Under the pieces are notes generated by a model. That model ran no database searches, was not told the DNA's origin, and worked only from the letters and a program-made list of their open reading frames with translations. DNA of 49,445 nucleotides from positions 7,453 through 56,897 of the forward strand of contig JADGDI010000003.1 of the NCBI GenBank assembly GCA_016744975.1, in the 5' to 3' direction. The DNA is from Hyphomicrobiales bacterium (GTDB lineage Bacteria; Pseudomonadota; Alphaproteobacteria; Rhizobiales; OSC116). The translations under genes and the position numbers were made by a program. The stretch's first letter is position 1. Each line of letters starts with the position of its first letter. Below, piece after piece: positions 1 through 49,445 of the stretch.

Positions 1-2
1 GT

Positions 3-1730
3 TTTAATGTTGGCAATAACAGTAAAGATAAGCAAAAACCCACCCCAGCAGAAATAGAATTAAACCAACATAAATTGTTTAAACTGCGGTTGATCATGTT
101 AAGTGGTTTTTGTGTTTTAATGTTTTTTGCCTTGTTTTTAAGGCTTATTCTATTGGGCATAAGCCCCGAAATTGTAGAAAATAAGGCACATAAAAATAGT
201 GCGGTTATAGAGAAGCCTCGGCCAGATATTGTTGACCGCGATGGGGTTATTATTGCAACGGATATAAAAGTTGCTTCCTTATTTGCCAACCCGCAAAAAA
301 TTGCCGATGTAGAAGATACTCTTGATCAATTGGGCGCGGTTTTTAGTGATTTAAATTGGGATCAAATGCGCAAACGTTTAAACAGTAATGCACGTTTTGC
401 ATGGATAAAACGCGAGATTACCCCCGCGCAGAAACAACAAGTTCATGAGCTGGGTTTGCCAGGTTTGTTTTTTACCGAAGAAAATAAACGGGTTTATCCA
501 GCAGGGAATTTGGCCTCACATGTTTTAGGCCATGTGAATATTGACCATGTTGGTAAGGCGGGGTTGGAAAATTTTATAAATCACTTTAAAACCCCATTAA
601 AGCCAAATTATCGCCAAGATTCTGCTGGTAAAATACACCAACCGCTGGTTTCAAGTCTTGATTTAAAAGTGCAATATGTAGTGCATGATGAATTGTCCCA
701 AGCGATTGAAAAGTTTAAGGCCGTAGCGGGCATGGGCTTGGTTCTTAATATCGACACAGGTGAAGTTATCAGCATGGTTAGTCTGCCAGATTATGACCCG
801 AATATTCCAAAGCAAGCACTTGAGAAAAAACGTCTGAACCGAACGACCGGCGGAACATTTGAACTTGGTAGCGTGTTTAAATTGCTAACGATGGGCATGG
901 GGATAGATTATGGTGTCACAACGCTTGAAGGAGGGTATGATGCTACCCATAAACTCAAAGCGGGCAATAAGTATATTGGCGACTATCACGGCAAAAAACG
1001 GTTTTTAAGCGTTCCAGAAATTTTTATATATTCTTCCAATATTGCAACTGCCAAAATGGCACTGGATGTTGGGACAGAACGGCAACAAGAATTTTTAAAG
1101 AAAATCAATTTGCTTGATAAGCTTGAGACAGAACTTTCAGGTAGCGCGCGGCCACAATTTCCTACTAAAAAAAGATGGAAACGGGTTAGTACCATCACCA
1201 TCTCTTACGGCCATGGCATAGCAGTTACACCATTGCAAGGTTTGGTGGCTAGTGCCGCCATGATGAATGGCGGGTTTTTTGTACCGCCAACATTTTTAAA
1301 GCGAACGCTTGAAGAGGCTGAATTTTATCGTCAACGGGTTATTAAACCTGAAACCAGCAGAGATTTAGTTTATCTAATGCGCTTAAATGCGCTTGAAGGC
1401 AGTGGTAAGCAAGCCAAGGTAGATGGTTATTTGGTTGGCGGTAAAACTGGTACGGCTGATAAGCCGATAAATGGAAAATATAGCAAAGATAAATTAATTG
1501 CCTCCTTCTTAAGTGTGTTTCCAACCGATAAGCCTAAATATATGATGCTAATTTCATTGGATGAACCAAAAGGCTTGCCAGAAACGCATCATTATAAAAC
1601 TGCTGGCTGGAATGCAGCACCAACAACTGGTAAGGTTATAAAACGCATTGCCCCGCTTTTAGGCCTTGCACCGCGCTTTGATAACCAAAAAATTGATGGT
1701 ATGAATTTGCTTGAAAAAACACATAATTGA
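3..1730 (+). CDS. ftsI: Peptidoglycan D,D-transpeptidase FtsI (PBP3), 5' partial
   Basis: Septal class B penicillin-binding protein that cross-links peptidoglycan in the periplasm during division. The reading frame is open to the left edge without a start, so the N-terminus lies outside the window; a TTG at 75 is in frame but has no ribosome binding site and sits inside what looks like the cytoplasmic tail. A single membrane anchor follows (about 87-160), then the PBP dimer domain and the transpeptidase domain. The three active-site motifs are intact: SVFK at about 870-881, SSN at 1032-1040 and KTG at 1443-1451. It is the first gene of the visible dcw cluster and is followed 21 bases later by murE, the normal order. 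Family assignment is firm; only the start is unknown. Confidence 0.95.
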   Translation, partial: FNVGNNSKDKQKPTPAEIELNQHKLFKLRLIMLSGFCVLMFFALFLRLILLGISPEIVENKAHKNSAVIEKPRPDIVDRDGVIIATDIKVASLFANPQKIADVEDTLDQLGAVFSDLNWDQMRKRLNSNARFAWIKREITPAQKQQVHELGLPGLFFTEENKRVYPAGNLASHVLGHVNIDHVGKAGLENFINHFKTPLKPNYRQDSAGKIHQPLVSSLDLKVQYVVHDELSQAIEKFKAVAGMGLVLNIDTGEVISMVSLPDYDPNIPKQALEKKRLNRTTGGTFELGSVFKLLTMGMGIDYGVTTLEGGYDATHKLKAGNKYIGDYHGKKRFLSVPEIFIYSSNIATAKMALDVGTERQQEFLKKINLLDKLETELSGSARPQFPTKKRWKRVSTITISYGHGIAVTPLQGLVASAAMMNGGFFVPPTFLKRTLEEAEFYRQRVIKPETSRDLVYLMRLNALEGSGKQAKVDGYLVGGKTGTADKPINGKYSKDKLIASFLSVFPTDKPKYMMLISLDEPKGLPETHHYKTAGWNAAPTTGKVIKRIAPLLGLAPRFDNQKIDGMNLLEKTHN

Positions 1731-1751
1731 ATAGAATAAATTGGTATAAAT

Positions 1752-3236
1752 ATGCATTTGAATGATTTGATAAAAGACATTGAGAAAATAGAAATTTGCG
1801 GCTCTAGCGATGTTGATATTTTAGGATTGGAAGCGGATAGTCGAAATGTAAAACAAGGCTTTTTGTTTGCAGCACTTAAGGGTGTGGCATTGGATGGTAC
1901 AGAATATATTGACCAAGCGATAAAATCTGGTGCAATTGCAATTTTAGTGAATGCTGATTATCAAGGTGAAATGCGTGATGATGTTTTATGGGTTAAAGCG
2001 ATAGAGCCGCGTAAGGCCTTGGCGCTTTTGGCCGCTAATTTTTACCCTAACCAACCACCCTATATTTTAGCAATCACTGGCACTAATGGTAAATCATCAA
2101 TTGCCGACTTTTTACGGCAAATATTTGCTGAAGCAGGTAAGAAGTCCGCAAGTGTTGGAACTTTAGGCGTTCAAATAGCTCAAAAAGGTCAAAAAGATGG
2201 CTTTATTAAACTTGAACATACATCGCCAGACCCAATAAACTTGCATAAGATTTTAAACCAATTGGCGCTGGATGGTGTCGAATATTTATCAATAGAAGCA
2301 AGCAGTCATGGGCTTGTGCAAAACCGTATGGATGGAGTAAAAATTTGCGCCGCTGGTTTTACCAATTTAACTTTGGATCATTTGGACTATCATTCAAATA
2401 TGGAAGAATATTTTGAAGCCAAAATGCGATTATTTACCGAATTGTTACCCAAAACCTCACAAGCTGTCGTATTTGCAGATGGTGCTTATTCAACGAGAGT
2501 GGCCAATATTGCAGGCTTTGCTGGGAGTAATGCCAAAAAAGTAGGCTTTAAGGGCAATTATATAAAGCTAAATAAAGTGGAACATCGTGCAAATGGTCAA
2601 TTGATGAATTTCACGCTTGATGATAAAGACCATGAAGTGCTTTTACCCTTAATTGGTGGCTTTCAGGTTGAAAATGCACTGGTTGCAGCAGGGCTTGCTC
2701 TGTCTATGGATGGTGTTGAAACTGATTATGTGATTGAAGCATTAACAAAGTTGCAAGGTGCAAAAGGCCGTTTGGAATTGGTTGGTAAAAGTCAAAAAAA
2801 TGGGCGTATATTTGTTGACTTTGCCCATACACCGGACAGTTTGGAAAATGCATTATTAGCGCTTCAACCATATTTAGAAAATTCCGCTAAGTTAATTATA
2901 GTGTTTGGTTGTGGTGGTGATCGAGATAAGAGCAAACGGCCTCTAATGGGAAAAGCTGCTGAAAAATATGCAGATATTGTAATTTTGACAGATGATAACC
3001 CGCGTTATGAAGATGCTGCAAGCATTCGGACAATGGCTAAAGCTGGCTGCCCTAATGCGATAGAAATTGGTGATCGGACTGAGGCCATAAAACATGCAAT
3101 TTCATTGTTGGATGAAGGTGATATATTAATGGTAGCTGGTAAAGGCCATGAGGCTGGGCAATCTATTAAGGGTAAGGTTATTGGTGGTTCTGACCAAGAG
3201 ACAGTTTTGGCGATGTTAGAGGTGGATAATGACTGA
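1752..3236 (+). CDS. murE: UDP-MurNAc-L-Ala-D-Glu:meso-diaminopimelate ligase MurE
   Basis: Cytoplasmic Mur ligase that adds the third amino acid to the peptidoglycan stem peptide, using ATP. At 494 residues it has the usual length. The ATP loop GTNGKSS lies at residues 110-116, and DDNPR at 414-418 contains the DNPR signature that marks meso-diaminopimelate specificity rather than lysine. This predicts DAP-type peptidoglycan, as expected for a Gram-negative. The gene overlaps murF by 8 bases, which suggests translational coupling. Confidence 0.97.
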   Translation: MHLNDLIKDIEKIEICGSSDVDILGLEADSRNVKQGFLFAALKGVALDGTEYIDQAIKSGAIAILVNADYQGEMRDDVLWVKAIEPRKALALLAANFYPNQPPYILAITGTNGKSSIADFLRQIFAEAGKKSASVGTLGVQIAQKGQKDGFIKLEHTSPDPINLHKILNQLALDGVEYLSIEASSHGLVQNRMDGVKICAAGFTNLTLDHLDYHSNMEEYFEAKMRLFTELLPKTSQAVVFADGAYSTRVANIAGFAGSNAKKVGFKGNYIKLNKVEHRANGQLMNFTLDDKDHEVLLPLIGGFQVENALVAAGLALSMDGVETDYVIEALTKLQGAKGRLELVGKSQKNGRIFVDFAHTPDSLENALLALQPYLENSAKLIIVFGCGGDRDKSKRPLMGKAAEKYADIVILTDDNPRYEDAASIRTMAKAGCPNAIEIGDRTEAIKHAISLLDEGDILMVAGKGHEAGQSIKGKVIGGSDQETVLAMLEVDND

Positions 3237-4647
3237 GCAAGTTTTATGGCTCGGTGCTGATTTATTAGCAGGGCTTGAAGGGGAATTGATTTCAGGCAAT
3301 CTACAAAACATTTCTGGTATTTCTATCGATAGTCGTGATATTACCCAAGGTGATGCATTTTTTGCTATTAAAGGCGATAAGTTTGATGGTCATGCCTATA
3401 CCCAAATGGCAGCAGATCAAGGTTCAAAAGCGGTGATAATTTCTGATCAAAAATCAATTCCCAAAGCCGAAAATGTTGCGGTTATATTGGTAAATGATGT
3501 ATTGGTATCACTTGGTAAGCTTGCAATTGCTGCGCGAGCTCGAAGCAAGGCTAAAATAATTGCAATTACTGGCAGTGTCGGTAAAACTTCTAGTAAGGAA
3601 TTTCTACTTTCTTGTTTGCAGAAAGTTGGTAAATGCCATGCATCTGTTAAGAGTTTTAATAATCATTGGGGGGTGCCGGTCAGTTTAGCGCGCATGCCTG
3701 CAGATTGTGACTATGCAATATTTGAAATTGGGATGAATCATTTAAATGAAATTACCCCTTTGGTTAAAATGGTACGCCCAAACATTGCCATCATCACAAC
3801 GGTTGCCCCAGCCCATCTAGGGTTTTTTAAAGATCTTGAAGAAATTGCACTGGCAAAATCTGAAATTTTTGAAGGCATATCGCAGCATGGATATGCTATT
3901 CTCAACCATGATAACCAGTTTTTTGATTATCTAAAAAACAAGGCTCAAGCAAAGGATGTTGAGAATATTCAATCTTTTGGTGTGCATAAAGACAGTGACT
4001 TGCGGCTGATTAACGTAGATTTGAAACCCGACCATTCTATGGTTGAAATTGAATTAAACGGTCAGAAACACCATTATAAGATTGGTTCACCAGGCCGTCA
4101 TCAGGTGCAAAATTCGCTTGGTTTACTGCTAATTGTCGCAAATTTAGCGATTGATATTAATGATATTCTACCTGTATTAGCCAATATAAGCTTAAGTGAT
4201 GGGCGCGGCTCAATCACCAGTCAGGCTATAGCAAGCGGTGTGATTACCTTGATAGATGAAAGTTATAATGCTAACCCTGCATCTATGGTGGCAGCATTCA
4301 GTGTGCTTGATGCACAATACCCCAAAAAATTAGGGATAAAAATTGCCATTCTAGGTGATATGCTAGAATTGGGCACGGGATCGCCACAAATTCATGCCAA
4401 TCTAGCAACAGAAATCATGGTCTCCAAGATTGATAAAGTGATGGCTTGTGGAACTGATATGAAATATTGCTATGATTTACTGCCCGTTGATAAACAAATG
4501 TTATTTGCGAAAAACTCTTTTTTATTGGCAGAAAGTATATTAGACCATATTCATCCTGATGATGTGGTGATGGTTAAGGGTAGTTTGGGCAGTAAAATGT
4601 CAAAAATTGTAAATAAGATAAAACTGAATTTTGAGGGCAGTCAATGA
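3229..4647 (+). CDS. murF: UDP-MurNAc-tripeptide:D-Ala-D-Ala ligase MurF
   Basis: Cytoplasmic Mur ligase that attaches D-Ala-D-Ala to UDP-MurNAc-tripeptide, completing the pentapeptide precursor. The 472-residue protein shows the three-domain Mur ligase layout, with the ATP loop GSVGKTS at residues 115-121 followed by the central-domain FEIGMNH motif. It starts inside the 3' end of murE and shares an ATGA overlap with mraY, so the three are very probably one transcript with coupled translation. Its product needs the D-Ala-D-Ala made by Ddl, encoded further down the same cluster. Confidence 0.97.
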
Positions 4648-5735
4648 TACATTACCTACTAAATGAATTTAGCGAATATTTTTCATTTTTGAATGCATTT
4701 AGTTACATAACTTCACGGGCAGGCGCTGCTTTGCTGACCTCTATGTTATTGGTGTTTATTTTTGGGCCAGGTCTTATTAAACGGCTTAAAACAATTCAAG
4801 GTGAAGGTCAGCCCATTCGTGAAGATGGGCCACAAAGCCATATCATTAATAAACAAGGCACTCCGACAATGGGTGGTTTAATGATATTGATGGGCATCGT
4901 GATTAGTACATTATTATGGGTAGATTTAAGCAATCAATATATTTGGTATGTGTTATTGGTTACACTGGGTTTTGGTGCAATTGGTTTTTATGACGACTAT
5001 TTAAAGCTAAAACGCCGTAGCGCAAATACAAAATTCACTGGTAAAATGCGATTGTTGCTTGAGTCAATTATATCTTTAGTTGCGGTTGCAGGCATTGTCT
5101 CATTACAAAAAGATGGCTTTGATACTTCATTGGCTTTTCCGTTTTTTAAAGATTTACTGATAAACCTTGGTATGTTTTTCCCATTTGTAGCAGCATTTAC
5201 CATTGTGGGTTTTGGTAATGCGGTTAATTTAACCGATGGCCTTGATGGCTTGGCAATCGTACCTGTTATGATTGCGGCAGCAACATTTGCATTATTGGCT
5301 TATGTGGTTGGTAATTCTGTATTTTCTAGTTATCTGCAGGTTCATCCCGTGCAAGGCACAGGTGAGCTAACCATTTTATTAGCATCCTTAATTGGCGCTG
5401 GCATTGGTTTTTTGTGGTTTAATGCGCCACCAGCAATGATTTTTATGGGCGATACAGGCTCTCTGGCATTGGGCGGTACTTTGGGTGTGGTCGCAGTGGC
5501 TATTAAACATGAAATTGTTTTGGGTATTGTTGGTGGTTTGTTTGTGCTTGAAACGGTCTCAGTTATTGTACAAGTGATTTCCTTTAAGCTCACTGGAAAG
5601 AGAGTTTTTCGTATGGCACCACTACACCATCATTATGAACAAAAGGGTTGGGCAGAACCAACAATTGTTATCCGGTTCTGGATTATCGCATTCGTTTTGG
5701 CGCTAATTGGCCTTGCAACCTTAAAATTGCGCTAG
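4644..5735 (+). CDS. mraY: Phospho-MurNAc-pentapeptide transferase MraY
   Basis: Integral membrane enzyme that moves phospho-MurNAc-pentapeptide from UDP onto undecaprenyl phosphate, giving lipid I. The 363-residue protein is very hydrophobic with about ten membrane segments. The aspartate motif DDYLK near residue 117, the [10 protein letters not shown] segment near residue 195 and the histidine-rich HHHYEQKGW near the C-terminus are the conserved catalytic and Mg-binding signatures of the family. It overlaps murF by four bases (ATGA). Length and motifs are complete. Confidence 0.97.
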
Positions 5736-5750
5736 ACATATAGGCGAAAT

Positions 5751-7181
5751 ATGATTGACTTAAGTTTCTTGTCAGGCAAGCAATTTGCTATATTCGGCCT
5801 TGGTAAAAGTGGCCTTTCCACGGCGCGGGCGTTACAAGCAGGTGGTGCTACCGTTAAGCTTTGGGATGATAATGAACACGGGCGAACTCATGCATTGAAT
5901 GCTGGGTTTGATTTGCAAAATCTTTATGAAACTAATCTTTCACAATTTGACGGCTTAATTTTAAGCCCAGGTGTTCCGCTAACTCACCCAGTACCGCATG
6001 ATCTAGTCAAAGCAGCAAATGCCGCTAATATTTCAGTCATCGGTGATGTGGAATTATTTTTACAAGCGATCAAGCAGGTAAAAGGTGCAAAATTTATTGC
6101 TGTAACAGGCACAAATGGAAAATCCACCACAGTGAGCTTAATCCACCATATATTATATGATGCGGGCCTTAATGTTCATTTAGGCGGTAATATCGGCTCA
6201 ACTGCGGTGCTGGATATGGCAGAAGTTATGGCTGACCATGTTTATGTGGTTGAGCTGTCTAGCTATCAAATTGATTTAATGCCTTCATTGCAAAAGGTGG
6301 GGTTTGCACCAGATGTTTCAGTTCTAATTAATGTTTCGGCAGATCATATTGACCGCCATGGCACCATAGAAAATTACGCAAATGTTAAATCTCAAATCTT
6401 CAAAAACCAACATTCAGGTGATTTGGCAATCATTGGCGTTGATGATGAATTTGGTATTAAATTTGCTCAAGATTATGTTTGCAGACCTGAACATGGCCAA
6501 TTGATAAGAGTGGCTGCAACAAATAAGCAAGCCGATATTTTTTGTGTGAATGGTAGCGCCGTTAAAAACACCAATAATGAAAATGAAAATGAACTATTTA
6601 ATTTAGACTCGGCAATTCGTTTGCAAGGTGTTCATAATTTGCAAAATGCTGCTATCGCATATGAAATTGCAAAATATTTTAATATAGATGATCAAAAAAT
6701 CAAAGCCGCAATGCATAGTTTTTCAGGGTTAGAGCATAGAATGGAAACCGTTGGCCGCATATTGACAGCTGATGGAGAAATATTATTTATCAATGATAGT
6801 AAGGCTACCAATGCCGAAGCCGTTAAACCTGCGCTGGGCGCTTATCAGCAAGTTTACTGGTTGGTAGGTGGTTTGGCTAAAGAAGGCGGTTTACAGTCAC
6901 TTAAAGGGGAGCTTGATAATGTTAAAAAAGCCTATCTTTTTGGCAGCTCAGCTCAAGAATATGCCAATAATTTAGTTGGTGTGGTAAATTTTGAAGTTTT
7001 TTTGAAAATGGAGGATGCCATTAATAAAGCCCTAACCGAAATAGTGCATTCTAACCTTAAAGGGCAAAAAGTTGTTTTATTATCCCCTGCTGCCGCGTCA
7101 TTTGATCAATTCAAAAATTTTGAAGCACGCGGCAATCGGTTTAAAAAAATAGTTAAGAAACGCGGCGCAAAGTTGATCTAA
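5751..7181 (+). CDS. murD: UDP-MurNAc-L-Ala:D-glutamate ligase MurD
   Basis: Cytoplasmic Mur ligase that adds D-glutamate to UDP-MurNAc-L-Ala. The 476-residue protein starts with a Rossmann-like UDP-binding domain (IFGLGKSGLST) and carries the ATP loop GTNGKST at residues 120-126 and the SSYQID motif of MurD. The start follows AGGCGA with good spacing. It lies 15 bases after mraY and 17 bases before ftsW, in the standard dcw order. Confidence 0.97.
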   Translation: MIDLSFLSGKQFAIFGLGKSGLSTARALQAGGATVKLWDDNEHGRTHALNAGFDLQNLYETNLSQFDGLILSPGVPLTHPVPHDLVKAANAANISVIGDVELFLQAIKQVKGAKFIAVTGTNGKSTTVSLIHHILYDAGLNVHLGGNIGSTAVLDMAEVMADHVYVVELSSYQIDLMPSLQKVGFAPDVSVLINVSADHIDRHGTIENYANVKSQIFKNQHSGDLAIIGVDDEFGIKFAQDYVCRPEHGQLIRVAATNKQADIFCVNGSAVKNTNNENENELFNLDSAIRLQGVHNLQNAAIAYEIAKYFNIDDQKIKAAMHSFSGLEHRMETVGRILTADGEILFINDSKATNAEAVKPALGAYQQVYWLVGGLAKEGGLQSLKGELDNVKKAYLFGSSAQEYANNLVGVVNFEVFLKMEDAINKALTEIVHSNLKGQKVVLLSPAAASFDQFKNFEARGNRFKKIVKKRGAKLI

Positions 7182-7198
7182 CGGGTTTGGATGGTTGA

Positions 7199-8359
7199 AT
7201 GTTATTAAGCAGAACAGATCGTAGCTATTTTAGTGAATGGTGGTGGACGGTTGATAAATTAGCATTATTGACTTGCATTATCTTGATGGTTGTTGGCTTG
7301 GTTTTAGCGCTAGCAGCTAGCCCTTCCGTGGCTGTGCGTATTGGGCTAGATGAAATGTATTTTGTTAAAAAGCAATTAAAATTCATCCCGATTGCATTAT
7401 TTTTGATTTTATCGATAAGCTTTATTAGCTCTGAACGTGCGTTACGAACCATTGCTTTGTTGCTGTTTGTTGGCGGTATTATTCTTATCATTGTTGCCTT
7501 GCTTTCAGGCGTGCAAATTAAAGGCTCAAGCCGTTGGGTTTCGCTCGGTTTTATGTCATTGCAACCTTCAGAAGTGGTTAAGCCTGGTTTTGTAATTTTG
7601 ATTGCATGGCTTTATTCGCAAGGTATGAAATACCCAAACATAAAAGGCAGTTTAATGGCATTTGGCCTTTATGCAGTCTTTATAACATTGCTGATTCTTC
7701 AGCCAGATATGGGGCAAACGGTTTTGGTGACAACCATATGGGCTAGCATGTTTATGTTATCGGGTGCTCCAATTTGGATATTTGCAGTTATTTTGGGTAT
7801 CATTGCAGGAGGAGGTGCGATTGCTTATTTCACCATGAGCCATGTTGCCTCGCGTATTGACCGCTTTTTAGACCCAGCTTCTGGTGATACTTATCAGGTA
7901 GATATGGCAATGCAATCTTTTATGCAAGGCGGCTGGTTTGGCAAAGGGCCTGGTGAGTCGAGTGTTAAGAACCTGTTGCCCGATGCCCATACCGATTTTG
8001 TTTTCGCAGTGGTTGGTGAGGAGTTCGGTATTGTTGGCGCGATGTTGATTATCGCGGTTTATGGATTGATGATATATAGTTTTTTACGTCATGCATTTGT
8101 GATTAAAAACATGTTTAAAAAACTCAGCATTACAGGCCTTACAGTGATGTTTGCCATGCAAGCCTTTATTAATATGGGGGTGAATTTAAATATTTTACCG
8201 GCAAAAGGCATGACATTGCCGTTTATATCATCTGGCGGCTCGTCTTTACTGTCTATGTCAATAAGTGTTGGGCTGTTATTGGCATTAACTAGAAGGCGAC
8301 CGCAAATCGATCAATTTCAAAACCGCCACTCTTTTAATGCATCTGCATCAGTGGTTTAA
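7199..8359 (+). CDS. ftsW: Septal peptidoglycan glycosyltransferase FtsW
   Basis: SEDS-family membrane protein that polymerises lipid II into glycan strands at the septum, working with FtsI. The 386-residue protein has about ten membrane segments. The conserved SEDS stretches SSRWVSLGFMSLQPSE and PFISSGGSSLL are visible. Its place between murD and murG supports FtsW rather than the elongation paralogue RodA. The stop codon is three bases from the murG start. Confidence 0.95.
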   Translation: MLLSRTDRSYFSEWWWTVDKLALLTCIILMVVGLVLALAASPSVAVRIGLDEMYFVKKQLKFIPIALFLILSISFISSERALRTIALLLFVGGIILIIVALLSGVQIKGSSRWVSLGFMSLQPSEVVKPGFVILIAWLYSQGMKYPNIKGSLMAFGLYAVFITLLILQPDMGQTVLVTTIWASMFMLSGAPIWIFAVILGIIAGGGAIAYFTMSHVASRIDRFLDPASGDTYQVDMAMQSFMQGGWFGKGPGESSVKNLLPDAHTDFVFAVVGEEFGIVGAMLIIAVYGLMIYSFLRHAFVIKNMFKKLSITGLTVMFAMQAFINMGVNLNILPAKGMTLPFISSGGSSLLSMSISVGLLLALTRRRPQIDQFQNRHSFNASASVV

Positions 8360-8362
8360 ATA

Positions 8363-9472
8363 ATGGATAACAAGTTACAAGCTAAAAAGCTAAATATTTT
8401 ATTGGCAGCAGGTGGCACTGGTGGCCACATAAGTCCTGCCGAAGCTTTGGCGGAAATATTGAATAAAAGAGGTCATCGGGTTTTTCTGGCAACGGATATA
8501 AGAGGTATGCGGTTTGCACAAAATTTTCCTGCCCATGATATCAAAATTATAGAAGGCGCAACGGTTTTTTCTAAATCCCCTATTTCACTGATTAAATCCA
8601 TTTACAAAATTTGTAAGGGCGTTGTTCAGTCGTTATTTTATGTGAGCCGTAACAAGGTTGATATCGTGGTTGGTTTTGGGGGCTATCCAAGCTTTACACC
8701 AATGCTTGCAGGCAAAATTTTGCTTAGGCCAAGTATTTTGCATGAGCAAAATGCGGTTTTGGGTCGTGCCAATAGAGTTTTGACAAAATTTTCAAAACAA
8801 GTGGCTTTGAGTTTTCCTGAAACAAAATTTACGAGCGATATTAAATCTAAAACCAGTTTTGTAGGCAATCCATTGCGTAAAATTGTAATTGAATATGGGC
8901 AGTCTGAATATCAAACTTATGATAAAATTTCCAAATTTAAATTGGTGGTTTTTGGTGGCTCACAAGGTGCAAAAATATTTAGCGATATATTGCCTAATGC
9001 CTTGGGCATGTTGCCCAAAGAATTGTCTAAAAATATCAAACTAACCCAACAAGTTGCCAATAGCCAAATTGAAGCGTTAAAAATAAAATATCAACATTTA
9101 GATATGGATGCCACGCTTGCGCCGTTTTTTGATGATATGCCTAAATTACTGGCCGAAAGCCAACTGGTTATTGGCCGAGCAGGAGCAAGCACGGTTACCG
9201 AATTATGTTATTTAGGCCGACCTGCATTGTTAGTGCCATTGCCAGGTGCGCTGGATGCAGATCAAGCCAATAATGCCAGAAATATTGTAAATGTTGCCGG
9301 CGGCTTTTTATGCGAACAAAAGAAGTTTACGGCTAAATATTTAGCTGAAAAATTAGAAATATGGATGAATGAGCCACAAATATTGGCTGATGCAGCAAAG
9401 AATGCAAAAAAGTTAAGTCAACCCAATGCTGCTGATTTATTGGCCGATATGGTTGAGAAATATGCGAAATAA
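8363..9472 (+). CDS. murG: Lipid II synthase MurG (UDP-GlcNAc transferase)
   Basis: Peripheral inner-membrane GT28 glycosyltransferase that adds GlcNAc to lipid I, giving lipid II. The 369-residue protein carries the N-terminal glycine-rich loop GGTGGH at residues 17-22, a GGYPSFTP segment, the HEQN motif and, in the C-terminal domain, GGSQGA and GRAGASTVTEL for UDP-GlcNAc binding. It begins three bases after ftsW with little sign of its own ribosome binding site, which suggests coupled translation. Confidence 0.97.
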   Translation: MDNKLQAKKLNILLAAGGTGGHISPAEALAEILNKRGHRVFLATDIRGMRFAQNFPAHDIKIIEGATVFSKSPISLIKSIYKICKGVVQSLFYVSRNKVDIVVGFGGYPSFTPMLAGKILLRPSILHEQNAVLGRANRVLTKFSKQVALSFPETKFTSDIKSKTSFVGNPLRKIVIEYGQSEYQTYDKISKFKLVVFGGSQGAKIFSDILPNALGMLPKELSKNIKLTQQVANSQIEALKIKYQHLDMDATLAPFFDDMPKLLAESQLVIGRAGASTVTELCYLGRPALLVPLPGALDADQANNARNIVNVAGGFLCEQKKFTAKYLAEKLEIWMNEPQILADAAKNAKKLSQPNAADLLADMVEKYAK

Positions 9473-9495
9473 TAAAGACGATATAAGGGGTAACT

Positions 9496-10902
9496 ATGCG
9501 ATCACCAGATGAAGTAGGCGCAATCCATTTTGTGGGTATTGGCGGTATTGGTATGAGTGGCATTGCCGAAGTGTTACATAATTTAGGCTATAGTGTGCAA
9601 GGTAGCGACCAAAGCCAAAATGCCAATGTTCAACGTTTGCAGGATATGGGTATATCAGTATTCATAGGCCATGATGCTAGCAATATTATTGACGCGGCTG
9701 TCTTGGTGGTGTCATCTGCCATAAAAGCCTCTAACCCAGAACTAGAAGCCGCTCGAGAGCAATATTTACCAATTGTTAGACGGGCTGAAATGTTGGCAGA
9801 ATTAATGCGGCTTAAAAGCTGTGTCACAGTTGCTGGCACCCATGGTAAAACCACCACAACCTCACTGATTGCAGGCATATTAGAGGCCGCAAGTTTTGAC
9901 GCGTCGGTAATCAATGGTGGCATTATTAATGATTATGGCACCAATGCTAAATTAGGCAGTGGTGAATGGATGGTAGTTGAGGCTGATGAAAGCGATGGCA
10001 GCTTTATGAAATTACCCGCAGAGGTGGCCGTCGTGACTAATATAGACCCCGAGCATTTAGACCATTATGGCGACTTTGATACTTTAAAAGATGCGTTTAA
10101 AGGCTTTGTTGAAAAAGTGCCATTTTATGGCTTTGCGGTGATGTGTATTGACCATAATGAGGTGCAATCACTGGTTGGGCGTATCCAAGATAAGCGCATT
10201 GTGACTTATGGTCAAAGCAGACAAGCAGATGTGCGATTTTTCAATTTAAGCTACAAACAAGGTGATAGTTTTTTTGATATTGAATTAAACGATCGTAAAA
10301 CAGGTGAGAGACAACTTATTGAGCAGATGCGTCTGCCCATGCCGGGTTTGCATAATGTTTCTAACGCCACAGCTGCAATTGCGGTCGCCGCGCATATGGG
10401 CATTGAGTATGAGAAAATAAAATCAGGCCTTGCTAATTTTAAAGGCGTTAAGCGGCGGTTTACCAAAACAGGCACTTGGAATGGCGCAGCGTTTTTTGAT
10501 GATTATGCCCATCATCCAGTAGAAATTAATGCGGTGTTAGCGGCCGCTCGAAAAGCCTCCGAACGCAATGTAATTGCTATTGTGCAGCCGCATCGTTACA
10601 CGCGCTTGCGAGATTTGTTTGATGAATTTTCAACCTGCTTTAATGACAGTGATAGTGTGATTGTTTGCCCAGTATTTAACGCGGGTGAGGCGCCTATTGA
10701 AGGCATTGACCATATTCACTTGGCTGAAGCAATGCGCAGGAACGGCCACCGTCACATAATGCATGTTGACCATGAGGATGAGTTGCCAAAATTGATTGCT
10801 GAACATGCTAAGGCTGATGACTTTGTGGTATTTATGGGCGCAGGTAACATTAGCGCCTGGGCAAATGATATGCCCAATATATTAAATGAACAGGGTTATT
10901 AA
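9496..10902 (+). CDS. murC: UDP-MurNAc:L-alanine ligase MurC
   Basis: First Mur ligase of the pathway; it adds L-alanine to UDP-MurNAc in the cytoplasm. The 468-residue protein has the N-terminal [12 protein letters not shown] nucleotide-binding loop, the ATP loop GTHGKTT at residues 114-120 and the DDYAHHP motif typical of MurC. An AAGGGG ribosome binding site lies upstream of the start. The 3' end touches the beginning of murB. Confidence 0.97.
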
Positions 10903-10903
10903 A

Positions 10904-11818
10904 ATGTCAGATTTGTTAGCCCGTTTGCCTGAGGTTCGCGGAAAATATAAAGCGAATGCCGAACTTGCAAAATTAACTTGGTTTCGCGTTGGTGGTCGAG
11001 CCGATATTTTATTCACCCCCGAAGATGAAGCGGATCTCATTGAGTTTCTTGTCCATAAACCCGCAGATATTGCTGTTACTTTAATCGGCATGGGCTCTAA
11101 TATGCTGATCCGTGATGGCGGGGTTGAAGGCGTGGTGATTAAGCTTGGTCGCAAGTTTGGCAAAGCTGAATATATAGGTGATCAGCAGATAATAGCTGGA
11201 GCTGCGGTTGCCGATGCGCGGGTTGCAAAAGTTGCTTATGATGCTGCTTTAGATGGCTTTGCATTTTTAAAGGGCGTGCCAGGCGGTATTGGCGGGGCGC
11301 TCAGAATGAATGCAGGCGCACATGGCGCTGAAATTAAAGACATTCTACTCTATGCACGGGCGGTTGACCCACAAGGCGAAGTGCATGTTTTATCTTGCGA
11401 AGATATGGGGTTTGGCTATCGCCATTGCAGCGTGCCTGAGGATTATATTTTTACATCGGCAGTGTTTGAAGGCAATCCTTTAAGTCAAGAAATGATAAAA
11501 GCCAAGATGGATGAAGTAACGGATTTGCGCGAGGCAGCCCAACCGATTAAAAGCCGCACTGGCGGTTCTACTTTTAAAAACCCAGAAGGCACCAGCGCGT
11601 GGAAATTAGTCGATCAGGCTGGGTTTCGCGGCCATATGAATGGTGGTGCTGGGGTGAGTGAAATGCATACAAATTTTCTGATTAATCATGGTGATGCGAA
11701 GGCTGCTGATATCGAAGATTTGGGCGATATGGTTAAGGCATCGGTCAAGCAAAAATTGGGTGTTGATTTGCATTGGGAAATAAAACGCATTGGCCGTAAA
11801 TTAAGCGATAAGCCATGA
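10904..11818 (+). CDS. murB: UDP-N-acetylenolpyruvoylglucosamine reductase MurB
   Basis: FAD-dependent, NADPH-using reductase that makes UDP-MurNAc. From the chosen start the protein has 304 residues. The FAD-binding domain shows TWFRVGG, GMGSNMLIRDGG and a G/A-rich GVPGGIGGALRMNAGA segment; SRTGGSTFKNPEG holds the catalytic serine. I chose ATG 10904 because AGGG lies eight bases upstream; an in-frame ATG at 10886, inside murC, would add six residues. The stop codon is the first part of a 15-base-period tandem repeat that precedes ddl. Confidence 0.96.
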   Translation: MSDLLARLPEVRGKYKANAELAKLTWFRVGGRADILFTPEDEADLIEFLVHKPADIAVTLIGMGSNMLIRDGGVEGVVIKLGRKFGKAEYIGDQQIIAGAAVADARVAKVAYDAALDGFAFLKGVPGGIGGALRMNAGAHGAEIKDILLYARAVDPQGEVHVLSCEDMGFGYRHCSVPEDYIFTSAVFEGNPLSQEMIKAKMDEVTDLREAAQPIKSRTGGSTFKNPEGTSAWKLVDQAGFRGHMNGGAGVSEMHTNFLINHGDAKAADIEDLGDMVKASVKQKLGVDLHWEIKRIGRKLSDKP

Positions 11819-11845
11819 ATAGGTGATACTTGAATAGGTGATATA
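11816..11845 (+). repeat. Tandem repeat, 15-base period, at the murB-ddl junction
   Basis: The 13 bases TGAATAGGTGATA occur at 11816-11828 and again at 11831-11843. The first copy contains the murB stop codon; the second ends at the ddl start codon and supplies its AGGTGA ribosome binding site. It looks like a local duplication that copied stop codon and Shine-Dalgarno together. Confidence 0.85.
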
Positions 11846-12870
11846 TGACAAATAGTGAATTTAAGTTAAGCGATGCTGAAATTGACGCCATCATCGACCT
11901 TGATCAGCTTAAAAGAATCCCGCAGGAAACCCATGTAGCGGTGCTGATGGGCGGCTGGTCATCGGAGCGACCAGTAAGCTTATGGTCAGGTGAAGCTTGC
12001 GCTAAAGCGCTAGAAAATGTTGGCTATAAAGTTACAAAAATTGATGTCAATCGCCATGTTGCTGCGCAAATAGCTAAGGTTGACCCTGACATATGTTTTA
12101 ATGCCTTACACGGCCCATTTGGCGAAGATGGTACCATTCAAGGTTTGTTAGAAATTATGGGTATTCCTTATACTCATAGTGGATTACTTGCCTCATCAAT
12201 GGCAATGGATAAGCAAATTGCACGGCAATTATTTGCCTCGGTTGGCATTCCGATCGCTGAAGGTAAAGTTATCAACCGTTTTGATGCGGCTAAAGAACAT
12301 GTGATGGCGCCGCCATATGTGCTAAAACCCGTGGCCGATGGCTCATCATTTGGAGTGTTTATTATACCCATTGGCAGCAATCAGCCACCGCAAGAATTAT
12401 TGACCAGCGACTGGCAGCTAAGTGACGATATGCTTGCCGAAAAATATGTAGCAGGGCGCGAGCTTACTTGCGCGGTAATGGGTGGTCGAGCGCTTGGCGT
12501 TACTGATATTATTTCCAACACAGAATTTTATGATTTTGAAGGAAAATATGCCGAAGGTGGTTCTGTTCATATAGTTCCTGCAAAAATTAAACCAAATATT
12601 TACCAAAATATAATGAAATGGTCAGTTAGAGCTTGTGAAGTTTTAGGGTGTCGTGGCGTTGCCAGAGTGGATTGGCGTTATGATGATGGCGAAAATGCTA
12701 ATGATGAATTGATCTGTCTTGAGGTCAATACACAACCAGGTATGACAGCATCATCTCTCGCTCCAGAACAAGCGATAAAGCTTGGAATTAGTTTTGAAAA
12801 ATTTGTTGCATGGATGGTGGAGCAGGCAGAATGCAAACAAGTAAAAATCAGTTTGGAAAACAAACCATAA
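11845..12870 (+). CDS. ddl: D-alanine--D-alanine ligase
   Basis: ATP-grasp ligase that makes the D-Ala-D-Ala used by MurF. The 341-residue protein contains VAVLMGGWSSER, ALHGPFGEDG and, near the C-terminus, EVNTQPGMT, the DdlB-type substrate and Mg-binding motifs. About 28 acidic, probably flexible residues precede the usual start of the fold (VAVLMGG), and no internal start removes them. It overlaps ftsQ: the chosen ftsQ start lies 40 bases before the ddl stop. Confidence 0.96.
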   Translation: MTNSEFKLSDAEIDAIIDLDQLKRIPQETHVAVLMGGWSSERPVSLWSGEACAKALENVGYKVTKIDVNRHVAAQIAKVDPDICFNALHGPFGEDGTIQGLLEIMGIPYTHSGLLASSMAMDKQIARQLFASVGIPIAEGKVINRFDAAKEHVMAPPYVLKPVADGSSFGVFIIPIGSNQPPQELLTSDWQLSDDMLAEKYVAGRELTCAVMGGRALGVTDIISNTEFYDFEGKYAEGGSVHIVPAKIKPNIYQNIMKWSVRACEVLGCRGVARVDWRYDDGENANDELICLEVNTQPGMTASSLAPEQAIKLGISFEKFVAWMVEQAECKQVKISLENKP

Positions 12871-13991
12871 ATGATTTACAAACTCGGTTGAAACATAATG
12901 TTTCAGACCGCCATTTTGCTTCGGCTGAAATTCATCAAAATGATGCTCAAACGGTTTATAATGAACAAGCTGCGCACGCGCAACATCAAGAGCTGAATGA
13001 GCATCATTTTTTGTCTAGCAATCAACGCATTCGCAATGCCGATGCGGAAAAAATAACAAATGATTTAGAATATAGTAAAAATGTCATTAAGGGGTCGGCC
13101 TTACTGATCTGGCGGCAGATTGTTAAATTTTGGCAGATTTTAAAGAATTTTTACACCTATAATATGCTTAGATTAGAGCGCATTCGTTTGTTTGATACCA
13201 GTTTGCGCAATGTTCTCAATACTGGCTTTATTGCCTTATTCATTATTTTGGCGCTTATTTTATACCGCAATGGGCAAGTTACCCAAATTAAAGCGGTGAT
13301 TATAGAAAAAGTTGGCCAATGGTCAGGTGCGGCAGGCATTAACGTCCAAGAAGTTAAATTATTCAATCGCCAACATAGTAGTAAGCAAGAGATTTTAACT
13401 GCATTAAATGTTGAAGTTGGCACGCCATTGCTAAGTTTTGATGTGGATGGCGCCCGCAGACGGATCGAAAAAATTGGGTGGATTGCTGAAGCACAAGTGC
13501 AACGTATTATGCCAGATAAGCTAGAGATTAGTATCATTGAGCGTGAGCCTTTCGCCATTTGGCAAATTGCTGGTAAACATGTTTTGGTAGATCGTAATGG
13601 CATCTTGGTGTCTGATCAGGTGTTGAATGGTTATCATTTACTGCCTTTGATTGTTGGTAAGGGCGCAGCGACAGAGGCGTTAGGGTTGTTAAGCGCATTA
13701 GAAGAGCGGCCAGATATTTTTGAACATATTCGTGCGTTGGTGCGTGTGGGCGAGCGCCGTTGGGATGTGGATTTTAAAAATGGCATCCGCGTTATGTTGC
13801 CAAAAGATAAACCAGAAGCGATGCTAGCGGATTTAGAGCGGATGATCTTAGATCATAATATATTCGAAAAAGGTATTAAAGTAATTGATTTCAGGCTAGC
13901 TGATCGGGTGAGGTTTGAAATGGATGATGAAACGGCAAAGGCCTATTTTGAAGCAAAAGAAGCTGCAAAAAAAGTTTCTAAAAAGAATTGA
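12831..13991 (+). CDS. ftsQ: Cell division protein FtsQ
   Basis: Bitopic membrane protein of the divisome that bridges cytoplasmic and periplasmic parts. ATG 12831 is chosen because GGAG lies eight bases upstream; an in-frame ATG at 12810 has no such site. The 386-residue product has a long polar cytoplasmic tail (about 1-128, rich in Gln, His and Asn), one membrane helix at about 129-146, a POTRA domain and the FtsQ beta domain. The tail is far longer than that of E. coli FtsQ (about 24 residues), and alphaproteobacterial FtsQ tails are often long. It overlaps ddl and is followed 44 bases later by ftsA. Confidence 0.93.
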   Translation: MQTSKNQFGKQTINDLQTRLKHNVSDRHFASAEIHQNDAQTVYNEQAAHAQHQELNEHHFLSSNQRIRNADAEKITNDLEYSKNVIKGSALLIWRQIVKFWQILKNFYTYNMLRLERIRLFDTSLRNVLNTGFIALFIILALILYRNGQVTQIKAVIIEKVGQWSGAAGINVQEVKLFNRQHSSKQEILTALNVEVGTPLLSFDVDGARRRIEKIGWIAEAQVQRIMPDKLEISIIEREPFAIWQIAGKHVLVDRNGILVSDQVLNGYHLLPLIVGKGAATEALGLLSALEERPDIFEHIRALVRVGERRWDVDFKNGIRVMLPKDKPEAMLADLERMILDHNIFEKGIKVIDFRLADRVRFEMDDETAKAYFEAKEAAKKVSKKN

Positions 13992-14035
13992 AGAATCTAA
14001 AAGTTTTGAGTTGAAGTATTTGAGAGTGACTAAAG

Positions 14036-15343
14036 ATGACTATTATTGATATGCCAATTAACAATCGTGCGGCCAGCAAACAGCCATTTGTGGCTATTTT
14101 AGACATTGGAACTAGCAAAATCACCTGCATGATTGCAAAAGTTGGCCATTCAAAAAATTGGCCAGGCATGCGTGGAGCGCGCCATCAGATACATGTTCTA
14201 GGCGTGGGTTATAAACGCTCTCATGGCATTAAAGCTGGTAATGTGATGGATATGGAGCTGGCCGAACAATCGATCAGAAGTGCAGTGGATTCAGCTGAAA
14301 AAGAAGCCAATGTGCGCGTTAGTGAAGTGATTGTTAACGTCTCTGGCGGCCGCGCTCGCAGCGACATTTATGATATTGAAGTCAAAATTGCTGGCCAACA
14401 GGTCAGCAATCAAGACATGATGTATGTAGTTGCCGAAGGTGAGCGTCAATCAGAGCAAATTGATAAAGCGATATTACATACGGTACCTGTTGCATTTTCA
14501 ATTGATGGCAACCGCGGTATTAGTGATCCGCGCGGCATGTTTGGCGAGCAATTGGGTGTGGATATGCATGTGGTGAGCGCGGATGTTGGCCCACTTAAAA
14601 ATCTAAAATTATGCATCGAGAGATGTCATTTAAAAATTCAAGATTTTGTGGTAGCCGCCTATGCCTCTGGTCTTGCATGTTTGGTTGAAGATGAGATGGA
14701 TCTTGGTGTTACTTGCATTGAAATGGGTGCAGGCTCAACTTCTATTGCAGTGTTTTTCGAAGGAAAATTCATTTATACTGATATGATTGCGATCGGCGGT
14801 CATAATGTAACGATTGATCTGGCGCGCGGGTTAAATACTCAAATTGCTCATGCTGAACGTACTAAGATTTTACATGGCAGTGCAATTGCTGGTATTGCTG
14901 ATGAAAGTCAATTGATTAGCATTCCAATGCTTGGTGAAGAAGATTGGGAATTGCAAGAAATAGAAAAATCGATTTTAACTGGTATCATTGCACCGCGTAT
15001 TGAAGAGACGTTCGAGATTATTCGTGACCGATTACAAACCAGCGGTTATGGCGATGTTGCAGGGCATCGTGTGGTGCTTACAGGCGGTGCTAGTCAGCTT
15101 ACAGGCGTGCGAGAAATTGCTGCAAGAATATTAGGGCGCCAAGTGCGGGTCGGCAAACCTTTGATGATTGCAGGGTTAAATGGTGATTATAGCGACCCGT
15201 CATTTGCGACTGCAACAGGTTTATTAGCCTATGCAGGCTCTCGCCCATTAAGCCTGCGTGATGCAGGGGATGAGCCAGAAAAAATCGCTGCAAATAGTGG
15301 CTATTTTACGCGGATTGGTCATTGGCTTAAAAATAATTTTTAA
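14036..15343 (+). CDS. ftsA: Cell division protein FtsA
   Basis: Actin-like ATPase that tethers FtsZ filaments to the membrane. The 435-residue protein opens the ATPase fold with LDIGTSKITCMIAKVG and has the second phosphate loop EMGAGSTSIAVF. The last residues (YFTRIGHWLKNNF) form an amphipathic helix, the expected membrane-targeting sequence. A GAGAG ribosome binding site precedes the start. Unlike the usual order, ftsZ does not follow directly: a gene on the other strand and a separate promoter region lie between. Confidence 0.96.
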   Translation: MTIIDMPINNRAASKQPFVAILDIGTSKITCMIAKVGHSKNWPGMRGARHQIHVLGVGYKRSHGIKAGNVMDMELAEQSIRSAVDSAEKEANVRVSEVIVNVSGGRARSDIYDIEVKIAGQQVSNQDMMYVVAEGERQSEQIDKAILHTVPVAFSIDGNRGISDPRGMFGEQLGVDMHVVSADVGPLKNLKLCIERCHLKIQDFVVAAYASGLACLVEDEMDLGVTCIEMGAGSTSIAVFFEGKFIYTDMIAIGGHNVTIDLARGLNTQIAHAERTKILHGSAIAGIADESQLISIPMLGEEDWELQEIEKSILTGIIAPRIEETFEIIRDRLQTSGYGDVAGHRVVLTGGASQLTGVREIAARILGRQVRVGKPLMIAGLNGDYSDPSFATATGLLAYAGSRPLSLRDAGDEPEKIAANSGYFTRIGHWLKNNF

Positions 15344-15373
15344 CCTAAATGCATATTACCTAAATGCATATTA
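15344..15373. repeat. Perfect 15-base tandem duplication after ftsA
   Basis: The sequence CCTAAATGCATATTA occurs twice, head to tail, at 15344-15358 and 15359-15373, directly after the ftsA stop codon and 13 bases before the end of the convergent gene. The unit contains ATGCAT, a palindrome. I see no terminator hairpin with a T tract here. Confidence 0.9.
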
Positions 15374-15386
15374 ATGAGTGTTTTAT

Positions 15387-16268
15387 TTATTCTAAAATTT
15401 GTCTAACAATATCTAATTTTGGCTGCATCTTTAAATTGTCCAAATGGCGCTTTAAATTATAAATTTGTTTGCCATTTTTAAACACCGAATAGTCGAGCTT
15501 TAATAAATGCTGCATTAGATAAGTTGAAAAGGTTTCGGCAAAATCTTCGGCCAAATTGCACGCTGCATAAAAAGATACATATTCTGAAGTTTCCAATTGT
15601 TTCAGCAAATTGGAGTTAGCACCATAAGGCAAAGCTCGCTTACATCGGTTGCCATTTAGGGCTTTATCAAATTTAATGACTGAATTCTGTTTGGAATGTT
15701 TTGCTAGATTTTCAAAAACAGGTCTGGAGAAATTTTGGTTGCGTATCACATGGGCCAATTCATGAAATAAGGTGTTTGCAAGCGCGTAATTGATCGGTAA
15801 ATCGCCATGGCTAATGCGCTTTAGTGAGAATCCTAGTGCCTCCCAATCTGAAAATTGAGTAGGTGTGCTACCTAGGCTATAGGCAACTTCTTTGTTCCAC
15901 CTATAGCCTTTATACGGTCTATAAAAGCGATTAATACTGGCCCATGAAAAATAAATTTTATTGTCAATTGCATAGGCGGAATTTGGTAATTTAATCAACT
16001 GCTTTGCAACATAAATATAGTCAATATTGCAAATGGTTTGTTGGACCAATGGTGGCGATATTGCATAGATTTTAGTCAACTGGCCTTCAAAATCAAATGC
16101 CTTTAACCAGTTTGGTGGGCTAGCACATATATTATCATTTTCCGTGTCAATATAACAAACTTTACTTGCAATAGGAACTTGGCAATTAAATGCAAATGCC
16201 TGCATTGGAATAAAGAGGTAGCAGATCGTTAAAGTGATTTTTAGAAAAGCTTTAATATTTAGGTTCAT
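15387..16268 (-). CDS. Secreted putative zinc metallopeptidase (HELAH), unknown family
   Basis: I do not recognise the family. The 293-residue protein starts with a clear signal peptide (hydrophobic stretch 8-26, likely cut after AFA at 26), so it should be periplasmic or secreted. HELAH at residues 169-173 fits the HExxH zinc-binding and catalytic motif, and EDFAE at 241-245 could supply the third, glutamate ligand of a gluzincin. Six cysteines after the signal peptide (about 29, 38, 48, 80, 209, 237) allow disulfides. It is convergent with ftsA and divergent from ftsZ, breaking the normally adjacent pair. Peptidase activity is inferred from the motif alone; a wall-related role would only be a guess from position. 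Confidence 0.7.
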   Translation of the reverse strand: MNLNIKAFLKITLTICYLFIPMQAFAFNCQVPIASKVCYIDTENDNICASPPNWLKAFDFEGQLTKIYAISPPLVQQTICNIDYIYVAKQLIKLPNSAYAIDNKIYFSWASINRFYRPYKGYRWNKEVAYSLGSTPTQFSDWEALGFSLKRISHGDLPINYALANTLFHELAHVIRNQNFSRPVFENLAKHSKQNSVIKFDKALNGNRCKRALPYGANSNLLKQLETSEYVSFYAACNLAEDFAETFSTYLMQHLLKLDYSVFKNGKQIYNLKRHLDNLKMQPKLDIVRQILE

Positions 16269-16491
16269 GTAAAAGTAGGTTGGATTGGATGATTTATGAT
16301 CGCTCTAACCTATCTAAATGTAAGAATTTTGCAAGAGAAATGGATGGGATGCAAATAACGTTTTCGTTAAAATTTGTATAAAATTCATCGTTAATAAAGG
16401 GTCAAATATTAACTTGATTAATAGTTTAATAACCATATTGGCCTATAGGATATAGATGCACAAGTGAAACAACTAAGAGTAGAGGTTGGCG
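16269..16491 (+). promoter_or_regulatory. Divergent intergenic region driving ftsZ
   Basis: This 223-base AT-rich gap must hold the ftsZ promoter, because the gene upstream runs the other way. Four TTAA half-sites lie at 16391, 16409, 16418 and 16426, reminiscent of CtrA sites, but none has the TTAA-N7-TTAA spacing. An AGAGG ribosome binding site at 16481-16485 lies six bases before the ATG at 16492. I cannot place a -35/-10 pair with confidence. Confidence 0.5.
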
Positions 16492-18333
16492 ATGACAATA
16501 AATATTCAAATGCCCGAATTAAGAGAATTAAAACCGCGTATCACCGTTTTTGGTGTTGGTGGTGCTGGCGGTAATGCCGTTAATAATATGGCAGAGCAAG
16601 GCCTAGAAGGCGTTGAATTTGTAGTCGCAAATACCGATGCTCAGGCGTTGGCCAAATCTAAGGTCGAGCGCCAAATACAACTTGGCACAATGATTACAGA
16701 AGGCCTTGGTGCTGGCTCGCGCCCAGAAATTGGCGCGGCAGCAGCCGAAGATAGTTTGCCAGACATTGCAGATTGCATGCATGGCTCACATATGTGTTTC
16801 ATTACAGCTGGTATGGGCGGGGGCACTGGTACTGGTGCAGCACCCGTAATAGCCCGCGCAGCGCGTGAGTTGGATATCTTGACAGTCGGCGTGGTTACAA
16901 AACCGTTCCAATTTGAGGGCGCACGGCGTATGGATATTGCCGAACGCGGCATTGCCGAGCTCGAGCAGCATGTTGATACTCTGATTGTTATTCCAAATCA
17001 AAATTTATTCCGTATTGCTAATGAACATACAACTTTCTCGGATGCATTTGCCATGGCTGATCAAGTATTGATGAGCGGCGTGTCAGGTATTACTGACTTA
17101 ATGGTTAAAGAAGGCCTTATTAATCTGGATTTCGCTGACGTTCGTGCGATTATGAAAGATATGGGTAAAGCTATGATGGGCACTGGTGAATCATCTGGTG
17201 AAAAGCGGGCAGTTGAAGCTGCTGAAGCTGCGATTTCAAACCCATTGCTTGACGACGTGTCTATGAAAGGCGCTAGGGGCCTGTTGATTAGTATCACAGG
17301 CGGTAGCGATTTAACGCTATATGAAGTGGATGAAGCGGCATCGCGTATTCGCAGTGAAGTAGATCCAGAAGCCAATATTATTCTTGGCGCAACATTTGAT
17401 GATGGTTTAGATGGCGCAATGCGTGTGTCTGTGGTTGCAACGGGTATTGATCAAGGTGAAATGGCAATATTGGGTAATAATGCAAACAATCAGAGCATAA
17501 ATGCATTTGGCCGTTCGGTGCCAGAAAAAATAGAAGCAACACCTGTAGCACCTGTTGCGCGGGTTGAAGCTGAGCAGCCAAAGGCCATCATTAAACCGCA
17601 AAGTGAAAATATAGAGATTAGGCGTTTAAGTGGGGATGATGCCGTTCAAAAAGCTGGCATGCGTTCTGGGCAAATTGAGGCGCAAAATGTGCAAGTAGCC
17701 CCGCGCCGTAGTGAGTTTGAACCCCAGCGTCCAGTGAGTGTGAACCAAAGTGTGGCAAGTCCTACGATGGTAAATCCTGCAATGTCTAACCCTTCAATGT
17801 CTAATCCATCACTGTCTAGCCCATCAATGGCAACCAACCCAATGCGTGCCACCTCTAATGCGCCTAGGCAACCTGCGCCACAAGCTCAACCAGTTAGCGC
17901 TCATGCTCAAAGTCAAGTTGCATCAACATTAGGTCATCAATCACCGCGTGCAAATTTAGCACATCAAAGTCCCGCACATGCTTTGCGCACGGAAGACTTT
18001 CCACCGGTTGCGCAACGTGAAATACGTCAATCGCAGCATGATGCACAACAGCCAGCGCAAGCTGCGCCCAATGCTACATCTGATGCAAATCGTCAAGCAA
18101 CAGCAAAAAGAAACGGCTTTTTTGACCGTTTAGCAAATGTTGGCCTTGGTCGGCGTGATAATGGTTTGGTTGAAGGCAGTCAAGCGTCACAAGAAGCAGT
18201 TGCACCTCAAGCCCAAGCGCAGCCACAAGTTCGCCCGCAAGAAGCGGCGCCAATTTATGAAGAAGATAGAAGGGCAGAGAATGGTGAGCAAAACCTTGAA
18301 ATTCCTGCATTTTTACGACGTCAAAATAACTAG
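16492..18333 (+). CDS. ftsZ: Cell division protein FtsZ
   Basis: Tubulin-like GTPase that forms the Z ring. ATG 16492 is preferred over an in-frame TTG two codons upstream: it has AGAGG at the right distance and gives the MTIN start seen in rhizobial FtsZ. The product has 613 residues. The GTP signature GGGTGTG lies at about 109-115 and the T7 loop (NLDFADV) at 210-216, so both polymerisation and hydrolysis elements are intact. A very long, disordered linker rich in Ala, Pro, Gln, Asn and Ser (about 320-595) follows, with a five-residue repeat inside it. The last residues, [11 protein letters not shown], are the conserved tail that binds FtsA and other partners. A strong terminator follows the stop. 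Confidence 0.97.
17761..17835 (+). repeat. Five-residue (15-base) repeat in the FtsZ linker
   Basis: Five consecutive units of about P-S-M-S-N ([25 protein letters not shown]) are coded at 17761-17835. The DNA units are diverged from one another, so this is an older expansion than the exact duplications at the murB-ddl and ftsA junctions, though the period is again 15 bases. Confidence 0.85.
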
Positions 18334-18357
18334 TTGAGGCAACACCTCTCCTTGTGC

Positions 18358-18391
18358 AAAGGGTATCAAGCTTGACTTGGTACCCTTTTTT
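18358..18391 (+). terminator. Rho-independent terminator after ftsZ
   Basis: AAAGGGTATCAAG (18358-18370) pairs with CTTGGTACCCTTT (18376-18388) through one G-U pair, with loop CTTGA, giving a 13-base-pair stem followed by a T tract to 18391. It should isolate ftsZ from the downstream sirtuin-like gene. Confidence 0.92.
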
Positions 18392-18456
18392 GCGTTTGTT
18401 AATGAGCGGTATATGTGGTTGAATATTTAAATATTTTAAACCAAAAGCGGGCTATC

Positions 18457-19206
18457 ATGGGTCAAAATGAAAATAAATTATACATTACTGGTGCCGGGGT
18501 TAGTGTTCAAAGTGGTATTCCGACCTTTAGAGGCAGCGATGGCTTTTGGATGATAGGTAGTAAAAATTTTACACCGCAGGACATGGCAAGTCGGGCAATG
18601 TATCAAAACAATCCTAAACAGTTTTTGCTATGGTATTATAAACGCTTTGCAACTTATCGCGACCATGGACCAAATGACGTACATTACTGGTTGGCAGATA
18701 AAAACTTAATCACCCAGAATATAGATGGATTAGACGGAAAAGCGGGCAATCAAAATTACATATCCATTCATGGTAGGTTGGATAAAGTAACCTTATTCCA
18801 TCGTCAAGGTGAGGCCGTTGATATTTTGGATGCGCCTTGGGCTAAAATCAATAAATCAGAATTAGATGACCAAGCACTTGCTGAGCAATTGTTGAAACTA
18901 TTTTATATCGAAAAAGAGTGCCCTAAACTTGAAAAATCTCTAAAACCATATGTGCTGCTGTTTGATGAATATTATACCGAGATCTATGATATTTCAAAAG
19001 CTCAAGAACGCATGTATTTGGCAGATAGAATTATTTTTATCGGTACCAGCTTTAGTGTGAATATTACCCAAATGGCGCTAGAAATAGCAGCATCAAATCG
19101 TATAGAAATAGAAATTGTAGACCCAAAGCCAGTGCGCATTGCGTATGACAAGGTGGTTTATCACAAAATGACCGCACTGGAATATATAAATTCAGGTAAT
19201 TCTTGA
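18457..19206 (+). CDS. Sirtuin-like (Sir2 family) protein without zinc-binding cysteines
   Basis: The 249-residue product has the NAD-binding core of Sir2 proteins: TGAGVSVQSGIPTFRG at 11-26, TQNIDGLDG at 87-94 with the N and D that contact NAD, catalytic His at 105 (IHG), and GTSFSVN at 196-202. The family normally deacylates lysines using NAD. The small zinc domain is degenerate: only one cysteine (155) is present in the whole protein, in a CPKL stretch where CPxC is expected. The start at 18457 begins just before the fold; an in-frame GTG at 18415 would add 14 residues. It fills the slot between ftsZ and bamD normally held by lpxC. Substrate and activity are unknown. Confidence 0.8.
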   Translation: MGQNENKLYITGAGVSVQSGIPTFRGSDGFWMIGSKNFTPQDMASRAMYQNNPKQFLLWYYKRFATYRDHGPNDVHYWLADKNLITQNIDGLDGKAGNQNYISIHGRLDKVTLFHRQGEAVDILDAPWAKINKSELDDQALAEQLLKLFYIEKECPKLEKSLKPYVLLFDEYYTEIYDISKAQERMYLADRIIFIGTSFSVNITQMALEIAASNRIEIEIVDPKPVRIAYDKVVYHKMTALEYINSGNS

Positions 19207-19214
19207 CCATAAAT

Positions 19215-19252
19215 TGCCTTATTTATAAGATATAAGGCAGCTATATCTTATA
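19215..19252. repeat. Two overlapping, mutually exclusive inverted repeats
   Basis: TGCCTTAT (19215-19222) pairs with ATAAGGCA (19232-19239). An 11-base stem TATAAGATATA (19224-19234) pairs with TATATCTTATA (19242-19252). The two stems share 19232-19234, and each right or left arm falls in the loop of the other, so only one can form at a time. No T tract follows. It lies between the sirtuin-like gene and bamD, and could be a weak terminator or a folded leader. Confidence 0.55.
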
Positions 19253-19363
19253 TGCAATTGAGCATGCAATTATCCGACTTATGGCTTGCTCATTTTTTAA
19301 TTTGCGAATATATGTTATAGAGTTAATTTTTAGCGGCTTTAAGCCGTTCGTTAAGGGGAAGTT

Positions 19364-20110
19364 ATGCGTCTTTTAAAATTCACGGCCATTATATTGGTTG
19401 GCTTGGTTTTGAACTCTTGTGGTTCTGTTGGTGATATGTTAGCAGTTGATGAACCTGCACATGTCATTAATGCCGATGCTCAAAACCTGCTTGCAAAACA
19501 AAAATATAAAGATGCAGCCGACCGCTTTTTGGAACTTGAACGCCAACATCCATATTCAAAATATACCCAAAAGGGTATGATGCATGCCATTGAGTCCTAT
19601 TTTAAAGTTCGTAGCTATGATGATACAGCTTTTACTGCTGATCGTTATATCATTCTTTATCCAAATGCAAAAGACGTAAAAAAAGCATATAATTTGCGGG
19701 CTGAAGCTTATTATATTCGCTTGGCAGATGTAAAGCGTGATCAGCAAATGACGACACGTGCGCAGAGCAGCCTTAAGGCATTGGTGAAACGGTTTCCTAA
19801 TAGTGATGAAGGAAGGTCGGCCAAACAAAAGCTGCTAGTAACTTATGATCTGTTGGCCGCAAAAGAGTTGGAAATCGGTCGCTATTATTTGAAAAAAAAT
19901 AATTTCCCTGCAGCGATTAATCGGTTTAAATCCGTTGTGCAAAAATTTCAAACAACCAAACAGATTGAAGAAGCGCTAGCGCGTTTGGTTGAAGCTTATG
20001 TTGCAATTGGTTTAATGGATGAAGCAAGGGCAAACGCAGCTTTGCTTGGTCGTAACTACCCCGCTGGCGAATGGTATAAATACGCTTATAAATTGCTAAA
20101 TAATACATGA
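19364..20110 (+). CDS. bamD: Outer membrane assembly lipoprotein BamD
   Basis: Lipoprotein of the BAM complex that folds and inserts outer membrane beta-barrel proteins. The 248-residue product has a lipoprotein signal with lipobox VLNSC (lipidated Cys 19), followed by tetratricopeptide-type helices (KYKDAADRFLELERQHPYSKYTQKG is the first, shortened here to its start KYKDAADRFLE). The start has an AAGGGGAA ribosome binding site. The order bamD-recN-ligA is the usual one downstream of ftsZ-lpxC in rhizobia and relatives. Confidence 0.94.
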   Translation: MRLLKFTAIILVGLVLNSCGSVGDMLAVDEPAHVINADAQNLLAKQKYKDAADRFLELERQHPYSKYTQKGMMHAIESYFKVRSYDDTAFTADRYIILYPNAKDVKKAYNLRAEAYYIRLADVKRDQQMTTRAQSSLKALVKRFPNSDEGRSAKQKLLVTYDLLAAKELEIGRYYLKKNNFPAAINRFKSVVQKFQTTKQIEEALARLVEAYVAIGLMDEARANAALLGRNYPAGEWYKYAYKLLNNT

Positions 20111-20144
20111 GAATTTGCTTAATAAAATGTAAGGTTAGTCGTTA

Positions 20145-21809
20145 ATGCTCGATAGTTTATCTATTCAAAATATTGTTTTAATTGATAAATTAAACCTTGA
20201 ATTTAAAAATGGTTTAAGCGCTTTAACGGGCGAAACTGGTGCAGGTAAATCGATATTGCTTGATAGCCTTGGTTTAGCGCTTGGCGCAAGGGGCGATGCA
20301 AGCTTGGTGCGTTATGGTTGTGAGAAAGGCCAAGTGATTGCCAGCTTTAATTTAAACAAAGACCATCATGTTTTTACACTTTTAGCCGAAAATGATATTG
20401 CTCATGATGGCGATTTGATTTTAAAACGGGTTCAAAATAGCGATGGACGTAGTAAATCCTATATTAATGATCAAGTGGTTTCCACCCGCTTATTAGGGCA
20501 TGTTGGCCAAGATTTAATTGAAATTCATGGCCAACATGACAATCGGGCATTGGCAGATCGAAAAGGCTATCTTGGCCTGTTAGATGCTTTCGCTGGTCTT
20601 AGTAATGCTACCAAAAAGATCACTCAATATTGGGATGTTTGGCAGGGCGCTAAGCAGAAAGTTGTCGAACATGAAGAGAATTTACGTAAAGCACAGGCCG
20701 ATGAAGATTATACCCGCCATGTCTTAGCCGAGCTTGAGACGTTGTCACCAAGCAGTGCCGAAGAGCAAGCACTTGCAGATGAGCGGCTTATATTGCAAGC
20801 GTCTGAAAAAGTGACAAAAGATGTGCAATCGGCAATAAAATTTCTGAATAAAGATGGTGGGGTTGAGCGGCGCATCAATAGCGCGATGGCGGCATTGGAG
20901 AAAAATGATACCAATATCGAGGCCTTGGTTAAACCTTCGGTTGAGGCGTTGGATCGGGCGCTAGTGGAGTTACAAGAAGCCCATGGGCAAATTGCAGAAT
21001 TGTCTCATAATTTGGAATTTGACCCCTCACGATTGGATGATGTTGAAGAAAGGTTGTTCGCCTTACGTGCGGCAGCGCGCAAGCATGGGGTTATGGTTGA
21101 TGATCTGCCTCAATTGGTTGAAAGGTTCCGCGCCATGATAGCGGGCATAGAAGGCGATCAGCAGGTCGCTGAAATTCTTTATAAAGATATGCAAAGAGCA
21201 CGAGAAACCTATTTGGAAGCTGCAAATAAACAAAGTATAAAACGTATAAAAGCTGCTAAAATATTAGAAAAAGCAGTGACTGGCGAATTGCCACCTTTAA
21301 AGTTAGAACGTGCAATATTTTATTGTAAAATCGAGTCGTTAGATGAGGGTAATGCTACCCGATATGGGTTGGATTTTGTAGATTTTGAAGTGATGACCAA
21401 CCCAGGTACTGAAGCAGGGCCATTGATGAAGGTCGCTTCTGGGGGTGAACTTGCACGTATAATGCTGAGTTTAAAAGTTTCTTTGGCTGATAAAGGCAGT
21501 GCCCCAACTCTAATTTTTGACGAAATTGATACAGGCGTTGGTGGTGCCGTTGCAGAGGCGATCGGCACTAGGCTTGCACGGCTTGGCAAAACCGTTCAGG
21601 TGATCACGGTTACCCATTCACCGCAGGTGGCATCTTGTGCTAAAAACCAGTTTATCATCTCAAAGTCTGCCAATCAAAAAGGCAGTATGGTAACCCATGT
21701 TAAGTTACTCTCGAGTGATGAGCGCCATGAAGAAATAGCAAGAATGCTTGCTGGTGCTATTGTTAGTGATGAAGCGCGCGGCGCGGCGCAAAAATTATTA
21801 AATTTCTGA
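20145..21809 (+). CDS. recN: DNA repair protein RecN
   Basis: SMC-like ATPase that acts early in double-strand break repair. The 554-residue protein has a Walker A GETGAGKS at residues 29-36, a central coiled-coil region (about 150-370), the ABC signature SGGELARIMLS and Walker B LIFDEIDTGVGG, with the VTHSPQVAS switch segment after it. The length is normal. It lies between bamD and ligA, 34 and 15 bases away respectively. Confidence 0.96.
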   Translation: MLDSLSIQNIVLIDKLNLEFKNGLSALTGETGAGKSILLDSLGLALGARGDASLVRYGCEKGQVIASFNLNKDHHVFTLLAENDIAHDGDLILKRVQNSDGRSKSYINDQVVSTRLLGHVGQDLIEIHGQHDNRALADRKGYLGLLDAFAGLSNATKKITQYWDVWQGAKQKVVEHEENLRKAQADEDYTRHVLAELETLSPSSAEEQALADERLILQASEKVTKDVQSAIKFLNKDGGVERRINSAMAALEKNDTNIEALVKPSVEALDRALVELQEAHGQIAELSHNLEFDPSRLDDVEERLFALRAAARKHGVMVDDLPQLVERFRAMIAGIEGDQQVAEILYKDMQRARETYLEAANKQSIKRIKAAKILEKAVTGELPPLKLERAIFYCKIESLDEGNATRYGLDFVDFEVMTNPGTEAGPLMKVASGGELARIMLSLKVSLADKGSAPTLIFDEIDTGVGGAVAEAIGTRLARLGKTVQVITVTHSPQVASCAKNQFIISKSANQKGSMVTHVKLLSSDERHEEIARMLAGAIVSDEARGAAQKLLNF

Positions 21810-23951
<2,142 letters not shown>

Positions 23952-23977
23952 AGCTGAGAAAAAATGGCTAAAAACTG

Positions 23978-25153
23978 CTAAACTAGGTGGCTTCTAACTT
24001 CCGTTTCATGGCTAATCAATTTATGAATAGGGCATTTGTCGGCAATTTCCAAAATCCGCTGAGTTTGCTCATCGGTCAAATCACCTTGCAAACTAATGGC
24101 TCGAATATAAACAGGCTTACCATCAATAATCTCGCGGGTTACTTTGCTTTCTACATGACTTAGCGGCCATTTTTTGCGGGCACTATACATGCTCAAGGTA
24201 ATGTTGGTGCAGGCGGCAAGCGCTGCTGCCAATAATTGTGCAGGTGTCGCCCCAAGGTCAGTACCACCTAGCGAAGTTGGCTCATCAGAAAGTAGTTGAT
24301 GTTTGCCCATGCTTATTCGAGTTAAATAGGTATCTGCAATATCCAAACTGGCAACTGTCGCATCCGTAACAGGTTTGGGAAAATGGACCGCATTTGGCAA
24401 AATAACATATTGTGAAGCCCATTTCACAATAATGTCTGCAGCATAATGCGCATCTTTTGGGTTGCTAAGTAGGTGGTCGGCTTTATCAAGACTGATAAAG
24501 CTCTTAGGGTGTTGCGCCATTTGAAATAGCTTTCCTGCATTGTCGATGGATACAATCTGGTCGATTGGCGAATGCATAATGAGCAATGCTTTGTTGGATG
24601 CTGATAAATGATCTTTAAGATGCTTTTCACAAACATCATCAACAAATTGTTGGTTAATGGTCAATATGTTACCATAAAAATCCAACACATGTTGGCCATG
24701 TTGGTCAATAATATCGCGGTTAGCACCCATGGTTTTTAAAACATGGCCACTATTAGCAGGTGCGCCAATTGTCGCTACGGCTTTTATATCTGGCAATTGC
24801 ATGGCAGCAGCAATGGTCGCTGTACCGCCTAACGAATGACCGATCAATAGGCTCGGGGTATGGTAATTCTGTTTCAAAAACTCCGCAGCATCAATTATGT
24901 CATAAATGTTCGAGGTGAAATAGGCGTCATTAACCTCACCTTCACTTTTGCCAATACCGGTAAAATCAAATCGTAAAATGTTAATGCCAGAAGCCGCCAA
25001 TTGGATGGCTATATTTCTCGCAGCATGGCTGTTTTTACCACAGGTGAAACAATGGGCAAATATTGCAAAAACCTTACTTTGTGGGTTGCTCGATATATGT
25101 AAGCTTGCTGAAATTTTTAAACCATTGCGGTTTATAAAACTAAGGTTTTTCAT
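23978..25153 (-). CDS. Alpha/beta hydrolase-OsmC fusion protein
   Basis: Two-domain protein of 391 residues. The N-terminal half is an alpha/beta hydrolase with nucleophile Ser 107 in GHSLGG and likely Asp 198 and His 227 completing the triad. The C-terminal part (from about 265) is an OsmC/Ohr-type domain, with both redox cysteines present: Cys 315 (AALAACTN) and Cys 374 (KCPIH). OsmC-type enzymes reduce organic hydroperoxides through these cysteines. This fusion is a known architecture; the hydrolase partner's substrate is not established, and a role in removing peroxidised or esterified compounds is inference. It is transcribed away from the aminopeptidase terminator upstream. Confidence 0.9.
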   Translation of the reverse strand: MKNLSFINRNGLKISASLHISSNPQSKVFAIFAHCFTCGKNSHAARNIAIQLAASGINILRFDFTGIGKSEGEVNDAYFTSNIYDIIDAAEFLKQNYHTPSLLIGHSLGGTATIAAAMQLPDIKAVATIGAPANSGHVLKTMGANRDIIDQHGQHVLDFYGNILTINQQFVDDVCEKHLKDHLSASNKALLIMHSPIDQIVSIDNAGKLFQMAQHPKSFISLDKADHLLSNPKDAHYAADIIVKWASQYVILPNAVHFPKPVTDATVASLDIADTYLTRISMGKHQLLSDEPTSLGGTDLGATPAQLLAAALAACTNITLSMYSARKKWPLSHVESKVTREIIDGKPVYIRAISLQGDLTDEQTQRILEIADKCPIHKLISHETEVRSHLV

Positions 25154-25202
25154 GCTTTTTATCCACTTATTATGTGGTTAGATTTTAATTAAATGCACAA
25201 TA

Positions 25203-25243
25203 ACCAAATTAAAAGGCGGAGTGATTCTCCGCCTTAATTTGGT
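25203..25243 (-). terminator. Hairpin terminator after the aminopeptidase gene
   Basis: AAGGCGGAG (25213-25221) pairs perfectly with CTCCGCCTT (25227-25235), and outer arms ACCAAATT (25203-25210) and AATTTGGT (25236-25243) extend the stem past a two-base bulge. Read on the minus strand, the GC-rich stem is followed by TTTTAATT. It lies between the aminopeptidase stop and the hydrolase start. Confidence 0.85.
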
Positions 25244-25254
25244 CTATTAATGAT

Positions 25255-27066
25255 CTATAGTGCTGATGTAGCCTGTTTAAGCCAAGCTTTTTCATCTTTG
25301 TCGAGTGATGGAGAAATTCTTTTCCAAACCTCTTTATGGTAATTGTTAAACCATGTAATTTCGATATGGCTCATAATGCTTTTATCAATAGGGCGTTTGT
25401 CAATTGGCACATAGGTTAGCGTTTCAAAATAATGCATAGGCCGCTCGGTATTTGCGCGGTTGTCTTTATTGACAATCATCAAATTCTCAATGCGAATGCC
25501 ATAGGCACCTTCTTTATAATATCCGGGTTCGTTGGATAAAATCATGCCCGGTTGCAACGGTATATCCGATACTCTGGAAATTCTAGCAGGGCCCTCATGT
25601 ACGTCTAAGTAAATGCCAACGCCGTGCCCTGTTCCATGGTCAAAATCTTTACCTTCGGCCCATAAATATTGCCGTGCTAAAGCGTCTAATTGTGCGCCTG
25701 AAGTACCAACGGGAAACTTTGTTAAGCTGAGTGCAATCATGCCTTTAAGCACCAAGGTATAATTATGTTTTGCTTCTTCGTCTATGTCACCAACAGCTAC
25801 CACGCGGGTTATGTCGGTTGTACCATCAATATATTGGGCGCCACTGTCAAACAGATATAAACGGTCTTTTGGAATTTTAATATTGCTGTCCACGTCAACA
25901 TGATAATGGCAAATTGCACCATTTTGCGCTGCACCTGAAATGGTATCAAAACTAATGTCTTTTAATTTGCCTGTATCAACCCGAAATTGTTCAAGTTGCT
26001 TGGCTGCAGTAATTTCGTCAATATCACCATTTGTAAGATTTTCATCACACCATTTTAAAAATTGAATCATTGGCTTGGCGTCGCGAATATGCGCCGCCCG
26101 TGAGGCTTGCAATTCTGTTGAATTTTTGCAGGCTTTTGGCATAATGGTTGGGTCTTTGCTATCCACAATTATGCCGCCAGAATTCTCGAGAGTGTGGGTA
26201 AACCAGTAAGGCGTTGCGTCGGTGTCAATTAATAATTTCCCAGCTGTGCGCCCAATATTTTTTATTTCTGTTGTTATTTGATCGGGCTGACAAATTTCAG
26301 CCAAACCACTTAAATATTGGCGACTTTCAGCATCGATTTTTTTACTATTTATGAATATTTTATGTTTGCCATTGGCAAAAATAAGTGCAAAGGCGTGGGC
26401 AATTGGTACGCGTTTTATGTCGCTACCGCGAATATTGAACGCCCAAGCAATGCCGTCACATAGGTTTAAAATTGCGGCATCAGCGGCTTGTTCTTTAATG
26501 TCATTTGCTAACAAAGCGAGTTTGTCCTCGGCGCTTTTTCCTGCAAGAACTTCAGGGTAAATTTCTATTTTTCCCATCGGCAACTCTGGCTGGTCATCCC
26601 AAGCAAGGTCAATCAAGTTATTTTCTGCAAGTATCAATTGGGCGCCAATTTTTTCTAAAACTTGTTTATAGTTCTCAACTTCAGCTTTAGTATGCAGCCA
26701 AGGGTCAATGGCTATAATATCAGTTTTTTTGGCGTTTTTCATCAGCCATTTTGTTGCTGGTTCATCAACAAAATGTTTGGGCTCAAACCTGCTGATGTCA
26801 ACTTGTTGACGTACTTGAATGGTATAACGGCCATCAACAAATATCGCGGCCTTATCCATCATTACAATGCCAAGGCCGGCGCTGCCGCCAAAGCCAGTAA
26901 GCCATCTTAGGCGCTCAGCTGCAGGGGCGACATTTTCGCCCCTATATGCGTCGCTGCGCGGGATAATGAACCCAGTTACATTTTTTTTCATCATTTCCCG
27001 TCTTAGAGCTGCTATATTGCGCCTGCCACATGAAGGGTCGGTTATTTTACTAAAATCTTGATACAT
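25255..27066 (-). CDS. Aminopeptidase P family protein (Xaa-Pro aminopeptidase)
   Basis: M24 metallopeptidase that removes an N-terminal residue next to proline. The 603-residue length fits the three-domain form: two creatinase-like N-terminal domains followed by the pita-bread catalytic domain and a short C-terminal extension. Metal ligands are visible in order: two aspartates in FDSGAQYIDGTTDITR, the histidine in GHGTGHGVG, and glutamates in SNEPGYY and IRIENL. No signal peptide, so probably cytoplasmic. It is monocistronic, with its own terminator. Confidence 0.93.
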   Translation of the reverse strand: MYQDFSKITDPSCGRRNIAALRREMMKKNVTGFIIPRSDAYRGENVAPAAERLRWLTGFGGSAGLGIVMMDKAAIFVDGRYTIQVRQQVDISRFEPKHFVDEPATKWLMKNAKKTDIIAIDPWLHTKAEVENYKQVLEKIGAQLILAENNLIDLAWDDQPELPMGKIEIYPEVLAGKSAEDKLALLANDIKEQAADAAILNLCDGIAWAFNIRGSDIKRVPIAHAFALIFANGKHKIFINSKKIDAESRQYLSGLAEICQPDQITTEIKNIGRTAGKLLIDTDATPYWFTHTLENSGGIIVDSKDPTIMPKACKNSTELQASRAAHIRDAKPMIQFLKWCDENLTNGDIDEITAAKQLEQFRVDTGKLKDISFDTISGAAQNGAICHYHVDVDSNIKIPKDRLYLFDSGAQYIDGTTDITRVVAVGDIDEEAKHNYTLVLKGMIALSLTKFPVGTSGAQLDALARQYLWAEGKDFDHGTGHGVGIYLDVHEGPARISRVSDIPLQPGMILSNEPGYYKEGAYGIRIENLMIVNKDNRANTERPMHYFETLTYVPIDKRPIDKSIMSHIEITWFNNYHKEVWKRISPSLDKDEKAWLKQATSAL

Positions 27067-27135
27067 ATTTTAGCTTTATAACTTTAGTAGCAAAAAAACA
27101 AGTCTAACTATTTGATGTTTTACTATTTTTTATAT

Positions 27136-28137
27136 TTAAATATTTATCCAAAATTGAAAGGCCAATGCGGAGGTAAATGCGCCAATAAGCGCTAAGCCAA
27201 TGTAAGCGGCAAAAACTGGCTTTTTAACCAGAGCGAAAACAGCGATGGCAGCTGGCATAGATGAAACTGCCCCACCTAAAATAAAACCAAGTGCTGCAGC
27301 TTGGCTCATGCCTTGGTCAATCATAGTTTTTATTAATGGCAAAGCTGCAAAACCGTTTAAATATGCTGGTATGCCAACAATTGTAGCCGTAGCAATTGGT
27401 AGAATACCTTCACCACCAACATATTTAATAATCAGCTCATTGGGTATATAAGCAATCATAAGGCTTTCGAGTAAAAAAGCCAAGCTCATCCATTTTCCTA
27501 AAAATAGAAGGGTTGTTTGCATCTCGGATATAAATTTTTTGCGTCTTTCAGCATCATTCCAAAATTTCCAAGTAATGGCTTTATTATCCAGTAAATTATG
27601 GTCATCTTTACTTGCAATTTCTGGTTTAAGCGGGTTGCTAAAAAGGCCGTTTTTATTCAAAATGTAAACTGTAAAACCTCCAAAAATACCGATTGCAAGG
27701 GCTGCTATGGTGCGGGCAATAGCAAAATCTAGACCAATCACACTATACGTTAAGGCAAAAACTGCAGGGTCGGTAATCGGTGATGCAAGCCAAAATGCCA
27801 TGACCGCGCTAAGGGGTACGCCCATGCGGAGTAAAGCTGCAATTAATGGAATAACCCCGCAAGAGCAGAAGGGTGAAAGCCCACCAATTATAGCTGCAAT
27901 GATGATGGAATATTTGCCCTTAGATTTTAGCGAGGTGGCGATGATGTTATCCAAACTCGTAGCGCTGGCATAGGCCATAAACATGACTGCAAATAATAAA
28001 AATGGCAATATGCCCCATATAGCAGTCAGTAAAAACTTAATGCTAATAAAACCTTGCGCATTATCAAAGCTAAAAATAAGAATGATTAATAGGGTGAATA
28101 TATGCCAAGCAGATATTTTGTTTAAAAGAGACTTCAT
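27136..28137 (-). CDS. ArsP-type permease (DUF318 / UPF0718 family)
   Basis: Membrane permease of 333 residues with about eight to ten helices. The pair Cys 91 and Cys 93 in PFCSCGVIPL is the hallmark of the family; characterised ArsP members export trivalent organoarsenicals. It is preceded by an ArsR-type regulator (67-base gap) on the same strand, so the two are probably one metalloid-responsive operon. Other permeases of this family have unknown substrates, so the cargo is an inference from the regulator and motif. Confidence 0.85.
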   Translation of the reverse strand: MKSLLNKISAWHIFTLLIILIFSFDNAQGFISIKFLLTAIWGILPFLLFAVMFMAYASATSLDNIIATSLKSKGKYSIIIAAIIGGLSPFCSCGVIPLIAALLRMGVPLSAVMAFWLASPITDPAVFALTYSVIGLDFAIARTIAALAIGIFGGFTVYILNKNGLFSNPLKPEIASKDDHNLLDNKAITWKFWNDAERRKKFISEMQTTLLFLGKWMSLAFLLESLMIAYIPNELIIKYVGGEGILPIATATIVGIPAYLNGFAALPLIKTMIDQGMSQAAALGFILGGAVSSMPAAIAVFALVKKPVFAAYIGLALIGAFTSALAFQFWINI

Positions 28138-28204
28138 GTTTATATACCTAGTTTTGTAGTTATTTGAAGATGAGCGATGCTAACCTTTAAATCGGGTTGA
28201 ATGT

Positions 28205-28492
28205 TTAATTGCCTTTACAGCAATCGTTAAATAGATAGTCGGCGATTTGCTCTACCAAGTTGAAATTGGCAATGTTAAAAGTTTCGCGCCCTTGCACATT
28301 TTGAATAATGATATTGGCTTTGACCAATGCGCTAATATGGTGGGCAAGGGTGGATGCTGGCATGTTTAGTAATTGGCGCATGTCACCAATATTCATGCCT
28401 TTTGGCCCTGCTTTAACCAAAACGCGAAATAACTCTAGCCGTGCTTCATGACCAAGTGCATGTAATATTTGAGCTGCTTGTTTCTGTTTCAT
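28205..28492 (-). CDS. ArsR-type metalloregulator with C-terminal Cys pair
   Basis: Winged-helix repressor of 95 residues (HALGHEARLELFRVLV, then ASTLAHHISALVKANII as the recognition region). It lacks the classical CxC site in the DNA-binding helix but ends DCCKGN with adjacent cysteines 91 and 92. In the Acidithiobacillus ferrooxidans ArsR, adjacent C-terminal cysteines (95, 96, with 102) bind arsenite; the arrangement here is similar, so a metalloid ligand is likely. A dyad just upstream is a candidate operator. It should control the ArsP-type permease next to it. Confidence 0.88.
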   Translation of the reverse strand: MKQKQAAQILHALGHEARLELFRVLVKAGPKGMNIGDMRQLLNMPASTLAHHISALVKANIIIQNVQGRETFNIANFNLVEQIADYLFNDCCKGN

Positions 28493-28499
28493 ACGAATA

Positions 28500-28523
28500 A
28501 CATAACTATAAAACTAGTTATGT
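28500..28523 (-). promoter_or_regulatory. Candidate ArsR operator
   Basis: ACATAACT (28500-28507) and AGTTATGT (28516-28523) form a perfect inverted repeat with an eight-base spacer, seven bases upstream of the regulator's start codon. Size and place suit autoregulation by an ArsR dimer. No experimental support; inference. Confidence 0.55.
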
Positions 28524-28619
28524 CAACTGCTTTTAAATATGTTCAATTAGTTTGGTTAATTTATTGCCAGTTTGTTGGGGATATTTGCAAGTGAGCAAGT
28601 TGACAGTTGTAAATAAAGC

Positions 28620-29207
28620 CTAATTGCGACTAAATTGCCTAATTTGAGATTGCATATAGGTTTCGGCAAGGCCGACGGTTCTTGCAACATGCTCTTCACT
28701 TAAGTCGCGACTCATCATGCCAATATAAGCATTATAAATCAGCTCGGCCATAAAGCTTGCAAGTGCTGGCTCAAGTTGCATTTCTATCAATAATTTATTA
28801 ACAAATGCAATGCGCTCTGCATCAATCTGCATAATGGTTTCAGCCGCTTTAGGGCTTTGCTTACTCCAAATTCGAATGCCCATTTCGGCAAATTTTCCGC
28901 CGTAACGCTCGTCCACTTGCTGGCTAGATAATTTGAGTAAGGTCGAAAGACGCTTACTTGGGTTCACTTTTTGCTGTTCAACCAGTGAAATCACATCCCT
29001 TGTGCCTTTTTCATGCCAAAAAGCCAACATGGCTTCTAATAAATCGTCACGGCTGTTAAAATGCCAATAAAAACTCCCACGCGTTAAACCAATTTTTTTA
29101 GAAATGCGGTCAATGCGAACGCCATCAATGCCGCTGTTTGAAAGTGCTTGCAACGCAGCTTCTATCCAAAGCAATTTGTTAGATGGCTTATCATCTGGTT
29201 TGTTCAT
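28620..29207 (-). CDS. TetR family transcriptional regulator
   Basis: Repressor-type regulator of 195 residues. The N-terminal helix-turn-helix is clear (VRIDRISKKIGLTRGSFYWHF), shown here for its core RISKKIGLTRGSFYWHF at about residues 36-52, followed by an all-helical ligand-binding domain. ATG 29207 is chosen because TTGGAG lies seven bases upstream; an ATG at 29222 would sit before that site. It diverges from a pair of small membrane protein genes, and two matching palindromes lie in the gap, so it probably controls them and itself. The inducing ligand cannot be inferred. Confidence 0.9.
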   Translation of the reverse strand: MNKPDDKPSNKLLWIEAALQALSNSGIDGVRIDRISKKIGLTRGSFYWHFNSRDDLLEAMLAFWHEKGTRDVISLVEQQKVNPSKRLSTLLKLSSQQVDERYGGKFAEMGIRIWSKQSPKAAETIMQIDAERIAFVNKLLIEMQLEPALASFMAELIYNAYIGMMSRDLSEEHVARTVGLAETYMQSQIRQFSRN

Positions 29208-29265
29208 AAGTTTCTCCAACATTTAACATGGCTTTGTTTGCTTGTTTGGACATTTTGACGCTTGC

Positions 29266-29327
29266 ATACATATGTGTATTGACTTGCACTAGATATTGCA
29301 ATAAAAATCACCATACAGTTATGTATG
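29266..29327. promoter_or_regulatory. Paired palindromic operators and promoter between tetR-type and membrane protein genes
   Basis: Two dyads share the form ATACA-N4-TGTAT: 29266-29279 (spacer TATG) and 29313-29326 (spacer GTTA; here extended to CATACA/TGTATG, 29312-29327). Their centres are 47 bases apart. A plausible rightward promoter lies between: TTGACT at 29279-29284, 17 bases, TAAAAA at 29302-29307. The second dyad would cover the transcription start, fitting repression by the TetR-type protein. Confidence 0.65.
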
Positions 29328-29355
29328 TAAATAAATTCAAAAGTTGGAGATTAAA

Positions 29356-29751
29356 ATGAAATCAAAGTGGAATTTAGCCGCTGGCGCTATTATGGTAGTT
29401 ACAGTGGTTGCACATGTATTTGGTGGTGGGCCAGAAATTTGGCAACCTGTATATGCATCCAACCTGAACGAAACCGTTCGCATTACAATGGGTTTGGTGT
29501 GGCATGGTTTGACCGTTTTATTCATCATTATGGCTGTGTTAAGCATCATAGCCTATCAAAAACCAGAATTTTCTGTAGGCATAAATCTAAGTTTGTTCCC
29601 AATAAATCTAGGCTTAGGCGGTTTTGCACTAATTTACGGTTTTATATCAACAGGCAATCCATGGGTGCTACCCCAATGGATATTGTTTTTACCAATGGCG
29701 ATCTTTACATTTATGGCACTTAAATCAGCGTCAAATAGAGAGACTAAATAA
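29356..29751 (+). CDS. Small four-helix membrane protein, paralogue A
   Basis: Protein of 131 residues with four predicted membrane helices and no domain I recognise. The start has TTGGAG six bases upstream; an in-frame TTG at 29344 is part of that site and is rejected. Conserved points shared with the next gene are H20-x-x-GGG, a W-x-P pair, the G-x-x-WHG-x-TV motif and a P-x-FS-x-GI-x-LSL segment. Its stop overlaps the next start by one base (TAATG), so the two are co-translated. It is divergent from the TetR regulator, suggesting an inducible membrane function. Transport or stress roles are possible but not shown. Confidence 0.8.
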   Translation: MKSKWNLAAGAIMVVTVVAHVFGGGPEIWQPVYASNLNETVRITMGLVWHGLTVLFIIMAVLSIIAYQKPEFSVGINLSLFPINLGLGGFALIYGFISTGNPWVLPQWILFLPMAIFTFMALKSASNRETK

Positions 29752-30137
29752 TGGCATATTGGGGTTTGCTCACCGCGGCGTTATTAATTGCAACGGGTTG
29801 TATTCATCATTTTAAGGGTGGGAGTTTGATATGGCGACCAATGCTTGTGCAATGGCAGAATGTTAATCAGAGAAAACTTGTAAAAGGCACGTTAGGCTTT
29901 ATTTGGCATGGGGTGACGGTTTGGTTTATATTTATGACTCTTTTAGCAATATATGCGCATTTTACACCAACCTTTTCTAAAGGTATCTATTTGAGTTTGG
30001 CTGTAATGAACTCATCTTTTGCTATGAGTGCAACACTTTATGGCAAGTTGATTTATGGGCGGTTTGGCGCGTCGCCACAGTGGATGTTTTTTTGGCCAAT
30101 CTCAATTTCTGCATTTTTGGCGTTCATAAGCGTGTGA
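29751..30137 (+). CDS. Small four-helix membrane protein, paralogue B
   Basis: Protein of 128 residues, also with four predicted helices. It aligns along its length with the gene before it: HHFKGG, W-R-P, GFIWHGVTVWFIFM and P-TFSKGIYLSL match the same points. Tandem duplication and divergence is the simplest origin, and the pair could form a heterodimer. The conserved WHG in the second helix is the most likely functional site. A 51-base gap separates it from the lepA start used here. Confidence 0.8.
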   Translation: MAYWGLLTAALLIATGCIHHFKGGSLIWRPMLVQWQNVNQRKLVKGTLGFIWHGVTVWFIFMTLLAIYAHFTPTFSKGIYLSLAVMNSSFAMSATLYGKLIYGRFGASPQWMFFWPISISAFLAFISV

Positions 30138-30188
30138 ATGCCCATTTTAACATAGAAATTTTGTGCGTGCTCTGTTATGAGAGCAGCT

Positions 30189-31994
30189 ATGACAGATTAT
30201 GATATTAAAAAAATTCGCAACTTTTCAATTGTTGCCCATATTGACCACGGTAAATCGACAATCGCAGATCGCCTTATTCAGATGACTGGCGGCATAGAAG
30301 AGCGCGATATGCAGGCTCAAGTGCTAGACAATATGGACATTGAGCGTGAGCGCGGTATTACCATTAAGGCCCAAACTGTGCGGTTGGATTATAAGGCCGC
30401 TGATGGTGAAACTTATATTCTTAATTTAATTGATACCCCAGGCCATGTGGACTTTGCTTATGAAGTTAGCCGTTCACTTGCAGCCTGCGAAGGCTCGCTC
30501 TTAGTTGTTGATGCATCACAAGGTGTTGAGGCTCAAACCTTGGCCAACGTTTATAAGGCGATTGAAAACGATCATGAGTTGGTTACTGTTTTAAATAAAA
30601 TTGATTTGCCAGCAGCCGACCCAGAGCGCATTAAGCTACAAATAGAAGATGTTATTGGCATTGATACCAGTGAAGCGGTGGAAACATCGGCCAAAACAGG
30701 CTTTGGTATGGAAAATGTTTTAGAAGCCATTGTTAAGCAATTACCGTGCCCTGAGGGTGATGTTAACGCGCCATTAAAAGCGTCGCTAGTGGATAGTTGG
30801 TATGACCAATATCTTGGTGTTGTGGTGCTTGTGCGTATTATTGACGGCGTTATGAAAAAAGGCCAACGTGTTAAAATGATGTCGGCAGACAGCACACATT
30901 TAATTGATAGATTAGGCGTGTTTCGCCCAGATCAAGAAATGTTTACAGAGCTTCGCCCAGGTGAAATTGGCTTTTTTACTGCCGCGATTAAAGAAGTTGC
31001 CGATACCAGAGTTGGTGACACGGTTACAGACCTTAAAAACCCATGTGCTGAAGCAATTGGTGGCTATAAACCGGCACAACCTGTGGTATTTTGTGGCTTG
31101 TTCCCTGTTGATAGCAGCGAGTTTGAACAATTGCGTGAAGCCATGGCTAAATTACGCTTAAATGATGCAAGTTTTGAATTTGAGATGGAATCATCTGCTG
31201 CACTTGGCTTTGGTTTTCGTTGTGGTTTCCTTGGGTTATTGCATATGGAAATTATTCGCGACCGTATTGAACGTGAGTTTAATATTGAGCTAATTACCAC
31301 GGCACCAAGTGTTATTTATGAAATGCATATGACGGATAATACAATGCAAATTTTGCATAATCCCGCCGATATGCCGGATATAATGTCAATCGACCATATT
31401 AAAGAGCCATGGATAGAAGCCACTATATTAGTACCTGACGATTATCTAGGTGCTGTGCTTAAGCTTTGCCAAGATAGACGCGGTATTCAAAAAGATCTGA
31501 CCTATGTTGGGTCACGCGCTATGCTGGTCTATGAAATGCCCTTAAATGAAGTTGTGATCGATTTTTATGATCGCTTAAAATCAATTTCGCGCGGTTATGC
31601 GAGCTTTGACTATATGTTAACGGGTTACCGCCAAGAAAATCTTGTGCGAATGAGCATTCTAATTAATGAAGAGCCTGTCGATGCATTGGCAACCATTGTG
31701 CATAAAGACCGCTGTGAATCGCGTGGTCGTTTAATGTGCGAAAAACTTAAAGAAATGATCCCACGTCATTTGTTTAAAGTGCCAATTCAAGCCGCAATCG
31801 GCGGGCGTATCATCGCACGTGAAACCATTGCCGCCATGCGCAAAGACGTTACCGCAAAATGTTACGGCGGCGATATATCTCGTAAACGTAAATTGCTAGA
31901 CAAGCAGAAAAAAGGTAAAAAGAAAATGCGTCAATTTGGACGCGTAGAAATTCCACAAGAGGCTTTCATCAACGCCCTAAAAATGGACGATTAA
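30189..31994 (+). CDS. lepA: Elongation factor 4 (LepA)
   Basis: Translational GTPase that binds ribosomes and affects tRNA movement and initiation fidelity. The 601-residue product from ATG 30189 has the G1 loop AHIDHGKS at 16-23, DTPGH (G3) and NKID (G4), then the EF-G-like domains and the LepA-specific C-terminal domain with [15 protein letters not shown]. An in-frame ATG at 30177 is four codons earlier; 30189 starts closer to other LepA proteins and has GAGAG upstream. No lepB follows, as is common. Confidence 0.96.
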
Positions 31995-32094
31995 AATAGA
32001 AATTTAGCGTCGAATTTGGGCGTTAGCGTATCGGTCATTGACAATTGTCAACTCCCTCAACACTGCCTACAACTTCTTAGCTAAATTCCTATTT
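31994..32094. repeat. Nested palindrome downstream of lepA
   Basis: Outer arms AAATAGAAATTTAGC (31994-32008) and GCTAAATTCCTATTT (32080-32094) are inverted with one mismatch. The perfect palindrome TTGACAATTGTCAA (32038-32051) lies on almost the same axis. The parts between pair only poorly. The element fills most of the gap between lepA and a convergent gene. It may be a two-way terminator or a small palindromic repeat element. Confidence 0.6.
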
Positions 32095-32131
32095 GTTGCA
32101 GATTTAAATAACCATTCGATATTTTCTTTAA

Positions 32132-32836
32132 TTATTGCTTTTGCCTATAACTTACGCCTTTAATCAACAACCAAAAGCCTGTGATAATTTCAAAAACCAT
32201 AATGCCAAGGCCTGGATATAGAACGCTCATGCTGCCTTCTGGCAATATAAGTTGTACAGATAGCCCAATAAATACTGAAATTGATGAAATGATGCCCAAT
32301 AGGCCTAATATTTTGGGTATATAAGATGATTTATATAATAAGAAGCAAAAGAAGGTTGAGCCTAAGCCAAAGAATATCATGCCAAAAGAATAACCTACAT
32401 TATATATTTCGGTAAATAGCCCGACTAACCCTGCAATTTCTTCTGGGTTAAATGCTTTTAGATACTCGGCATCACTTACTAAAATAATAATTGCAAAACG
32501 GTTTAACAAAATAACTGCAAACACGGCGGCTTCGGCTATTCTTATATAAAGTGCTAATTGCGCAAGGTTTTTGTTAATATGTTTTAAAATGCTAAATAAT
32601 GCATTGGCCAAAATAATAACGCCAATAAATGCTAATAATTCAAAGGTTGTGGCCATTTTAAACTTTGTTAAATTATCTCGGATATTTTGCGCAGTTGCCG
32701 TAAAGCTTTCGTAATTCCAAATATCAGATAATAGATAAAACTCACCAAATATGGCTAATAAAATCAAGCATAAAAAAGATGCTCCCGCTATCCTTGCCAT
32801 GGTTTGTTGGGTTTTAATGGGTTCGAGTTGTTGCAT
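32132..32836 (-). CDS. DUF4386 family membrane protein
   Basis: Protein of 234 residues with about seven membrane helices, matching the general pattern of DUF4386 proteins (ARIAGASFL near the start, long alternating helices, no catalytic motif). The function of the family is unknown. AAGGA lies six bases before the start. It is downstream of another small membrane protein gene on the same strand, 27 bases away, and both diverge from an AraC-type regulator, so they are likely co-regulated. Confidence 0.75.
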   Translation of the reverse strand: MQQLEPIKTQQTMARIAGASFLCLILLAIFGEFYLLSDIWNYESFTATAQNIRDNLTKFKMATTFELLAFIGVIILANALFSILKHINKNLAQLALYIRIAEAAVFAVILLNRFAIIILVSDAEYLKAFNPEEIAGLVGLFTEIYNVGYSFGMIFFGLGSTFFCFLLYKSSYIPKILGLLGIISSISVFIGLSVQLILPEGSMSVLYPGLGIMVFEIITGFWLLIKGVSYRQKQ

Positions 32837-32863
32837 TATATTTCCTTAATTTCTATTCGTAAG

Positions 32864-33262
32864 TTATTTAGATTCAGTGTTCCAATGCCATGCTGTCCAA
32901 ATGATATACAGCATTAACAATGTCTCAATTGATGCAAAAAATATGTAATGATAGGCTAAATGCCCCCCTGCAATAACAAATGCAATGGTAATGATTGGCG
33001 CTATTATATTTAAAATGCGATTTATGCGCCTTTCTAAAAGCCTTGATAATAATGTCATGATGATTGGAATTTCGAGCATAATGGCAGCAATGAGTATAAA
33101 TTCTTCGGTGATTTTTATCTCTCCAGCATAGCCAGTCATTAAGCTTTTTAAAAACTCGGCATCTAGAAACCCTAAAATATCTGCATATGCCATGTTAAAA
33201 ATAACGGTGATCCATAATATAGATAATTTAATTTTTGGGTTTATTGTGTTTTCATTTGGCAT
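32864..33262 (-). CDS. DUF6326-like small membrane protein
   Basis: Protein of 132 residues with about four membrane helices. The opening (STLW-type segment ILWITVIFNMAYADILGF, then DAEFLKSLMTG) resembles DUF6326 proteins, which have no assigned role. I base this on general resemblance, so it is moderately certain. It is the first gene of a probable two-gene operon with the DUF4386 protein and is divergent from the AraC-type regulator. Confidence 0.65.
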   Translation of the reverse strand: MPNENTINPKIKLSILWITVIFNMAYADILGFLDAEFLKSLMTGYAGEIKITEEFILIAAIMLEIPIIMTLLSRLLERRINRILNIIAPIITIAFVIAGGHLAYHYIFFASIETLLMLYIIWTAWHWNTESK

Positions 33263-33373
33263 TTTTTACTTTCCGTTGCAATTTTGCTGATAATATAAAA
33301 TGCTGAGATATTGTACATTACCGCATCGATCATTATATTGACTTTATGTAACAATTTGAATTTAGGGTTTGAT

Positions 33374-34384
33374 ATGAGAGAAGCAACGGTATCTGGTGGT
33401 TATGCAAAGGCGGTGTTTGACTTTGCGGTTGCCAATGGTGCAGATCAAACTAAATTGTTAACATTATCTAAAATTCAATTGGTTGACTTAGAAGCGCAAG
33501 ACAGTCGAATTTTAATGTCTAAATATCAAGCAATGGTTGGCTTTGCAAAACAGTTGACCAACGATGCAGCATTGATATTACGCTTTTGCCAATCTACAAT
33601 TATTGCAGAATTTAGCATTGTTGGCTTGATCTGTAGTTCTGTACCAACAATGGGTGATGCACTAAAGCAGTTAAACCGATTTAGCCAATTGGTGGCCGAG
33701 GTTGATGTGCCGATGTCTGGCGCAAGGTTTCAAATGCTAGCAGATGCACAGGGCCTTTATTTGGTTGATAATCGAAGCAATCCAAATGATTTTCCAGAGT
33801 TAACCGAAGCAACTTTTGGCCGTTTTATCTGTGAGTTTGAGCGGTATTTTTCAGGCCAACCATTTGCCAAATGCTTGCATGTAACCCACCCAAAGCCAAG
33901 TTATTATGAGGAATATAACAAAATATTCAATATGCCCATTGTGTTTGAAAGCGATAAAAATGCCTTGCTAGTTGATCCCGCGTGGCTGCAGGTGGAAATT
34001 ACTTCAAAGTCAGAATATGTTTTTGGAATCCTAAGCCAGCGCGCACAGAATTTAATGGCAGATTTAGAACGGCAGGAGAGCATTCGCAGCGCTGTTGAGC
34101 AGCAAATAATGCCTATTTTGCATATGGGTGATACAAATATGGCGTTAGTGGCAGGTAATATGGGCATGACCCGCCAAACATTATATCGAAGGCTAAAGTC
34201 AGAAAATATTAATTTTGAAACATTATTTGATGAATTACGCTATAAAATGTCATTACATTATATGAATAGCAAAAATGTATCGGTCAATGAAACCGCTTAT
34301 TTGGTTGGGTTTTCCGAACCCAGTGCTTTCTCGCGCGCGTTTAAACGCTGGACAGGCAATAGCCCAAGTAAACATGCCTCATAA
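33374..34384 (+). CDS. AraC family transcriptional regulator
   Basis: Regulator of 336 residues with an N-terminal ligand-binding domain of the arabinose-binding type and a C-terminal double helix-turn-helix (NMGMTRQTLYRRLKSE, then VGFSEPSAFSRAFKRWTG). The start at 33374 follows AGGG at good spacing; an upstream in-frame ATG at 33311 would add 21 hydrophobic residues with no ribosome binding site. It is divergent from the DUF6326/DUF4386 pair with a 111-base gap, suggesting it activates them. The inducer is unknown. Confidence 0.9.
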   Translation: MREATVSGGYAKAVFDFAVANGADQTKLLTLSKIQLVDLEAQDSRILMSKYQAMVGFAKQLTNDAALILRFCQSTIIAEFSIVGLICSSVPTMGDALKQLNRFSQLVAEVDVPMSGARFQMLADAQGLYLVDNRSNPNDFPELTEATFGRFICEFERYFSGQPFAKCLHVTHPKPSYYEEYNKIFNMPIVFESDKNALLVDPAWLQVEITSKSEYVFGILSQRAQNLMADLERQESIRSAVEQQIMPILHMGDTNMALVAGNMGMTRQTLYRRLKSENINFETLFDELRYKMSLHYMNSKNVSVNETAYLVGFSEPSAFSRAFKRWTGNSPSKHAS

Positions 34385-34389
34385 TTCAC

Positions 34390-35253
34390 TTATTTGTTAA
34401 AATATTTTGTACCCAAAACGCATATAGTGACGAGTATGGTGGTAGCAATCATTTGCCATTTTATGCTTTCACCAAGCAGTAAAGCTGCCCAACAAAGCCC
34501 TAAAAATGGCTGCAATAATTGCAATTGACTCACCGCGGCAATGCCACCTTGGGCAAGGCCTTTATACCAAAATATAAACCCAACTAACATGCTGAAAACT
34601 GAGACATAAGCCAAACCTATCCATGCGCTCATGCCAATAGTGTTAAACTGGATCGGCATGTTAAAGGCTGCTATCACCAACATGATTGGAAATGATATCA
34701 CCAAAGCCCATGAAATAACCTGCCAACCACCTAATTGTTTGGTTAAAACTGCACCTTTGGCATAACCCAAACCGCAAATGAGGATTGCAGCAGCCATTGC
34801 CAAATTACCAATGATAGATGTTGAGAAATCTTGTTGTACAGCATAAAAAACAACCACGACTGCACCTAAAGATGAGAAGATCCAAAAAGCGATAGTCGGC
34901 ATTTGTTTAGTGAATATGGCACCAAATAAAGCCGTCATAAGTGGTAATAAACCAATGAATATTATTGAATGAGAAGCCGAAATATACTGCAATGCTATGG
35001 CCGTTAACAAAGGAAAACCAACCACAACGCCAATGGAAACAATGGCTAATGAATATAGCTGATCGGTCTTTGGCAGTTTTTGTTTGAATAAAATGAGTAA
35101 TATAATCGCCAATATTGAAGCAATGCTAGCCCTTGCGCTGGTTAAAAATATCGGGCCGAAGTCTTGTACGGCCACACGTGTCGCAGGCAGGGATATACTG
35201 AATATTATAACGCCTATAAATCCATTCAACCACCCATTGGTAATCTTATTCAT
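34390..35253 (-). CDS. DMT superfamily (EamA) transporter
   Basis: Ten-helix membrane protein of 287 residues made of two EamA repeats (about 10-135 and 150-285). The family exports amino acids, metabolites or drugs. The start at 35253 has GGAG seven bases upstream; a TTG two codons earlier is rejected. It is divergent from a MocR-type regulator, a common pairing in which the regulator controls the exporter in response to an amine or amino acid. The actual substrate is not visible. Confidence 0.88.
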   Translation of the reverse strand: MNKITNGWLNGFIGVIIFSISLPATRVAVQDFGPIFLTSARASIASILAIILLILFKQKLPKTDQLYSLAIVSIGVVVGFPLLTAIALQYISASHSIIFIGLLPLMTALFGAIFTKQMPTIAFWIFSSLGAVVVVFYAVQQDFSTSIIGNLAMAAAILICGLGYAKGAVLTKQLGGWQVISWALVISFPIMLVIAAFNMPIQFNTIGMSAWIGLAYVSVFSMLVGFIFWYKGLAQGGIAAVSQLQLLQPFLGLCWAALLLGESIKWQMIATTILVTICVLGTKYFNK

Positions 35254-35304
35254 TTTCAAGCTCCTTTTTTAAATTATTATATTGAGAAAGGTATTTTGAA
35301 AAGA

Positions 35305-35321
35305 TACAATTACAATACAAT
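35305..35321. promoter_or_regulatory. Direct repeats between EamA and MocR-type genes
   Basis: TACAAT occurs at 35305-35310 and 35311-35316 and is followed by ACAAT (35317-35321). MocR-type regulators often bind direct repeats in the divergent gap next to their gene, so this is a candidate site. The AT-rich context makes it weak. Confidence 0.4.
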
Positions 35322-35365
35322 TTAAGCATACTGTACTGGTTTGCTATTCATTACAGTTGTAAAAT

Positions 35366-36763
35366 ATGACCAAGAATAAACCTGAAAAAACCCTAGTTGA
35401 ACACGCAATGGCGGGTGTTTTATCGCAAATTGAACAACGCATATTGCTGACAGGTGCAAAGTTGCCATCGATTCGGCAATTTGCAGAAACCATGGGTGTT
35501 TCAAAGTCCACCATTGTTGAGGCCTATGATCGATTAAGCGCGGAGGGGATTATTCAACCTAGGCGCGGCTCAGGTTTTTATGTCATTGGGCATATGCCGC
35601 CGTTAGACTTGTCTAAAATTCTACCAAAAGCAGATCGCCTCATTGACCCTTTGTGGATATCACGTCAGTCATTAGAGGCCGATGAAAGCTATTTAAAACC
35701 AGGTTGCGGATGGTTGCCAAGCGATTGGATGCCTGAAGATAATATTAGGCGGGCATTAAGAGCGATGGCGCGGGCGGATCAGGGCATTTTAAGTGAATAT
35801 GGCACACCTCATGGGCATGAGGGTTTGCGTCAATATATATTGCGGCGTAATGCAGTTTTGGGCATTGAGGCAAGTTTAGAGCAGATTATGCTAACCTGCT
35901 CAGGCACACAAACCATCGATCTTATTTGTCGATTTTTTCTAAAAACGGGCGATACGGTTATCGTCGATTCGCCTTGCTATTTTAACTTTCAGGCATTGCT
36001 CAAAGCCCATCAGGTTAGAATTATCGCGGTGCCCTATATGTCTGATGGCCCAGATCTTGCGAAGTTTGAACAAGCCTTAGCGGGTCATAACCCACGGTTA
36101 TACATTACCAACTCTGCCATACATAACCCAACAAGTGCGCGCCTATCGCCCATAAAAGCGCATAAATTGTTAAAACTCGCCGAGCAATATGACTTAATCA
36201 TTGTAGAAGATGATATTTTTGCAGATTTTGAATATGAAGCCGCGCCGCGTTTGGCAGCATTTGATGGGTTAGAGCAGGTAATATATATTGGCAGCTATTC
36301 CAAAACCCTATCTGCCGCGATACGTTGTGGGTTTCTAACCGCCAAAACAGAATGGTTAGAAGGCTTGTTAGACCTTAAAATAGCAACAACCTTTGGCGGA
36401 AGCCCATTTTCAGCCGCATTGATTTGGCATATCTTAAAAGATGGTTCTTATCATAAATATATGCATGAGTTAAAACTCAAATTAACAAAGGGACGAAGCC
36501 AAGTGGTGAAAAACCTAGAAGCCATTCAAATAAAGCCGTGGCTTATCCCTGATGCTGGCATTTATTTATGGTGTAAATTACCTTATGGGCTGGATTCAGC
36601 AATAGTCGCAAAACACGCATTTGATCAAAAAATCATTCTCGCCCCGGGTTCAACATTCTATGTGGATGATCAAACTAGCTCATATTTACGCTTTAACATA
36701 ACACAATCCGCATCACCCCGAATTTATAAAACACTCAAGCAAATCATTGCCGATTTAAAATAA
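35366..36763 (+). CDS. MocR-type regulator (GntR helix-turn-helix with PLP aminotransferase domain)
   Basis: Regulator of 465 residues. A GntR winged helix (about 10-72, LPSIRQFAETMGVSKSTI) is fused to a fold-type I aminotransferase domain. The PLP-binding lysine is likely Lys 313 in SYSKTLS, with the earlier aspartate in EDDIF and Asn in NPTS also present. In this family the domain senses an amine, amino acid or PLP rather than acting as an enzyme. Its divergent neighbour is an EamA exporter, the probable target. Confidence 0.92.
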   Translation: MTKNKPEKTLVEHAMAGVLSQIEQRILLTGAKLPSIRQFAETMGVSKSTIVEAYDRLSAEGIIQPRRGSGFYVIGHMPPLDLSKILPKADRLIDPLWISRQSLEADESYLKPGCGWLPSDWMPEDNIRRALRAMARADQGILSEYGTPHGHEGLRQYILRRNAVLGIEASLEQIMLTCSGTQTIDLICRFFLKTGDTVIVDSPCYFNFQALLKAHQVRIIAVPYMSDGPDLAKFEQALAGHNPRLYITNSAIHNPTSARLSPIKAHKLLKLAEQYDLIIVEDDIFADFEYEAAPRLAAFDGLEQVIYIGSYSKTLSAAIRCGFLTAKTEWLEGLLDLKIATTFGGSPFSAALIWHILKDGSYHKYMHELKLKLTKGRSQVVKNLEAIQIKPWLIPDAGIYLWCKLPYGLDSAIVAKHAFDQKIILAPGSTFYVDDQTSSYLRFNITQSASPRIYKTLKQIIADLK

Positions 36764-36822
36764 TTATTGATCCTAACTTTATATCTATTAGCATCGAAAC
36801 TTTATAAGATTCGAAAAATAAT

Positions 36823-38058
36823 ATGTTTAAACTTATCCTAAATTTCCCACGTGCCGTTTGGGCGTTGCAAATTGTAGCGCTTGTCAGAACAGCGGCTTTT
36901 ATGACTGCTATCCCCTATTTGGCTATTATCTTGCAACGCGATTTTGCGCTAGATTTTGTCGAGATAGGTTTGCTGATCACAGTATCTGCGTCGCTAGGCA
37001 TTGTTATGTCTATTATTTTTGGTAATTTGTCTGATCAGTTTGGGCGTCGAAAAATCATTTTATTTGGTTATGTTTTGTTTATGATCGGCATGGCAGGGGT
37101 AGGTTTTGCAACACAATTATGGGTCATTATTTTTGGCGTGGTGGTAACCAATTTAGCCAATGGAATCACTGGTGCGCCAACCCGCGCTTTACTGACCGAT
37201 TATATTAAAGGTGACCGCGCGATGCGTGATGTCGCCATTCAATCGCGTTATTTTTTCATCAATATTGGCGGTGCCGTTGGGCCGCAAATAGGCTTGGTTT
37301 TAGCGGCAGGCACGCAAACAGGCTTCGTTTATCTGATATGGGTCTATTTTATATTATTTGTCTATTTAGCACTGATCTTTATGATTGATAAACCAAATCA
37401 GAAAACAGTAAAAACACACAAAGATACCAATCTGCTTCTTGCAATGAAAATCGTGTCTAAAGACAAGGTCTATTTAATATTGATTGGTTTATTGATGGTT
37501 ATTAATATTGCATTTTCGCAATTGGACACTGGTTTATTGCTTGATATTTCAAATTCTTTTAAACAGAATTTGTTTGCAATTGATTTGAATTTTTCAACCC
37601 CACAACAAATTTTTGCAAATCTTCTAACTTTAAATGGTATTCTGATTGTAATCTTTCATTTGCCAATGGTAAGTTTGCTTGGTAATTTTAGTCTTTTCAC
37701 CCGCGCTTATATAGGGCTTATTTTTCTGGTCATTGGCTATTTGTTTTTAGCATTGTCAAACCTATTGCCGATGGGTATTTATTATAGCCTATTATTTGCG
37801 ATGCTCATTTTAACCTTTGGTGAGCTGATATTATTCCCATCAATTTTAGTGCTTCAAGACCGCCTTGCACCAGAGCATTTAAAAGGCAGCTATTTTGGTG
37901 TTGCAGGCCTGTCGCAGTTTGGGCATGCACTCGCGCCGCTTATTGGTGGATTTTTATTAATGTATTTTGGCCGTGAAATATTATGGCTGTCAATGATGGG
38001 GATTTTTATGATGGTTGCAACGGGCTTTTTGTTTTTAAAAAACAATGAACATAAATAA
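36823..38058 (+). CDS. MFS transporter
   Basis: Major facilitator superfamily protein of 411 residues with about twelve membrane helices. The loop between helices 2 and 3 reads GNLSDQFGRRKII, the classic MFS motif A. It resembles drug or metabolite exporters of the DHA1 kind in length and loop, but the substrate is unknown. It lies 59 bases after the MocR-type gene in the same direction, so shared control is possible. Confidence 0.9.
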   Translation: MFKLILNFPRAVWALQIVALVRTAAFMTAIPYLAIILQRDFALDFVEIGLLITVSASLGIVMSIIFGNLSDQFGRRKIILFGYVLFMIGMAGVGFATQLWVIIFGVVVTNLANGITGAPTRALLTDYIKGDRAMRDVAIQSRYFFINIGGAVGPQIGLVLAAGTQTGFVYLIWVYFILFVYLALIFMIDKPNQKTVKTHKDTNLLLAMKIVSKDKVYLILIGLLMVINIAFSQLDTGLLLDISNSFKQNLFAIDLNFSTPQQIFANLLTLNGILIVIFHLPMVSLLGNFSLFTRAYIGLIFLVIGYLFLALSNLLPMGIYYSLLFAMLILTFGELILFPSILVLQDRLAPEHLKGSYFGVAGLSQFGHALAPLIGGFLLMYFGREILWLSMMGIFMMVATGFLFLKNNEHK

Positions 38059-38061
38059 TCA

Positions 38062-38110
38062 TTGACTTTAGTTATTTATCATTTATGTTAATTAACAAGA
38101 TTGATAAATA
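38062..38110 (+). promoter_or_regulatory. Promoter and nested palindromic operator before the ArsR-SRPBCC operon
   Basis: TATTTATCA (38073-38081) and TGATAAATA (38102-38110) are perfect inverted arms, and the palindrome TGTTAATTAACA (38086-38097) has the same axis (38091.5). TTGACT (38062-38067) and TATGTT (38084-38089), 16 bases apart, form a plausible promoter overlapped by the dyad. This fits autorepression by the ArsR-type protein coded just downstream. Confidence 0.65.
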
Positions 38111-38129
38111 CTGAATGAATTGACCAGTT

Positions 38130-38447
38130 ATGACCGTTTTACCACAAACTTTTTCTGCTTTAGGCAATGCTACCCGTTTTGCCATTGTCGAGCGGCTGTT
38201 AAGTGAGGGTGAATTACCTGCAGGGGCGTTTTTGGATATGAATGACACATCACCGCCTGCCATGTCTCGGCATTTTAAAGTATTGCGCGAGGCAGGTATT
38301 GTTGAGCAACGTATTGATAAACAAAGGCGGATTTATTCAGTGCGCCCACAAGCGGTGCAGCAAATATGTGAATGGTCAATCAGCTATCGAAAATTTTGGG
38401 AAACCAGCTTAGATAGATTGGCACTAGCCCTAGCGGAGGATGATTAA
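38130..38447 (+). CDS. ArsR family regulator (SdpR-like)
   Basis: Winged-helix protein of 105 residues (FSALGNATRFAIVERLL, then SPPAMSRHFKVLREAGIV as the recognition part). It has no cysteines in the metal-site positions, so it is not a metal sensor; this matches the SdpR-like type found with SRPBCC proteins. Its stop overlaps the next start by one base (TAATG). A nested palindrome upstream is a likely operator. Confidence 0.9.
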   Translation: MTVLPQTFSALGNATRFAIVERLLSEGELPAGAFLDMNDTSPPAMSRHFKVLREAGIVEQRIDKQRRIYSVRPQAVQQICEWSISYRKFWETSLDRLALALAEDD

Positions 38448-38890
38448 TGCAAGCAGGTGTTTTAACATTAGAGCGTTGGTTTGATGCCCCATTAGAGAAA
38501 GTCTATGCATTCATCACCAAAAAAGAAAATTTGCTCAAATGGTGGGGGCCAGAAGGCTGTTATGTCGATGAGAATCATTTAGACTTTACTAAGCTTGGGC
38601 CATATTATTTTGTAATGGTTGCGCCAAATGGAAGCCGTGCTAAAGTTAGCGGCACAGTATTGGCGATAAACCCGCCTTATAATGTCGAGTTTGATATGTC
38701 GATGCCAGGCGATGAAGAATGTTTGCGCATGAGCGTGGTAAAATTTGTAATAGCCACCAATGCAAATGGCGGCACAGATTTCACCCTAACTCAAACAGGA
38801 CTAACTGACGCTGAGATTACCTTCAATAGAACCAATGGATGGGTTTCCACCTTGGATCGACTTGAAGGATTGTTAGTAGAAAAAAAGTAA
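38447..38890 (+). CDS. SRPBCC (AHSA1-like) domain protein
   Basis: Protein of 147 residues with the START/Bet v1-like fold: LERWFDAPLEKVYAFITKKENLLKWWGPEG at the start (shown in part: RWFDAPLEKVYAFIT), a central beta region and a C-terminal helix with GWVSTLDRLEGLL. Such proteins carry a deep hydrophobic pocket and often pair with an ArsR-type regulator, as here, by a one-base overlap. The ligand is unknown. Confidence 0.88.
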   Translation: MQAGVLTLERWFDAPLEKVYAFITKKENLLKWWGPEGCYVDENHLDFTKLGPYYFVMVAPNGSRAKVSGTVLAINPPYNVEFDMSMPGDEECLRMSVVKFVIATNANGGTDFTLTQTGLTDAEITFNRTNGWVSTLDRLEGLLVEKK

Positions 38891-38928
38891 CTCTAAACCA
38901 ACCCCAAAAAGTAAAAAAGGAATAAAAT

Positions 38929-39258
38929 ATGGATGAATTTGCAATTATTTATGTGGGCCAAGGCACAGCAGAGAAAATGCCAAAAAGTAAAGGAGAAGGT
39001 ATGGCGCATCGCCAAAAGTGGATGGAATGGGTGCAAAGTTTAGGCGATGCTGTGGTTAATCCAGGACAACCAATGATGGAACATAAATCTGTCTCATCAG
39101 ATAATGTCTCTGATATTGCCGAAAATGAAAAATTTACAGGCTTTGCAGTCGTAAAAGCCGAAAATATCGAAGCGGCCATTAAAATCGCAAAATCTGACCC
39201 ATTTTTAGACATGGGCGGTAGCATTCAAGTCGCCAAAATGATGAAAATGCCAGGTTAA
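38929..39258 (+). CDS. YciI-related domain protein
   Basis: Protein of 109 residues with the ferredoxin-like YCII fold (FAIIYVGQG at the start, HRQKWMEWVQSLGDAV, GFAVVKAENIEAAIKIAKSDPF, given here in part: GFAVVKAENIEAAIK). An AAGGAA ribosome binding site precedes the start. It lies 38 bases after the SRPBCC gene in the same direction and probably belongs to the same operon; YciI and SRPBCC proteins commonly occur together. Enzymatic function is not established. Confidence 0.85.
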   Translation: MDEFAIIYVGQGTAEKMPKSKGEGMAHRQKWMEWVQSLGDAVVNPGQPMMEHKSVSSDNVSDIAENEKFTGFAVVKAENIEAAIKIAKSDPFLDMGGSIQVAKMMKMPG

Positions 39259-39270
39259 AATAATAACCAG

Positions 39271-39297
39271 CCTCCTATTTTGTTCTAAAGTAGGGGG
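39271..39297. terminator. Weak hairpin between convergent genes
   Basis: CCTCCTA (39271-39277) can pair with TAGGGGG (39291-39297), with one T-G pair, over a 13-base loop. No T tract follows. It may help end the YciI operon, which converges with the next gene. Confidence 0.35.
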
Positions 39298-39345
39298 TGT
39301 GATCTGTTCCAAACTCATTTTTACATCAACTCCGTCACTTTAAAG

Positions 39346-40182
39346 TTAGTGAGATGTTTTTAGTATATATTGAGTGATATAGCGGGCCAATGGCGCATCG
39401 CGCAAAATACGCCGATGCCCTAAGCCCTCTGTTGGGTAAAACTCACCATTTGGCCATTGTTTTTGTAAATTCAAAAAATCTTCAAACGGAATTTCTTTGT
39501 CCTGTTTGTCATGAATAATCAAAGGCTGAGTGGTTTTATACAGCTCACTATTCATCAAGCTAATCTGATCAATTGTATATTTACTGCGTGTGCTGATATA
39601 ATTAATCATATAATCTTGAGTTTTTTTAGACAGATTAAGCAGTTCAAAATAGCGCTTAAAAATCCCATGAATATCGGTTGGTGAAGAAATGATCACCACA
39701 GATTTTGGCAATGCTATATATTTGTGCAGCAACCCCAACATAGCGCCGCCCATACTATGGCCAACAAAAGCCACAGGTTTTAATTGCTCTTGGGTTAAGT
39801 CTTCCACCAATGCGTCGGTCATCTCAAGCAAATTTGTTTTGTTGCCAGGCGATTGCCCATGTGCAGGGGCGTTCCATGATATGACTTTGTAATTGGCGTT
39901 TACCAACTGCGGTATTAGTTCATAAAATGCGGTCGAGCGCGACTCCCAACCATGGCATAAAAATACAATTGGTAACGTTTCATCATTATTTTTAGCCCAA
40001 ATATTGGCAACTCGACCAGATCTAAAGTTGAGTTGGGTGGCCTGTTTATAAATATGATGCTCTTCGGGTGAGCGGTTATAGCGCTTGGCGCGGCTAAACA
40101 TCTCAGTTGCGATATAAAAAGCCGCCTTTGGTGCGACATTTGACAGGCCAGAAACAAAAAATATAATAAATCTTTTCAACAT
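39346..40182 (-). CDS. Alpha/beta hydrolase
   Basis: Hydrolase of 278 residues from ATG 40182. An upstream in-frame ATG at 40224 would add 14 residues; neither has a clear ribosome binding site, and I prefer the start that begins MLKRFIIFF, a likely short membrane-associated helix. The triad is visible: Ser 143 in GHSMGG, Asp 228 (DKQDKEIP) and His 256 (GLGHRRI), with the oxyanion HGWESR near residue 77. The substrate is unknown. It is convergent with the YciI operon. Confidence 0.85.
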   Translation of the reverse strand: MLKRFIIFFVSGLSNVAPKAAFYIATEMFSRAKRYNRSPEEHHIYKQATQLNFRSGRVANIWAKNNDETLPIVFLCHGWESRSTAFYELIPQLVNANYKVISWNAPAHGQSPGNKTNLLEMTDALVEDLTQEQLKPVAFVGHSMGGAMLGLLHKYIALPKSVVIISSPTDIHGIFKRYFELLNLSKKTQDYMINYISTRSKYTIDQISLMNSELYKTTQPLIIHDKQDKEIPFEDFLNLQKQWPNGEFYPTEGLGHRRILRDAPLARYITQYILKTSH

Positions 40183-40321
40183 AATAGTAAATTGGTAGAT
40201 GATTTTCGAGCATTGGTCAACCATTGTTATCAGTTGACGTTAGGTAAGTATTTGTTTTTAAAGCATTTAAAAAGTGTGAAGAAATTGTGACCAATGGTAT
40301 GCAAAAAACGCATAGCTGTAT

Positions 40322-40349
40322 TTGACTAACGTCGCTTTTCCTTTATCAA
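40322..40349 (+). promoter_or_regulatory. Candidate promoter of the DUF1127 gene
   Basis: TTGACT (40322-40327), 16 bases, TATCAA (40344-40349). It would give a leader of about 60 bases before the AAGGAGATAG ribosome binding site. GACGTTA (40236-40242) and TAACGTC (40327-40333) form a distant inverted pair whose second half overlaps the -35 box; significance unknown. Confidence 0.45.
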
Positions 40350-40419
40350 CAGCCCCCCTATATTACAAACATCAAACGAGCAACAAGCTCTAACACACTA
40401 AAAGTTAAGGAGATAGATC

Positions 40420-40605
40420 ATGGCTATCAACACATTCAACAAAACATCAAAAGCAAAAAAATCACGCGGTCTATTTGCCAAATATATCGAAACTGCAAAG
40501 CTTCGCCGTGCTGAAAAAGAATTATTAAAATTAGACGATCGCATGCTTGCTGATATCGGCGTATCACGCAGCGACGTACATGGTAAAGTTTGGGGTCAAT
40601 TCTAA
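40420..40605 (+). CDS. DUF1127 domain small protein
   Basis: Basic protein of 61 residues. It ends with the DUF1127 pattern RRAEKELLKLDDRMLADIGVSRSDV, shown here in part as LLKLDDRMLADIGVSRSDV. These small alphaproteobacterial proteins are linked to stress responses, phosphate metabolism and RNA handling, but their biochemistry is poorly known. A strong AAGGAG ribosome binding site precedes the start, consistent with high expression. Confidence 0.92.
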   Translation: MAINTFNKTSKAKKSRGLFAKYIETAKLRRAEKELLKLDDRMLADIGVSRSDVHGKVWGQF

Positions 40606-40653
40606 ACACCAAAATATAGACAAGTGCAAAAGATCTAGAGAAAGGATCGAAAA

Positions 40654-40818
40654 ATGGCTTACATTACGCATTCAAGTGACTTAAATACAATGTCTTCTAT
40701 TTCCATCAAGATTGTAAATTTCTTGAAAATTGTAGGTAATGCCTTCGTCCAAGCTCAAGAAGCTCGCGCACGTCGTCATGTTAAATTATATATGTCTAAT
40801 TCATACCGCCCATTTTAA
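40654..40818 (+). CDS. Small ORF, 54 residues, possible DUF1127 partner
   Basis: An open frame from ATG 40654 to TAA 40818, with AAAGGA seven bases upstream. The product has an amphipathic middle (IKIVNFLKIVGNAFVQAQEA) and a basic ARARRHVKLYM stretch that recalls the N-terminal half of DUF1127 proteins, but no LDDRML-DIG half. It shares the direction and probably the transcript of the DUF1127 gene and is followed by a strong terminator 40 bases later, which supports it as a real gene. Function unknown. Confidence 0.65.
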   Translation: MAYITHSSDLNTMSSISIKIVNFLKIVGNAFVQAQEARARRHVKLYMSNSYRPF

Positions 40819-40857
40819 AGCGGCGTCGCCAATAGGCAGATTAGATTTATAAAGATT

Positions 40858-40889
40858 AAAGCCCGCTGAGCAATCAGTGGGCTTTTTTT
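40858..40889. terminator. Strong terminator between the small-protein genes and prmA
   Basis: AAAGCCCGCTGA (40858-40869) pairs with TCAGTGGGCTTT (40874-40885), with one G-T pair and a GCAA tetraloop, followed by seven Ts (40883-40889). On the other strand the stem is followed by a looser T-rich stretch, so it may also serve the convergent prmA. Confidence 0.93.
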
Positions 40890-40890
40890 A

Positions 40891-41769
40891 TTACACCTTA
40901 AAGATCAGTGTCGCCCATTCATCAATGATGTTTCGATCAGTTTCAATAAAGCCCTGCGCTTTAAAATAGCCAGAAACCCAATTGGCCTGTGTGCCAAGTA
41001 ATCCAGATAATATTAGCGTGCCACCATCGGCAATATTATCTCGAATATCAACCGCCATAATGGTCAATGGTTTGGCCAAAATATTTGCGATAATCAAATC
41101 ATAAGGGGCAGCTTTGTGTAATAATGCGTGGTTAAAGCCTTTAGCGGTAACCACCATTATGTGAGCGCCAACATTGTTAATGATTGCATTCTGCCGTGTG
41201 ATAAGCGTGGCGACAGGGTCAATATCAGTCGCAATCACTTGGTTTTTTAATATTTTTGCTGCTGCAATTGCCAATAGGCCAGTGCCAGTGCCTAAGTCAA
41301 TGGCATTAGAAAATGCGCTTACTGCTAAAACTTTATCCAGTGCAATCAAGCAACCTTTTGTGGTGCCATGATGACCAGTACCAAATGCTAGATTGGCATC
41401 AATCTCAAGTGGAATGGCCGATGCTGGGCATTTGTTTGCATCATGTTTGCCATGTAAAAAAAACCGACCAGCCTGAATTGGCGCAAGTGCAGTTAAGCTT
41501 TCCGCCACCCAGTTGATATCCGGATTTAATGTGATAATTTTAATATCAAGCGGCGTTAAATTTTGGTCAGTAAATAACTTGTTTAAAGCATCGGCTTTGG
41601 GTTCAAATTCATAATAAGCGCGCAAATCCCACTCGTTGCTGTCATCATGGGTTTCAAACCAAGTGATGCTCATCGCTTCAGGCCAAATGGCTTGTTCTAA
41701 AATATCGGCATATTGGCTAGCGATGGTTTTTTCAACGATGCACTGACTATAAAATTTAGCTTCTTCCAC
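40891..41769 (-). CDS. prmA: Ribosomal protein L11 methyltransferase PrmA
   Basis: SAM-dependent enzyme that methylates ribosomal protein L11. The 292-residue protein has FGTGHHGTT at 129-137 and the SAM motif DLGTGTG at 158-164, with the catalytic-region NILAKPL later. The start is a GTG at 41769 with AGGA six to seven bases upstream; no ATG lies in a better place. It follows the helicase gene by 51 bases on the same strand. Confidence 0.94.
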   Translation of the reverse strand: MEEAKFYSQCIVEKTIASQYADILEQAIWPEAMSITWFETHDDSNEWDLRAYYEFEPKADALNKLFTDQNLTPLDIKIITLNPDINWVAESLTALAPIQAGRFFLHGKHDANKCPASAIPLEIDANLAFGTGHHGTTKGCLIALDKVLAVSAFSNAIDLGTGTGLLAIAAAKILKNQVIATDIDPVATLITRQNAIINNVGAHIMVVTAKGFNHALLHKAAPYDLIIANILAKPLTIMAVDIRDNIADGGTLILSGLLGTQANWVSGYFKAQGFIETDRNIIDEWATLIFKV

Positions 41770-41820
41770 AAAATGTCCTTTAAATTATGCATTATAGGTA
41801 TAAATGCGAGCTTGGCATGT

Positions 41821-44517
41821 TTAGCTCTGTTCCAAAAATGAGGCAACCACCTTTTTACGTCCAGCTTGGTCAAAATCCACCTCAACACGGCTACCATCTG
41901 TGGCCAATACAAAACCAAGGCCAAATTTTGCATGATATACCCTCTCACCCGTATAAAAGTTATTTTCAACTTTGCGCGCTTTCTGTGCCGTTTTATATTG
42001 CTGATAACCTGTCGATTTTTTGGCATTTTGCGCACGCTTCCAACCAGGTGTGTCATAATCTTGCGCTTCAATATTACCAGCATCGGCCTTATCAAAATAA
42101 TTTTCGCTGCCCATATTATTGGATTGCGCATAATTGCCAAATTGCTGATTGGCCTGTTTCACTTCGGCATTTTCAAGCGGGATCTCGTCAATGAAACGTG
42201 ACGGTAAATTATTTTGCCATTGACCATGCACTTGGCGGTTGGCTGTAAAACTTATCCAGCAAAATTGCTTGGCGCGAGTAATCGCTACATAGGCAAGGCG
42301 GCGTTCTTCTTCAAGGCCATCTTGTCCTGAGTCGTCCAAGGCGCGTTGGTGGGGGAATTGACCTTCTTCCCATGCTGGCAAAAAGACTTTTTCAAATTCA
42401 AGACCTTTAACCGCATGTAAGGTCATTAATGAGACCATTTCACTGTTATATTTTTGCTCATCAACATCCATCACCAATGAAATATGCTCCAAAAACTCGC
42501 CAAGTGATGTAAATTGTCCAATTTGACCAATTAATTCTTGCAGATTTTCCAACCGACCGTCGGCATCGGCGGTAATTGCATCCCGCCACATTTGATTATA
42601 GCCGCTTTCTTCAAATATTAGCTTTGCCAAATCAGGGTGTGGTATTTGTGTGAGTAGAGATTGCCAACGGCTAAAATTCTCCATTAACTTAGTCAGCTCA
42701 ACTCGGGCTTTACCGCTTAAAGGCTCGTTGGCAAGCAAATCCTGTGCAGCATGATAAAGGCTGGTATCTTTATTATCTGCATAAAGTTTAAACTGCTCAA
42801 TTTCTTTAGGTTTCAACTTATGCATCGGGTCAATGATGGCTGTATCAAATGCCAATTGTTTGTCAGCTCCATAGGGCAGGGTGGTCAGAATTTTTTTAAT
42901 TTTTCTGCGCAATGGACTTGGGAAACCATCATCTTTCACCATTTCTGTAGCAGCTGCAAATAATGACATGTTATTCATACGCGCAAAATGCTGCATTTTT
43001 GCCAATGATGATGCGCCGATACCGCGCTTGGGTACATTGATAATGCGTTGAAACTTCATATCATTATGTTGGTTTTGTACTAAGGATAAATAAGCAATCA
43101 CATCACGAATTTCTGCCCGCTCATAAAATTTAGGCCCGCCAACCAAGCGGTATGGTATGCCTAATATTGAAAGCCTGTCTTCAAATGCCCGCATCATGGC
43201 AGAAGTGCGTACCAATATCGCAATTTCGTTTAAGCTCACACCTTGATGCTTGAAATCATCGATTTTTTCACAAATGTTTCGGGCTTCTTCTTCCCCGTCC
43301 CAAATTGATCTTATGTGTATTTTATGCCCAACCTCTTTGTCAGAAAATAGAGTTTTACCCAAACGGTCGCTATTGTGGGCAATCACGCCCGATGCAGCGG
43401 CTAAAATATGCCCTGTCGAGCGGTAATTTTGTTCAAGCCTGACAACTTTTGCACCTTTAAACTCTCGTTCAAAGCGCAATATATTTTCAACTTCAGCGCC
43501 GCGCCAGCCATAAATTGACTGGTCGTCATCACCCACACAACAAACATTCTGGGTGGCGTTTTTACCATTGCCAGCCAACAGCCGTAGCCATAAATATTGC
43601 ACCACATTGGTATCTTGATATTCGTCAATTAGAATATATTTAAAGCGCTCTTGGTAGATATTTAAAATGTCAGCATGTTCTTGAAATAACCGCAAACATT
43701 CAATTAACATATCGCCAAAATCTGCTGCATTGGCAATTTTTAAACGTTCTTGATAGATTTTATAAAGCGCAATACCCTTGCCGTCGGCATAGTTATGGCC
43801 TTCATTGGCTGGTACTTGGCTAGGCTGTAAGCCTTTGTTTTTCCAGTCGTCAATGACATTGGCAAGTGCGCGCGCTGGCCATTTTTTTTCATCAATATTT
43901 TCTGCTCTAATGATGGTTTTTAACATTCTAATCTGGTCATCAGGGTCTAAAATGGTAAAGTCAGAACGCAAACCAACCAATTCTGCATGGCGGCGTAATA
44001 TTTTGGCGGTAATGGCATGAAAAGTGCCGAGCCATTGCATGGCGTCCACCTGATCACCAATTTGCAACCCAATGCGTTCTTTCATTTCCCGAGCGGCTTT
44101 ATTGGTGAATGTTACGACTAAAATTTGGCTAGGCCAAGCTTTAGCATTGGCTAAAATATGCGTGACACGGGTGGTTAAAACGCGAGTTTTCCCTGTGCCG
44201 GCGCCTGCTAAAACTAATAATGGCCCGTCAATATTGAGCACTGCTTCACGCTGAGCCTCATTTAAACCCGTTAAATAATCATCATTACTAATTGTTTGCG
44301 GCTTAGATCGGGTTTGATGGTTTGCGGCTTGCTGCGCCAACTGTGCCAAGCTTTGCTTTGGCATATTGTCTTCAGTAGGGTTTTGAAAATCAGCAATTGG
44401 TGCCTGATTTTCATGGCTGAATAAATCATCAGCAGCAATCGCCTTGCCGCCTTTAAAACGCGGAAATGGGTCAAAATCATCCAGATCAAACGGGTCTATA
44501 TTTTCAGAATCACTCAT
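41821..44517 (-). CDS. uvrD: UvrD/PcrA-type superfamily 1 DNA helicase
   Basis: 3'-5' DNA helicase acting in nucleotide excision and mismatch repair. The 898-residue protein has the Walker A AGAGTGKT at 104-111, the DEYQDTN Walker B, GDDDQSIYGWRGA, and the helicase motifs VVRLEQNYRS and VYVAITRAK-like YVAITRAKQFCW. It ends with the PcrA/UvrD Tudor-like tail (GERVYHAKFGLGFVLATDG). An acidic stretch of about 80 residues precedes the conserved fold (E. coli UvrD, 720 residues, lacks it). A typical alphaproteobacterial form. Confidence 0.94.
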   Translation of the reverse strand: MSDSENIDPFDLDDFDPFPRFKGGKAIAADDLFSHENQAPIADFQNPTEDNMPKQSLAQLAQQAANHQTRSKPQTISNDDYLTGLNEAQREAVLNIDGPLLVLAGAGTGKTRVLTTRVTHILANAKAWPSQILVVTFTNKAAREMKERIGLQIGDQVDAMQWLGTFHAITAKILRRHAELVGLRSDFTILDPDDQIRMLKTIIRAENIDEKKWPARALANVIDDWKNKGLQPSQVPANEGHNYADGKGIALYKIYQERLKIANAADFGDMLIECLRLFQEHADILNIYQERFKYILIDEYQDTNVVQYLWLRLLAGNGKNATQNVCCVGDDDQSIYGWRGAEVENILRFEREFKGAKVVRLEQNYRSTGHILAAASGVIAHNSDRLGKTLFSDKEVGHKIHIRSIWDGEEEARNICEKIDDFKHQGVSLNEIAILVRTSAMMRAFEDRLSILGIPYRLVGGPKFYERAEIRDVIAYLSLVQNQHNDMKFQRIINVPKRGIGASSLAKMQHFARMNNMSLFAAATEMVKDDGFPSPLRRKIKKILTTLPYGADKQLAFDTAIIDPMHKLKPKEIEQFKLYADNKDTSLYHAAQDLLANEPLSGKARVELTKLMENFSRWQSLLTQIPHPDLAKLIFEESGYNQMWRDAITADADGRLENLQELIGQIGQFTSLGEFLEHISLVMDVDEQKYNSEMVSLMTLHAVKGLEFEKVFLPAWEEGQFPHQRALDDSGQDGLEEERRLAYVAITRAKQFCWISFTANRQVHGQWQNNLPSRFIDEIPLENAEVKQANQQFGNYAQSNNMGSENYFDKADAGNIEAQDYDTPGWKRAQNAKKSTGYQQYKTAQKARKVENNFYTGERVYHAKFGLGFVLATDGSRVEVDFDQAGRKKVVASFLEQS

Positions 44518-44601
44518 TGTCTACTCGCCATATTAAACATGTGCCGAATATACCCTTTATCACGAGAAAACAAAGCTATTGTTTATGTTATGTTCGCTTA
44601 T

Positions 44602-46242
44602 TCAATTATGCTCTTCAATATTGGTGGCAATCAATGCGCGGTTATAGATTTGCAACACCCGAATGTGCGAAACATGTCCGATAATGGTTATTTGCTTTGT
44701 ATCATTATTTTCTTCAACCACCATTATATTTTCATGTTCCTTAAACCCGCCAAATTTCCGAATGGCATCTTCAAGTGTTTTATGTTTGGCTATCATAGGT
44801 AGTTTTTTGTGCAGCTTATCATCGTAAATATATGGATTACAGGCTTCAAAAACTTCGGATATTTTTACATTTCGGGCTATTTGTCGGTGTGATCCACGAT
44901 CCAAATAAATGCCTTTAATGGCAAGCTGCCAATGGAATATGCTTTGGCCCTGAATGGCTTGAGATAATCCAACGCAAATAGAAATGGTCAGCAATAGAGC
45001 CAAAGTAATATGATAATCAGCGGTTAACTCAAAGACAATTAAAACGGTTGAGATAGGCGCGCCTAATATGGCCGCAGCCACAGCACCCATGCCAAGAATG
45101 GCATAAATACCAGAATTAGATGCAAGCTCAGGAAATGCTGCGGCGGCAATAAAACCAAATGCCCCGCCAGTCATTGCGCCAATGTATAAAGCGGGCGAGA
45201 ATACCCCGCCAACTAGGCGCGATGCAAGGGTGATTGAAACTGCAACTATCTTCACCCCAAGCAGTAGTAATAGTGTAAATAATGTATAATCTCCTTGCAA
45301 AGCTTTGTTAGTTGCTTCATAGCCAATACCAATGATTTCAGGAACAAATAAAGCCATCACAGCAATAATAAAACCACCAATTGCAGGGCGAATAACCTCA
45401 TGAATTTTAATGGAGTTGGCAAGCTTTTCAGCCAATCTTACCGAGCTTTGGAATGTGATGGCGATGGTGGCTGAGGCTATACCGAGCAATGCAAAAGCAG
45501 GGAATTCCCAAAAAGACACAATCACATATTTGGGGATGATAAACCCCGGAAAATCACCCAAATGATAGCGCACAATTAATGTTGCAATGACCGATGCAAT
45601 GACGATTGGTACAAATGCTGCCACTGCAAAATGGCCTAATATCACCTCAAGGGCAAATAACACCCCTGCGATGGGTGCGTTAAAACTAGCGGTTACCGCA
45701 GCGGCAACTCCTGCGCCAAATAGTGAGCGTCTGGATGATGGCGGAATGTTAATATATTTACCAATGACTGACGCTATCGATGCGCCAAAATGCACAATCG
45801 GCCCCTCGCGGCCAGCGCTTGCGCCAATACCAAGGCTTAATCCAGCTGCTAAAATGTTGGCAACACCGCGCTTAAGTGATATAAACCCAGTGCCGATTGC
45901 CCTTGCTCCGATCACATCGGCAACCCCTTCAGGCCTTTTATTGGGCGCAAAATAAAACAATATCAACCCAACTAATAATCCACCAAAAGTTGGTACTAAT
46001 AATTTTATATAAATCGGGATTTGGGCTAATTTATCAAAAAATATTTCACTGGTCTCTCCTGTCCAAATAAATTGGACATAACCAATATAATGACGAAATA
46101 TAATGGCAATATAGGCAACTGTTACACCAATTACGATTGAAAATAGCCAAACCAAAGGTTGCTTTGCCGACCAAAAATGACTGGCATTAGGCGCTATATA
46201 TTTCAGAAATAAGAATTTTATAGTACGGTTTGGCCTATTCAT
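44602..46242 (-). CDS. CLC family chloride channel/antiporter with C-terminal regulatory domain
   Basis: CLC transporter of 546 residues with about ten to twelve helices. The gating motif GREGP lies at 144-148 with glutamate 146, and GGVFSP later provides GxFxP. The third usual motif, GSGIP, is replaced by PEGVADV, so anion selectivity may differ from E. coli ClcA. The tail from about 460 looks like a CBS-type pair, expected to bind a nucleotide. It is divergent from the FAD dehydrogenase gene and 84 bases upstream of the helicase gene on the same strand. Confidence 0.9.
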   Translation of the reverse strand: MNRPNRTIKFLFLKYIAPNASHFWSAKQPLVWLFSIVIGVTVAYIAIIFRHYIGYVQFIWTGETSEIFFDKLAQIPIYIKLLVPTFGGLLVGLILFYFAPNKRPEGVADVIGARAIGTGFISLKRGVANILAAGLSLGIGASAGREGPIVHFGASIASVIGKYINIPPSSRRSLFGAGVAAAVTASFNAPIAGVLFALEVILGHFAVAAFVPIVIASVIATLIVRYHLGDFPGFIIPKYVIVSFWEFPAFALLGIASATIAITFQSSVRLAEKLANSIKIHEVIRPAIGGFIIAVMALFVPEIIGIGYEATNKALQGDYTLFTLLLLLGVKIVAVSITLASRLVGGVFSPALYIGAMTGGAFGFIAAAAFPELASNSGIYAILGMGAVAAAILGAPISTVLIVFELTADYHITLALLLTISICVGLSQAIQGQSIFHWQLAIKGIYLDRGSHRQIARNVKISEVFEACNPYIYDDKLHKKLPMIAKHKTLEDAIRKFGGFKEHENIMVVEENNDTKQITIIGHVSHIRVLQIYNRALIATNIEEHN

Positions 46243-46310
46243 AATCGCTCATTTTAATTATATTTTACGACCATCATATGCTTTAAAATTTAAATCTCAA
46301 ACAACCATTT

Positions 46311-46350
46311 AATATTTTTATTTTGACAATAAAATACCCAATATTAAAAT
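46311..46350 (+). promoter_or_regulatory. Promoter with nested inverted repeats before the FAD dehydrogenase gene
   Basis: TTGACA (46323-46328), 16 bases, TAAAAT (46345-46350) is the best promoter match in the window. Two inverted pairs share nearly one axis around it: AATATT (46311-46316 and 46340-46345) and TATTTT/AAAATA (46319-46324 and 46331-46336). They could be an operator, though the AT-rich context makes chance symmetry possible. Confidence 0.55.
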
Positions 46351-46428
46351 AAATTGATCTAAACGTATCTAGCTATTTATTAAATTTATATTTTAGTTAA
46401 ACTAGCGGAAAGATTAAGGAATGATATA

Positions 46429-47832
46429 TTGAAATTAAACTCATATAATTCGTCATATGGCGATATTGCAGCAGCAATTGAAGCATTAAAGCAATTGCTT
46501 GGCGATAAATTGGTAACCAATGAAATTGTGCGAAAACAGCATGGCGGTGGCGAGGTTACTTACCATAAAGGTCAAGCTCCCGATGGCGTAGCTTTTGCAA
46601 AAAGCACCGAGCAAGTGTCAGAAATTGTTAAAATATGTGCAAAATTTAATGTGCCAATTATTCCTTATGGGGCTGGCAGTTCACTTGAAGGGCATGTCAA
46701 TGCGCTTTTTGGTGGCATTAGTGTTGACCTTTCAGAAATGACCGAGATTGTGGCCTTGCATAGCGAGGATTTAGATGTGACGGTGCAAGCAGGCTTAACG
46801 CGGCAAGATTTGAATGTATATTTGCGCGATACAGGGCTTTTCTTTCCTATAGACCCGGGCGCCGAGGCCACGCTAGCAGGCATGGCAGCGACCCGCGCAT
46901 CTGGTACCAATGCAGTGCGCTATGGTACAATGCGCGAAAATGTTATTAATATGACGGTAGTTATGCCCGATGGTGAGATCATTAAAACTGGCGGCCGCGC
47001 CCGTAAATCATCAGCAGGTTATGACCTTGCACGGCTAATGATTGGTAGCGAAGGTACGCTGGGTATTATTACAGAGTTAACCATAAGGTTATATGGCATA
47101 CCAGAAAAAATCTTATCGGCTGTGTGCAGTTTTGAAAACACTCAAAAAGCTTGTGAAGCGGTCATTATGACCATTCAATCGGGCATTCCAATAGCACGCA
47201 TAGAGTTTTTAGATGCCTTGCAAATTAAAGCTTGTAATCAATATTCAAAACTGGATTTAAAAGTCAAACCAACACTATTTTTAGAATTTCATGGTAGTGA
47301 CGTTGGCTGTGATGAGCAGGTGGACATGTTTAAATATATTGCTGATGAATTTGGTTCTGATGATTTTGTCGCGGCATCGACACTAGAAGACCGTAATAAA
47401 TTATGGGAAGCTCGGCATAATGCCTATTGGGCTGCATGCGATCTAGCGCCGGGTACGTCACATTTATCCACTGATGTTTGTGTGCCAATTTCTAACTTTG
47501 CACAATGTGTAACTGAAACCAGTCAAGATATTTTAGATTCTGGCCTTATAGGTCCAATTGTTGGTCATGCTGGCGATGGTAACTTTCATGTGCTGTTAAG
47601 TTTTGATGCTAATAGCGATGCGGATAATAAAAAAGTAAAGCATTTTCTAGACCGCCTTGCAAAACGCGCACAAAGTTATGAAGGCACTTGCACAGGTGAG
47701 CATGGCATAGGTATTGGTAAGGCAAAATATATGCGCGCCGAGCATGGTAAAGGGTTGGACATAATGTTTGCGGTTAAACAAGCAATTGACCCTCAAAATA
47801 TTATGAATCCAGGTAAAATATTTTATGGTTAG
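46429..47832 (+). CDS. FAD-linked D-lactate dehydrogenase-like oxidoreductase (GlcD/LDHD type)
   Basis: FAD enzyme of 467 residues that oxidises a 2-hydroxy acid such as D-lactate or glycolate, passing electrons to the respiratory chain or another acceptor. The PP-loop of the FAD domain is visible (PYGAGSSLEGHVNAL), and the C-terminal FAD-oxidase domain ends in GEHGIGIGKAKYM and NPGKI. The start is a TTG at 46429 with AAGGA eight bases upstream: the nearby ATG at 46421 is out of frame and stops at once, and no other in-frame start precedes conserved sequence. The exact substrate cannot be told. Confidence 0.88.
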   Translation: MKLNSYNSSYGDIAAAIEALKQLLGDKLVTNEIVRKQHGGGEVTYHKGQAPDGVAFAKSTEQVSEIVKICAKFNVPIIPYGAGSSLEGHVNALFGGISVDLSEMTEIVALHSEDLDVTVQAGLTRQDLNVYLRDTGLFFPIDPGAEATLAGMAATRASGTNAVRYGTMRENVINMTVVMPDGEIIKTGGRARKSSAGYDLARLMIGSEGTLGIITELTIRLYGIPEKILSAVCSFENTQKACEAVIMTIQSGIPIARIEFLDALQIKACNQYSKLDLKVKPTLFLEFHGSDVGCDEQVDMFKYIADEFGSDDFVAASTLEDRNKLWEARHNAYWAACDLAPGTSHLSTDVCVPISNFAQCVTETSQDILDSGLIGPIVGHAGDGNFHVLLSFDANSDADNKKVKHFLDRLAKRAQSYEGTCTGEHGIGIGKAKYMRAEHGKGLDIMFAVKQAIDPQNIMNPGKIFYG

Positions 47833-47942
47833 AATCAATGATGAGATGTTGGGGCAATTAAATTGCCATAATAAAGCTGTAAAATACAGATTATATGGAT
47901 TAATCCCTAGTAGCGGATATATTAATTTCGTAGAATCAATGA
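47830..47942. repeat. Direct repeat TAGAATCAATGA flanking the gap before asmA
   Basis: TAGAATCAATGA occurs at 47830-47841, where it includes the dehydrogenase stop, and at 47931-47942. A small hairpin GGCAATT/AATTGCC lies between (47853-47867). The interval of 89 bases between the copies has no ORF I can support. It may be a small duplication. Confidence 0.4.
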
Positions 47943-47960
47943 ATTTTGTCGTGGGTGTTG

Positions 47961-49445
47961 ATGAATAATATTTTAGTCGCAATCGCAGGAATAGTTTGCA
48001 GCATTTTATTGGCTGTAATTTTTGCACCATTTTTTATTGATTGGAACGGCTATAAAGACCAAATTGAGAAGCTTGGAAGCAAAGTTACTGGTCAAAATGT
48101 GCGGATTGTTGGTGATGTAAGCTTGCGTATCCTGCCGCAACCCATATTTCAAACCGGCGGTATGGTTATCACCAATGCCAATGATAAAAAACTACTGGAT
48201 ACCAATGATTTTGTATTGGAATTAGATTTCCCAAGCTTATTACGCGGTAAAATTGAAGTCACCATCATGCATTTAAATGATGGCAAGATTTTCATCTCCA
48301 AATCGGCAGATGCACCACTGAATTTGTTTAATTTTAATGATGTGTCTGGCAAAAGCATCAATTTGGATGATGTTTCTATAAGAAAGTTAGAGCTGAATAA
48401 TATGGCAATTGAGCTGGCGGATGAAGCCACTCAGAGTAATAAAGTGATTTCTATTTCCCATGCAGACATCACAGCAAGGTCATTACATGGGCCGTTTAAA
48501 GTGAATGGTGTCATTGATGTTGATGCCAATGATGCAATATTTAAGCGAAAGTTTAACCTCTCTACAGGTCGCTATAAAGCCAACACCCCCTTACAAATTA
48601 AATTAAAAATTGCAGGAGAGCAAAAACGTTCAGCGCTCAATTTTAATGGCCAATTGAGTAATATTGAACAACATCCAGAAATAAATGGCAAACTTCATAT
48701 TCAAGCAGAAAAAGATGAAAATTTAGTGGGCTTTGGCCATAGATTTGACTCAAAAATGAATGATCTTTTGCAGATAAAGAGTAATATTTCACTCAGCTAT
48801 TCTGAGTTAGCACTCAGCAATATTGAACTTTCTTTAAGTGCTAAAGGTGAGGGCTTACTTAATGAAGGGCTAAATTTAAAAGGCAATATTGCTTATAGTT
48901 GGGGTGAGAATCCGCGCCTTGACTCTAATTTAAATATCGCAGTGGTGGATTATGATTATATTGTCCGTCAATTTTTAAGCAACAAATCCCCCCCTTTGAA
49001 AACTCCAATTTACAAATCTCTGCAAGAACTTTCAGAAGTTGGTAAATCATGGCTCAAACATAACACGATTATATCGGCCAAAAACAACCATGGCTTTAGT
49101 GGCAATATTGCGCTTGATATTGAGCAGATTAACTTTAAACAAAATGAACAGATTGACCGGGTAAGACGGCTAAGAAGCCTGATTAAAATTAAACCAACCC
49201 AAATATATATGCCGCAATTTTCAGCACATTTACCAGGCAATAGCACGTTGACCTATTCTATGTTGGATGAAGATGGTGAAAAACTTACAAATTCACATTT
49301 AAATGGTGAGTTTAAATTTAGTGCATTAGATTTGAAACGATTCAATAATTGGTTGTTATTTAATGGGATTTTTTCATATACACAATCCAATACTGATATC
49401 AATTCTTATTGGGGCGAGTCTACTTTTCATGCATCGGTATTACGT
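47961..49445 (+). CDS. AsmA family protein, 3' partial
   Basis: The frame from ATG 47961 is open to the right edge, at least 495 residues, so the C-terminus lies outside the window. The N-terminus is a signal anchor (about 4-24, ending VIFAPFFIDW) followed by the AsmA N-terminal domain typical of alphaproteobacteria: GDVSLRILPQP and a series of beta-rich repeats. AsmA-like proteins span the periplasm and are thought to move phospholipids to the outer membrane; some affect assembly of outer membrane proteins. A GTG-GGTG-rich upstream stretch supplies a possible ribosome binding site. Confidence 0.85.
   Translation, partial: MNNILVAIAGIVCSILLAVIFAPFFIDWNGYKDQIEKLGSKVTGQNVRIVGDVSLRILPQPIFQTGGMVITNANDKKLLDTNDFVLELDFPSLLRGKIEVTIMHLNDGKIFISKSADAPLNLFNFNDVSGKSINLDDVSIRKLELNNMAIELADEATQSNKVISISHADITARSLHGPFKVNGVIDVDANDAIFKRKFNLSTGRYKANTPLQIKLKIAGEQKRSALNFNGQLSNIEQHPEINGKLHIQAEKDENLVGFGHRFDSKMNDLLQIKSNISLSYSELALSNIELSLSAKGEGLLNEGLNLKGNIAYSWGENPRLDSNLNIAVVDYDYIVRQFLSNKSPPLKTPIYKSLQELSEVGKSWLKHNTIISAKNNHGFSGNIALDIEQINFKQNEQIDRVRRLRSLIKIKPTQIYMPQFSAHLPGNSTLTYSMLDEDGEKLTNSHLNGEFKFSALDLKRFNNWLLFNGIFSYTQSNTDINSYWGESTFHASVLR

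Follow-up and report, generated by a model that had tools for sequence, protein, structure and literature searches.

The interval between ftsA and ftsZ

The window, by which we mean the whole 49,445-nucleotide stretch of DNA analysed (genome G000), carried ftsA (14036–15343, plus strand; TIGR01174, 340.3 bits against a cut-off of 175.85) and ftsZ (16492–18333, plus strand; TIGR00065, 403 bits against a cut-off of 295.2), both passing NCBI equivalog cut-offs. The start of ftsZ was taken as the ATG at 16492 that opens the conserved MTINIQ; the ORF caller gave a TTG at 16486. The whole interval between the two genes (15344–16491) measured 1148 bases, 882 of which were taken up by an intact minus-strand ORF with an ATG start (15387–16268), encoding a protein of 293 residues named here after its HELAH motif and annotated as a PF15890-type putative zinc metallopeptidase. 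Its gene was convergent with ftsA, 43 nt away, and divergent (head to head) from ftsZ, with a 223-nt intergenic region between the two starts (16269–16491). The first-pass annotation had placed here a minus-strand gene with a signal peptide, HELAH at residues 169–173 and a downstream EDFAE; ORFs and profile scores confirmed this reading, and its coordinates, motif positions and 223-base gap before ftsZ were all correct.

The HELAH gene of the window is the single known copy. Its GC content (35.3%) was considered as a sign of transfer and rejected as such, since GC3 (0.333) fell inside the range of the neighbouring genes and was host-like, leaving no compositional sign of recent transfer. A repeat search found a perfect 15-nt tandem duplication (ACCTAAATGCATATT x2; 15343–15372) running from the ftsA stop codon, a possible scar of some event.

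Motifs, family and predicted structure of the HELAH protein

The N-terminus (MNLNIKAFLKITLTICYLFIPMQAFA, followed by FNC) had a hydrophobic core, where 15-residue hydropathy peaked at 1.78 (it did not exceed 0.86 elsewhere in the protein), and a cleavage-like site between AFA and F. With low pLDDT over codons 1–26 (16191–16268, minus strand), and no lipobox before C16 or C29 on inspection of the protein sequence, we read it as a signal sequence lacking any usable lipobox. HELAH (codons 169–173; 15750–15764, minus strand) would provide a pair of metal-binding histidines as well as the catalytic glutamate, and EDFAE (codons 241–245; 15534–15548, minus strand) holds candidate third ligand E241 and candidate second-shell residue E245. 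Twelve residues were invariant in a five-member set: C29, C38, C80, H169, E170, H173, Y234, E241, D242, F243, A244 and E245. Among 5000 shuffled versions of the protein, 20 contained HExxH but none had ExxAE after an HExxH; as the combined motif was conserved in relatives, it is not a chance string. In anthrax lethal factor a catalysis-assisting tyrosine lies seven residues ahead of the ligand glutamate. Because Y234 stands at the same distance ahead of E241, we favour E241 over E245 as the predicted third zinc ligand, by analogy with zincins of the lethal-factor type. The zinc ligands of lethal factor are His686, His690 and Glu735, the last of these on a helix of its own (PMC5668564).

The family, which had not been recognised in the first-pass annotation, proved to be PF15890 (Peptidase_Mx1), matched at 29.9 bits against a gathering cut-off of 25.6 over residues 159–290 and, at E <= 0.1, by 5/7 subfamily members. 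PF15887 (Peptidase_Mx) was not reached (19.2 against a cut-off of 27), nor was TIGR04549 (22.9 bits against 75), a model for which the protein also lacks the expected lipoprotein signal. HHalign paired the protein with two Bacteroidota lipoproteins at a probability of 96.7, aligning HExxH on HExxH and EDFAE on EDFAE; the one member of this pair that was scanned (L084) matched PF15890 at 255.9 bits. The sequences of 9URD and 4L7A likewise carry HExxH and EDxxE. Sequence search of the PDB gave only a weak match to 9URD, with a profile (E 0.56), and phmmer matches obtained from the single sequence were discarded as chance-like.

AlphaFold2 models built from 7 and 11 sequences reached pLDDT 74.2 and 75.9 and pTM 0.79 and 0.80. 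The predicted histidines sat on a helix spanning residues 161–179 and the predicted glutamates on another spanning 239–256, and the region between the motifs was of low confidence (pLDDT about 40–50 near 190–210). With both models the top Foldseek match was 4L7A, a Bacteroides caccae protein and close sequence relative of the Bacteroidota pair matched by HHalign, followed by lethal-factor-type and other zincins with weak scores. The structure-based search that had been proposed for this protein thus returned a zincin family match (4L7A, probability 0.99–1.00) but a poor whole-fold superposition (TM 0.35–0.43, rmsd 8–8.6 Å), so that only the local arrangement is to be trusted. The literature searched held no report of peptidase activity for any PF15890 member. 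The HELAH protein is probably a secreted, zinc-dependent peptidase of a known, little-studied family.

Relatives and the ftsA-ftsZ junction across the genus and order

Relatives were sought in Hyphomicrobiales by a two-step search and by scanning named genomes. The former found them in a few genomes (G037, G559 and G477, which is Maritalea porphyrae NBRC 107169), and the latter showed that M. porphyrae, M. myrionectae and an uncultured Maritalea carry members of the same group. Together these outline a sparse secreted subfamily with 15–28% identity to the window protein and its best matches in Maritalea. Naming neighbours from their translations, we found one Maritalea copy next to rpoH and to a PdxH-like gene of flavin-oxidoreductase type, and others elsewhere, beside SDR and alcohol dehydrogenase-like genes; the M. 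myrionectae and uncultured Maritalea copies had yet other neighbours. Nothing was found among these neighbours that ties the subfamily to division. By the same naming, a Maritalea HELAH pair followed a run of hemD/HemX/HemY-like genes (L079:347-5945), and a distant HETAH lipoprotein in G960 stood ahead of a hemC-like gene (L088:181-2171), a shared hem-gene neighbourhood that is possibly chance. M. porphyrae also carried a tandem paralogue (L073:1387-2373, L079:4008-4961) in which HELAT/KQFAQ or HEMAL/KQFAQ replaces HELAH/EDFAE; it stands next to an intact copy and is probably a pseudoenzyme.

Within the genus of the window the sole other HELAH relative was a decayed copy in G002, at a different place, beside a distant MepB-like gene and with neither a signal sequence nor the EDFAE stretch. 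The window protein scored 120 bits with the rpoH-side Maritalea copy and 50 bits, over a shorter stretch, with the decayed G002 copy; the two copies in the genus therefore seem not to be orthologues by simple vertical descent. Scans of genome-contig, plasmid and phage collections with the single sequence, and of viral contigs with a profile, found no relatives, and these collections thus give no sign that the gene came from a phage or a plasmid.

Across the order, ftsA and ftsZ lay on the same contig and in the same direction in 56 of 61 genomes, with a median gap of 118 nt; the gap was at most 539 nt in 49 of these and longer than 1 kb in 7. All five congeners had ftsA and all but G003 (71% complete) had ftsZ, and comparison of the spacing, as the first-pass annotation had suggested, found the HELAH gene between the two in 0/5. 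G002 had an empty junction of 208 nt. The junction measured 1062 nt in G005 and 1344 nt in G004, each time containing an antisense MepB-like gene (PF08877), joined in G004 by a second antisense ORF of membrane type. G003 had a MepB-like gene after ftsA, where its contig ended, and in G001 ftsZ and its MepB-like gene lay on a different contig from ftsA. Antisense MepB-like genes thus occurred at the junction in 4/6 genus genomes (L054:6273-6791, L037:1448-1975, L064, L065), while G000 lacks MepB-like genes altogether. An FtsA tree bearing on the ancestral state of the site was poorly supported at its base, and a literature search for interrupted ftsA-ftsZ pairs in Rhizobiales gave no pertinent result. 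The genes read inside long ftsA-ftsZ gaps, in the genus and in G042, G010, G059 and G009 (L046, L055, L045 and L044), were all antisense to both ftsA and ftsZ regardless of gene family, which, over about five independent events, is only suggestive of a rule for inserted genes.

In G005 and G001 a dispersed, palindromic, MITE-like repeat of about 390 nt stood directly after ftsA (L038:2700-3085; G001:C47:74076-74484). It had more than 100 matches each in G001, G003 and G005, 66 in G002, 2 in G004 and 1 in G000, contained the inverted repeats AAGTTTGCATT and AATGCAAACTT, folded far better than shuffles (z -5.6) and matched no Rfam family. Since G001 carried copies both after ftsA and upstream of mepB-ftsZ, the arrangement suggests that recombination between repeats parted ftsA from ftsZ in that genome.

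The last 124 nt or so before ftsZ (16368–16491, plus strand) formed a conserved leader, the presumed ftsZ control region, which could be aligned in G000, G001, G002, G004 and G005 whatever stood upstream. Its conservation indicates that ftsZ keeps its control region despite the insertion. No sigma-70 consensus was found in the 223-nt divergent gap including the leader, where sites were fewer than in shuffles, and no CtrA-type TTAA-N7-TTAA box was found upstream of ftsZ, the count in the window being equal to chance. Of the earlier proposal that ftsZ must have its own promoter, separate control is therefore supported by the leader; a consensus promoter was not found, and the arrangement is ordinary in Alphaproteobacteria. 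Separate ftsZ control is unremarkable here, as work on Caulobacter has established that ftsZ there is under cell-cycle control of its own (PMC2217572, PMC8973945).

Downstream of ftsZ, lpxC was missing between ftsZ and bamD, and a Sir2-like gene stood in its place (18334–19363); in relatives from the order, read from translations, lpxC lies between the two. Searches for PF03331 (LpxC), PF02684 (LpxB) and PF04453 (LptD) found none in six genus genomes, four of them at least 90% complete, with positive controls in E. coli and Caulobacter, and LpxK was represented only by 40-residue matches below the cut-off in 4/6. The genus may no longer make lipid A, though it retains BamD, and a literature search on lipid A loss in the order gave no pertinent result. 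This genus-wide absence of lipid A genes may outweigh the HELAH finding itself.

Interpretation and comparison with known systems

We consider it quite probable that the gene lying antisense between ftsA and an intact ftsZ control region is lineage-specific and encodes an exported metallopeptidase of zincin type, belonging to the PF15890 (Peptidase_Mx1) family. Its position most likely reflects one among several insertions at a tolerant, turnover-prone junction; such a junction tolerates antisense genes because ftsA ends before the insert and the ftsZ leader is left whole. Of the two origins offered in the first-pass annotation for a periplasmic metallopeptidase at this site, a local arrival is supported by the PF15890 match, by HExxH...EDFAE being invariant in active-looking relatives and by absence from the congeners. 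A wall-related factor found no support, the gene being absent in congeners and its relatives lying beside unrelated genes. These relatives were scattered (rpoH, hem-type and SDR neighbours), which by that annotation's own reasoning makes the position coincidental, and the position looks like a coincidence of gene turnover and not the mark of a new division factor.

As to function, we infer that the signal sequence would direct the protein to the periplasm, where the conserved cysteines could form disulphides. Zinc would be held by H169, H173 and E241, E170 would activate water with help from Y234 and E245, and some peptide or protein, periplasmic or outside, might be hydrolysed. With ftsZ transcribed from its own leader, the insertion would be tolerated and would need no specific division role.

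The protein could instead be a catalytically dead zincin that binds a ligand or holds a substrate, like the HELAT/KQFAQ paralogue of Maritalea, and degeneration does occur within the subfamily, for whose wider PF15890-type family we know of no demonstrated activity. The window copy, however, keeps every expected metal-binding and catalytic residue, and we regard this alternative as unlikely. It is very improbable that the HELAH and MepB-like genes belong to a single mobile or linked module, inherited piecemeal at the site. The HELAH gene does occupy the place of the MepB-like genes of four congeners, and the decayed G002 relative adjoins a MepB-like gene, but that pair is convergent, in a different orientation, its MepB is only 40% identical, and no MepB stood next to HELAH in those regions of Maritalea and G037 that were read. 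Slightly less credible still is that the HELAH protein is a periplasmic peptidase linked to the wall or to division, its gene regulated jointly with ftsZ through the 223-nt divergent region that they share: position, export signal and head-to-head orientation would fit, but five congeners with ftsA, and all but G003 with ftsZ, have no HELAH gene at the site, the relatives adjoin unrelated genes, and MepB-like and other unrelated genes occupy the same site in other genomes. Least credible of all is that an exported zinc peptidase head to head with ftsZ, under shared ftsZ control, was recruited to envelope remodelling in division in a genus apparently without lipid A.

Under the preferred reading, an insertion at a tolerant junction, a candidate division factor is struck from the list and its family is named. 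The ftsA-ftsZ junction also varies in Hyphomicrobiales: among genomes of a single genus it was empty or was occupied by the HELAH peptidase, by one MepB-like gene, by two genes or by a dispersed repeat, and in one genome ftsA and ftsZ stood on different contigs. Gene-neighbourhood arguments on division clusters should allow for such variability.

Among known systems, the solved PF15890 relatives (4L7A and 9URD) are alike in being exported and in having HExxH followed by a tyrosine-containing stretch and an EDxAE-type motif. They are of Bacteroidota type, 9URD being named a lipoprotein, whereas no lipobox is present in the HELAH protein, which is about 10% identical to 4L7A over the Foldseek alignment. 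Its C-terminal motif region is also matched by TIGR04549 (substrate import-associated zinc metallohydrolase lipoprotein); unlike that family, the HELAH protein has no lipobox and its gene has no adjoining importer genes. PF15887 proteins of Rhizobiales and Sphingomonas share SxYAxxxxxEDFAETxxxYL, near-identical across 25 residues, but carry zinc-ribbon-like cysteines at the N-terminus and lack a signal sequence. MtfA (M90) and, in anthrax lethal factor, the catalytic domain (M34) hold zinc through a histidine pair from one helix and a glutamate from a helix further along. The HELAH protein resembles them in catalytic-site layout only, with weak fold matches and no family-level sequence match.
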